Below, in pieces: positions 1-39,758 of a stretch of 39,758 nucleotides of DNA. The notes beneath the pieces were generated by a model. That model ran no database searches. It was not told where the DNA came from and saw only the letters and a program-made list of their open reading frames with translations. Numbering within the stretch: the stretch's first letter is position 1; the number at the start of each line of letters is the position of its first letter. The translations under genes and the position numbers were made by a program. Source of the stretch: a virus; the IMG/VR virus record IMGVR_UViG_3300037480_000137, positions 1 through 39,758 of that record; one strand, 5' to 3'.

Positions 1-21
1 ACGCGAATTACCTGCAGGCAT
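1..21 (-). CDS. Partial CDS, 5' end only; possible small terminase subunit
   Basis: Only the first seven codons lie in the window, reading M-P-A-G-N-S-R on the minus strand, and the rest runs off the left edge. A GAGGTG ribosome binding site sits a few bases before the ATG, so the start is convincing. A short N-terminus of this type, placed after replication genes and heading towards the structural block, would suit a small terminase subunit. That identity is an inference from position and a seven-residue peptide, and is weak. Confidence 0.3.
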
Positions 22-42
22 TCACCTCAGGAGTACCTTTTA

Positions 43-654
43 TCAACGAGCGAACCTAAGAGCAGTGGTCAATCTTTTATCAAAATTTCTAGAGAAATGT
101 TTTTGTACAGAGGCATTGACAATTAAATTAAAAGGAAATCTCTTTTTATATTGAACTTCTTTTTTAAACGAGGCCAACAATACAATTGTCTGACTACCAC
201 GTCGGCCTTTACGTTCCCATATACCAGACACCCCATTAATAGTAGCAACAAAGCGATTCGCTTTCCCCTTTACTATACCGCCTTTTCTTCCGGGAATATT
301 ACCATACTTGTTCAAACGAATATTAACCGGCACCGCGATATGACGGGCTCCTCCAGACGGACGTATAACACCCCCCTTTATTTGGGGTGTTAAATACTTG
401 GCTTGTATAGCGGCGATATATACAGCAGCAACCAACTCCCGCTTATTAGACTTTCTGAATTTAAAACCACGTAATGTAAAGGGGGTAGGATTATTGAGTG
501 TCCCTGGGGCCTTCTCTTTTAGATCCCGAGTAGCCATAAAAGCAGTATCATTGAGGCCTTGGGATGTGGCGAATGGAATCTGCTTTCTTTCAATTTTCGA
601 AAGCTTCCGGGTAAGGTCCTTCAAATCATCTTTTATGCTAATTTCAAACGCCAT
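43..654 (-). CDS. Minor tail / head-tail protein, GpZ-like (putative)
   Basis: A basic protein of about 203 aa. The ATG at 654 is chosen over an in-frame TTG at 678 because an AGGAG lies upstream on the minus strand and the sequence then begins MAFEIS. The layout resembles lambda minor tail protein Z: a helical N-terminus followed by a mention of a small-gene-like 'FATSQGLNDTA' segment, a Gly/Lys/Arg-rich middle with 'WERKGRRG', and a C-terminal 'ASFKKEVQYKKRFPF' block before a helical end. It would act in tail completion or head-tail joining. It is separated from the primase gene by the repeat array and is followed after 21 bases by the next start. Family membership is from memory of motifs only. 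Confidence 0.45.
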   Translation of the reverse strand: MAFEISIKDDLKDLTRKLSKIERKQIPFATSQGLNDTAFMATRDLKEKAPGTLNNPTPFTLRGFKFRKSNKRELVAAVYIAAIQAKYLTPQIKGGVIRPSGGARHIAVPVNIRLNKYGNIPGRKGGIVKGKANRFVATINGVSGIWERKGRRGSQTIVLLASFKKEVQYKKRFPFNLIVNASVQKHFSRNFDKRLTTALRFAR

Positions 655-691
655 ATTTCCAATTCTACTCCTATACAATTAAAAAAATAAC

Positions 692-988
692 AGGTTACCC
701 CCAGTTACCCCGGTTACCCCCTTACTTGCTCAAAGGGGTAACCGTCGGAAAGCGAGGCGCGGCAACACTTTTGAAAATTAGTTACCCCGGTTACCCCTTT
801 AAATATATATATTTATATATAAGTAAAAATAAAAGGGTATATATAGCTCTGAGCTTCTCTAGGGAAAAGGGAAAAAGGGGGTAACTGGGTAACTGGGGGT
901 AACTGGGTGTTTTTCTTTAATGAAATCAATTGGTTATTGGAGTTACCCCTTTTCGCTAAGGGGGGTAACTTTGCCCAAGGGGGTAACC
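692..988. repeat. GTTACCCC / GGGGTAAC repeat array with AT-rich core; candidate replication origin
   Basis: This gene-free stretch (655-990) holds about twelve copies of an 8-base core, GTTACCCC or its complement GGGGTAAC, usually preceded or followed by G or A/T. Copies lie near 694, 704, 713, 735, 781, 790, 878, 887 (GGGTAAC, one base short), 896, 942, 962 and 980. The left clusters are mostly in the GTTACCCC orientation and the cluster at 877-904 is inverted, so they flank an AT-rich segment at 798-845 made of TA-alternating sequence. Iterons bordering an AT-rich unwinding element next to a primase-helicase gene are typical of replication origins. The function is inferred. The array could instead serve as a regulator site or late promoter region. 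Confidence 0.55.
862..907 (+). other. Six-tract G-quadruplex-forming sequence
   Basis: Six runs of three to five G follow one another with loops of four or five bases: GGG at 862, GGG at 869, GGGGG at 877, GGG at 887, GGGGG at 895 and GGG at 905. The last three loops are all TAACT. Four such tracts with loops under eight bases satisfy the usual G-quadruplex rule, so several alternative folds are possible on the plus strand. It lies at the edge of the repeat array, beside the AT-rich core. Confidence 0.6.
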
Positions 989-990
989 GA

Positions 991-3147
991 TTACATCTGA
1001 TTCTTGTATAAATTCACAAGATCGGTTGGAGAAATCTCGTGCATGGTCTTATATTTTTCGATATTTCTTATTGCCCAAATGTACAATTTTTTTGTTTTTT
1101 TATCCTCTTTATATGAGCATTCGAATTTTTCAGCCCCATATTTTTTCAGCAAGACCCCGGCTCGAGCTGGATTCTTGATACCTCTTTCGGCGAATTTTTC
1201 GATAATCTCAGCAACAGTAACAAGGTCATTATCAAAGGGCTCTATATGCGCCGCTATCGCTTCATGAATAGCAACCTCCATACCGGAAAGGCTCATAGCA
1301 CCAATTTCCCTTCTGTACTCCGTCTCTGGGGCTCCTCCACCGTGCCTGAATGAAGTTACGTCTCGTCGAAGTAGCCAGCCGGCCACAGCCTCGTTTCCTC
1401 CTTCATATAACCACTTCCAAAAATCAATATAATATTGCTCATCCTTCCTAGCCATTCCACACCACAAGCAAAAGTATCGCGTGTCGCCTTTCGTCCTAAT
1501 AGAAATAGCATCAGGCTCATTACTAAAGAATACGATTGAAACGACGTTGTGAATTTCATATTGGCGCATTCCTTTAGGATTTATATGAAGGAATTTTGGT
1601 GGCGCTGCACAAAGGGGTTTTAATTGATTTTCATAAGTGCGTTTTTCATAGTTCATTATCTCCTCGACCATTATGAGCTTTTTGCCGTTGAGAAATTCAT
1701 TATGAGCATTGTGCATTTGTTCGGCTTGGGGGTGGGAGACGTTTTGCGATCCAAAATATTCAACAATAGGGCAAAAGGCAGTATCTTTACCAATTCGAGG
1801 AGTCCCAGCCATTAGGATTTGATGATTAATTTTAATCCCTGGACGTTGCATGGTAAAAGCCATCCAATTCAATAAATGTTCCCGTTGCTCCTCGTCAGGG
1901 ATTAAATATGCCATATGCAACAACCATGGCGTAACGTCTCCTTCAGTCGTTTCCATAGTAGGCTCAACATACAAATTTAGTTTATTGGTATTACCTTCCT
2001 TAAGGAGACGGCCAGCACCAGGTAACCAAGTCACAGTGTCCACGATTATTGCTGTTTCCTCGAGTAAGAAAGATTCATGAGCCTTTGGGCCATTCTTTCC
2101 TCCGGGGAATTGCTTTAAATGAATATTATTAAAAACGGTTGGGGTCATAAATATTCCACTAAGCCCATCAAAATATCGGTCTTGATCTTTCACATAGGCA
2201 TATTGCTTAGTTAAAAAATCAGCTCCTCTTATATTGAACAACAATGGTTGCTTAACATTCGTATCACGCCACATTTTCCGAAAATATTTTTCAGGGAAAC
2301 GTTGTTCATTTATCTTACCATGCTCAAACAGGTATAGAGCGCCCAACGTTTCTTCTTCACTCAGCCCACGACCTTTCAGCATCGCCAATAATGTCATGTC
2401 ATATCCGGACCGGCTTGTGTCTGCTTGATTCTCTGTTGGCGTACCTTCCCAAAGCGCCGCGACACGTCCATCATTGTCCAATAGCAATTGGAGTTTTTCG
2501 TTGTCCTTACTAATCGCTGTTTTGGCTTCTTCCTTTATCCCTCCTACCCATTTTATGAGTTGGTTTGGTTTATAGCGCACCCCATTAGCAAGAACAGTGC
2601 TACTTTGCGATTGTTCGTAGCCCGCGCGGATTTTTTGCGGTGTTGGATAATTAATCATATCAGGATAGCGCATAACGCGATCTACATTATGGCAATTATC
2701 TCCGCCGAGCTTTTTTTGAAGTGCTATGTTTATTTGTTCAGCCAATTCAATATTCCCAGCATCAGCATCAAGCGGTTTTTCATAATACCAATAAACAGCA
2801 TAACCATTTCCACTATCAATAATCGCGCTGGGCTTTAAATCCAAATCATCAATCAGCGCTTTTATACGCGTTCTTTCTTTTTCGCGGTTTTTATTTTTAT
2901 CAGGGTCAATATCTACCCATGCTGCAAGAATTTCTTTGATATCATTTTTGGTGGCTTTCTTCTTGATTGGTTTGGGATTGTTGACGGTGAAATAAATATT
3001 GAATCCTTTGCTGTTTAAATCCTGGGCCCATTTCTTGGCTTTTTTCTTTTCATCAAAGGGCTCCGCCTTTATTGTTTCTTGCCCCATTGGGTCGATTGCG
3101 ACTAGGTGTATGATTTTGTTTTTGTAGAAGGTATTTATGAAGTTCAT
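991..3147 (-). CDS. Primase-helicase: AEP-type primase domain fused to SF3-like/DUF5906 NTPase
   Basis: A 718-aa replication protein. The N-terminal part has archaeo-eukaryotic-primase-like motifs: WVDIDPD at residues 77-83 (metal-binding acidic pair), SGNGY at 112-116, and DRVMRYPDMINYP near 156-168. The C-terminal part is a P-loop NTPase of the phage/virus D5 or DUF5906 kind: Walker A GTPRIGKDT at 448-456, Walker B LIMVEEI at 491-497, a sensor-like FSNEP at 541-545 and an arginine near 557. Such proteins unwind DNA and lay primers at phage or plasmid origins. Its ATG overlaps the stop of the VRR-NUC gene by four bases (ATGA), so the two are probably translationally coupled. Its 3' end abuts the GTTACCCC array, supporting an origin there. 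Confidence 0.88.
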   Translation of the reverse strand: MNFINTFYKNKIIHLVAIDPMGQETIKAEPFDEKKKAKKWAQDLNSKGFNIYFTVNNPKPIKKKATKNDIKEILAAWVDIDPDKNKNREKERTRIKALIDDLDLKPSAIIDSGNGYAVYWYYEKPLDADAGNIELAEQINIALQKKLGGDNCHNVDRVMRYPDMINYPTPQKIRAGYEQSQSSTVLANGVRYKPNQLIKWVGGIKEEAKTAISKDNEKLQLLLDNDGRVAALWEGTPTENQADTSRSGYDMTLLAMLKGRGLSEEETLGALYLFEHGKINEQRFPEKYFRKMWRDTNVKQPLLFNIRGADFLTKQYAYVKDQDRYFDGLSGIFMTPTVFNNIHLKQFPGGKNGPKAHESFLLEETAIIVDTVTWLPGAGRLLKEGNTNKLNLYVEPTMETTEGDVTPWLLHMAYLIPDEEQREHLLNWMAFTMQRPGIKINHQILMAGTPRIGKDTAFCPIVEYFGSQNVSHPQAEQMHNAHNEFLNGKKLIMVEEIMNYEKRTYENQLKPLCAAPPKFLHINPKGMRQYEIHNVVSIVFFSNEPDAISIRTKGDTRYFCLWCGMARKDEQYYIDFWKWLYEGGNEAVAGWLLRRDVTSFRHGGGAPETEYRREIGAMSLSGMEVAIHEAIAAHIEPFDNDLVTVAEIIEKFAERGIKNPARAGVLLKKYGAEKFECSYKEDKKTKKLYIWAIRNIEKYKTMHEISPTDLVNLYKNQM

Positions 3148-3521
3148 TGCAACACCTGATATAATGAATGGTATGCTCTATCGAGTAACCATTGTTTGTC
3201 CACCAGGCCGACCATTATCGCATCCTCGTTTTTGAAAATTAAAATTTCCCTTCCAACACCAAGAATTAATAAAGATAGGCCACCTTTTTCATAATGATTT
3301 TTCAACCACAAACGTTGCGCGAGAGTATAATGCTGAATTCTTAATATCCCTCCGCGAACGGGCCAGCGCTTCGCATACTTCGACTCAGCCCAAGCAGGGA
3401 TGCTATTATATAGTAGATAGCTGTCTGGTATCCCGGTCCCTGTTGTTGGACTTTCTATATCTTGGATGAAAACGTCTTTGTACTTACTTTTCACCCGCGC
3501 TTTTAGATTCGATTCAGACAT
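3144..3521 (-). CDS. VRR-NUC domain nuclease
   Basis: A 125-aa protein of the small phage VRR-NUC type, a PD-(D/E)XK fold related to Holliday-junction and flap nucleases. The catalytic signature is visible: G-I-P-D at residues 30-33 followed by W-A-E-S-K at 44-48, then a downstream Gln in 'RIQHYTLAQRLWL'. Phage copies are often next to replication helicases, as here, and are thought to process branched or recombining DNA. It is the first gene of the leftward transcript starting from the divergent region at 3.5 kb. Confidence 0.8.
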   Translation of the reverse strand: MSESNLKARVKSKYKDVFIQDIESPTTGTGIPDSYLLYNSIPAWAESKYAKRWPVRGGILRIQHYTLAQRLWLKNHYEKGGLSLLILGVGREILIFKNEDAIMVGLVDKQWLLDRAYHSLYQVLQ

Positions 3522-3553
3522 AAGCCGTTGATTTCCGAGAAAATAAAAAAAGA

Positions 3554-3571
3554 GTTTACTTTATAGTAAAC
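3554..3571. promoter_or_regulatory. Inverted repeat GTTTACT-N4-AGTAAAC in divergent intergenic region; candidate operator
   Basis: A perfect seven-base inverted repeat with a four-base centre lies midway between the divergent starts at 3521 and 3628. On the minus strand TTTACT, a 17-base spacer and TTTATT give a weak sigma-70-like promoter. On the plus strand TATACT (3573-3578) could be a -10 element but has no good -35. The GTTTA/TAAAC half-site resembles the KorA (TrfB) operator GTTTAGCTAAAC, with a wider centre, and this genome encodes a TrfB-like protein at 18780. The link is an inference. Confidence 0.5.
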
Positions 3572-3627
3572 CTATACTAAGCTTACGCCCTCGGCAAGTA
3601 AATAAAATTTTTTGGGAGAATAATGGC

Positions 3628-5628
3628 ATGTCAAACTTTATGAAATTCAAAACAGCAGTAAGTACTCAACTCGATACCTTATCAAGGCATGAATTGTTTC
3701 GTGTAGATATAGATAAGGATGAATTGTGGGAGATGTATCTCAACAGCTTCCCTGAAGGTACAAATCCCATCTATAAGGAACGTACTGAAAACGATTGCCA
3801 ATGTTGTAAACAATTTATCCGAGCAATGGGCAATGCGGTTGCTATTATAGACGGCGTGTTAGTTTCGGTCTGGGATATAAATGTTGAAGGACATTATCAA
3901 GTTGTTGCTGATGCGCTTTCTGCTTTAATTAAACGAAAAGAAATAAACAACACCTTCCTACATACAGAGCAGAATGTTGGAACTGATTTCAATCACGATA
4001 CGCTGGACGATGGAACGGTTATCAAATGGGAACATTTCCACTACAAGCTCCCCCTCAAATTTGTAGTGCCTGGCAGTGATATTGGAAACACATTATCAAA
4101 CAGGCGAAGCAACAAGGAGGTATTAAAAAGGGGCCTTGATGAAATTACTGTTGATGCCCTCGAGGCTGTTCTAGAATTGATTGAGCAAAAATCAATCTAT
4201 AGAGGTGACGAGTACAAAGCACCATTGGAAACATTCCTCAAGTATAAAAGAAAATATGATGCTCTACCTGTTCAAGCCCAAGATGGCCTTTGTTGGTTGT
4301 GGGCTTTACAACTCGGAGGATTGGCCAAAATTAGAAACATGGCTATAGGAACTTTGTTGATTGCTATATCAGAAGGAGTCGATCTTGAGGTGGCAGTGCG
4401 TAGTTTTGAAATCATGGTCGCACCTACAAATTATAAGCGTCCAACCGCTTTAATAACTAAGGGTATGATTGCCAATGCTCAAAAGAAAGTTGAAGAGTTA
4501 GGCATCAGTGATTCGCTACAACGACGATATGCCGTAGTGGAAGATATCAAAATCAATAATGTGTTGTTTGCAGATCGGTCTGTGAAGAAAGCGCTGAATG
4601 TATTCGAGGAGCTGGCATCATCAATAGCTGACAACTTCAAATGGGATACAATTAATGAAGTGGACGTAGAGACTTTTGTCCATTCCATTTTACCAGCAGC
4701 AGACAGCATCGAGTTACTACTAGAGAATCATCACAGCAATAACCTTATGAGCTTAATCGCTCCAGTGAATGAAGACTCTCGACGCATATTCAAATGGGAC
4801 AATAATTTCTCCTGGGCTTATAACGGAGAAGTCGCTGACTCGATTAAGGAGCGCGTGAAGAAAGCCGGTGGAAATGTAAATGGTGTATTGCGCTGTTCAT
4901 TGTCCTGGTTTAATTATGACGATTTAGATATACACGTAAGAGAGCCGGATGGGAATCATATTTATTATGGGAATAGATCTGGACACTCTACGTCCGGAGC
5001 GCTTGATGTTGATATGAATGTAAGTCCCGGTGGCTCGCGCAACGCGGTTGAGAATATAGTCTGGACAGATAAATATAAAATGCTCAAAGGAATTTATGAA
5101 GTCTTCATCAACAATTACTCGAGGAGAGAAACGATTGATGTTGGATTTGATGTCGAGATTGAATTTGGCGGAACGATACACACATTCCATTATGACAAGG
5201 CTGTGAAAAATAATGTTCCTGTTGCTAAATTCAAATATTCAAAAGAAGCGGGAATTGAATTTATCGAGTCATTGCCCTCGACCGAAGCATCAAAGGAAAT
5301 ATGGAACATCACGTCACAAAAATTCCATAAGGTTTCGATGATAATGAATTCTCCGAATCATTGGGATTGGAAAGCGAGTGGCAACAAGCATTTATTCTTT
5401 ATCTTGGAGGGATGTAAGAATGATAGTAAGGCAAGGGGATTTTTCAATGAATTCCTAAAAGATGATTTGAGGGAACATCGCAAGGTGTTTGAAGTTCTTG
5501 GATCTAAGATGAAAACGGAAATGTCTGATGACCAATTAAGCGGTCTGGGATTTTCCTCAACGCAGAGAAATCATATTTTCTGTAGAGTAGTTGGCAAGTT
5601 CACCCGTGTTATTAAAATAAACTTTTAA
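3628..5628 (+). CDS. Conserved phage protein of unknown function with C-terminal beta-sandwich (DUF2135-like) region
   Basis: A 666-aa protein opening the rightward operon, with GGGAG nine bases before the ATG. A competing ATG six bases upstream is out of frame and gives only a five-codon peptide. No enzyme motif was recognised. Visible features are a Cys cluster 'DCQCCKQFIR' near residue 56, a long helical middle, and a beta-rich segment at about 418-525 with 'LSWFNYDDLDIHVREPDG', which resembles DUF2135/YfaP-type domains thought to bind ligands or surfaces. No signal peptide is present, so it is cytoplasmic. The next gene follows after ten bases. Its place at the head of the early transcript suggests an early role, but the function is unknown. 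Confidence 0.75.
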   Translation: MSNFMKFKTAVSTQLDTLSRHELFRVDIDKDELWEMYLNSFPEGTNPIYKERTENDCQCCKQFIRAMGNAVAIIDGVLVSVWDINVEGHYQVVADALSALIKRKEINNTFLHTEQNVGTDFNHDTLDDGTVIKWEHFHYKLPLKFVVPGSDIGNTLSNRRSNKEVLKRGLDEITVDALEAVLELIEQKSIYRGDEYKAPLETFLKYKRKYDALPVQAQDGLCWLWALQLGGLAKIRNMAIGTLLIAISEGVDLEVAVRSFEIMVAPTNYKRPTALITKGMIANAQKKVEELGISDSLQRRYAVVEDIKINNVLFADRSVKKALNVFEELASSIADNFKWDTINEVDVETFVHSILPAADSIELLLENHHSNNLMSLIAPVNEDSRRIFKWDNNFSWAYNGEVADSIKERVKKAGGNVNGVLRCSLSWFNYDDLDIHVREPDGNHIYYGNRSGHSTSGALDVDMNVSPGGSRNAVENIVWTDKYKMLKGIYEVFINNYSRRETIDVGFDVEIEFGGTIHTFHYDKAVKNNVPVAKFKYSKEAGIEFIESLPSTEASKEIWNITSQKFHKVSMIMNSPNHWDWKASGNKHLFFILEGCKNDSKARGFFNEFLKDDLREHRKVFEVLGSKMKTEMSDDQLSGLGFSSTQRNHIFCRVVGKFTRVIKINF

Positions 5629-5638
5629 GGAGAACATC

Positions 5639-6022
5639 ATGTTTGAAAAAGCAAGCAGGTTACATTTACGCTTCACAACAGCCCTGGGCAATCTTTCTGT
5701 TGAAGATTTATGGGAGTTGCCATTAATACATCATCTCGAGTCACTCGATACTATCGCAAAAGACCTCAACCGAGCCATAAAGGAATTAGGCGAGGAGAGC
5801 TTTGTTGAAACAAAAAGTGATATGGATGCTGTGCTCAACCTCAAGTTTGATATTGTCAAACACATCATCGCGGTTAAGCTGGCTGAAAATGAAGCCAGCC
5901 GTAATGCTCTCGAGCGTAAGGCGAAGAAGGAAAAGATCATGGCCATCATTGCTGATAAGCAAGATGATGAGCTTAAGGGTAAGGGTATTGATGAATTGAA
6001 AGAACTATTCAACAGTTTGTAA
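5639..6022 (+). CDS. Conserved phage protein, helical, unknown function
   Basis: A 127-aa protein with AAGGAG before the start. The beginning 'MFEKASRLHLRF' followed by 'LSVEDLWELPL' is a pattern familiar in early regions of many tailed phages, where it usually follows a gene like the 666-aa one here. The central part is strongly helical and charged, with heptad-like spacing ('NEASRNALERKAKKEKIM'), suggesting a coiled coil and oligomer formation. No catalytic motif was found. Confidence 0.75.
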   Translation: MFEKASRLHLRFTTALGNLSVEDLWELPLIHHLESLDTIAKDLNRAIKELGEESFVETKSDMDAVLNLKFDIVKHIIAVKLAENEASRNALERKAKKEKIMAIIADKQDDELKGKGIDELKELFNSL

Positions 6023-6065
6023 TTTTGTGGGGGCTCCTCGAGCCCTCGTCTTAAGGAGAAATGCC

Positions 6066-6257
6066 ATGAATAGCATTTGGGAAGATATATTTGGTAGCTC
6101 ATTACACGCCAACAACACCGGGGTGTTAACTGACGAGGACTATACACAAGCGAATGATGCCTGTGCTAAATTTTGTCGTGGTGCGTCGGAAAAATTACAG
6201 GCTACATTCAAAGCCTCATTCCTTCGCAATCGAATCGAACGAAAGTTGTTGGCGTGA
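6066..6257 (+). CDS. Small hypothetical phage protein
   Basis: A 63-aa protein. The ATG at 6066 is preceded by AAGGAG at 6054-6059, so it is preferred over the in-frame upstream start at 6027 that has no such site. The protein begins MNSIWEDIFGSS and is polar with a basic end; no domain is recognised. A short inverted repeat, AACACC-GG-GGTGTT, lies near 6114 within the gene. Confidence 0.55.
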   Translation: MNSIWEDIFGSSLHANNTGVLTDEDYTQANDACAKFCRGASEKLQATFKASFLRNRIERKLLA

Positions 6258-6484
6258 TTGTAGTAATCGCATCCAAGCAGGATCAATTCAATCAGATGAT
6301 GCGATATTGGGTTGCGCCTATAGATCGTAAAAAATTCTTGCGCGTTCGAGATGAACGCGACTTACATGGCTGTGAAATTACTGAAGTAATAAGAATCGGG
6401 GATTATTGGGAATTGAGAAATTATCAAATGTTATTTGAAATGGCAATTATGATAAGAGATAGAAAAGAGGAGAACAAACCATGA
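6254..6484 (+). CDS. Small hypothetical phage protein, GTG start
   Basis: A 76-aa reading if started at the GTG at 6254, which overlaps the previous stop in a GTGA junction and so fits translational coupling. The open frame extends back to 6173 but would then overlap the previous gene by 85 bases. The protein is beta/alpha mixed with 'FLRVRDERDLHGCEITEVIRIG'. No family is recognised. The exact start is uncertain because there is no strong ribosome binding site. Confidence 0.5.
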   Translation: MIVVIASKQDQFNQMMRYWVAPIDRKKFLRVRDERDLHGCEITEVIRIGDYWELRNYQMLFEMAIMIRDRKEENKP

Positions 6485-6774
6485 ACACTGGGCCACAAAA
6501 ATTTATATCATTATTAGGCTATCGTTGCAAAGATAAAATAACCGGCATCGAAGGAGTCATCACTTCAATCAGCTTCGACCTTTATGGTTGTATCCAGGCC
6601 GTAGTGGATTTAGGTCTAGATAAAGACGGCAATCAAAAAAAGGGTGGGTGGTATGATGTTGGGCGATTGACAATTATTAGTAAAAAGCCTGTAATGGAAC
6701 AGCCTGACTTTCATGCCATTAATAGTCCCATTGCTGAAGGTAAAAAAGGACCCGCAGAGAAACCATCGCCATGA
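6481..6774 (+). CDS. Conserved small phage protein ('GYRCKDKITG...SISFDLYGCIQA' family)
   Basis: A 97-aa protein starting in an ATGA overlap with the previous stop, with GAGGAG upstream. It carries the pattern 'LGYRCKDKITGIEGV' followed by 'SISFDLYGCIQA' and a Trp-Asp pair 'GWYDVGRL', seen in a family of small early proteins in many tailed phages and prophages. The first half reads like a small beta barrel (KOW-like) that could bind nucleic acid or protein. Function is unknown. Confidence 0.7.
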   Translation: MNTGPQKFISLLGYRCKDKITGIEGVITSISFDLYGCIQAVVDLGLDKDGNQKKGGWYDVGRLTIISKKPVMEQPDFHAINSPIAEGKKGPAEKPSP

Positions 6775-7046
6775 AGCCTATAGAAAAAGGGTGCTCAGCA
6801 ATGGTAATTAATGCCGGGCCTCGGAACACTGGCAAAGGCGTAACTGTCGGCAATTTTGTTGGCACCCGAGAGCGAATGCGTTATAATGATTTATGGGAAG
6901 TTGATATTGATATATTCGCTAGGGAAATAATAGGCCCAGTCAGCTTCCCTGTAGTAGTAAATGTCGTTCCGGAATCTATGCTCATACGCATTGACGGTTA
7001 CGAGGAGGAGGAAAAAGAAAATGCTGAGATACACTGCCATGTCTAA
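6771..7046 (+). CDS. Conserved small phage protein, beta-barrel-like
   Basis: A 91-aa protein coupled to the previous gene through an ATGA overlap. The start 'KGCSAMVINAGPRNTGKGVTVGNF' suggests a KOW/SH3-like small barrel, a pattern repeated in early phage genes that handle or mask nucleic acids. It ends with an acidic stretch 'GYEEEEKENAE' whose coding sequence doubles as the GGAGGAGG ribosome binding site for a possible gene at 7021. No catalytic residues are evident. Confidence 0.65.
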   Translation: MKPIEKGCSAMVINAGPRNTGKGVTVGNFVGTRERMRYNDLWEVDIDIFAREIIGPVSFPVVVNVVPESMLIRIDGYEEEEKENAEIHCHV

Positions 7047-7191
7047 TTACCAAGCCTTTCGGTGGCTCTTGAGATTTGACTCGGAAGCTAAGTTGTTTTG
7101 GTTATGGGCTTTTTTGTTACAAGCAAATCTATCCGAGTGCGTGGGTGATAACCTCTACCCATATGCGCGAGGGGCTCAAGCTATACTTTGA
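7021..7191 (+). CDS. Possible small ORF, 56 aa
   Basis: An ATG at 7021 follows a strong GGAGGAGG about ten bases upstream and opens a 56-codon frame that begins MLRYTAMSNYQ and contains a Trp-rich hydrophobic stretch 'KLFWLWAFLLQ'. It overlaps the previous gene by 26 bases and the next by 29. It may be a real membrane-associated micro-protein or a leader that delivers ribosomes to the gene at 7163, which lacks its own good ribosome binding site. Confidence 0.35.
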   Translation: MLRYTAMSNYQAFRWLLRFDSEAKLFWLWAFLLQANLSECVGDNLYPYARGAQAIL

Positions 7192-7375
7192 GCATAAAAT
7201 ATTAACAGGCGGTTTCCTTACTGCGGTTTTATCTAACGATTTACTAACTGCGGCTTCAAAAGCTGACGATATCAATAAATATAAATTGCATGATTATTGT
7301 ACTTGGTTATATAATCATGCCCCAATGGGAAGTTACGGAAGCCCGGAGGCAGTGAAGCAATGGCTAGGACGATAA
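7163..7375 (+). CDS. Conserved small phage protein (MREGLKLYFEH... family)
   Basis: A 70-aa protein with the pattern 'GLKLYFEHKILTGGFLTAVLSNDL' then 'ADD' and 'WLYNHAPMGSYGSPEAVKQW', a small helical family common in tailed phage early regions and of unknown role. The ATG at 7163 matches the usual N-terminus; a GTG at 7145 is an alternative and the open frame reaches back to 7076. It ends inside the start of the next small gene (16-base overlap). Confidence 0.68.
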   Translation: MREGLKLYFEHKILTGGFLTAVLSNDLLTAASKADDINKYKLHDYCTWLYNHAPMGSYGSPEAVKQWLGR

Positions 7376-7521
7376 CAGAGCTCAAAGGCCGCATCAGGCT
7401 CCTAGAAAAGGAACTCCTGGCATGTCGCCTCAACCGTAAATTTCTTTATAAGGTGATTAATTATTATAGGCGCCCATGGTGGATGAAGCTTCTTGATTAC
7501 TTGGAGATTAATTATGACTGA
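7360..7521 (+). CDS. Small basic hypothetical protein, 53 aa
   Basis: A 53-codon gene with GGAGG at 7345-7349, ten bases before the ATG. The protein begins MARTITELKGRIRLLEKELL, a helical leucine-rich start, followed by a basic and aromatic end with 'YYRRPWWMKLL'. It overlaps the preceding gene by 16 bases and the next start by eight. Its position in a run of coupled genes and its good ribosome binding site support it, but no family is recognised. Confidence 0.5.
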   Translation: MARTITELKGRIRLLEKELLACRLNRKFLYKVINYYRRPWWMKLLDYLEINYD

Positions 7522-7717
7522 ATTTGAAAAATTCAAAAATAGTCTCCCTGAATCTCACTGGGCAAAGTATGATATTAGTGCCGTCCGTCTAGGATTCGAA
7601 GCTGCTACTGATGCAGCCTTAAAAATTATAAGTGACTATAGAAATGAAGGTCATGGACTGCAAACTTATTTAGCCAGTAATGAATTATATAGAAGAATAC
7701 AGGAGGGCAAATTATGA
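7514..7717 (+). CDS. Small hypothetical phage protein
   Basis: A 67-aa protein starting at the ATG at 7514, preceded by TTGGAG; an upstream in-frame start at 7493 lacks such a site. It begins MTEFEKFKNSLPESHW and is predicted helical, with 'RLGFEAATDAALKII' in the middle. Proteins of this style (a short 'F..W....... AF.AG...' helix pair) are common among phage early genes. Function unknown. Confidence 0.55.
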   Translation: MTEFEKFKNSLPESHWAKYDISAVRLGFEAATDAALKIISDYRNEGHGLQTYLASNELYRRIQEGKL

Positions 7718-7986
7718 CTGATAAACAACAAATTGGACGCCTTGCCATGAGGCAGGAAGGTGGAAATTGGAATGCTTATTACGCATTACCAGATAATATG
7801 GATGGGGCTGTTTTTCTCGGTTCGATTCGAATGACGGCCATTCTTAATAATGATGAACGAAAAAATGCCTTTATGGATATGATGCGCGATATTGTGTCTG
7901 ACATTATTGAAAATGAAACCGGAGTAAGGCCCGTATGGGGTGGGCCAACAGGCGCACCAGAACATGAGCGATCTGGTAACGCGTAA
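7714..7986 (+). CDS. Conserved small phage protein (IGRLAMRQEG... family)
   Basis: A 90-aa protein with an ATGA overlap to the previous gene. The patterns 'IGRLAMRQEGGNWNAYYA', 'GAVFLGSIRM', 'AFMDMMRDIV' and the Gly/Pro-rich end 'RPVWGGPTGAPEHERSG' are those of a small protein widespread in phages with podo- and siphovirus morphology. Its role is unknown. Its last base is the first base of the helicase start codon (TAATG junction), so the two are likely co-translated. Confidence 0.72.
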   Translation: MTDKQQIGRLAMRQEGGNWNAYYALPDNMDGAVFLGSIRMTAILNNDERKNAFMDMMRDIVSDIIENETGVRPVWGGPTGAPEHERSGNA

Positions 7987-9428
7987 TGTATAAAACGAAA
8001 CCATACAAGCATCAACGCAAAGCGGTTAATCGCCTTATAAAGGAGGATAACTTTGCGTTGTTTATGGAGATGGGTACAGGGAAGACTAAAATTATTATTG
8101 ATGATGCCTCCTACCGCTACGAGCGCGGATTGATTGACACGCTTATTATTGTTTGTCCTAATGGACTTCAATTAAATTGGATGAATCGTGAATTGCCTGT
8201 ACACATGGCTGCTGAATATAAAGTAGCTGTCTGGGGCACCACGACTAAGGAGAAGCGAGCCTGGTATGCATTATATGACGAACGAGAAAAGCTCCGCGTT
8301 TTTATTATCAACATTGATCAGCTTTCTCGAGGGGAAGGGGAAAGGATATTGTCGAAAGTGCTTCGCTCTGCGATAGGAGCGATATTGGCGGTGGATGAAT
8401 CGCAGCGAATAAAAAACCATAAAGCGAATTGCACAAAAGCATTATTACGACTGGGTCCAGAAGCAACATACAAAAGGATTCTCAGCGGAACGCCAGTGAC
8501 CCAGGGGCCATTGGACTTGTGGAGTCAAATGCGTTTCCTAAACCCCAAGATCCTTCCCTTTAAAACATACACAGCATTTAAGCACAATTACGCAATTATC
8601 ACTATTGTAAAGGTCGATACCAACCGGCTGGGATTCTTTGAGAAGATTACCGGGTACAAAAACCTCGACCAATTACGAAAATACATAGCACCTTATTCCT
8701 TTATCGTTAAAAAGAAGGATTGTTTGGACTTACCTAAGAAGCTGTTTGAAAACATCTATGTCCCGTTGACAGCTCAACAAAAGCGAATCTATAAGGAGAT
8801 GGTGAGAGAGGCTGTGGCTGTAATTAAAAACCCTCCTTCTCATATGACTCCTGAAGAAATGATTTTATGGGCGATGGATAGTAAAGGGCGCATCACTGCG
8901 GCGAATGGCCTGGTAAAATTATTGCGTTGTCAGCAAGTCCTAGGCGGTTTCGTAAAGTCAGAAGACGGAACTGTTGAGCGTCTCGACAATAATCGCTTAA
9001 CGATTTTATTGGAACAATTGGGCTTATTGGCGGATGATGCTAAAGTTATTATTTGGGCTCGATTCGTCGAGGAAATAAAAGCATTGAAGGAATTGCTTGG
9101 TGATGAAGCGGTTACCTATTACGGAGCAGTTAACACGAAAGACAGGGACACTGCTGTAACCGCTTTTCAGGAAAATCCTGACATACGTTATTTCATAGCC
9201 CAACCCGCCAGCGGCGGAGTTGGCTTAACGCTTACCGCAGCGAGTTATGTTGTTTGGTATAGCATGGACTATTCCTTGGAACATTATCTCCAAGCGAATG
9301 ATAGAGCGCATCGAATAGGTCAAACGAAAAATGTTACATACCTACATTTGGTGAGTCCTAAGACGCTGGACGAAAGGATACTGACAGCATTAACTACTAA
9401 GAAACGGATTGCGGAGGAACTAATATGA
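7986..9428 (+). CDS. SNF2-type superfamily 2 DNA helicase/translocase
   Basis: A 480-aa DEAD-like/SNF2 ATPase. Motif I MGTGKT is at residues 29-34, motif II DESQ at 137-140, motif III SGTP at 167-170, and motif VI NDRAHRIGQ at 438-446. The D-E-S-Q box in place of DEAH and the R-A-H-R-I-G-Q ending are typical of the single-chain phage SNF2-like helicases. It would translocate on or remodel duplex DNA during replication or recombination. It is read in a TAATG junction with the gene before it and overlaps the following gene by four bases. Confidence 0.9.
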   Translation: MYKTKPYKHQRKAVNRLIKEDNFALFMEMGTGKTKIIIDDASYRYERGLIDTLIIVCPNGLQLNWMNRELPVHMAAEYKVAVWGTTTKEKRAWYALYDEREKLRVFIINIDQLSRGEGERILSKVLRSAIGAILAVDESQRIKNHKANCTKALLRLGPEATYKRILSGTPVTQGPLDLWSQMRFLNPKILPFKTYTAFKHNYAIITIVKVDTNRLGFFEKITGYKNLDQLRKYIAPYSFIVKKKDCLDLPKKLFENIYVPLTAQQKRIYKEMVREAVAVIKNPPSHMTPEEMILWAMDSKGRITAANGLVKLLRCQQVLGGFVKSEDGTVERLDNNRLTILLEQLGLLADDAKVIIWARFVEEIKALKELLGDEAVTYYGAVNTKDRDTAVTAFQENPDIRYFIAQPASGGVGLTLTAASYVVWYSMDYSLEHYLQANDRAHRIGQTKNVTYLHLVSPKTLDERILTALTTKKRIAEELI

Positions 9429-9967
9429 CAGCATCATTTATCCAACCTGAATCCCCACCAACGCTCTCGACCGAGCAGCTGGGCCGTCTTGGGGAATTGG
9501 CCAACAAGCAAGTCGATCTTGAACAAGCGGTAGTGACTGCTGAAGAGCATGTCAAAAAAATCAAGAAAGATTTGGCGGTGGTGGCGGAGCGAGATATACC
9601 AGAGCTCATGACGGAAATCGGCCTTCAAAGTGTCAAGACAGAAGATGGTCACGAAATCTCTATCAAAGATATTATGAACGCCAGCATCAGCAAAGACCGA
9701 AAGCCAAAAGTCATTAAATGGTTAATGGCCAATGACCTCGAGTCTTTAATCAGTGTGGATGTCATTGCGAGTTTTAGCAAGGGCGATACAACAGAGGCCA
9801 ATGATCTTTTATCAATGCTTGTTGATGAAGGATATCAGGCCAACTCTGATGAAAAAATTAACACATCCAGCGTCAAGGCTGCTGTTAAGGAACTCATCGA
9901 ACAGGGCGCTGAAATTCCGTTCGCGTTACTCGGAATAAACATCGTCAAAAAATCAATAGTCAAATGA
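9425..9967 (+). CDS. Conserved phage protein with N-terminal coiled coil, unknown function
   Basis: A 180-aa protein starting in an ATGA overlap with the helicase stop. After a Pro-rich leader it has a long helix ('LANKQVDLEQAVVTAEEHVKKI') of coiled-coil type, a short beta segment 'GLQSVKTEDGHEISI', and a helical C-terminal half. Proteins of this kind occur just before SSB-like genes in several phage replication modules. A DNA-replication accessory role is plausible but not shown. Confidence 0.65.
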   Translation: MTASFIQPESPPTLSTEQLGRLGELANKQVDLEQAVVTAEEHVKKIKKDLAVVAERDIPELMTEIGLQSVKTEDGHEISIKDIMNASISKDRKPKVIKWLMANDLESLISVDVIASFSKGDTTEANDLLSMLVDEGYQANSDEKINTSSVKAAVKELIEQGAEIPFALLGINIVKKSIVK

Positions 9968-9978
9968 GGCAATAAACC

Positions 9979-10740
9979 ATGGCAGCAAAAAAGAAAGCAG
10001 TAGCAAAGAAAGATCAACTCCCGGCTAAAGTAGTCAATCTGGCGGCTGATGCTGGGATGGGTTTGGAGGGCGCTAACAAAGATAGCTTTGCCATTCCTTA
10101 TCTCGGCATCTTACAGCAGCTCAGTCCGCAAGTCGATTCTGATGATGAGGCGTATGTTAAAGGCGCGAAACCCGGCAAGATGTTCAATTCTGTTTCGGGT
10201 GAGGTGTATGATGGCGTCGTTGTCCTCCCAGTCGCGTACAAGATGGAGATTCTTGAATGGATACCTCGTTCTGAAGGAGGTGGCCTGGTCGGTCGATACG
10301 AGGTGGGTGATGAGCCAGCATACAAGATTGTTGATGGTCGCTGGAAGACGGAAGACGGTCACGACCTCAGCGACACGCGTATGCATTACGTGCTTATTTT
10401 GAAGAAGGATGGCTCATTTGAACCGGCTGTTATTAGTATGGCCAGCAGCCAAATCAAAAAGTCCAAGCGCTGGATGACAATGATGCAGAATTTCAAAGTC
10501 ACCCAAGCAGGCCAAACATTTACTCCGCCGACGTTCGTTGTTAAATACGAAATGGGCTCTATAAAGGAGGAGAATGATAAGGGCAAATGGCATGGCTGGA
10601 CAATTAAAAATCTCGGAGTACTTACGGAAGATGAGATGAATCTTTATGCAGCCAGTAAAGAATTCCACAGCGCAATTATTGGCGGTAGAGTAACCACTGC
10701 CGATCCTGCGCCTGAAGCTGAAGCTGACGATAACTTTTAA
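9979..10740 (+). CDS. Putative single-stranded DNA-binding protein
   Basis: A 253-aa protein with a Lys/Ala-rich N-terminus (MAAKKKAVAKK), a beta-rich core ('GVVVLPVAYKMEILEWIP', 'HYVLILKKDG', 'FVVKYEMGS') and an acidic tail ending in E-A-E-A-D-D-N-F. An acidic tail capped by an aromatic residue is the hallmark of phage and bacterial SSBs, including T7 gp2.5, and recruits partner proteins. Position between the SNF2 helicase and nucleotide genes fits. The core has no recognisable OB-fold sequence motif, so the call rests on tail, length and context. Confidence 0.5.
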   Translation: MAAKKKAVAKKDQLPAKVVNLAADAGMGLEGANKDSFAIPYLGILQQLSPQVDSDDEAYVKGAKPGKMFNSVSGEVYDGVVVLPVAYKMEILEWIPRSEGGGLVGRYEVGDEPAYKIVDGRWKTEDGHDLSDTRMHYVLILKKDGSFEPAVISMASSQIKKSKRWMTMMQNFKVTQAGQTFTPPTFVVKYEMGSIKEENDKGKWHGWTIKNLGVLTEDEMNLYAASKEFHSAIIGGRVTTADPAPEAEADDNF

Positions 10741-10769
10741 TTTTAACCACAACGCCGAGGAGGCAAACA

Positions 10770-11015
10770 ATGAGTAAACAGAAAGAGAAATTGCAAGAAA
10801 CCCTATCCAGCCTGACCAGCAACAAAGCTGAGTTGATGGAAAAAATGCCTGGTCTTAAGGACGCCAAAAAAGCAGCAAAGGCGGCTCTCATATCAGCCAC
10901 TACTCGATTCAACTTTCGTGATAAGGAGTTGAAGAAAGTGTCGAAGGCGCTGACACTCCTTCGAAGCAAAATTGCTGCTACACGTTTGAAAATTAAGGCA
11001 TGCAAAAAAGGCTAG
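10770..11015 (+). CDS. Small basic coiled-coil protein
   Basis: An 81-aa Lys/Leu-rich protein with GGAGG before the ATG. The sequence is almost entirely helical with heptad spacing ('KEKLQETLSSLTSNKAELM', later 'LKKVSKALTLLRSKIAATR'). A two-helix hairpin or coiled coil is likely. The strong positive charge would suit nucleic-acid contact. It overlaps the next open frame by 16 bases. No family was recognised. Confidence 0.6.
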   Translation: MSKQKEKLQETLSSLTSNKAELMEKMPGLKDAKKAAKAALISATTRFNFRDKELKKVSKALTLLRSKIAATRLKIKACKKG

Positions 11016-11569
11016 AAAAACTAGGCTATAAGATACTACACCGGGAGTCCGGTGTAGTATTTCTAAACAAAGGTAACTCCGGGAATGCGGTGTTGGCTGA
11101 TGGGACAATTCGCACGATGTCCACTTTGGACGTTCAACGACTTAAAAATGGTGAGGAACTTAACATGAACCGTTACTATACTGAAAAGCAGCTCCAAGAC
11201 AAAAGTAGCAAAGAGTTGGTAAAGATATATAACACCAACAATCCGGATAAGCCAGTGAAGAAATTTGCTGACAAGAAAAAGGCCGTCAAGCGCGTATTCG
11301 ATACGCAACCAGAGCCAAAGAACACGGATGCTACGAAAAAATCGAAGTTCCCCTTGACCATGAAGATATACAAAACGGGCAACGGGAAATTCAATCAGGG
11401 CTCCTTGCGCGAGAGTTGTCACAATATCATTAAGGACGGGATGACGCTCAAACAATATCTCGAAGCAGCAGCCAAAGCCAGCCCTTCTATAACGGAAGGG
11501 AAAGCGAAAGCCTGTTTGCAAAAAATGCTGGCTCATCCCACGACCCCATCCGTGCGAGTTGAAGAATGA
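11000..11569 (+). CDS. Hypothetical phage protein with small DNA-binding-like motif; two possible starts
   Basis: The open frame gives 189 aa from an ATG at 11000 with a poor ribosome binding site, or 134 aa from an ATG at 11165 preceded by GGTGAGGA at good spacing. The upstream part ('GYKILHRESGVVFLNKG', 'LADGTIRTM') looks protein-like, so the long form is kept. The segment 'SSKELVKIYNTNNPDKPVKKF' followed by 'DKKKAVKRVF' is a known small helical module (N-x-P-V-x-x-F then A-V-x-R) seen in phage and DUF3489-type DNA-binding proteins. The C-terminus 'GSLRESCHNIIKDGMTLKQYL' is helical. A perfect hairpin lies in the first codons. Confidence 0.62.
   Translation: MQKRLEKLGYKILHRESGVVFLNKGNSGNAVLADGTIRTMSTLDVQRLKNGEELNMNRYYTEKQLQDKSSKELVKIYNTNNPDKPVKKFADKKKAVKRVFDTQPEPKNTDATKKSKFPLTMKIYKTGNGKFNQGSLRESCHNIIKDGMTLKQYLEAAAKASPSITEGKAKACLQKMLAHPTTPSVRVEE
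11033..11060 (+). other. Perfect 12-bp hairpin with GAGT tetraloop inside the start of a CDS
   Basis: ATACTACACCGG (11033-11044), GAGT, then CCGGTGTAGTAT (11049-11060) form a perfect 12-base-pair stem, followed by TTTCT. It lies between the weak start at 11000 and the strong internal start at 11165. In RNA it could be an attenuator, a weak intrinsic terminator or a protein-binding hairpin; the T-tract is too short for a confident terminator. Confidence 0.5.
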
Positions 11570-12474
11570 TAATTGTCGGTGGCGGGTTATCTGGATGCCT
11601 GGCGGGAGTATTAACGCCAGGCGCGCAGGTGTTTGAATCTTCCGAAACGATACCGGACAATCACAAAGCTGTATTGCGATTTAGGGAACGGAAGATTTCA
11701 GACGCCACAGGCATTCCCTTTAAGGAGGTAACTGTCAACAAGGCAATCTGGTATCAAGGCGAGGAGCATCCACCAACTCCGAGGCTTTGTAACAAGTACA
11801 GTCGAAAGGTCGCGGGGCGAATCCTCACGCGGTCAATTTGGGATTTGAAGCCGGTCCGACGTTACATTGCGCCTCACGATTTACATCACCTGTTAGCGGA
11901 TTGCCTCGGAAACCGATTACATCTTGGTAAAAGGATTGATGCCTCTGATGTTGCTTGGAATACTGTGCCGGTTGTTTCAACAATCCCAATGCATATGTTG
12001 GCGAGCGCTTTGGGGATGACTATTGATCAGGATTTCCGCTTTGAGCGGATTGAAGTTTCACGATATAAAGTCAGCAATGCGGATGTTCATCAGACAATTT
12101 ATTATCCAGCATTGAGCCTGAGTGTGTATCGCGCTACGCTTACCGGGGAAGACCTGATTGTTGAAAGCACTGGGGATATTAACCCACCCGATCTTAACAC
12201 GGTGCTTGAAAGTCTCGGACTCGTCGCGGGCGACGTCGAGTTGGTTGAGCAAGCGCATCAGCAATATGGAAAAATTGCACCCATTGATGAATTGGCGCGT
12301 AAGCAGTTCATTTTCCACACCACCATTAATCACAATATCTTTTCATTAGGCCGATATGCTATATGGAAAAATATATTGTTGGATGATGTGTATGACGATC
12401 TATTAAAGATCAAATCTGTCATCAGTGATGGTCATTATAAAATGTTATCAGGAGATTGGCATGGCAAAAGTTAA
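11566..12474 (+). CDS. FAD/NAD(P)-binding oxidoreductase-like protein
   Basis: A 302-aa protein that begins with a dinucleotide-binding Rossmann motif, M-I-I-V-G-G-G-L-S-G at residues 1-10, and later shows 'VPVVSTIPMHML', a strand-turn typical of FAD-dependent amine-oxidase and UDP-galactopyranose-mutase-like proteins. It is shorter than most such enzymes (usually over 350 aa) and the acidic ribose-binding end of strand two (V-F-E-S-S) is present. It is coupled to the gene before it (ATGA overlap) and overlaps thyX by 14 bases, suggesting a shared role in nucleotide or DNA-base chemistry. Substrate unknown. Confidence 0.7.
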   Translation: MIIVGGGLSGCLAGVLTPGAQVFESSETIPDNHKAVLRFRERKISDATGIPFKEVTVNKAIWYQGEEHPPTPRLCNKYSRKVAGRILTRSIWDLKPVRRYIAPHDLHHLLADCLGNRLHLGKRIDASDVAWNTVPVVSTIPMHMLASALGMTIDQDFRFERIEVSRYKVSNADVHQTIYYPALSLSVYRATLTGEDLIVESTGDINPPDLNTVLESLGLVAGDVELVEQAHQQYGKIAPIDELARKQFIFHTTINHNIFSLGRYAIWKNILLDDVYDDLLKIKSVISDGHYKMLSGDWHGKS

Positions 12475-13207
12475 ACTAATAAACTACACCCCGGATGCGC
12501 TTGAGCTTTTGCTCTATACAAAGAACACGCGCCTACAAGGAGCCCAGAGCCTCGAGGAAATAAAAGCATGGTCATATGAACACAAGTTGGTAGAACTCAG
12601 TTACATGCGAGACACAATTCAAAGTAGTTGGGAGTTTGCTACTTATGTTTTTGAAATTACTGAAGTGACTCGAGCCTTTACCCATCAGCTCGTAAGGACT
12701 CGGACGGGAAGCTATGCTCAACAGTCGCAGCGAACGGTCGATGTGCGTGAAATGGGTTATGAGTCTACTGGTGATCGAATACTTGATAGCCACGGTATAG
12801 AAACTGCTATTGCCTTATATGGAGAGGCCATTGATAACGGTATCCCTGTCCAAGATGCACGCGGCGCGTTGCCGATAAATATGCACACGGAGATTATTGC
12901 GCAGTTTAATTTACGAACATTGCATAATATGGCAGAAACCCGGCTCTGTACTCGAACGCAAGGCGAGTACCAAGAAGTTTTCAAAATGATGAAAGCGGAA
13001 GTGGTTAAGGTTAATCCGTGGGCTGAAGAATTTATCGAGGTCTTTTGTGTCAATTATGGCACGTGTTGTTTCCCTCGATATAAGGAATGCCCAATCCAAA
13101 GATATGTGGTAGACGTTTCGCCATCCCGCAAACAGCATATAAAAAATTTATGGGATGAAACTAATCATGAAGCAATTCCAGTTGCTAAAGATGGGAGGAC
13201 AATGTAG
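12461..13207 (+). CDS. thyX: Flavin-dependent thymidylate synthase (ThyX-like), divergent active-site motif
   Basis: A 248-aa protein started at the ATG at 12461, which has GGAG at ideal spacing. ThyX makes dTMP from dUMP using FAD, NADPH and methylene-tetrahydrofolate. Family blocks are present: 'VTRAFTHQLVRTRTGSYAQQ' with S-Q-R after it (residues 69-91), 'DARGALP' at 132-138 and 'RLCTRTQGEYQEV' near 161-173. The signature normally reads R-H-R-x-x-S; here it is R79-T80-R81-T-G-S84, and the usual E-H pair upstream is W58-E59-F60. Either it is a variant synthase or it acts on another pyrimidine. It lies within a run of nucleotide-related genes. Confidence 0.78.
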   Translation: MAKVKLINYTPDALELLLYTKNTRLQGAQSLEEIKAWSYEHKLVELSYMRDTIQSSWEFATYVFEITEVTRAFTHQLVRTRTGSYAQQSQRTVDVREMGYESTGDRILDSHGIETAIALYGEAIDNGIPVQDARGALPINMHTEIIAQFNLRTLHNMAETRLCTRTQGEYQEVFKMMKAEVVKVNPWAEEFIEVFCVNYGTCCFPRYKECPIQRYVVDVSPSRKQHIKNLWDETNHEAIPVAKDGRTM

Positions 13208-13707
13208 TGGATATTCAATACTTTTTCGCGTTAGGAATGGACAGGGTCATTCCGCATTTACTGGAACAACAGCCCAGCACGTTGTGCCTTAATTTAGGCG
13301 CTGGTAATAAAATTGTCCCTGGGGCGATTGATCTGGATTATCCGGATTGGGATGCTGATAAAGATCCAATCCCTTTTGAGGATGGATGTATCTCTACAAT
13401 TCATGCCTATCATTTTCTCAAGCATGTTGCGGACCCTGTTAAAGTATTACAGGAATGTCAGCGCGTATTGCGTCCGGGGGGCGTTTTGAATATTGTCGTT
13501 CCATACTACTCGAGCCAGATGGCAGCGCATGACCTAGACCACAAGCATGCGTTCTGCGAGGATACTTGGAAAATTTTATTCAGCAATCCGTATTATGATA
13601 AGAATAAAATTGATTGGCAATTTCGTATCCATGCCAACTTCATAATGGGAATCGCTGAACGTAACTTGGCGCTATTTACACAACTGGTGAAGACATGTCC
13701 ACGATAA
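13207..13707 (+). CDS. SAM-dependent methyltransferase, class I (type 11-like)
   Basis: A 166-aa protein with a GTG start in a TAGTG junction with thyX and GGGAGG upstream. It has a SAM-binding glycine motif 'LNLGAGNKIVPGAIDLD' and the post-motif 'RVLRPGGVLNIVVPYY' of Methyltransf_11 enzymes, followed by 'HDLDHKHAF'. It is shorter than most, so it may lack a target-recognition region. The substrate cannot be told; nucleotide, DNA or a cell metabolite are possible. Its end overlaps the next gene by 13 bases. Confidence 0.75.
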   Translation: MDIQYFFALGMDRVIPHLLEQQPSTLCLNLGAGNKIVPGAIDLDYPDWDADKDPIPFEDGCISTIHAYHFLKHVADPVKVLQECQRVLRPGGVLNIVVPYYSSQMAAHDLDHKHAFCEDTWKILFSNPYYDKNKIDWQFRIHANFIMGIAERNLALFTQLVKTCPR

Positions 13708-14138
13708 TATTCGACATTGATGGAACGCTATCCAATCATGACCACCGGGTTAAATATGTCCAGGGAAAGAAAAAGGATTATGATATGTATCATAGCCTTT
13801 GTGGATTGGATTTGCCTCATAGACCTGTGACAAAAATTCTAGATTCCCTGAAACAGGCTGAGTTTGAAATCATTCTCCTGACAGGTCGTCCTGAAAAATA
13901 TCGCAAGGAAACAATATGTTGGTTGGCTGATTTTGGCATCCCATTCGATCTATTAATTATGCAGGCTGATAATAATACAAGCCAACCCTCGGCAGAATTT
14001 AAGCATGAAGTTTATGAAGCGCTTCAAAGAGATTGCGATCATAAAATTGTCGCGGTTTTCGAAGACAGGCAAAAAATAGTGGACATGTGGCGTAAAAATA
14101 ATGTGTTCGTTTTTCAATGTGGTAAAGGAGACTTGTAA
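13695..14138 (+). CDS. HAD-family phosphatase (polynucleotide kinase 3'-phosphatase-like)
   Basis: A 147-aa haloacid-dehalogenase-type phosphatase. Motif I is FDIDGT with Asp7 and Asp9, motif II 'LLTGRP' near residue 57, and the C-terminal 'VFEDRQKIVDMWR' matches the phosphatase domain of T4 polynucleotide kinase (D-D-R-x-x-V-x-M-W-R). No kinase domain is attached. It could dephosphorylate nucleotides or DNA/RNA 3' ends. It sits between a methyltransferase and a small nucleotide-associated protein, with single-base overlap to the next start. Confidence 0.78.
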   Translation: MSTIIFDIDGTLSNHDHRVKYVQGKKKDYDMYHSLCGLDLPHRPVTKILDSLKQAEFEIILLTGRPEKYRKETICWLADFGIPFDLLIMQADNNTSQPSAEFKHEVYEALQRDCDHKIVAVFEDRQKIVDMWRKNNVFVFQCGKGDL

Positions 14139-14437
14139 TGACAACTGAAACAGTACCAAAGAAGCTACGCAACGCGGCTAAGGTATACGAGGAGCGCAAC
14201 AAGCTGTATAAGGATAACTACAAACGTCATGGTGACGTAATGGAAGCGTTATTCCCGGTAGGCATTGCGCTTAATGACCCGGACACCCATAACCGCTTCG
14301 CAGTATTCACGCAAATTGTCGCGAAGGTAACGCGCATTGCGGCGAACTTCGAACAAGGCGGGCATTCCGATTCGAATATGGACTTGAGCGTGTATGCCCA
14401 AATGCTGGATGAGCTTGACGATGATAGTTCTCGATAA
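14138..14437 (+). CDS. DUF6378-like phage protein
   Basis: A 99-aa helical protein. The pattern 'AAKVYEERNKLYKDNYKRHG' followed by 'FAVFTQIVAKVTRIAANF' and 'HSDSNMDLSVYAQML' is that of a small phage family I recall as DUF6378, often found with nucleotide-metabolism genes and sharing the general look of all-alpha NTP pyrophosphatases. Its start shares one base with the previous stop, and its 3' end covers the start of the exonuclease gene. Confidence 0.65.
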   Translation: MTTETVPKKLRNAAKVYEERNKLYKDNYKRHGDVMEALFPVGIALNDPDTHNRFAVFTQIVAKVTRIAANFEQGGHSDSNMDLSVYAQMLDELDDDSSR

Positions 14438-14954
14438 TGAAACGACTGGATTGTTGGTGCCTAGCGTCGCGCCGTTAGAACAACAGCCACACATCACGGA
14501 AATTTACGCACTAAAATTGGATGATAAATTCAAGCCTGTGGGTGAGTTTGAAAGTTTTGTGAAGCCTCCCGTCCCAATCCCAAAGGAAGTAATTAAAATT
14601 ACCGGGATAACAGACGACATGGTTGCTGGCGCACCAACATTCAAAAAGCTATTCCCGGAGCTGGCTGAATTCTTTTTAGGGGAGCGCATTTTGGTAGCGC
14701 ATAATTTGTCATTCGACTTAGGTTGTTTGTATTGCGAGATGATGCGCATTGATAAGGTGGCCAGCTTTCCTTGGCCACCCGTTCATCATTGTACGGTCGA
14801 AATGAGTATGCATTTAAAAGGGCGCAGGCTCCATTTGTTTGAGCTATATAAAATGGCGACTGGTAACGAGATGAAAGAGGCTCACCGCGCCAAGGCGGAT
14901 GTGTTAGCGCTCGCGGAATGTTATAAATGGCTGAGGAAATGGTATGATGAATAA
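14421..14954 (+). CDS. DnaQ-like DEDDh 3'-5' exonuclease
   Basis: A 177-aa proofreading-type exonuclease. The ATG at 14421 gives MIVLDNETTG with the Exo I motif D-x-E-T at the N-terminus; an in-frame start at 14394 adds nine unlikely residues. Exo II is 'VAHNLSFDLG' and Exo III 'HRAKADVLALAE' with the H-x-A-x-x-D arrangement. It probably proofreads for the DnaE-type polymerase encoded 1 kb downstream. The gene overlaps its neighbours on both sides (17 and 11 bases). Confidence 0.85.
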   Translation: MIVLDNETTGLLVPSVAPLEQQPHITEIYALKLDDKFKPVGEFESFVKPPVPIPKEVIKITGITDDMVAGAPTFKKLFPELAEFFLGERILVAHNLSFDLGCLYCEMMRIDKVASFPWPPVHHCTVEMSMHLKGRRLHLFELYKMATGNEMKEAHRAKADVLALAECYKWLRKWYDE

Positions 14955-15258
14955 AACTCAATCATATCTCCATAGCAAAATTCCGTTTGGGATAATGCGT
15001 AAGATTGAAGTTGACTATGATACCGGGTGCTGGTTATGGTTGGGTGAAAAAAATCGTAACGGCTATGGACGAGCGTGGTGGAAGGGTCAACGCTTTATGG
15101 TTCATCGTTTAGTCTGGATGCTATTAGGTAGACCGTTGGATGATGATAAAATTCTTGACCATTTGTGCTCGGTTCGTAATTGCTGTAACCCAACGCATAT
15201 GTCAGCCGTAACGCACCAACATAATACTCACCGTGGTAAAGCGGTATTGTTTAAATGA
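14944..15258 (+). CDS. HNH endonuclease
   Basis: A 104-aa stand-alone HNH nuclease of the phage homing kind. It has 'CWLWLGEKNRNGYGR' (the C-W-x-W and N-G-Y-G elements), 'VHRLVW', then the metal core 'ILDHLCSVRNCCNPTHM' with D-H-x-C and C-x-N-P-x-H. Such genes often move by copying themselves into sites near replication genes; this one lies between the exonuclease and MazG. A second ATG follows at once (14947) and either could be used. It ends in an ATGA junction with the next gene. Confidence 0.82.
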   Translation: MMNKTQSYLHSKIPFGIMRKIEVDYDTGCWLWLGEKNRNGYGRAWWKGQRFMVHRLVWMLLGRPLDDDKILDHLCSVRNCCNPTHMSAVTHQHNTHRGKAVLFK

Positions 15259-15509
15259 ATCAGGAAAAAATTGAATCATTTATTGAGGCCATTGCTAATA
15301 ATGGAAGCGGGTTTATTGTCTCAGTAATTCTTTTGACTTATGGCATATTGCCTTTATATGAAGCAGGCATTTTAGTGAACCCAATTGTGATGACATTAAT
15401 ATTCACAGCCATCTCAATTATTAGATCGTATCTTTGGCGCAGATTTTTTAATGCAGGATTACATAAATTTATACATAATTTTTTACGGAGAATATACAAT
15501 GGGAATTAA
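15255..15509 (+). CDS. Small membrane protein, DUF7220-like
   Basis: An 84-aa protein with two hydrophobic segments (about residues 19-37 and 42-58) and a basic C-terminal end 'RSYLWRRFFN'. The pattern of 'IE..A...G...S......LP......' followed by 'FTAISIIRSYLWRRFF' matches a small two-helix family found widely in phages that I recall as DUF7220. A role in lysis (holin-like) or membrane modulation is possible but not shown. It is coupled to the HNH gene by ATGA. Confidence 0.65.
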   Translation: MNQEKIESFIEAIANNGSGFIVSVILLTYGILPLYEAGILVNPIVMTLIFTAISIIRSYLWRRFFNAGLHKFIHNFLRRIYNGN

Positions 15510-15783
15510 TGAACTACAAAAACAGCAGTATGATTGGGTCGAACGTATGGATTGGCACAACAAGACTGTTCTGGAAGCTTTGGCCTTGGTCGCGTCTGAG
15601 GTTGGTGAGGCTGTTAATGAATGTCGTGGGGAGACTCCTACAGAGAACTTTGGAACGGAACTCGCTGACATTATCCTTAGAGTTGTGGACTTGGCTGAGT
15701 GGCAAGGGATTGATCTAGAAGAAGTCATTTGCAAAAAAATGGCCCTCAATGAAATCAACGGAACCAAAGGCCGTCGGATATGA
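15499..15783 (+). CDS. MazG-like nucleotide pyrophosphohydrolase
   Basis: A 94-aa all-alpha NTP pyrophosphatase. The start at 15499 has ACGGAGA upstream; the longer frame from 15451 is inside the previous gene. Metal-binding acids appear as 'ALVASEVGEAVNE' (E-x-x-E) and 'ELADIILRVVDLAEW' (E-x-x-D). Such enzymes hydrolyse dNTPs or ppGpp and are common in phages for clearing non-canonical or modified nucleotides. It fits with the ThyX, HAD and methyltransferase genes just upstream. Confidence 0.8.
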   Translation: MGINELQKQQYDWVERMDWHNKTVLEALALVASEVGEAVNECRGETPTENFGTELADIILRVVDLAEWQGIDLEEVICKKMALNEINGTKGRRI

Positions 15784-16028
15784 TAGAGGCAATTCTCATT
15801 TTGCTGGTGTTGGTACTTATTGTTCTGATAACTCCTATGCTTAGGATGTTAATTGTCCATCGAAATTATATGCGGGCAATGAATCTTTCTGACCGACTTG
15901 GGCCGCCATTCAATACAATTTGGCATTCTGAAAATGACCCTGTACAAGTATATGACAGGCTTTATAAAGATATGACCAAATGGACATTCAACCAAATGTT
16001 CCCGGAATTTAAAAATGATAAGCATTAA
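15780..16028 (+). CDS. Small membrane-anchored hypothetical protein
   Basis: An 82-aa protein with a single strongly hydrophobic N-terminal segment (about residues 3-25, 'ILILLVLVLIVLITPMLRML') and a soluble polar C-terminal part. Either an N-in membrane anchor or an uncleaved signal. It is read in an ATGA junction with mazG and overlaps the polymerase start by 14 bases. No family recognised. Confidence 0.6.
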   Translation: MIEAILILLVLVLIVLITPMLRMLIVHRNYMRAMNLSDRLGPPFNTIWHSENDPVQVYDRLYKDMTKWTFNQMFPEFKNDKH

Positions 16029-18783
16029 AACAGAATACAGCTTCCGAAAAGTATTTGGCCATATTGATAAAGTGGCGGAGCGTTGCGCAGCCGTCGGATT
16101 AAAAGCTGCGGCGATTGCTGACTATGATAATACCTTTGGGCATGTACAATGGCGCAAGTCTTGCGAGAAGCATGGCATCCACGCTTGCTATGGCGTTACG
16201 CTCCGTGTTTATGTCGGAAAACTCGAGAACGAACGCAAAGCGGATTTTATATGGACAACATTCATTGCTCAAAACAATAAAGGGCTAAGGCAAATCAATG
16301 AGCTGGTTTCCGAGGCATATGCAAATTTCTATTATGTCCCAAGGTTAAGCTCGCATCGTCTTTTCGAAATGTTGCCAACTTTAAAAGATAACATGGTAAT
16401 GTTTAGTCTTAAAAATACTTTGGCGCCTGATACTCAATTTATCCCGAGGCATGACGACAGGCCATTTCATGTATGGGCTGGTTTTGATAATTACTATCCA
16501 GAGATTAAAGATCGGATTGTGTATGAACTTAGTGCGGAGCGTTTCGAAACCAAAACAACGCCGCAACATATATTAACTAAAGAGGAATGGCTTGAGATAT
16601 TCCCTCACCGTGATTCTGTTTGGGATGATACTCAGGACTTGTTGTTATCCTTTGATGCTCAATTAACTAAAGCGCCTTTGCTACGGTTTCCGGATAAATT
16701 CGATATCAGGAAGCAATGCAAGATTGGTGCAAAATTGAGAAACATAGATTTGACCGACCCAGTATACAAAGCGCGTATGAATCGCGAATTGTTATTGATT
16801 AAGAAAAAAGATTACATTGATTATTTTGCGGTCGTTGCGGACCTTATCAACTACGCGAAGGAACATATGCTGGTCGGCCCTAGTCGCGGAAGCAGCGCGG
16901 GCTCCTTGGTTTGTTACTTGTTGGGCATTACTGAAATTGATCCTATCCCTTACGGATTAATATTTGAACGCTTTATTGACGTAACTCGTTTGGACTTGCC
17001 TGATATTGATATTGACTTCCCGGACGATAAGCGTTGGATGGTAATTGAATATTTGGAAAATAAATATGGGAAAGCCAACATTGCTCATATCTGTAACATC
17101 AGCCGGCTGAAGCCTAAATCAGCCATTGGGGAATTTGCGAAAGCGCTACAAATCCCCACGTATGAAACGCAGCCTGTGAAGGATGCGATTATTGAACGGA
17201 GCGGAGGAGATGCGCGCGTTGCTATGTGCATAAAAGATACGCTCGAATCGACCGACGCAGGAAAAGAATTTATTAAAAAATATCCGCCCATGGCATTAGT
17301 GGAACATATTGAAGCCCATGCGCGTCATAGCGGAGTTCACGCAGCGGGGATTATTGTTTGTAACGACCCGATTACTAAATATGTCGGCTTCAATAGTCGC
17401 GACAATGTTGCGATGGTTGATAAGAAAGATGCGGAAGAACTGAACCTATTGAAAATTGATATTTTGGGATTGCGCACGCTTACAATATTGGAACAAACCC
17501 TAGAGCAAATTGATAAAGGATTTAATTGGCTATACAATTTGCCTTTAGATGATGCTGATACCTTTACAGTATTTAATAACATGCGCCTCGCAGGAGTATT
17601 TCAATTTGAAGGATACGCGCTACAATCGCTAACACGCCAAATGGAGATAACAGAATTCAATGACATCGTAGCAATAACATCATTAGCGCGTCCCGGTCCG
17701 TTACATTGTGGTGGTGCAACCGACTTCATTGAACGTCGAACGGGACGCAAGCCGATTAAATATTTGCATGATTCAATCATTCCTTATACTGAGGAGACGT
17801 TTGGTACAATCGTATACCAAGAACAAGTCCTGCAAATAAGTCGCGAAGTTGGAAAGTTGAGTTGGGAAGATACAAACCAATTACGTCGAGCGCTGAGCAA
17901 AAGTCTTGGTGATGAATTCTTTAATAAGTACAAAGTCAAATTCCTAAAAGGAGCTAAGGAAAATGGCATGGAGGAATCGGAAGGTATTAAGATATGGGAG
18001 AACATGTGTACATTTGGCTCTTGGGCATTTAATAAATCGCACGCGGTTAGCTATGGGCTTATCAGTTATTGGACAGCATATTTAAAAGCGCATTACCCGT
18101 TGGAGTTTGCTGTTGCGATGCTCAACAATGTTCGCGATGACTCCCAGGGAGTGAAACTGTTAAGGGATATGGTTGAGAATGAGGGGTTGAAGTATAAGCC
18201 TGTTGATGCTGAATATTCTATGGGGACCTGGTCTGTTAATGACGGGCTCTTGATCGGAGGGCTTGTCAATTTAAAAGGAATTGGCGCGAAGAAAGCTCAA
18301 CAAATAATCGACCGGAGGAAAAAAGGATTAAAATTAACACCAGCAATCCAAAAGATAATCGACAAAGCGGAAACGCCATACAATGACATCTTCCCGGTCC
18401 GGAGCCGGTTTGCTGATTATTACAAAAACCCGAGCGCATATAATATAAACAGCACCGGCCTATCGTATCTAAAAGACGTTCAAGAGGATGGCTCATACAT
18501 TTTTATCGGATTACTCGTTGACCGAAACTTGCGGGACCTTAATGAGTATGGGAGCGTTGTTAAGCGCGGTGGAAAAATAATCAAGAAAAATAATCTGTTC
18601 CTGAACTTTACGGTCGAAGATGATACAGACAGCATCATCTGTACTATCGACCGATACAAATATCAGGCGATGGGAAAGACGATAGCAGAGACCGGGAAAA
18701 TTGGCGAGGACTTCTATTTGATAAAGGGAAAAATCAGTGGGGATTGGCGGAAAATCTACGTGGAGAAGGTGAGAAAATTATGA
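16015..18783 (+). CDS. dnaE: DNA polymerase III alpha-subunit-like (family C) replicative polymerase
   Basis: A 922-aa family C polymerase, shorter than E. coli DnaE (about 1160 aa). The palm is intact: 'GPSRGSSAGSLVCY' near residue 285, P-D-I-D-I-D-F at 329-335 with two catalytic Asp, and a third Asp in 'LLKIDILGLRTL' at 482. 'HAAGIIV' and the fingers blocks follow. The N-terminal PHP-like region keeps its outline (I-K-T-E-Y-S, A-D-Y-D-N) but lacks the metal-binding His, so it is probably inactive; a separate DnaQ gene supplies proofreading. The C-terminus has an OB-like end and appears to lack the tau-binding tail. It overlaps the gene before and the regulator after it. Confidence 0.9.
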   Translation: MISIKTEYSFRKVFGHIDKVAERCAAVGLKAAAIADYDNTFGHVQWRKSCEKHGIHACYGVTLRVYVGKLENERKADFIWTTFIAQNNKGLRQINELVSEAYANFYYVPRLSSHRLFEMLPTLKDNMVMFSLKNTLAPDTQFIPRHDDRPFHVWAGFDNYYPEIKDRIVYELSAERFETKTTPQHILTKEEWLEIFPHRDSVWDDTQDLLLSFDAQLTKAPLLRFPDKFDIRKQCKIGAKLRNIDLTDPVYKARMNRELLLIKKKDYIDYFAVVADLINYAKEHMLVGPSRGSSAGSLVCYLLGITEIDPIPYGLIFERFIDVTRLDLPDIDIDFPDDKRWMVIEYLENKYGKANIAHICNISRLKPKSAIGEFAKALQIPTYETQPVKDAIIERSGGDARVAMCIKDTLESTDAGKEFIKKYPPMALVEHIEAHARHSGVHAAGIIVCNDPITKYVGFNSRDNVAMVDKKDAEELNLLKIDILGLRTLTILEQTLEQIDKGFNWLYNLPLDDADTFTVFNNMRLAGVFQFEGYALQSLTRQMEITEFNDIVAITSLARPGPLHCGGATDFIERRTGRKPIKYLHDSIIPYTEETFGTIVYQEQVLQISREVGKLSWEDTNQLRRALSKSLGDEFFNKYKVKFLKGAKENGMEESEGIKIWENMCTFGSWAFNKSHAVSYGLISYWTAYLKAHYPLEFAVAMLNNVRDDSQGVKLLRDMVENEGLKYKPVDAEYSMGTWSVNDGLLIGGLVNLKGIGAKKAQQIIDRRKKGLKLTPAIQKIIDKAETPYNDIFPVRSRFADYYKNPSAYNINSTGLSYLKDVQEDGSYIFIGLLVDRNLRDLNEYGSVVKRGGKIIKKNNLFLNFTVEDDTDSIICTIDRYKYQAMGKTIAETGKIGEDFYLIKGKISGDWRKIYVEKVRKL

Positions 18784-18989
18784 CCAAACGGTATCAGATA
18801 AGCGAGGCCCAATTCAACCGGCTACTCGATAAGACCCGGATCTCTAGAAACACCCGGAGAGGGCTTAAAAAGGTGCTTGTACATGGGAAAACCTACGAGG
18901 AGAGCGGGTTCACAAAGCAATTCATCTATAAAAAGATCAAAAGGATCAAGGAGTTAGCGAAGGAAGAAGGGCTTGAGATTTTTCATTGA
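18780..18989 (+). CDS. TrfB/KorA-like helix-turn-helix DNA-binding protein
   Basis: A 69-aa basic protein starting at an ATGA overlap with the polymerase stop, with GGAGAAGGTGAG upstream. Its sequence aligns by eye with the N-terminal DNA-binding domain of plasmid KorA (TrfB): 'ISEAQFNRLL', 'KKVLVHGKTYEESGFT' and 'IYKKIKRI' correspond to KorA's T-E-S-Q-F, V-L-V-D-G-K and V-S-x-x-x-x-R-V blocks, including the helix-turn-helix. It probably regulates phage transcription. Candidate target sites containing GTTTACT lie at 3554 and at the promoter just downstream (19006). Confidence 0.72.
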   Translation: MTKRYQISEAQFNRLLDKTRISRNTRRGLKKVLVHGKTYEESGFTKQFIYKKIKRIKELAKEEGLEIFH

Positions 18990-19006
18990 AATATCAGTGA
19001 AAAGGG

Positions 19007-19034
19007 TTTACTTTCTCGAGAGATGGACTATAAT
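19007..19034 (+). promoter_or_regulatory. Sigma-70-like promoter, TTTACT-N16-TATAAT
   Basis: TTTACT at 19007-19012 and a perfect TATAAT at 19029-19034 are separated by 16 bases, in an 88-base gap after the TrfB-like gene. The -35 lies in GTTTACT, the same heptamer as in the divergent-region inverted repeat, and the spacer contains TCTCGAGA. It would drive the gene set beginning at 19078. Binding of the TrfB-like protein here is inferred. Confidence 0.65.
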
Positions 19035-19077
19035 TATTGATAGTAGTTAAATAAATCAACCCCGAGGAGAGCGCGCC

Positions 19078-19548
19078 ATGTATACTGTAAAACAAAAAAT
19101 CAACAAGAAGGTAACCAAAATCATCGACCAATTCGCTACTATCGGCGAAGCCGAAACCTTCATCACCGGAACCAACTATTTCATCCACTTCAGCGCCGAC
19201 GCTATCAGGGCCCAGGGCAATCCCCAGGAGACTTTCTGGAACGGTAAGAACCCCGAGTCAGTAAGCCAACTCAACGTCGCTATCGACGGACGCACCTGGT
19301 GTGAAATAAGAGAAAATATGTGTCCAGCCCTTGATGATTGGCGGAAGCTTCAAAATGCTTACTATCGCTACTACAACGACGGTGACGGTTTTGTAAATAA
19401 GCTCCGCCATCTAGCGAACCGCCATGGGATTGAGATTACCGGGTATCATACCTCACGCGATTTCCGCAACCCTATTCTGGAAGATAAACTCGAGCAGCTC
19501 GCCGACGTAGTATTTGCCGCCGCGCTCCGCGAAAAAATCGCAGCTTAA
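19078..19548 (+). CDS. Hypothetical phage protein
   Basis: A 156-aa soluble protein, first gene after the 19007 promoter, with GAGGAG before the ATG. It begins MYTVKQKINKKVTKI and has a mixed alpha/beta composition with aromatic patches ('YYRYYNDGDGF') and a helical end rich in Ala/Glu. No domain or motif was recognised. Its codon use is more GC-rich than that of the next gene. Confidence 0.6.
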   Translation: MYTVKQKINKKVTKIIDQFATIGEAETFITGTNYFIHFSADAIRAQGNPQETFWNGKNPESVSQLNVAIDGRTWCEIRENMCPALDDWRKLQNAYYRYYNDGDGFVNKLRHLANRHGIEITGYHTSRDFRNPILEDKLEQLADVVFAAALREKIAA

Positions 19549-19576
19549 TTCGAATATATAACAAGGAGACAAGACC

Positions 19577-19918
19577 ATGACTAATAAAATGAAACCTTTT
19601 GACTGTGAAGATTATTTTGGGTTCAGTGGCGCTGAATCGACCGACAATCACGAACCTCATCTAGCTTATATAGATTTTAGCAATAGTAATAATCCAGAAG
19701 AAAATCATTACTATGTAATAATGGCGAATGATTTAAATGCTGACGAAGATGAAGATGCCCCAACGATTGAAATTGGAAATCCGGGAGAGGATGAAATTTG
19801 TTTTAAAAAAGAATTTCAAACAGCAAGACAAGCCCTCGATTTCGCCAATCATCTTTTATTAAAAGTTGATGGCAAAACGAAGTCCGAAATTGACGCTGTG
19901 TTAAATTACCTTAACTAA
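19577..19918 (+). CDS. Hypothetical acidic phage protein
   Basis: A 113-aa strongly acidic protein ('NADEDEDAPTIEIG', 'GEDEICFKKEF') preceded by the leader AAGGAGACAAGACC shared in type with the next three genes. The acidic profile, with a helical C-terminal third, resembles small phage proteins that mimic DNA or act on host factors, but no specific family is recognised. Confidence 0.55.
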   Translation: MTNKMKPFDCEDYFGFSGAESTDNHEPHLAYIDFSNSNNPEENHYYVIMANDLNADEDEDAPTIEIGNPGEDEICFKKEFQTARQALDFANHLLLKVDGKTKSEIDAVLNYLN

Positions 19919-19944
19919 TCCCCCAGACCCAAAAGGATAAGACC

Positions 19945-20217
19945 ATGAGCAATATGAGCTACTGCAGATTTCAAAATACCCGTAATGACTTCCAAGATTG
20001 CCGATACGCTATGGAAGAAATCTTGGAAGGAGGCGAAGAGCCATTGTCAGGCGAAGAACTCGAAGCGGCAAAACAGTTACTGGACGATGCTGTTGAATTT
20101 GTGATGCTGTTTTCGGAAACTTTGAACATTGATTCAGGAAACATCGAGGACCTCGGATACCAAGGCAGCGTGAAGGATGAAGTCCACCATTTGATGAGCG
20201 GTGAAAAAATTAAGTAA
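19945..20217 (+). CDS. Conserved phage protein (MSYCRFQNT... family)
   Basis: A 90-aa acidic helical protein beginning MSNMSYCRFQNTRNDFQDC, followed by 'AMEEILEGG' and 'LSGEELEAAKQLL'. The M-S-Y-C-R-F-x-N-T start is a family found in phages of many Gram-negative hosts; function unknown. Leader AAAAGGATAAGACC precedes the ATG. An alternative start at Met4 is possible. Confidence 0.65.
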   Translation: MSNMSYCRFQNTRNDFQDCRYAMEEILEGGEEPLSGEELEAAKQLLDDAVEFVMLFSETLNIDSGNIEDLGYQGSVKDEVHHLMSGEKIK

Positions 20218-20243
20218 CACCAACCAACTAAGAGGATAAGACC

Positions 20244-21317
20244 ATGAACAAAGGCAAAACATTAACTCAGCTGGCAGTAGAAATCGAAAGACGCCAAGAG
20301 GCCAAAGTTGACTATGTAGTCGATACGCGTGAACTTGAATTCCTTCAGATAGGTGAAGAGGAGAATAAAACTTTTGCGCTGAACGTTCCCGGCCAAGGCT
20401 ACTATGGGATAGCTGATCACGCCCATCATCAACTAGCCAACAAGCTGGGAATCCCCATGCCGTATTATCGCCGCATGATGTCTCAGGCTCCCGAGCTACT
20501 GACCGACAACGTAGCGCATTGGCTACATGATGGTGATGATAAGCGTATGATCAGGACCCTTGACCAGAACGTTCGAGCCGTCCTATCGAATCGCTACAAG
20601 CGCATTGAGAATGAGGATATTCTTCAAGCAGCCCTTCCCGCTATCGAGGAGCAAAAAGACGCGATAATCTTATCCACGGAAGTCACTGATTTGAAGATGT
20701 ACGTGAAAGTTTTATTCCCGTCCCTAGAACAGGAAATTAAAACGGGTGACACCGTTCGTCCCGGTGTAGTAATTTCGAACAGCGAGGTGGGCGCCGGGAG
20801 TCTAAATGTTCAGGCATTCTTTTATCGCGACTTCTGCACAAATGGATGCGTGTTTGGGCAAGGCGATTTATTTGGCCTGAAAAAGACTCACCTTGGTCGA
20901 GCCATCAGCGTGGATGATTTTGAAGTTTATCGCGATGATACTATCGCGGCGCAAGACCAAGCAACCTTGCTACAAATTCGTGACGTGGTATCGGTAGCCT
21001 CGAGCGAAGATATGTTCAACAAGATGGTCAATAAATTACGCCAATCAACCGAAGGTCCGCAAATCGAAAATCCAGAAGCAGCCGTTCAAGTTCTCGCAAA
21101 GGCAGTCGGACTAAATGAAACGGAGCGTGGTCAGGCTTTAATTAATTTAATCGAGGACCGGGACATGACCCGCTGGGGCGCTCTGAATGCGGTTACTAAG
21201 ATTGCCAATGAATCGGAATCTTACGACCGTTCGAGTGAGTTGGAAAGCTTGGGCGGTAAGATCCTCGAGCTATCTATGCGGGAATGGGGAACGATTGCTC
21301 AAGCAGTCGCAGCCTAA
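20244..21317 (+). CDS. DUF932 phage/plasmid-like protein
   Basis: A 357-aa protein of the DUF932 family (TIGR03299-like), common in phages and conjugative plasmids. Features are 'GYYGIADHAHHQLANKLGIP' near residue 52, 'RTLDQNVRAVLSNRYKRIEN' and 'VLFPSLEQEIKTGDTVRPGV' followed by 'ISNSEVGAGSLNVQAFFYR'. Its biochemical role is unknown. Plasmid relatives sit near antirestriction or transfer genes. The ATG has the AGAGGATAAGACC leader found before the neighbouring genes. GC content is higher than in the virion genes. Confidence 0.85.
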   Translation: MNKGKTLTQLAVEIERRQEAKVDYVVDTRELEFLQIGEEENKTFALNVPGQGYYGIADHAHHQLANKLGIPMPYYRRMMSQAPELLTDNVAHWLHDGDDKRMIRTLDQNVRAVLSNRYKRIENEDILQAALPAIEEQKDAIILSTEVTDLKMYVKVLFPSLEQEIKTGDTVRPGVVISNSEVGAGSLNVQAFFYRDFCTNGCVFGQGDLFGLKKTHLGRAISVDDFEVYRDDTIAAQDQATLLQIRDVVSVASSEDMFNKMVNKLRQSTEGPQIENPEAAVQVLAKAVGLNETERGQALINLIEDRDMTRWGALNAVTKIANESESYDRSSELESLGGKILELSMREWGTIAQAVAA

Positions 21318-21356
21318 TATCAACGGCCAAGGACGGCCATCAACGAGGATAAGACA

Positions 21357-21494
21357 ATGGCTAGTACAATGAAAATAATCCCAAGAGATAAGACCAAAGT
21401 ATGGGGCTTTTGGGCAGATGATGAACAGTCCAAGAAAATCAACAAAGCAAAACGGACGATTGAGGACAACCAAATCATCCCAAAAAACAAATAG
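21357..21494 (+). CDS. Small basic hypothetical protein, 45 aa
   Basis: A 45-codon frame preceded by CGAGGATAAGACA, the same leader type as the three genes before it, which is the main support. The protein begins MASTMKIIPRDKTKVWG and is Lys-rich to the end. No family is recognised. An internal ATG at codon 5 could also be used. Confidence 0.5.
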   Translation: MASTMKIIPRDKTKVWGFWADDEQSKKINKAKRTIEDNQIIPKNK

Positions 21495-21501
21495 GAATGG
21501 G

Positions 21502-21735
21502 ATGATGTCTTGTGATGCATTTTTCATCTCCCGGTTAATGGGCGAGCAAATCGAAATAATACGCGCTACAAATAAGCAATCCCGTTGGCGCGCATTGTTT
21601 CGACGCGCTGATAAGGAAGCGATAGAGGAGCTTTGCGTGTTACAAGAAAAGCTGCACAAGATATTATCAGAAGGAGTCCCGGAAGAATGCATCAATGGCG
21701 ATATACCAAAATGGTTAACATTTCAAGCAGATTAG
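21502..21735 (+). CDS. Small hypothetical phage protein
   Basis: A 77-aa reading from the ATG at 21502 (second ATG at 21505), seven bases after the previous stop and with AGGA upstream; the open frame begins earlier at 21418 inside the previous gene. The protein is helical with 'LMGEQIEIIRATNKQSRW' and 'EAIEELCVLQEKLHKIL'. No domain recognised. Confidence 0.5.
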   Translation: MMSCDAFFISRLMGEQIEIIRATNKQSRWRALFRRADKEAIEELCVLQEKLHKILSEGVPEECINGDIPKWLTFQAD

Positions 21736-21853
21736 TCGAGGCGTATCAGAGTCAGCCGAAAAACTCTGCAATGAGAATAAGGAGAATGCCATCATGGACT
21801 AATTTAAGCACCACCTAAAAAAAATAGAAACCAAATTGCCAAACGAGAAGTAC

Positions 21854-21881
21854 GGATGCGCCTTAATCCTGAGGCGCATCC
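21854..21881 (+). other. Hairpin in the 164-base gap before the envelope cassette
   Basis: GGATGCGCC (21854-21862), a ten-base loop and GGCGCATCC (21873-21881) form a nine-base-pair stem, 17 bases ahead of the lipoprotein ATG. There is no T-tract, so it is not a normal intrinsic terminator; it may protect or gate translation of the cassette. The rest of the gap (21736-21853) holds only a ten-codon frame at 21787 with AAGGAG before it, of doubtful meaning. Confidence 0.4.
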
Positions 21882-21898
21882 AACCTAGGAGAAGCACG

Positions 21899-22135
21899 AT
21901 GAAAATATTAATGGCGATAATTATTACAGTGGCATTGGCCGGTTGTAATGATGAGGAAATCGAAAACACCAAGGACATGATCGAGGCCATCGCGAAGGAG
22001 CAAGCCACCGAGGCTGTTTGTAAAAAGGCTGACGAATACTTCCTCAAGAAGTGTGTTGGGGATCTCGACGCCTTAACGCAAGTCGGTTGCGATGAACTCA
22101 AAAAGGCGATGCTTGAGCATTGCGTGGTAGAATAA
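21899..22135 (+). CDS. Small lipoprotein
   Basis: A 78-aa protein with a signal peptide MKILMAIIITVALAGC: basic start, hydrophobic core and a perfect L-A-G-C lipobox with Cys16 as the lipidated residue. Asn at +2 favours outer-membrane sorting in Gram-negative cells. The mature part is charged, helical and has four further Cys, which could pair in the periplasm. GGAG precedes the ATG. It opens a three-gene envelope cassette with the pilin-like and SPFH genes. Candidates are a spanin-like or superinfection-exclusion lipoprotein; neither is proven. Confidence 0.72.
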   Translation: MKILMAIIITVALAGCNDEEIENTKDMIEAIAKEQATEAVCKKADEYFLKKCVGDLDALTQVGCDELKKAMLEHCVVE

Positions 22136-22137
22136 TC

Positions 22138-22302
22138 ATGCCACGGATAAAAGGCTTCACCCTAATCGAATTGATGGTTGTTGTAGCAATTTTAGGCATA
22201 CTCGCATCAATTCTTATTCCAGCAATCCAAGAACATCAGGAACGCCAGGAAGACAAAGCTGATACATTAAATCAAACTGAAAATACAGAGGAGCTAAAAT
22301 GA
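22138..22302 (+). CDS. Truncated type IV prepilin-like protein
   Basis: A 54-aa protein with a textbook type III (prepilin) signal: M-P-R-I-K-G followed by F-T-L-I-E-L-M-V-V-V. Cleavage after Gly6 would give an N-terminal Phe1, Glu5 needed for assembly, and Pro22, the helix kink of major pilins. After the hydrophobic helix only about 25 polar residues follow ('QEHQERQEDKADT'), so the usual globular beta domain is missing. It starts two bases after the lipoprotein stop and ends in an ATGA overlap with the SPFH gene. It could be inserted into, or compete within, the host type IV pilus machine. Confidence 0.8.
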   Translation: MPRIKGFTLIELMVVVAILGILASILIPAIQEHQERQEDKADTLNQTENTEELK

Positions 22303-23120
22303 AACCGTTACTATACATAGCAATTGTACTATCGCTAGCATCCATGAACGCCGGGTGTATTTCTCCGAGTAAAATTGAAGCGGGTGAAGAAGGTGTATTG
22401 ATTTATAAGCCGTGGATATTTGGACATGGCGGTGTTGATGCCGACCCGATAACGACTGGCTTAACTTGGACTGTATGGTCCACTGGAGTCACGCGTTACA
22501 ATATCAAACCAATGAAGGCCACAGAGCCATTTAAAGATGTCACTGCCTCGGATAACGTAGCCATTGATTTCAATTCCTACTTAACGTTGCAAATTCAAGA
22601 AGGCAAAACGCCCATATTGCATGAAGATAGTGGCAAGGAATGGTATAGCAATAAGGTGAAAGATTATTACCGCACTGTGGTCCGTAACGAGGCCCGAACA
22701 AGATCATCCATTGAATTGCGTATCAGCCCACAAGCTATAAATGATGCCCAACAAAACATCCACGACATCATGGCCAAGTATCTTAAAGATATTGATTTGC
22801 CTGTCAAGGTTGTTAAAGTTGTTATTGGCCAAGTTACTCCACCGCAAGATGTACTTGACGAAGCGGAAAGAACAGCTGCCCAAAAGCAACGTAATGCGAC
22901 GGAGAAAGCGAGAGCGAGCGCTGAACTAGATCGTAAACAGGCTGAGATAAATAAGGCGTTGGCAGATAGGGCTTATGCGAAGCAATTCAAAATGACCACT
23001 GACCAGTTCCTAGAGAATAAGCGCCTGGATATTATGCAACAAGCAGTGCTGAAAAAAGACGGCGATATATCATTGATTATGAATGCTTCGAATGCGACGC
23101 CAATATTCAATGTGAAGTAG
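22299..23120 (+). CDS. SPFH/band-7 (prohibitin-like) protein with N-terminal signal
   Basis: A 273-aa protein with an N-terminal signal-like segment ending in M-N-A-G-C (Cys20), a lipobox-like site with an unusual Asn at -3. The body shows SPFH features: 'EAGEEGVLIYKPW', a strand-rich 'DNVAIDFNSYLTLQIQ', 'YYRTVVRNEARTRSS' and 'IGQVTPPQDVLDEAERTAAQKQR', the last being the P-P-x-x-x-x-A element leading into a long Ala/Glu/Lys coiled coil. SPFH proteins form membrane-bound oligomeric cages. It is coupled to the pilin-like gene and followed by a terminator, so it closes the cassette. Confidence 0.82.
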   Translation: MKPLLYIAIVLSLASMNAGCISPSKIEAGEEGVLIYKPWIFGHGGVDADPITTGLTWTVWSTGVTRYNIKPMKATEPFKDVTASDNVAIDFNSYLTLQIQEGKTPILHEDSGKEWYSNKVKDYYRTVVRNEARTRSSIELRISPQAINDAQQNIHDIMAKYLKDIDLPVKVVKVVIGQVTPPQDVLDEAERTAAQKQRNATEKARASAELDRKQAEINKALADRAYAKQFKMTTDQFLENKRLDIMQQAVLKKDGDISLIMNASNATPIFNVK

Positions 23121-23144
23121 TAATTTGTAATAATGTAATGTAAC

Positions 23145-23175
23145 TAGCTGGCGGAAGATTCCGCCAGCTATTTTT
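23145..23175 (+). terminator. Rho-independent terminator
   Basis: TAGCTGGCGG (23145-23154), loop AAGATT, CCGCCAGCTA (23161-23170), then TTTTT. The inner loop bases AA/TT can extend the stem. It follows the SPFH stop by 25 bases and ends the transcript of the envelope cassette. Genes downstream would depend on read-through or an unseen promoter. Confidence 0.9.
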
Positions 23176-23192
23176 AAATAAGGAGAATCAAA

Positions 23193-23426
23193 TTGGAACA
23201 GCTAACATTAAAGCCGATTACATCGCGGAGTATAACAACAAAGAAAAAGCCCAGATACTTCCGTTGTAAAAACAAAATCAAAAGTCGCGATGGGAAAGGA
23301 ACACGGACTTTTGAATCAATCAACCTGGCCAAGAAGGAATCCCGAAAGCTACAGATTGAAACTGACGGTGGGCTAGGCCGTGGATGCCTCGTTGTCGTTG
23401 CCAGATTGCCAAGGCGAATCCGGTGA
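23193..23426 (+). CDS. Small basic hypothetical protein, TTG start
   Basis: A 77-aa frame that starts at TTG with AAGGAG seven bases upstream. The protein is very basic ('TTKKKPRYFRCKNKIKSR', 'INLAKKESRKLQ') and ends Arg-rich. Similar short basic proteins with an 'INLAKRxSRKLQ' helix occur in other phages as likely nucleic-acid binders. The 3' end overlaps the next small gene by 43 bases in another frame. Confidence 0.5.
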   Translation: MEQLTLKPITSRSITTKKKPRYFRCKNKIKSRDGKGTRTFESINLAKKESRKLQIETDGGLGRGCLVVVARLPRRIR

Positions 23427-23554
23427 GGTTTTTCATACCGGAAGGAAACCCAACTGCTGTCTATGATTCTATAGAGAATGTAATGTTTCACTTGGCGACT
23501 ATAGAAGAAGCCCATGCGCTACTCGGATTGCTAAATGATCTTTCAAGTCAATGA
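23384..23554 (+). CDS. Small hypothetical protein with Cys-x-Cys start, 56 aa
   Basis: A 56-codon frame beginning M-P-R-C-R-C-Q-I-A-K-A-N-P-V with a clear protein-like pattern ('VRFFIPEGNPTAVYDSI', 'LATIEEAHALLGLL'). It overlaps the previous gene by 43 bases and the next by 20. The ribosome binding site is poor. Support comes from its amino-acid composition and tight packing with neighbours. Confidence 0.5.
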   Translation: MPRCRCQIAKANPVRFFIPEGNPTAVYDSIENVMFHLATIEEAHALLGLLNDLSSQ

Positions 23555-24014
23555 CATTGTCCGATACGGATACAATAATGGCAAACATTCTTTAATACGT
23601 TTGCTGCGATACAATTCGCGCTTCCGTCGTTGGTACGGTGTAGAATATTCTGGCAAAGAAATAAGAGTACAGGTGCATGGATTAAGACCCGCGAGCCCGG
23701 AGGAAATTAAAATGTTTGAGAGGGATGAAAGAATGATGACTGAATATAAAAAATATATAATTGTGAAAAATATCGGGACAGGGGAATATGAATGTTTGAC
23801 CTTTCCTGATGACCAACTACACCACGATGTGTATATGGATTATGTGCCGAAGCAAAAAGCGCCAATTGTATTAATGTCAGCAGGCTTTTATTTAAAGTCA
23901 CCCGGTCGCCCGGTAAAGGCTTTTGGTGCGAGTGAATCCCTCGGCATTGGTTCGCGTCCGGAGGAAGATGCCAAGATCATTGAGGAATATTTAAATGGAA
24001 CCAACATACCATAA
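23535..24014 (+). CDS. Hypothetical phage protein
   Basis: A 159-aa protein beginning MIFQVNDIVRYGYNNGKHS, a start that suggests a small SH3/Tudor-like barrel ('LIRLLRYNSRFRRWYGVEY', 'VQVHGLRPAS'). The second half is polar with 'FYLKSPGRPVKAFG'. No catalytic motif recognised. It overlaps the gene after it by 20 bases. Confidence 0.6.
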   Translation: MIFQVNDIVRYGYNNGKHSLIRLLRYNSRFRRWYGVEYSGKEIRVQVHGLRPASPEEIKMFERDERMMTEYKKYIIVKNIGTGEYECLTFPDDQLHHDVYMDYVPKQKAPIVLMSAGFYLKSPGRPVKAFGASESLGIGSRPEEDAKIIEEYLNGTNIP

Positions 24015-24234
24015 AGGCAATAGCACCAACCACGGCTGGTACAGCGAGGAGAAAGGCGTGCCAATTGGCACAATACGAATGATCCATGGCAATTTGTATT
24101 ACGCATGGACAGAATTAGACAAAGGGCTTTTCAAAAAGCCACGTGTGTTATGGCGATTGGTATTCCCTTATAAAGACAAACTTTTCACCAACCCGAGATT
24201 GTGCGCTGTGCCCGATCTAAAAACGAGGAAATAA
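23995..24234 (+). CDS. Small hypothetical phage protein
   Basis: A 79-aa protein with GAGGA upstream of its ATG, inside the end of the previous gene. It is rich in aromatic and basic residues ('GNLYYAWTELDKGLFKKP', 'LWRLVFPYKDKLF'). No family recognised; function unknown. The next gene begins two bases after its stop. Confidence 0.55.
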   Translation: MEPTYHKGNSTNHGWYSEEKGVPIGTIRMIHGNLYYAWTELDKGLFKKPRVLWRLVFPYKDKLFTNPRLCAVPDLKTRK

Positions 24235-24235
24235 C

Positions 24236-24508
24236 ATGACTCATAAAATACAAATCACGCTCGAGGGAAAAACCCTCAAAACTTTTTTCCAAGTGATAAA
24301 TATCGCTAACAAATTCCTAAAGAATCGACGCGACAATCACCCCATGTTCGCGGAAGATGTCGAAATGGCAAAGGCAGTTGCTATGGGCTATATGCTTTTA
24401 ATGACGGAAATCCATAACCAAAATGGAGATGCTGCGCGAAAAGCATATGAGGACTTCATCGAATCCATGAAGGAGGAGCGAGATGAAATGCCAAATCTGC
24501 GAGGGTGA
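24236..24508 (+). CDS. Small hypothetical phage protein
   Basis: A 90-aa helical protein with CGAGGA before the ATG. It reads 'ITLEGKTLKTFFQVINIANKF' then 'AKAVAMGYMLLMTEIHNQ' and an acidic/basic end. No motif for a known activity. It overlaps the zinc-binding protein start by 26 bases, and its tail codons carry that gene's ribosome binding site. Confidence 0.55.
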   Translation: MTHKIQITLEGKTLKTFFQVINIANKFLKNRRDNHPMFAEDVEMAKAVAMGYMLLMTEIHNQNGDAARKAYEDFIESMKEERDEMPNLRG

Positions 24509-24818
24509 GCTACATTTCCGGTGGACGGACTCTCACGGCGTAGGAGCGTGCACGCGCTGTGGGGCTCCTTATCGGTTGTATCACTACGCGAACAGCGGAG
24601 AGCGGCTGGATAAGGAGCCGGAATTGATGATTTTACCCGATTATATAGCCTTAGCTAAGGAATATTGGGAAAAACACCACCGAAACGTCGCGCCGGGGGC
24701 CTTCAACATGCCTGGAAGCTCCTACGAGGTTGCTACAGGGGAGGACTTCGAAACATTCGCGGCATGGATTGAAAAAATTGATTTACCAACCAACGAGGAG
24801 AAAAAGCATGAAGATTGA
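24483..24818 (+). CDS. Zinc-ribbon-like conserved phage protein
   Basis: A 111-aa protein with two Cys pairs at the N-terminus, C-x-x-C in 'MKCQICEGEL' and again in 'GACTRCGAPYRLY', which should bind one zinc ion. The second half contains 'FNMPGSSYEVATGEDFETF'. Zinc-ribbon proteins of this size occur in phage early regions and often touch nucleic acid or transcription proteins. AGGAGGAG precedes the ATG. Confidence 0.68.
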   Translation: MKCQICEGELHFRWTDSHGVGACTRCGAPYRLYHYANSGERLDKEPELMILPDYIALAKEYWEKHHRNVAPGAFNMPGSSYEVATGEDFETFAAWIEKIDLPTNEEKKHED

Positions 24819-25122
24819 TTTTAACAGAGTACTAATCGACTTAACCGGAGAAGAAATATCAGAGTCAGCAAAGGAGCCTGATAAAAAAGCCACTTTGAAA
24901 TTCATCACGATGCAAGCTTTGATGAATAACGTTCGAGGCGACGAGAGCTTGTCCGGTCACGATAAGTTCAAGCAATACGAACTTGCTCAAAAGGTAAACA
25001 CAGGAGTGGTTGAACTTACCGCCGAGGAGATCGCTTTAATTAAAGAGCGAATTGGGTTAGCATTCCATACCGCCATTATCGGTCCCGCTTATCAATTATT
25101 GGAGGGAATGCCTGAGCAGTAA
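24808..25122 (+). CDS. Conserved small phage protein (MKIDFNRVLIDLTG... family)
   Basis: A 104-aa protein; the ATG at 24808 has CGAGGAG upstream and sits in the end of the zinc-ribbon gene. The pattern 'MKIDFNRVLIDLTGEEI', 'FKQYELAQKV', 'VVELTAEEIALIKERIG' and a Gly/Ala-rich end is common to a small phage family of unknown role. It is the last rightward gene; the bidirectional terminator starts within its stop region. Confidence 0.7.
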   Translation: MKIDFNRVLIDLTGEEISESAKEPDKKATLKFITMQALMNNVRGDESLSGHDKFKQYELAQKVNTGVVELTAEEIALIKERIGLAFHTAIIGPAYQLLEGMPEQ

Positions 25123-25185
25123 AAAATGAGCCTCGAGACATCCATGGGGAACATATAGATTCACGTCTCGAGGCTCAAACTTTTT
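25121..25185. terminator. Bidirectional terminator between convergent transcripts
   Basis: TGAGCCTCGAGAC (25127-25139) and GTCTCGAGGCTCA (25165-25177) form a perfect 13-base-pair stem with a 25-base loop. AAAAAA precedes the stem and TTTTT follows shortly after, so both strands have a T-tract. It separates the rightward early operon from the leftward virion operon, whose last stop codon is at 25184. Confidence 0.88.
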
Positions 25186-26662
25186 AAATACCAATCTCAG
25201 TTAACTTACAACTCACCAACCAGGTTATATCTTTACTCGCCTCGCCCGTCACTTCAATCTTCAATGCCTCGTTCGTATCATCAGCCGTCACACTAAACGT
25301 CCAACCCGAGGCAGCAGCATCATTGTGGGTGCTGACTGTAGTTATCGTACCAATCAATGCTGTGTTGTTCGATGCGTCCCGTTTTATCGCTCCCGTAACA
25401 ACTTGTATTTTTGAATCACCAGCAGTCCCTGCACCTCCGCCGGTCTGACGTCCTACCATTGTAATAATAAAGCCCCAAGTTGTACTGGCGCGCAATATAG
25501 CGCGGGCAGAGCCACCATCCAAAAACAATTCAGTGGCAGTAGCATCAGTCGTTGTATTATAATATTCAAGAAATGATGTTTGTGCATAATCTATAAAGTG
25601 TGACCCCTGAAAAGAAAGTTGACCATCTAAATAGGATTTTGAATGGCCAATAACCATTCCACTGTCCGCAGTTACACTGCCTAAACGTCCTATGACTACG
25701 GCATTGCCAGCGCCTACTGCAGTTGCGTCTTCTCCAATACATATATCTCCATTATTTGGAGCATCAGCATTAGCGCCAATTGCAATTGCACCATTCGCTA
25801 CCGCTCTACAATTATATCCAACCGCAACAGTTTGTACTGATGATGCCGTTACTCTCGAACCGAGCGCAACGCTATTTGCTCCTGAAGCTACTTGTGTGGC
25901 AGCAGATCTTGTTGATTGAATACATAGAGCATCCGTTCCTCTAGCATTTCCTGCGATGCCAGCACCTTGTACTTCTATAGCTCCGTGGGCAATTGTATTC
26001 CCAGAGCTATTCAAAGTTATATCCGTTTCCCCTTCGCGACCAATAATTAAATCATCACTAACTACACCAATATGATAATACTCATAAGTAGTATCATGAT
26101 CAGCCGCTGTATATAATTGAGTTTTACCGCCGACTGTTGAAGCAGCAGCATGACCATAAACTTCTATAACACCTGCAGTAGTATCATCAACGCCAACTTC
26201 CAACGGATTAGTGGCACCGGAACCACCAGTACCATAAATTAATGGGCGTTCATCTGTTATATTTGCATTGAGTATCGATGTCTGACTAACAACCAACGCC
26301 ACCTGACATACTGGGAAATGGTCTGAGGTATAGGACGGTGGGACCGGGCTCGCTGCTTCTGAACCCGCGATGATATTATATAGCCCTGTTGTTTTATTAA
26401 TGGCGATTCGATCTATACGAGGATTAGTCACTGGTGCTGTAATCGTCGTAGTTGTCTGCTGCGCCTTCAACGTGAAAGTAGTTCCATCATAAATCCGACC
26501 AGCATCAATGAGTACTGTCATGTCTGGAGTAGCAGCTTCATGAGGCGCGAAGCTACCCGCAATCTCATTAAGCACTTGTATAGAACTATCAATCTCAATT
26601 TTATATGTTACATTCGAATCAGTAGTTGTAAAATTTGGTTGTACGAAAGTTTTTACAGTCAT
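25184..26662 (-). CDS. Tail fibre/adhesin with YadA-like repeats
   Basis: A 492-aa protein, start at 26662 with AGAGGGG upstream; an in-frame start at 26686 would overlap the previous gene. The first third looks like a phage appendage attachment domain. Around residues 257-327 lie 'NSVALGSRVTASSVQTVAVG' and 'NGAIAIGANADA' units, the left-handed beta-roll repeat of trimeric autotransporter adhesin (YadA) heads, so the fibre is probably trimeric. The C-terminal part is beta-rich. It is the last gene of the virion transcript, the usual place for receptor-binding proteins. Confidence 0.72.
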   Translation of the reverse strand: MTVKTFVQPNFTTTDSNVTYKIEIDSSIQVLNEIAGSFAPHEAATPDMTVLIDAGRIYDGTTFTLKAQQTTTTITAPVTNPRIDRIAINKTTGLYNIIAGSEAASPVPPSYTSDHFPVCQVALVVSQTSILNANITDERPLIYGTGGSGATNPLEVGVDDTTAGVIEVYGHAAASTVGGKTQLYTAADHDTTYEYYHIGVVSDDLIIGREGETDITLNSSGNTIAHGAIEVQGAGIAGNARGTDALCIQSTRSAATQVASGANSVALGSRVTASSVQTVAVGYNCRAVANGAIAIGANADAPNNGDICIGEDATAVGAGNAVVIGRLGSVTADSGMVIGHSKSYLDGQLSFQGSHFIDYAQTSFLEYYNTTTDATATELFLDGGSARAILRASTTWGFIITMVGRQTGGGAGTAGDSKIQVVTGAIKRDASNNTALIGTITTVSTHNDAAASGWTFSVTADDTNEALKIEVTGEASKDITWLVSCKLTEIGI

Positions 26663-26664
26663 GT

Positions 26665-29600
26665 TTATATCCCCTCTGCTTGCCAATTAATATTACCGGC
26701 TTGCGCTGTACCGCCTGTGTCATATAATCTAACGTCAAAATCTATTGCTGTTATATTGTCGATTGTCGGTAACAAAGGCGTTGCGCCTAACGGTTGAACA
26801 GTAATTGATACTGGTGCATTATGAAAACGATTTGGAAATGTAATCGTCTGCCCTGCTGAAATTACAGATACATTGGAAGCGCTTTCTATTTTTGTATTAT
26901 CATCAAGCCAAGTATTAAATTCATGAACAATAGGAACAGCAGCGCCTATAGTAAATTTCGATTTGAAATATCTTCCAATGGCATGCGCTTTTGTCCAAAG
27001 TTCAAAACCGTCGTATGATCCCGCATCTAATTTATAATCCAATTCGAATTTTTGTATACCAAGATAATTCTCACCGGGTCCGAGACTTTTTGCTAAAGAC
27101 ATCCAAACACGAATATCACTATCATAACCAAGATCAATTTCTGGCGCTTCATAACTGGCCGTCGGATATGGGTTTGGGACAAATTCGTCAAACGTTTCCC
27201 AGCCAACTTCTGAAGGATCTGTTTGGCTATCTACTATTAAAAATCCATCAGGATGTTTGATAAAATTAGTTAATGTTCCAGGCCATTGTTTAGATTCTGT
27301 TTGATGAATGATAGTTAAATAATCTGACGTGACTGCTTGGTCTTTAAATGTAGCATTAATCGAATAGGTTCCCTCATTATCAATTGCTTTTATATAAAAA
27401 CGCCAAGTGCCTTCTGGAATATCATTTGATGTATAACTTGTTACCAATCCGACTTTATCAATTATAACTGCTGTTTCCCAAGTGCCCGTCGTTTCGCCAT
27501 AACGTAATTCATAAGCTGTAAGGTCTTCATCAGTCACCGCTGTCCATGAAAAATTAACTGCTATCCCTGCTTGAACAACATTTAACGTAGCCACATCACC
27601 AGGCGGGGTTGGTACATCCAATTCTGGAAAAACCCATTCTGGAATAAAAATAATTCTATGACTACTATCTACAGCAGGAATATAATTATCTGTATATCCT
27701 TTATTCAATGATGTTCCTGGGTCCGGTGTTAAAGTCCACCAGTCTGGAAAATCTGGAGATATAATTATATACCCAACTGAATTTGGGCCAATACTTTTCC
27801 AAAATAATTGCCTCGGCGCGGGCAATGGCTCTATTCCGTGATTGGCAATAAAGGCTCCATTTAATGTATCTGGAATAACGGATGATGAACCATCTAATAA
27901 TACTAGCCAATTCCCCGTAGAACCACCGCCACCACTTCCCGCGTATAAAAAAGTTGAATGCGAATGCGGTTTCGAAGTACCGCCAATAGAACCATCACCA
28001 CCGCTCAAATCAACATTTCCACTGGCGCCAAATGAAACTCCTCTTGTTACCGTCATGAGGCCAGTTCCGCCATAAGCGCCGGTCCCTCCGTCTGCAACTT
28101 TTGGTGGCGATTGATTTTCTGGTGGCCCACTCCCTGTGGGATAATGACCATAGTATAAATTTCCGCCTTTACCACCAGACGTTCCCCAAAGCTCTGTCGG
28201 CAATCCCGTCAACTTTTCAAGTATCGGATTATATTGAACATCAAAAGTCGATAATGCGTGAACGCCAGAATCTGTTAAAGGGCGCTGATCAGTTGCCATA
28301 TCAACAACCAATACCTTACCACCTTCAGTCAACGCATTTGTTTTAATTCCACCAGCCGGTTTCGTCGCACCGGAGTATCCAATATTGCCAGAAGTCGTAG
28401 CCGTTCCGATTAATCCTTGATCATTCCCGCTAATGTCTCCATTTATAGTTAAGTGGCCCATGACACGTAGTTGAATATTTTTTGTTATATTAAATATTAC
28501 ATCCGCATCAATAACAAGATCCCCAATGTGATAATAAATCGCACCATCTGGATTATGTATGTCAGCATCGCCACGAATTGTACTTGTCTGTTTTATATGT
28601 CCAACACCACCAAGGTTTTCATAATCATTATTAAAATCATAAAAACCACCGTCTACCCAGGTTGCCAAATTGCGCCCTTCTTTCGAATACCACTCATCAG
28701 GAAGAACGCCAGCAGTATCAAACGGAGCATCCGTCACTGCAACTGCGCGCGTAGAGCCAAAGAAATTTAAGGTTATTTCCCCTGTTATCCAATTAACAGA
28801 AACTTGCTGAACTTCCATTGATCGATCTAAAGTTGTACCATCCTCAAAATCATCAACGCCAATTAATTGCACCCGAGCAACATCACCAACCTCTAACAGA
28901 TTTTCTGACGGCAATAATGTAGTTGATATTAATTCAGGAGGCCCAGCATACCTATCTCGAAACGATGAAAACATTGCATACAATGTACTGAACGTATGTC
29001 GTGATCCATTCAGCCCTCTAAACTTTACAACATAAGGTTTAGAAAGGCCATACAAATCGACGCTGTCTGAATCTATAAGTGCATTGGTACGAGTGTATCT
29101 TTCTCGCGCATCAACCCAATTCCAATCAATACTTATATAATTATAAATTTTATCAAAGCTATGCGTTAATTGAGAATGTTTTATAATATTACTTTCATCA
29201 AGAGTTCTAATATATGCAGCATCTTTAAGAATACGCGTCATTCTTTTTAGGCCAAGTGCACCATCCGCGTAAATCGGAGAAAATGCGCCAAACAATAAAA
29301 GTAATTCCTTCTCAATAAATTTTTTCCCATCCTGTTTCTTTAAACCTTCGAATGTAGGAATAAAACCATCATCCGTCGTAGTATTCCATAAATCATTCCC
29401 AATGCCTGTGAAGTCTGACAATCTAACATATTGTATATCCACTCCCAAATGCCAAGTCGGCGGTAAAGTCCCTGACTGATTATACATAACTCCAGTAAGC
29501 AAAGCATATATTAATTTAACTGCCGGCATTTCCAAATAAACATATTCTTCAACAGGCGTTCGCCGGTCTTCAGAAGATGACGGATCTATACTATGCTCAG

Positions 29601-30294
29601 CAGGTTTTGTATTTAATGCCCCACGCTGACAACCCGTAAATGATGCTGATGTTATTCCTGTATAACGAATTATCTCATCTTCAATTTTAATATAACCAAC
29701 AGTCTGATCTGGAGCGTCAGTAAATGTAGTGCCATGTTCCAACATCACAAAACCAGTCGTAAAATATACCGGAATAACATCAACAATATCATCAACGCTA
29801 TTTGACAATGTAGTTTTTGCTAAATCAAAAATATCTTTCCGAGCAATGCGCTGGACATCTGAACAAGTGAATGCATATTCATTTGGCCTATAGGTAACTT
29901 CATCAATGAGCTGTGTTTGAATTAACGAGTAATCAGCCCACACTAAATCCTTGAAGCCAATATAAGCCCTTATCCTTTTTTGTTTAATTGCTTTTCCAGC
30001 AACTTGTTTAGTATTAAGTAAATCAGATATCGCATCATTTTTATTTACAGTAGTGAAATTGAATGTGCCAATACTTGAAACGGCTCTATCTGGATTTAAT
30101 TTTTGACTTGTTCCTGAAATATTTTTAAGAACATTATAAATAACTGTTGCTGCGGCAGGCGCAACGCCGTCCGGATGAGAGGTGAAATAAACAAGATCTG
30201 TACCAGCATCATCAAAAGCAATTTCTACTGTAATGCGAACTTCTTTTGATTTTTGTATATTTAAATTAAGATAATTATCAGTGACAGTTCTCAT
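26665..30294 (-). CDS. Tail-tip/central fibre protein with fibronectin-III-like domain
   Basis: A 1209-aa protein, the longest in the window, coded between the smaller tail protein and the fibre. The N-terminal half has the alpha/beta makeup of siphovirus tail-hub proteins ('FTCSDVQRIARKDIF', 'IKIEDEIIRYTG', 'VGDVARVQLIGVDDFEDG'). A Gly-rich middle (about residues 640-830, with 'GGKGGNLYYGHYPTGSG') follows, then a fibronectin-III-like domain at about 893-983 ('VNFSWTAVTDEDLTAYELRY', 'FYIKAIDNEG') and a beta-rich end. It likely forms the distal tail hub and adhesion platform. Confidence 0.72.
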   Translation of the reverse strand: MRTVTDNYLNLNIQKSKEVRITVEIAFDDAGTDLVYFTSHPDGVAPAAATVIYNVLKNISGTSQKLNPDRAVSSIGTFNFTTVNKNDAISDLLNTKQVAGKAIKQKRIRAYIGFKDLVWADYSLIQTQLIDEVTYRPNEYAFTCSDVQRIARKDIFDLAKTTLSNSVDDIVDVIPVYFTTGFVMLEHGTTFTDAPDQTVGYIKIEDEIIRYTGITSASFTGCQRGALNTKPAEHSIDPSSSEDRRTPVEEYVYLEMPAVKLIYALLTGVMYNQSGTLPPTWHLGVDIQYVRLSDFTGIGNDLWNTTTDDGFIPTFEGLKKQDGKKFIEKELLLLFGAFSPIYADGALGLKRMTRILKDAAYIRTLDESNIIKHSQLTHSFDKIYNYISIDWNWVDARERYTRTNALIDSDSVDLYGLSKPYVVKFRGLNGSRHTFSTLYAMFSSFRDRYAGPPELISTTLLPSENLLEVGDVARVQLIGVDDFEDGTTLDRSMEVQQVSVNWITGEITLNFFGSTRAVAVTDAPFDTAGVLPDEWYSKEGRNLATWVDGGFYDFNNDYENLGGVGHIKQTSTIRGDADIHNPDGAIYYHIGDLVIDADVIFNITKNIQLRVMGHLTINGDISGNDQGLIGTATTSGNIGYSGATKPAGGIKTNALTEGGKVLVVDMATDQRPLTDSGVHALSTFDVQYNPILEKLTGLPTELWGTSGGKGGNLYYGHYPTGSGPPENQSPPKVADGGTGAYGGTGLMTVTRGVSFGASGNVDLSGGDGSIGGTSKPHSHSTFLYAGSGGGGSTGNWLVLLDGSSSVIPDTLNGAFIANHGIEPLPAPRQLFWKSIGPNSVGYIIISPDFPDWWTLTPDPGTSLNKGYTDNYIPAVDSSHRIIFIPEWVFPELDVPTPPGDVATLNVVQAGIAVNFSWTAVTDEDLTAYELRYGETTGTWETAVIIDKVGLVTSYTSNDIPEGTWRFYIKAIDNEGTYSINATFKDQAVTSDYLTIIHQTESKQWPGTLTNFIKHPDGFLIVDSQTDPSEVGWETFDEFVPNPYPTASYEAPEIDLGYDSDIRVWMSLAKSLGPGENYLGIQKFELDYKLDAGSYDGFELWTKAHAIGRYFKSKFTIGAAVPIVHEFNTWLDDNTKIESASNVSVISAGQTITFPNRFHNAPVSITVQPLGATPLLPTIDNITAIDFDVRLYDTGGTAQAGNINWQAEGI

Positions 30295-30926
30295 GGCTCT
30301 ACTCTAATCTTGAAAGTGGCTGTATACTGAAGAGTCCCACTAACACGAGCAATTGAAGGCGTGTCCTGTAATTCGCAAGCGAAAGGCGCGACAGGCGCCG
30401 CAATAGTCCCATAAGGGTCGAGCGAAAATGACTCATTGGCTTTAACTGAACTGAAAAATTGAAGCCAGAAAGGGAGTTCTGCTTGGGTAATATAATCAGT
30501 GACAATTGTCCAAAAGTCTTCTTCTTTATTTAATATAACTTCACGCGCGCCACCTAATGAAGTTGACTCGTTTTTATCATCCTGAAAAGACATGTCGAGT
30601 TGATGCGCAGCAGTTTCTAATGAAACCGTTTGTCCCAAGCCGTTATAATAACCAACTATGCTTATAGACGGCCCAGCAGATTCATCCGTTATAACAGTCA
30701 CCACTTCGATTTTCGAAGCGGATGAATCTGCTGATAATTGATGCCAACCTGAATTCGCTGTTGACCCAGTGACTTCAACCCATTGCCCTGATAATAATCC
30801 TGATAAATCCGTTGTGGTTGAATTTATAGAACTATCAGAATTGGCAAATGAAATATCAGTTTTTGTTAATTCTGAAAACCCAGTTGGATTAATTCTTCTT
30901 TTTACGTCATAAGTAATCGCAGTCAT
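30291..30926 (-). CDS. Phage tail protein (distal tail-like)
   Basis: A 211-aa beta-rich protein between tape measure and tail-tip genes, coupled to each by ATGA overlaps. 'EEDFWTIVTDYITQAELPFW' and 'SFSLDPYGT' followed by 'YTATFKIRVEP' at the C-terminus resemble short tail-tip proteins in siphoviruses. By position it is the equivalent of the distal tail or minor tail proteins M/L; that equivalence is inferred. Confidence 0.6.
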   Translation of the reverse strand: MTAITYDVKRRINPTGFSELTKTDISFANSDSSINSTTTDLSGLLSGQWVEVTGSTANSGWHQLSADSSASKIEVVTVITDESAGPSISIVGYYNGLGQTVSLETAAHQLDMSFQDDKNESTSLGGAREVILNKEEDFWTIVTDYITQAELPFWLQFFSSVKANESFSLDPYGTIAAPVAPFACELQDTPSIARVSGTLQYTATFKIRVEP

Positions 30927-32692
30927 GATGTAAGCTCCAATCCTTGCCGGCTATCTGCGCTAAATAAAATCCTGTCCCCACGTTCAATAGCTTCCTGTAA
31001 TTGATCAAACACTTGATTAACTAACCCAACAGAAACTGTATCTTCACTACTACCAGTTAAATTAATAGTTGTTGTTCCTCCGGGAGCTTGTGCTGTTCCT
31101 GTTACTGTTGCTGCGGCATTCGTTGGTGCTACTGGTGGGGCTCCTCCGTTAAATGCGCTGCCAGTCGCTACACCACCGCCCCCAACAGAGACACTACCAC
31201 CCCCTCCAAATTGAGCCTTACGAATATTATCAATTTGAACTTTAGTAGCAACAGCAGCCGAAGCAGCAAACGCCGCACCGAGAATTGGCCCCCCAATCTT
31301 AGCGCCGGCTGCATAGGAACTTGTGATTGCCTCGAAACCTTTTACCAGAGCATTAGCAATCGAAAACTTCTTACCAATTTCAAATTCCTTCTTAGACGAG
31401 GAAGACATCAGCTGTGCCAAATTCCCCGTGAGGCTTTTAGCTATATTGAATTTGGCTGCTGATAATGCCTGTTCCTGTTTGAGCAATTCTTTTTTTGATT
31501 GCGCCTGTAATTCAAGTGCACTAAGTTCCGCATCCAATGCAACTTGGTCATCATCTCCAAATCTGTTTGCCTCTTTTGCGGCTGCTATTGCTTCAGAAGT
31601 TAATTGAATTTCAGCTTGCGCCTCTTTCAATGATTCTTTTAATGCATCTGAAGGAGGCGGAGCGCTCAACAAAGCTTGCAACGCATCTGAAGTTTCCATC
31701 AATTTAAAAGTAGATACTTCAGCCCATAATTGCAAATCTTCCGAGGGCTTCATATCAAAGCCAGGAATTTTATTTACAAAGAAACTAAAGGAACGATCAA
31801 GCGCAGCAACTTCATTAATAATCGCGGCAAGAACAGCCGTCGCACCTAGCTTTAATGTCTCCCAAGCTATTTCAAAATATTGCATAGTGTCAACAGCAAC
31901 ACCAATAATATTAATAACCGTTTCAAATCCCGAACTAATGCTGTCTCGAAAGCCGTTGGCTTCAACAGCAGACTCAACGAACCGGTCAGAAATTAATTTT
32001 ATAAATGGGGCAACTGAAATTGCTAATGTGTTGCCAACACCTTTCATAACAGCTTTGGCTTTCGTGAAAGCATCATTAGATTGCTCAATAGAAGCGGCAT
32101 CGACTCGACTAATAGCAATGCCCAATTTCTCTGCTTCTTCTTTTGCTTCGCGCAATCCTTCGCTACCAAGCGCCAAAGTGTTAATCAATTTGGTTCCACG
32201 TCCGCCAAATATATCATAGGCAATTGCAGTTTTTAAAGTTTGATTTTCAACTTTATTTAAGGCGTCAGCAATAGTCGCAAATTGTTCATCCGGAGATAGT
32301 TCCATCAACCTTTCTGTCGAAAGATTTAATGTTTCAAAATGTTGGGCATAGGTTTCCAATCCTCGATTCGCATCAAAGATGGCCTTCTGTTGTTTTACAA
32401 GGGACTTATTTAATGTTTCCTGTTGAACGCCTGTAAGTTCTGCTGCGTGTTGTAATCCCGCAAGAGCTTCCGTTGTAATGCCGAGTTGATCTGCGGTCTT
32501 TGCTAATGCGTCTGCGGATTTTAAAGAGGATGCTGTAAGCGCACCAAAGCCTCCCACTCCGGCCAATGCCAACACGGCAGTCTTGGTACCAAAAAGTGAT
32601 TTGCGCATTTTCCCCAACGAGGATCTAACCGCAGCAAATGCCTTTTTGGTTTTGTTCTTGGCTCTTATATTTACAGTTGTGTCAACAGCCAT
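30923..32692 (-). CDS. Tail tape measure protein
   Basis: A 589-aa mainly helical protein. The N-terminus has 'FAAVRSSLGKMRKSLFG' then hydrophobic 'AVLALAGVGGFGALTASSL', a tape-measure start, followed by 'ADALAKTADQLGITTEALAG' and 'FGGRGTKLINTLA', well-known tape-measure blocks. Further hydrophobic helices and a Gly/Ala-rich C-terminal part follow. At about 1.5 angstroms per residue it predicts a tail near 90 nm. It lies straight after the chaperone frameshift extension, as in lambda. Confidence 0.88.
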   Translation of the reverse strand: MAVDTTVNIRAKNKTKKAFAAVRSSLGKMRKSLFGTKTAVLALAGVGGFGALTASSLKSADALAKTADQLGITTEALAGLQHAAELTGVQQETLNKSLVKQQKAIFDANRGLETYAQHFETLNLSTERLMELSPDEQFATIADALNKVENQTLKTAIAYDIFGGRGTKLINTLALGSEGLREAKEEAEKLGIAISRVDAASIEQSNDAFTKAKAVMKGVGNTLAISVAPFIKLISDRFVESAVEANGFRDSISSGFETVINIIGVAVDTMQYFEIAWETLKLGATAVLAAIINEVAALDRSFSFFVNKIPGFDMKPSEDLQLWAEVSTFKLMETSDALQALLSAPPPSDALKESLKEAQAEIQLTSEAIAAAKEANRFGDDDQVALDAELSALELQAQSKKELLKQEQALSAAKFNIAKSLTGNLAQLMSSSSKKEFEIGKKFSIANALVKGFEAITSSYAAGAKIGGPILGAAFAASAAVATKVQIDNIRKAQFGGGGSVSVGGGGVATGSAFNGGAPPVAPTNAAATVTGTAQAPGGTTTINLTGSSEDTVSVGLVNQVFDQLQEAIERGDRILFSADSRQGLELTS

Positions 32693-32693
32693 T

Positions 32694-33334
32694 TCACAAT
32701 CCTCGACGTTTTAAAAAGATCATTGCTTCCAAATAGAAATTTGGTTGATCAAGCAATCCACCTCCCTTAAGCAACACTCCCTGTTCATATTGCCTATACC
32801 AATCTATCAAAGTCCAACTATCGTCCGTCACCATTGGCAATAAGCATATGTTGGATACAATCAGCTCCTTGATCTCCCATTTCGGATAAGGTGCTGGATT
32901 GCCTTCATTACAATACTTATGTTTACATTTATCGCAATTGAATTGCCCTTTGTCATCCTTTAAAATTTCAATTGCGATTATTAGTTTTTTTCTTCCTCCT
33001 CCGTAGCAGAACTGCGATTGACAATCTCAGCTGCTAAATCGCTAAGAATTTCCATTGGCAGATGGCGTAGATTGAACTTGGTAAATTTAAGTGGCTTTCC
33101 ATTAGCATCAGAAATATTCTCCCAACCTACAACACCCTCGTGAATTGCAGCTTTCAATCCAATCCCAGTAAGCTTTAATTCACCATTGCGATCTTGATCT
33201 GTCTCCGCAAAAACAGCCATATGAGTTTCCCCAACCAAAGGCCTCAATTTGAATTTTGCTGGCTTGTCTTCATCCTTCTGAGAATCTGGAAGATACCAAG
33301 ATGAAATTACTTTTGTATCAATTGTTAATGCCAT
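32694..33334 (-). CDS. Tail assembly chaperone, -1 frameshift fusion product (GT-like)
   Basis: A -1 shift at A AAA AAC (32990-32984) at the last codon of the upstream frame fuses its 117 residues to 96 residues encoded in the overlapping frame, ending at a TGA at 32694-32696, two bases before the tape measure start codon. The extension has a possible zinc site, C-D-K-C-K-H-K-Y-C, and protein-like sequence ('IDWYRQYEQGVLLKGGG') but no good start codon of its own. Lambda G/GT and many other phages use the same arrangement before the tape measure gene. The listed range includes the shift, so it is not a single open frame. Confidence 0.78.
32981..33334 (-). CDS. Tail assembly chaperone (G-like), unshifted product
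   Basis: A 117-aa protein with GAGGGGA before the ATG. It has 'MALTIDTKVISSWYLPDSQ', 'KFKLRPLVGETHMAVFAE', 'LHLPMEIL'-like helices and an acidic end 'SSATEEEEKN', typical of the first of two tail chaperone products. It lies between tail tube and tape measure genes, the conserved place for this family. It binds the tape measure during tail assembly. Confidence 0.78.
   Translation of the reverse strand: MALTIDTKVISSWYLPDSQKDEDKPAKFKLRPLVGETHMAVFAETDQDRNGELKLTGIGLKAAIHEGVVGWENISDANGKPLKFTKFNLRHLPMEILSDLAAEIVNRSSATEEEEKN
32984..32990 (-). other. Programmed -1 ribosomal frameshift heptamer A AAA AAC
   Basis: On the minus strand, codons GAA-AAA-AAC precede the stop TAA, giving the X-XXY-YYZ heptamer A-AAA-AAC in the right phase. 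After slipping one base back, translation continues as CTA-ATA-ATC into a 96-codon frame. The stop codon lies immediately after the slippery site, which is common for this gene pair. Confidence 0.75.
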
Positions 33335-33352
33335 TGTGTTCCCCTCGCTTTG

Positions 33353-34279
33353 TTACGTGAATAAAAATTGGACCTCATCATCTGTAGTCGATTCAGCCAT
33401 GCCGCAAGTTATATCAAGCGTTCTTATTGCGTCTCGATCTCCCGGTGCTATGTCCCGATAATAAATGACGGGTTGCGATATTTCATAAATATTCCCAGCA
33501 GTAGCACCAATCGAGCCAGTCGTCATAGCAAACTTAGTTCCCGCGCGGAAATCAGCATCAAACGGCTGAGTAGCGACCAACTGATGCTCCGGGTCGAACG
33601 AGCCGGCAACATCCCGGCCCGTAATGCGAACTTCACCATATCCATCAGCAGCATTAGGACTTGGAGCCAACGCAAGCGCATTCGCCATATCGAAAGTGAG
33701 CGTAGCAATCACCGCCGCATACCCGCCTAAATCGAAAGCAGCACCGATAAAGGGAGTTGGAACAGTAGAATCATACGTAGCAGCCGGCAAAGCCACATCT
33801 GTAACAACGGAGACATGCCCTGTCATTGTAAAACTTAGCTTCCCTACTTCCCCTACAGGTAGATTGACGCTGACGTTTCCTCGAGCCCCTGTAAGCTTCA
33901 TCAGGGTCCCATCTTGATAATAATAAATGGTTGCTGATTTGATGGCGGTCGAGGCTGGATCGTAAGCGACAGAGACGCCTGGGTCAATCGTTTCAGCAAA
34001 TCCAGAAGCCTCCAATAGGTCCCCGAACTCAGGAGCAGTTCCCGCGACTCCGGAGCCCTTAATCTCAACATCAAAAGTAATAGTTCGTAGCATCCCCCCA
34101 TAAACATGTGGCAACTTACCCAACGAGGCTCTTACAGCGGGACGTTCATTCATCCGTAACCCTTCGTTGGCCCAATTAAGATTCTCAACCAGAACAGCAT
34201 TGGTGGCTGGAACCGGAACAGGATCTGTATTGTAGGTCACTTCCTCTATGGCGAGGATGACTTCACGATTCGTGATCAT
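33353..34279 (-). CDS. Major tail tube protein
   Basis: A 308-aa beta-rich protein coded just before the tail chaperone in transcription order, the usual place for the tail tube. It shows 'GMLRTITFDVEIKGSG', 'EFGDLLEASGFAETI' and 'SATIYYYQDGTLMKLTGARG' typical of siphovirus tail tube proteins of the lambda V/phage tail tube type. It would polymerise around the tape measure. It overlaps the small Lys/Ser-rich gene by 17 bases. Confidence 0.82.
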   Translation of the reverse strand: MITNREVILAIEEVTYNTDPVPVPATNAVLVENLNWANEGLRMNERPAVRASLGKLPHVYGGMLRTITFDVEIKGSGVAGTAPEFGDLLEASGFAETIDPGVSVAYDPASTAIKSATIYYYQDGTLMKLTGARGNVSVNLPVGEVGKLSFTMTGHVSVVTDVALPAATYDSTVPTPFIGAAFDLGGYAAVIATLTFDMANALALAPSPNAADGYGEVRITGRDVAGSFDPEHQLVATQPFDADFRAGTKFAMTTGSIGATAGNIYEISQPVIYYRDIAPGDRDAIRTLDITCGMAESTTDDEVQFLFT

Positions 34280-34403
34280 CTTTCTTTCCTCCGCTTTCTT
34301 TCAATTTGCCTTTGGTAGCATCTTTCTTTTCCGAGGAGGAAGATGACCCCTCTTGAGCGCCACCGCTTCTTGGTTTGACTTCTTTACGTTTTCGATCAGT
34401 CAT
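34263..34403 (-). CDS. Small Lys/Ser-rich protein, 46 aa
   Basis: A 46-codon gene in an ATGA overlap with the tail terminator stop. The protein begins MTDRKRKEVKPRSGG and is a low-complexity mixture of Lys, Ser, Gly and Glu, so it is probably disordered. It carries the ribosome binding site of the tail tube gene in its final codons and may act mainly to couple translation. No known family. Confidence 0.6.
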   Translation of the reverse strand: MTDRKRKEVKPRSGGAQEGSSSSSEKKDATKGKLKESGGKKDDHES

Positions 34404-34831
34404 GTCAAATCACCTCTTGCTGTTCTATACTTAACAACATAATTGAGTCGTTGTATCGCGATAGGTTGCGCACCATCCGGGCTCAAGGTCGGTTCACTCG
34501 CGGAAATTGCATCCAAATCAATAACAATAGTCGGCAGCCCAAGTGTGTAATCAGCGAAAAGCGCTGCGTGAACTTCGCCTCTTATAGTATTTAATAATTC
34601 GTCAACTTGAGAAGTCGTCTTCACCCTCGATTCAACAACAACTTCCAATACCCAATCATAAAAACTATTGCTGATCATCTCTTCAACAATGTCTGCCCCC
34701 ATAAAAATTGCCAATCCAGGCAACTCAACTGAAGACGAATCATAAACTTGTGCCCGCACTACATTACTCCCAGTTGTAGTTAAGCCTGTAAGCGTAGTCA
34801 CTACAGCGTCCATGATTTGTTCAGTTCTCAT
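34400..34831 (-). CDS. Tail terminator (minor tail protein U-like)
   Basis: A 143-aa protein starting one base from the previous stop. 'IMDAVVTTLTGLTTTGSNVV' then 'DWVLEVVVESRV', 'QVDELLNTIRGEVHAAL' and a strand-rich end 'IQRLNYVVKYRTARG' match phage tail terminator proteins of the gpU family, which cap the tail tube. Position between head-tail joining and tail tube genes agrees. Confidence 0.75.
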   Translation of the reverse strand: MRTEQIMDAVVTTLTGLTTTGSNVVRAQVYDSSSVELPGLAIFMGADIVEEMISNSFYDWVLEVVVESRVKTTSQVDELLNTIRGEVHAALFADYTLGLPTIVIDLDAISASEPTLSPDGAQPIAIQRLNYVVKYRTARGDLT

Positions 34832-35106
34832 TATGGCTCCTCGAGTATAAGTAGAATTAATCCGGTGCCGTCTGGTTGATGCCCAACCACTGTATAATCT
34901 ATAGCATTAATGGTAATGGTACTACCATGTGCTACAGAAGGAACATCAGCAACAGGGCAAAGAAAAGTCGGCCTTGTTGATTCAACACCATTTACTGCTA
35001 CAAATAAATCTTCAAAAATGCCAATGACAGAGGCAGCAAGATACGTCGCTGTTGTAGCGTGCTCATCAGCATTAAAGAATGCTGAAAAATCTTCTGTCAT
35101 TGGCAT
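34831..35106 (-). CDS. Head-tail joining protein (gpFII-like)
   Basis: A 91-aa small beta protein: 'MPMTEDFSAFFNADEHATTA' followed by 'IFEDLFVAVNGVESTRPTF' and 'GSTITINAIDYTVVGHQPD'. This matches the head-tail attachment family of lambda FII type, which sits between head and tail genes as here. It caps the head portal and receives the tail. Confidence 0.75.
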   Translation of the reverse strand: MPMTEDFSAFFNADEHATTATYLAASVIGIFEDLFVAVNGVESTRPTFLCPVADVPSVAHGSTITINAIDYTVVGHQPDGTGLILLILEEP

Positions 35107-35117
35107 AATACTTTTCC

Positions 35118-35480
35118 TTAAGTAAGCGTATTTACACCGACGTTGATCTTGACCAGAATGGTGTCGCTAGTTGTCGCGCCTTTCGTTTCCATCGCAACAC
35201 AACCAAGGGTCAGATCGCCTGACGCTGGAGTAGCAGCATCGTCATCAATTTCACTAACAGATGAATCATAAGTCACCGTCTCACCAACGCCAATAACAGC
35301 AGCATCAACTTTAGGTAATGCGTAAACACCCTCAAGTTCCAGGACGATAGTTTCACCGGAAGCAGCAGCAGCGGTTTTTGCGATACCTAATAGAGTACCG
35401 ACTTGAATCATGTCGCCGGCAGCAACCGCGCCCGAAGTTACGTAATTGAGTGTTTGGCCTGGGCCTGAATAAGTTTTCAT
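35118..35480 (-). CDS. DUF2190 capsid cement protein
   Basis: A 120-aa all-beta protein, 'MKTYSGPGQTLNYVTSGAVA' and 'GDMIQVGTLLGIAKTAAAAS' with 'GVYALPKVDAAVIGVGETV', the typical DUF2190 sequence. Such proteins decorate the capsid surface and stabilise it, and are often mis-labelled as RecA-like. It follows the capsid gene with a hairpin in between. Confidence 0.85.
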   Translation of the reverse strand: MKTYSGPGQTLNYVTSGAVAAGDMIQVGTLLGIAKTAAAASGETIVLELEGVYALPKVDAAVIGVGETVTYDSSVSEIDDDAATPASGDLTLGCVAMETKGATTSDTILVKINVGVNTLT

Positions 35481-35508
35481 AATATTTCCTCTTAGTTAAA
35501 AATGACCA

Positions 35509-35533
35509 AAGGAGGTGATAAAATCACCTCCTT
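35509..35533. terminator. Hairpin between capsid and cement genes, built of Shine-Dalgarno and anti-Shine-Dalgarno sequences
   Basis: AAGGAGGTGAT and ATCACCTCCTT are exact complements with a three-base loop, an 11-base-pair stem. It follows the capsid stop and lies 29 bases before the cement ATG. On the minus-strand RNA no T-tract follows directly (TGGTCATTTTT), so it may be a partial terminator or an RNA stability element. Confidence 0.6.
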
Positions 35534-35539
35534 CAATTA

Positions 35540-37591
35540 TTAGCTATTGCCTTTAACACCACCACGCCATTCCATAGCAGCAGTGCCATAGTCCAGGCGA
35601 ACTTTCCACATGATACCATCAATCGTGAAACCCAGTTGCGATTCCAAGTATGGAGTATCAACACCATCCAAGAAAGCAACCTCAATCACAGGAGCCTCAT
35701 TTGGATTCGCAATCATATACCACTCGGTTGCACCCAGGCGAGGTTCAGTAATTAATTCTGCAATATTACGAATTGGATTTGGTTTCTTGCTGTTTGCTTG
35801 GCTTGGGTCCGTTTCAGAAGCAATCAAAACATTCAACGTATCTTCCTGTTCAACACCCGCCAGGATATAAGCAGGCTGAATATTCAGGAAGTCATTTTCA
35901 TCCACATCTTTCTGTTTCCGCATTAGGGTCCGAGCAGCACCCAAACTTGTAGCAGAAGGAACGGCACCTGTTGGAAGATTAGCATGATCATTTAAATCAA
36001 ACAAAGCGATTCCATCATTCATAAGTGGATTACTTTGCAACAGGGCATAGGCATCAGCACCAACAGTACGATTAGCAGCGCGTCCCATGAAGCGGAGAAT
36101 CCGAATGAATCCACCCAAGTCATCATTAATCATTGCCTGACGAGTAAAGGAGATGGCCTTGCCTTTGGTGGCTGCCTGAATGGTCTCTTTATCTTCACCG
36201 AATGAACCAAAGCTATACTCACCACCCTCCGGAATCAAATCAAGTGAATTAAAGGAGCCCAGTTGAATACGGTCGTTGACTTTGAAATCAGACACCTCGC
36301 CCTTAGCACACCAAGAACTCCAAGTCTCAGGGAAAGTGCCATAAGCCGCACGCAATTCTTTGTTGGCAGTATTGTCCAGCAGATAAGGGAAATCGCTGGA
36401 GCTATGAGTAAACGCAGCAGCAACAATTTCCATTTTCGTTTTGCCTCGAATACTTACCCCACCCTTCATCAGACAGGCCTTACCAATTTCCATCAAGGTC
36501 GCGCCGCGATATTCATTTTGAGCATCGTGGGTTTTGCTTCCAATCCGCATTTGAAGTGCATCAACTATCTGATTACGGAATTTTTCACGAGCATCAGCAA
36601 GCAACTCAATCCGAGTGTCATCAGTACTCGCCGTAGAACTTTTGCCGATAGCATCAAGCAGCATCTTCCGAGAATCCTCAATATTGAATTTCTCATCCAG
36701 GCACTTATCCATCAGAACACGATGCTCATCGCCATGAAGATTAAACACCGCACGAATCTCCTTACGGCGAGCATCATCAGCAGCTTCAGCTTTTGCTACA
36801 GCCTCATCTGACTTGGCCTTAATCTCATCTGCCTTGGCTTTTTCGGCAGCAGCTATTTCTTCTGGTGTCGGTTTCATATCATTTTCCTCTTCATTGATTT
36901 TGCCAGCTGCTGCCGACAAATTATTCACAGACCCATTATCTGAGTCAGCACCTTTTAGATTAGCAGGGTCAAGTATACTACGAGACTCCACTTTTCCAAA
37001 ATCTTTCGGAATGTTCTTGAAATCATATTTGCTCAAATCAAAGTGGGCAGCGATTTCAACCGCATCCGTAATTTCATCAATAAATCCAAGCTCCAAAGCT
37101 TCATCAGAATCCATAACAGTTTCTTCATCCATCATCACTGATATAGTTTCTCTATCGAGCCCAGACTTTTCAGAATAAACTGTAATTACACGTTCCTTCA
37201 ACTTGTCCATTATCTCTGCTGTCTTTCGAAGATCGCTCGATTCCCCCATACCAACGCCAAGTGGATTATGAATCAATATTAATCCATTAGCAGCCATCAA
37301 TCGACGGTCACCAGATTGCGCAACGAGGGAAGCCATTGACCATGCTATGCTTTCAACGTCCGTGATTATTTCAGCAGGATGTTTTTTGAGAATGTTATAG
37401 ATCGCATTTCCTTCAGTCATCGACCCGCCAGGGGAATTAATCCGGACTGTGATTTGTTTAACATCACCAAGGGCTTTAACATCCTTCGCAAAATCTTTGG
37501 ATGTAATTCCCCAGATACCGATTTCATCATAAATCATAATTTCAGCAGACTGAGTTGCCTTATTATGAATCATCTTGTACCAATTTTTCAT
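35540..37591 (-). CDS. ClpP-type prohead protease fused to major capsid protein
   Basis: A 683-aa fusion. The start at 37591 has AGGAG at good spacing; an ATG six bases earlier is too close to it. Residues 1-200 are an S14 (ClpP-like) protease: INSPGGS at 51-57, catalytic Ser85 in W-S-M-A, His108 in 'LILIHNP' and Asp172 in 'GFIDEI'. A helical Ala/Lys/Glu linker follows (about 235-280), which should act as scaffold. The C-terminal half ('FTHSSSDFPYLLDNTANKE', 'DRIQLGSFNSLDLIPEGGEY') is the major capsid protein, of the Mu/HK97-type class. The protease would cut between the parts during head maturation. Confidence 0.85.
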   Translation of the reverse strand: MKNWYKMIHNKATQSAEIMIYDEIGIWGITSKDFAKDVKALGDVKQITVRINSPGGSMTEGNAIYNILKKHPAEIITDVESIAWSMASLVAQSGDRRLMAANGLILIHNPLGVGMGESSDLRKTAEIMDKLKERVITVYSEKSGLDRETISVMMDEETVMDSDEALELGFIDEITDAVEIAAHFDLSKYDFKNIPKDFGKVESRSILDPANLKGADSDNGSVNNLSAAAGKINEEENDMKPTPEEIAAAEKAKADEIKAKSDEAVAKAEAADDARRKEIRAVFNLHGDEHRVLMDKCLDEKFNIEDSRKMLLDAIGKSSTASTDDTRIELLADAREKFRNQIVDALQMRIGSKTHDAQNEYRGATLMEIGKACLMKGGVSIRGKTKMEIVAAAFTHSSSDFPYLLDNTANKELRAAYGTFPETWSSWCAKGEVSDFKVNDRIQLGSFNSLDLIPEGGEYSFGSFGEDKETIQAATKGKAISFTRQAMINDDLGGFIRILRFMGRAANRTVGADAYALLQSNPLMNDGIALFDLNDHANLPTGAVPSATSLGAARTLMRKQKDVDENDFLNIQPAYILAGVEQEDTLNVLIASETDPSQANSKKPNPIRNIAELITEPRLGATEWYMIANPNEAPVIEVAFLDGVDTPYLESQLGFTIDGIMWKVRLDYGTAAMEWRGGVKGNS

Positions 37592-37601
37592 GTCCATTCT
37601 C

Positions 37602-39635
37602 CTATTTAAGTCCAATCCACGTATTAAGTGTTAAGTAATTATCTAAAAAAGTCAAAACCCCTTGAGCTATTCCGACAACCGATCCAAGAATATCATACTC
37701 CAAAATTAAATGTTTGCCATTTGGTATATTAGTAATTGCTGTAATATCCAAAGTCTCATAATATTGCCCATCACCAAGATCGTTAAGAGCCAAAGATTTT
37801 TGAACCCATCCCGAAGTTTTAAAAGTATCGTCATCAAAATCCAAATATGAATTTGTTGTAAGATTATCGCGTACCTTTACAGAAACCGTTAATCCAGTTA
37901 CTCCTCCTGAATTATTTACTGATAATGAAATTGGAGCCGCAGTTTCAAATCTCGTTATAGAAATTTGACCACCTGTATCTATACTAGCAGCCGCTACAAC
38001 AGCACCAGCAACCGTAACCGAACCAACAGCACTCGTCGCTTCGACGCCAGTGAGCGCTACAGTTCCAGATTTAGTAAAACCTAAAGAGCCAACAGCACTC
38101 GTTCCTTCGACGCCTGTTATTCCAATTTCTACATCTGCGCCCGTCGATACAGAACCGACAGCGCTCGTTCCCTCGACACCCGTTATAGCAACACTCGTCC
38201 CAAGGCTTACACTTCCAACAGCACTCGTTCCTTCGATGCCTGTTATAGAAACACTCCCTGATTTAGTAAGTCCAACTGAACCGACAGCGCTCGTTCCTTC
38301 TACTCCTGTTATTGGAATAATTACATCACCGCCAGCAGCAACACTTCCGACAGCGCTCGTTCCTTCTACTCCTATTAATGCGACTGAATGAACAGAACCA
38401 ACAGAGCCAACAGCACTTGTTCCTTCGACGCCTGTTATAGAAACACTCGTTCCAGGGCTTACACTTCCAACAGCACTCGTTCCCTCGACGCCTGTTATTG
38501 GAATAGTTACATCACCACTAACAATAACATTCCCAGCAACACTCGTCCCCTCAACACCCGTTAATGCGACTGAATGAACAGAGCCAACAGAGCCAACAGC
38601 ACTCGTTCCTTCTACTCCTATTATTCCAGCGCTGCCTCCTTTAGTAAATCCGACTGAACCAACAGCACTCGTTCCTTCTACTCCTGTTAATGCTACTGTT
38701 CCTGATTTGGTAAAACCTAAAGAACCAACTGCGCTCGTTCCTTCAACCCCCGTGAGCGCTACACTTCCCGATTTAGTAAAGCCTAAAGAGCCAACTGCTG
38801 ATGTTCCTTCAACTCCCGTTATAGGAACAGTTACGGATATTGACGCGGTAACACTACCAACAGCACTCGTTCCTTCTACTCCAATAATTGCTTTCGAAAT
38901 TTCTGGAGATACAGATCCAACAGCACTCGTTCCTTCTACTCCAGTGAGCGTTGCCCCAGCACCAGCGGCTGCAACTATTTCTATATAATGGCCAGCATTT
39001 TCATCAACTGCATTCCAGTCAACAGTTACCGCAGATGGTGCACCGTCTAATAAATCAATAACGTAATAGGCTTGGTCTGATGTTCCTGATATACCTGTGG
39101 CACCATTAAATATATCATTGAAAGTAGCTGAACCAAGTCTATTAGAAGCCGGGTCCCCATCACCCCCTTTAAAGGTACATGCAGCATATAAAGCATTTCC
39201 AGCTGATCCTGCGGCTGGAGTGAACACGGTTCCTGCCGCTGTTGAATTATTAACCTTCTCCTGAAGAAAGTTAGTGGCATCAGCCACGCTTGTCGCGACA
39301 GTTCCAAGATAATTAACAGCAGTAGACCAAACGGTATCAGTAGTCGAAATAACAATATCAACCGTACCAGAGCCAGCCGTTGGGTTAATAAGTCCATATG
39401 TGTATACGCGCACATCGCCGTTACTACCGCTTGCTGTAGTAGCATGAACAAGTGTGAGTGGTTCACCACCACCAAGACTCCATTCCGGAGTTCCAACTAC
39501 ATTCTCACCAGCCTCAAGACCAAAAGATACCAGAGTTAGCGTTGTTCCAACATCAACTGTGTGAGTAATATCAGCAGTCGTGCCATTACTACTTGCGGTG
39601 AAAATGCTAGTTGTTACGCCACGTGTGACAGCCAT
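37602..39635 (-). CDS. Repeat-rich virion protein (15 copies of GVEGTSAVGSV)
   Basis: A 677-aa protein. Residues 1-230 form a Thr/Ser/Gly-rich beta domain ('SFGLEAGENVVGTPEWSLG', 'YVIDLLDGAP'). Residues 231-about 555 are 15 tandem repeats of roughly 22 aa, each starting T-G-V-E-G-T-S-A-V-G-S-V with variable 9-12 residue spacers. The last 120 residues are another beta-rich domain. It is encoded straight before the protease/capsid gene, so it is probably a capsid-, neck- or fibre-attached protein. Comparable repeats occur in environmental phage proteins of unknown role. Its stop lies ten bases before the capsid ATG, so the two are co-translated. Confidence 0.68.
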   Translation of the reverse strand: MAVTRGVTTSIFTASSNGTTADITHTVDVGTTLTLVSFGLEAGENVVGTPEWSLGGGEPLTLVHATTASGSNGDVRVYTYGLINPTAGSGTVDIVISTTDTVWSTAVNYLGTVATSVADATNFLQEKVNNSTAAGTVFTPAAGSAGNALYAACTFKGGDGDPASNRLGSATFNDIFNGATGISGTSDQAYYVIDLLDGAPSAVTVDWNAVDENAGHYIEIVAAAGAGATLTGVEGTSAVGSVSPEISKAIIGVEGTSAVGSVTASISVTVPITGVEGTSAVGSLGFTKSGSVALTGVEGTSAVGSLGFTKSGTVALTGVEGTSAVGSVGFTKGGSAGIIGVEGTSAVGSVGSVHSVALTGVEGTSVAGNVIVSGDVTIPITGVEGTSAVGSVSPGTSVSITGVEGTSAVGSVGSVHSVALIGVEGTSAVGSVAAGGDVIIPITGVEGTSAVGSVGLTKSGSVSITGIEGTSAVGSVSLGTSVAITGVEGTSAVGSVSTGADVEIGITGVEGTSAVGSLGFTKSGTVALTGVEATSAVGSVTVAGAVVAAASIDTGGQISITRFETAAPISLSVNNSGGVTGLTVSVKVRDNLTTNSYLDFDDDTFKTSGWVQKSLALNDLGDGQYYETLDITAITNIPNGKHLILEYDILGSVVGIAQGVLTFLDNYLTLNTWIGLK
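38000..38947 (-). repeat. Tandem repeat region, about 15 copies, within virion protein
   Basis: On the plus strand the core appears as CCAACAGCACTCGTTCCTTC with small changes, repeated at intervals of 60-72 bases. Repeat units differ in their spacers but the core is strongly kept; one copy reads VAGN and another EATS. The DNA-level near-identity gives recombination potential. Confidence 0.85.
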
Positions 39636-39639
39636 TAAC

Positions 39640-39758
39640 TTATGCCGGGATAATGTCTATAAGTGCTTCTAAATCAGAGAATTTTGTCCGTAATGTTGCT
39701 GTATCTGCTGTAGATCGAGTTGAATAGTCCTCTTCTAAATTAGGGCGATCAAAGGTCG
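39640..39758 (-). CDS. Partial CDS, 3' end only
   Basis: The minus strand stays open from the right edge to a TAA at 39640-39642, five bases before the repeat-protein ATG at 39635. The visible 38 residues include 'RPNLEEDYSTRSTADTATL' and end 'LEALIDIIPA'. The fragment is too short to identify; by position it could belong to a portal or other head gene, and it shares the transcript with the genes that follow. Confidence 0.4.
   Translation of the reverse strand, partial: TFDRPNLEEDYSTRSTADTATLRTKFSDLEALIDIIPA

Follow-up and report, generated by a model that had tools for sequence, protein, structure and literature searches.

The question raised by this locus is whether a short gene-free gap, filled with copies of one word and lying between a primase-helicase gene and a tail gene, serves as the replication origin of a phage, and which protein would read it. 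To our knowledge, the replication origins of most phages are unknown. The window, by which we mean the whole stretch of DNA analysed, is the IMG/VR virus record IMGVR_UViG_3300037480_000137, with a length of 39,758 bases. A first-pass annotation had proposed a phage origin in this gap.

Exact copies of GTTACCCC number 11 in the window (6 on the plus strand, 5 on the minus strand), every one of them within 694–987, and a twelfth, variant iteron, GTTACCCA, lies at 886–893 on the minus strand, in agreement with the first-pass count of about twelve copies of an 8-base core in both orientations. Whole-window dinucleotide shuffles give an expectation of 0.53 copies, and 11 copies were reached in 0 of 100 shuffles; the word GTTACCC occurs 12 times in the whole 39,758 bases, all 12 inside the array. 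The top 8-mer of the gap has 11 copies, whereas no 8-mer exceeded 4 copies when the gap alone was shuffled 2000 times. Spacing within the tandem groups is mostly 8–10 bases, about one helical turn. The TA-rich stretch that the copies were said to flank corresponds to the AT-richest 40-mers of the entire window (36 of 40 positions A or T), found at 796–845 inside the array, between the iterons at 781/790 (plus strand) and 878/886/896 (minus strand). The gap measures 336 bases, as claimed, when ATG 654, a codon preceded by GGAGTAG, is taken as the start of the tail gene; the list of open reading frames also holds an alternative start at TTG 678. The claim that the array adjoins the primase-helicase stop is likewise correct, since the last iteron ends at 987, just short of the stop codon at 991–993. 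The features are as follows.

43–654, minus strand: minor tail/tail completion gene (phrog_1924), outside the origin module
655–990: gene-free gap with the putative origin, from the 3' end of the primase-helicase gene to the 5' end of the minor tail gene
694–720, plus strand: three tandem iterons GTTACCCC (694, 704, 713; spacing 10 and 9)
735–742, minus strand: lone iteron
781–797, plus strand: inner left iteron pair (781, 790; spacing 9)
796–845: AT-rich core, candidate unwinding element
878–903, minus strand: inner right triplet (878, 886 variant GTTACCCA, 896), inverted relative to the left pair
942–949, plus strand: lone iteron
962–987, minus strand: outer right iterons (962, 980)
991–3147, minus strand: 718-aa protein, the proposed initiator, with a primase N-terminal part, an SF3-type AAA+ helicase domain (DUF5906, NrS-1-like) and a predicted C-terminal winged helix
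1066–1224, minus strand: predicted winged helix, residues about 642–694 (helices 645–655 and 660–669, strands 673–681 and 684–692), the proposed iteron reader

No DnaA boxes TTATNCACA are present in the gap, and an Rfam search gave no match. The GC skew, which had been suggested as a check, does not indicate the site: its minimum, near 3.6 kb, falls where the genes of the window change strand, and the skew is therefore uninformative about the position of an origin. The strongest GC skew of the window (−0.32) is at 38000–38950, where the words CCAACAG, GGAACGA and ACGAGTG are repeated inside a 677-aa open reading frame (37602–39635, minus strand) for which no PHROG match was found.

The N-terminal part of the 718-aa protein matches phage primases (phrog_10514), including those of Pam3 and YuA-like phages, and its helicase part matches DUF5906. 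Its closest solved relative is the helicase region of the NrS-1 primase-polymerase (E 2e-4; with the A5 profile E 1e-22; PDB 6k9c). Compared directly by sequence, the protein is no more than marginally similar to SaPI PriRep (E 0.18), and profile comparison of the window helicase family with VapE gives E 3.6e-6 over 252 columns. Because the first structure model, of the full 718 aa, had low confidence (pLDDT 55), the C-terminal half was predicted again, and the model of residues 360–718 reached pLDDT 78, with about 70–88 in the winged-helix part. This second model aligns with NrS-1 (Z 22.5), with the SaPI5 primase-helicase (Z 17.0) and with PriRep1 bound to dsDNA (Z 12.9, model residues 10–342, that is, window residues 369–701), and the helicase has a fold match to 7om0, 7ola and 7pds. 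The modelled C-terminal end consists of helices and two strands in a winged-helix-like arrangement. By these models, the 718-aa protein is an AAA+ helicase related to Rep/PriRep with a predicted C-terminal DNA-binding domain, as is characteristic of the SaPI type. Among the other genes of the window are those for a DNA polymerase III alpha homologue (16015–18783) and an SNF2-type helicase; beside the latter, at 9425–10740, lie relatives of the Pam3 proteins gp33 and gp34.

In SaPIbov1 the iterons form two groups around an AT-rich centre. The window has the same layout, with iteron groups on either side of an AT-rich stretch, and its several short iterons lie between genes, immediately 3' of the helicase gene. 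SaPI Rep recognises, by means of its C-terminal domain, iterons that lie just behind its own gene, and the C-terminal domain of Cch2 alone binds the repeats downstream of the cch2 gene (PMC7581432, in which the origin downstream of the Rep gene is attributed to Ubeda 2007). The SaPI Rep/PriRep systems (7ola, 7om0, 7pds) thus resemble the window in having an initiator helicase of related AAA+ fold with multiple short iterons directly downstream, and the counterpart of their C-terminal DNA-binding domain would be the predicted winged helix. The window differs from SaPIs in that its contig is that of a tailed phage and includes structural genes, that a single NrS-1-like protein combines primase and helicase, and that the iteron is GTTACCCC. 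The putative origin of SCCmec Cch2 also has its repeats directly 3' of the helicase gene, but these are three AAGTG repeats, the helicase has no fused primase, and the element is a cassette, not a phage (PMC7581432). The 718-aa protein is the likely binder of the array, as the first pass had suggested.

The first-pass annotation had also suggested looking for the motif beside homologous primase genes. Viral contigs were scanned for paired GTTACCCC and with further patterns, which gave several hundred loci. A VapE, DUF927, PrimPol or NrS-1-like helicase was present in the locus for 15 of 36 strong two-orientation GTTACC arrays, compared with 7 of 291 weak clusters; the 36 include the window itself, and the helicase profiles drew in part on the first loci of this kind, which biases the fraction of 15 in 36 upward, while the distances between array and helicase remain informative. 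For most of these 15 loci, the distance from helicase stop to array start is −7 to +202 bp (L008, L011, L016, L018, L048, L067, L075, L121, L388, L403, L450 and the window); in L019 the array is 3.2 kb from the helicase, and in L004 and L009 it is near the start of the helicase gene. The order of iteron orientations differs between phages, and so do the genes downstream of the array (nuclease, DEAD/SNF2 helicase, hypothetical genes), with the helicase as the constant upstream neighbour. GTTACC(C) is thus not unique to the window phage: similar arrays recur in unrelated viral contigs, and the word is one of several iterons beside VapE, DUF927 and PrimPol helicases. No second contig with exactly the iteron GTTACCCC beside an NrS-1-like helicase was found.

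The same scans returned strong GTTACC clusters in long open reading frames and coding repeats, which were judged unrelated by inspection (e.g., L022, L034, L035, L055, L068, L090, L102, L349 and L419). Copies of GTTACCCC also occur directly upstream of integrase gene starts in L072 (7726–7994), L080 (466–682), L039 (3920–4165), L096 (6865–6911), L239 (240–412) and L303 (7013–7291). Four scanned integrases (L072, L080, L039, L096) have an Arm-DNA-bind_3 domain, and those of L239 and L303 were assigned by inspection; these copies may therefore be arm-type or regulatory sites.

Because the array-based search is biased, we carried out a survey by VapE protein instead. With a VapE alignment, 80 loci were fetched, and a 7-mer occurring at least 5 times was sought in the 450 bases behind each stop. 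An iteron array by this measure follows 60 of 77 VapE genes, and among 1594 other 450-base segments of these loci 5 contain one; the remaining 17 of the 77 have no array by the 7-mer test in the 450 bp after the stop. The words vary by phage and include TGTTACC, TGTTACA, TGTTGAC, TGTAAAC, TGTCCAC, TGTAGAC, TGTATCC and TGTACCC, among others. Arrays lie in gene-free stretches of 283–341 bp behind VapE in Paenibacillus phages Pd_22F and GIW2016, Staphylococcus phage JD419 and Corynebacterium phage Dina, and no clear array was found behind VapE by the 7-mer measure in Bacteroides phage BC679P5, Lactococcus phage 1358 and the satellite Javan30. The VapE protein of L016 matches SaPI PriRep1 (7pds, E 2e-74), and the DUF927 protein of L121 matches another pathogenicity-island protein (8tch) and Cch (5dgk). 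VapE and DUF927 proteins are thus related to SaPI Rep and Cch, each of which has its origin immediately behind its gene.

When viral contigs were scanned with the window primase as the sole query protein, no relative emerged; the three-protein alignment A4 yielded 80, and the alignments A1 and A3 held no sufficiently conserved block to scan with. The nearest relative found of the window helicase, L457, has eight CAAGGGACA within 280 bp after the stop, arranged in inverted pairs, of which one stands to the left and one to the right of an AT-rich stretch, so that its array is analogous to that of the window in position and layout and differs in the iteron word. In many more distant NrS-1-like relatives the array is 1.3–4 kb downstream of the helicase gene, and in some there is no array anywhere in the locus; no array is present close to the helicase gene in L125 and L126, which are named NrS-1-like phages. 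Adjacency of array and helicase is therefore common, not universal. The downstream arrays seen in L123 (10250–10950) and in many of L457–L536 consist of words such as TGTAAACA, TGTGGACA and TGACCCA.

Evidence on which part of the helicase reads the iterons comes from a group of VapE proteins of 806 aa, in L198, L200, L201 and L204 (6000–7160), with L201 equal to L200 but for one residue. Compared with L198, they have 9–13 residue differences, and the last 25 residues hold 9 of 9 of these in L200, 9 of 10 in L201 and 10 of 13 in L204. The iterons behind the gene are TGTTACCA in L198, TGTCTACA in L200 and L201 and TGTCAACA in L204, replaced throughout the array, and much of the DNA between and beyond the iterons is conserved among L198, L200 and L204. 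The Clostridioides phage phiCDKH02 (L546), fetched afterwards, combines the L204 tail with the L204 iteron, as predicted. Together, these phages constitute a natural swap experiment for origin specificity. Proteins that are nearly identical and differ almost only in the last 25 residues, with a concerted change of the iterons, indicate that the C-terminus of the VapE helicase very probably reads the iterons.

In other close VapE pairs, equal tails go with equal words, and diverged tails often, not always, go with different words; some pairs with diverged tails keep one iteron. Over all VapE loci, the correlation between iteron similarity and C-terminal similarity is weak (rank correlation 0.26, and 0.15 without the AAA+ part), and the coupling is clearer in close pairs than in this global comparison. 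When the C-terminus of the window family was compared by hhalign with the VapE C-terminus alone, no match was found, so that the reading rule of VapE is carried over to the window protein by fold and position.

Overall, we consider it highly probable from these comparisons that 655–990 is a phage replication origin of the SaPI type and that the 718-aa primase-helicase is the initiator that would bind the iterons, melt the core and prime synthesis. The origin proposed in the first pass is thus well supported; what supports it is the comparison with other phages, and GC skew adds nothing.

The best rival to the iteron reading is an origin based on a hairpin or cruciform, in which the site is the same but the extruded structure, instead of the iteron sequence, is recognised. 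Such a mechanism has precedent in pRN1, which like the window has a primase-helicase with the origin region directly downstream of the gene, but in which a 100-nt stem-loop downstream of orf904 is essential in place of an iteron array; a stem-loop origin has also been proposed for phages with primase, SF3 helicase and winged-helix domains, including BIP-1 (PMC4234260). The array strand does fold far more strongly than its shuffles (z −6.5), with arms 683–723 and 874–914 that are 78% complementary, but any inverted iteron array folds by itself, and the order of orientations is not kept between phages. Moreover, the words of L198, L200 and L204 change with the C-terminus of the protein, which fits a reading of sequence better than a reading of shape, and we regard the hairpin as unlikely. 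That the repeats are instead single-stranded recognition sites of the primase domain is suggested by the NrS-1-like helicase part, since NrS-1 polymerase starts synthesis at an 8-nt site, TTTGGTTA (PMC8718748), which shares GGTTA with some iterons. However, TTTGGTTA has 0 copies in 679–990, and the NrS-1 genome has only two copies of its own start site (PMC7102993), with no iteron array reported beside the gene in the passages of these two papers that were consulted. The tandem pairs at about one helical turn and the coupling of VapE iteron and C-terminus point to binding of duplex DNA by the helicase C-terminus, and recognition of single-stranded DNA by the primase domain is very unlikely. 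The window has three copies of TTTGGTTA outside the array, at 7097, 19112 and 24415.

Since the array stands immediately before a structural gene on the same strand, it could also consist of operator or activator sites for the late (tail and head) genes from 654. This is disfavoured because the helicase, and not the downstream gene, is constant across phages; in addition, a terminator and promoter scan of the gap found none of either, including no sigma-70-like site, and we consider a late-gene operator quite unlikely. A role in packaging (pac/cos), in partition or as integrase arm sites is the most improbable. The last of these finds some support in other contigs, where GTTACCCC copies immediately precede genes for P4-type integrases that carry an arm-binding domain, but no integrase or terminase was found in the subset of window open reading frames that was scanned, none adjoins the array, and the central AT-rich core beside a helicase is unlike the cases upstream of integrases.

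The array and its layout, its place 3' of the helicase gene, its recurrence beside related helicases and the concerted change of VapE tail and iteron are established here. For the probable SaPI-type origin in the window, we propose that the C-terminal winged helix of the 718-aa protein would bind the GTTACCCC iterons, and that copies of the protein would assemble, face to face, as ring helicases that flank the AT-rich core. These rings would melt the core and then unwind outwards, and the N-terminal primase domain may make the first primers for the phage polymerase, possibly the DNA polymerase III alpha homologue.

This type of origin is already known from SaPIs and SCCmec. The first-pass remark that the core is not one of a described initiator agrees with the literature: text searches gave no phage origin with GTTACCCC, and a search in which subscription journals were thinly covered found no report of the iteron GTTACCCC, of an iteron array beside an NrS-1-like primase-helicase, or of a wide occurrence or a concerted change of tail and iteron in phages. 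Going beyond this locus, we think it rather probable that a private origin directly behind the helicase's own gene is a very widespread feature of phage helicases of the VapE, DUF927 and NrS-1-like kinds, and that the last 25–35 codons together with the array form an exchangeable cassette that switches specificity. If so, the specificity of the GTTACCCC module would be one of many found in nature, in a large collection of mutually orthogonal initiator–origin pairs.

A simple rule, by which one seeks, immediately 3' of an SF3-like helicase, AT-rich DNA surrounded by copies of one word in both orientations, would then locate many phage origins, and it would also identify matched initiator–origin pairs that should not cross-react, which would be useful for phage biology, satellites and vector design. 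Because nearly identical VapE proteins with different tails and iterons exist, the recognition code is directly testable with few residues.
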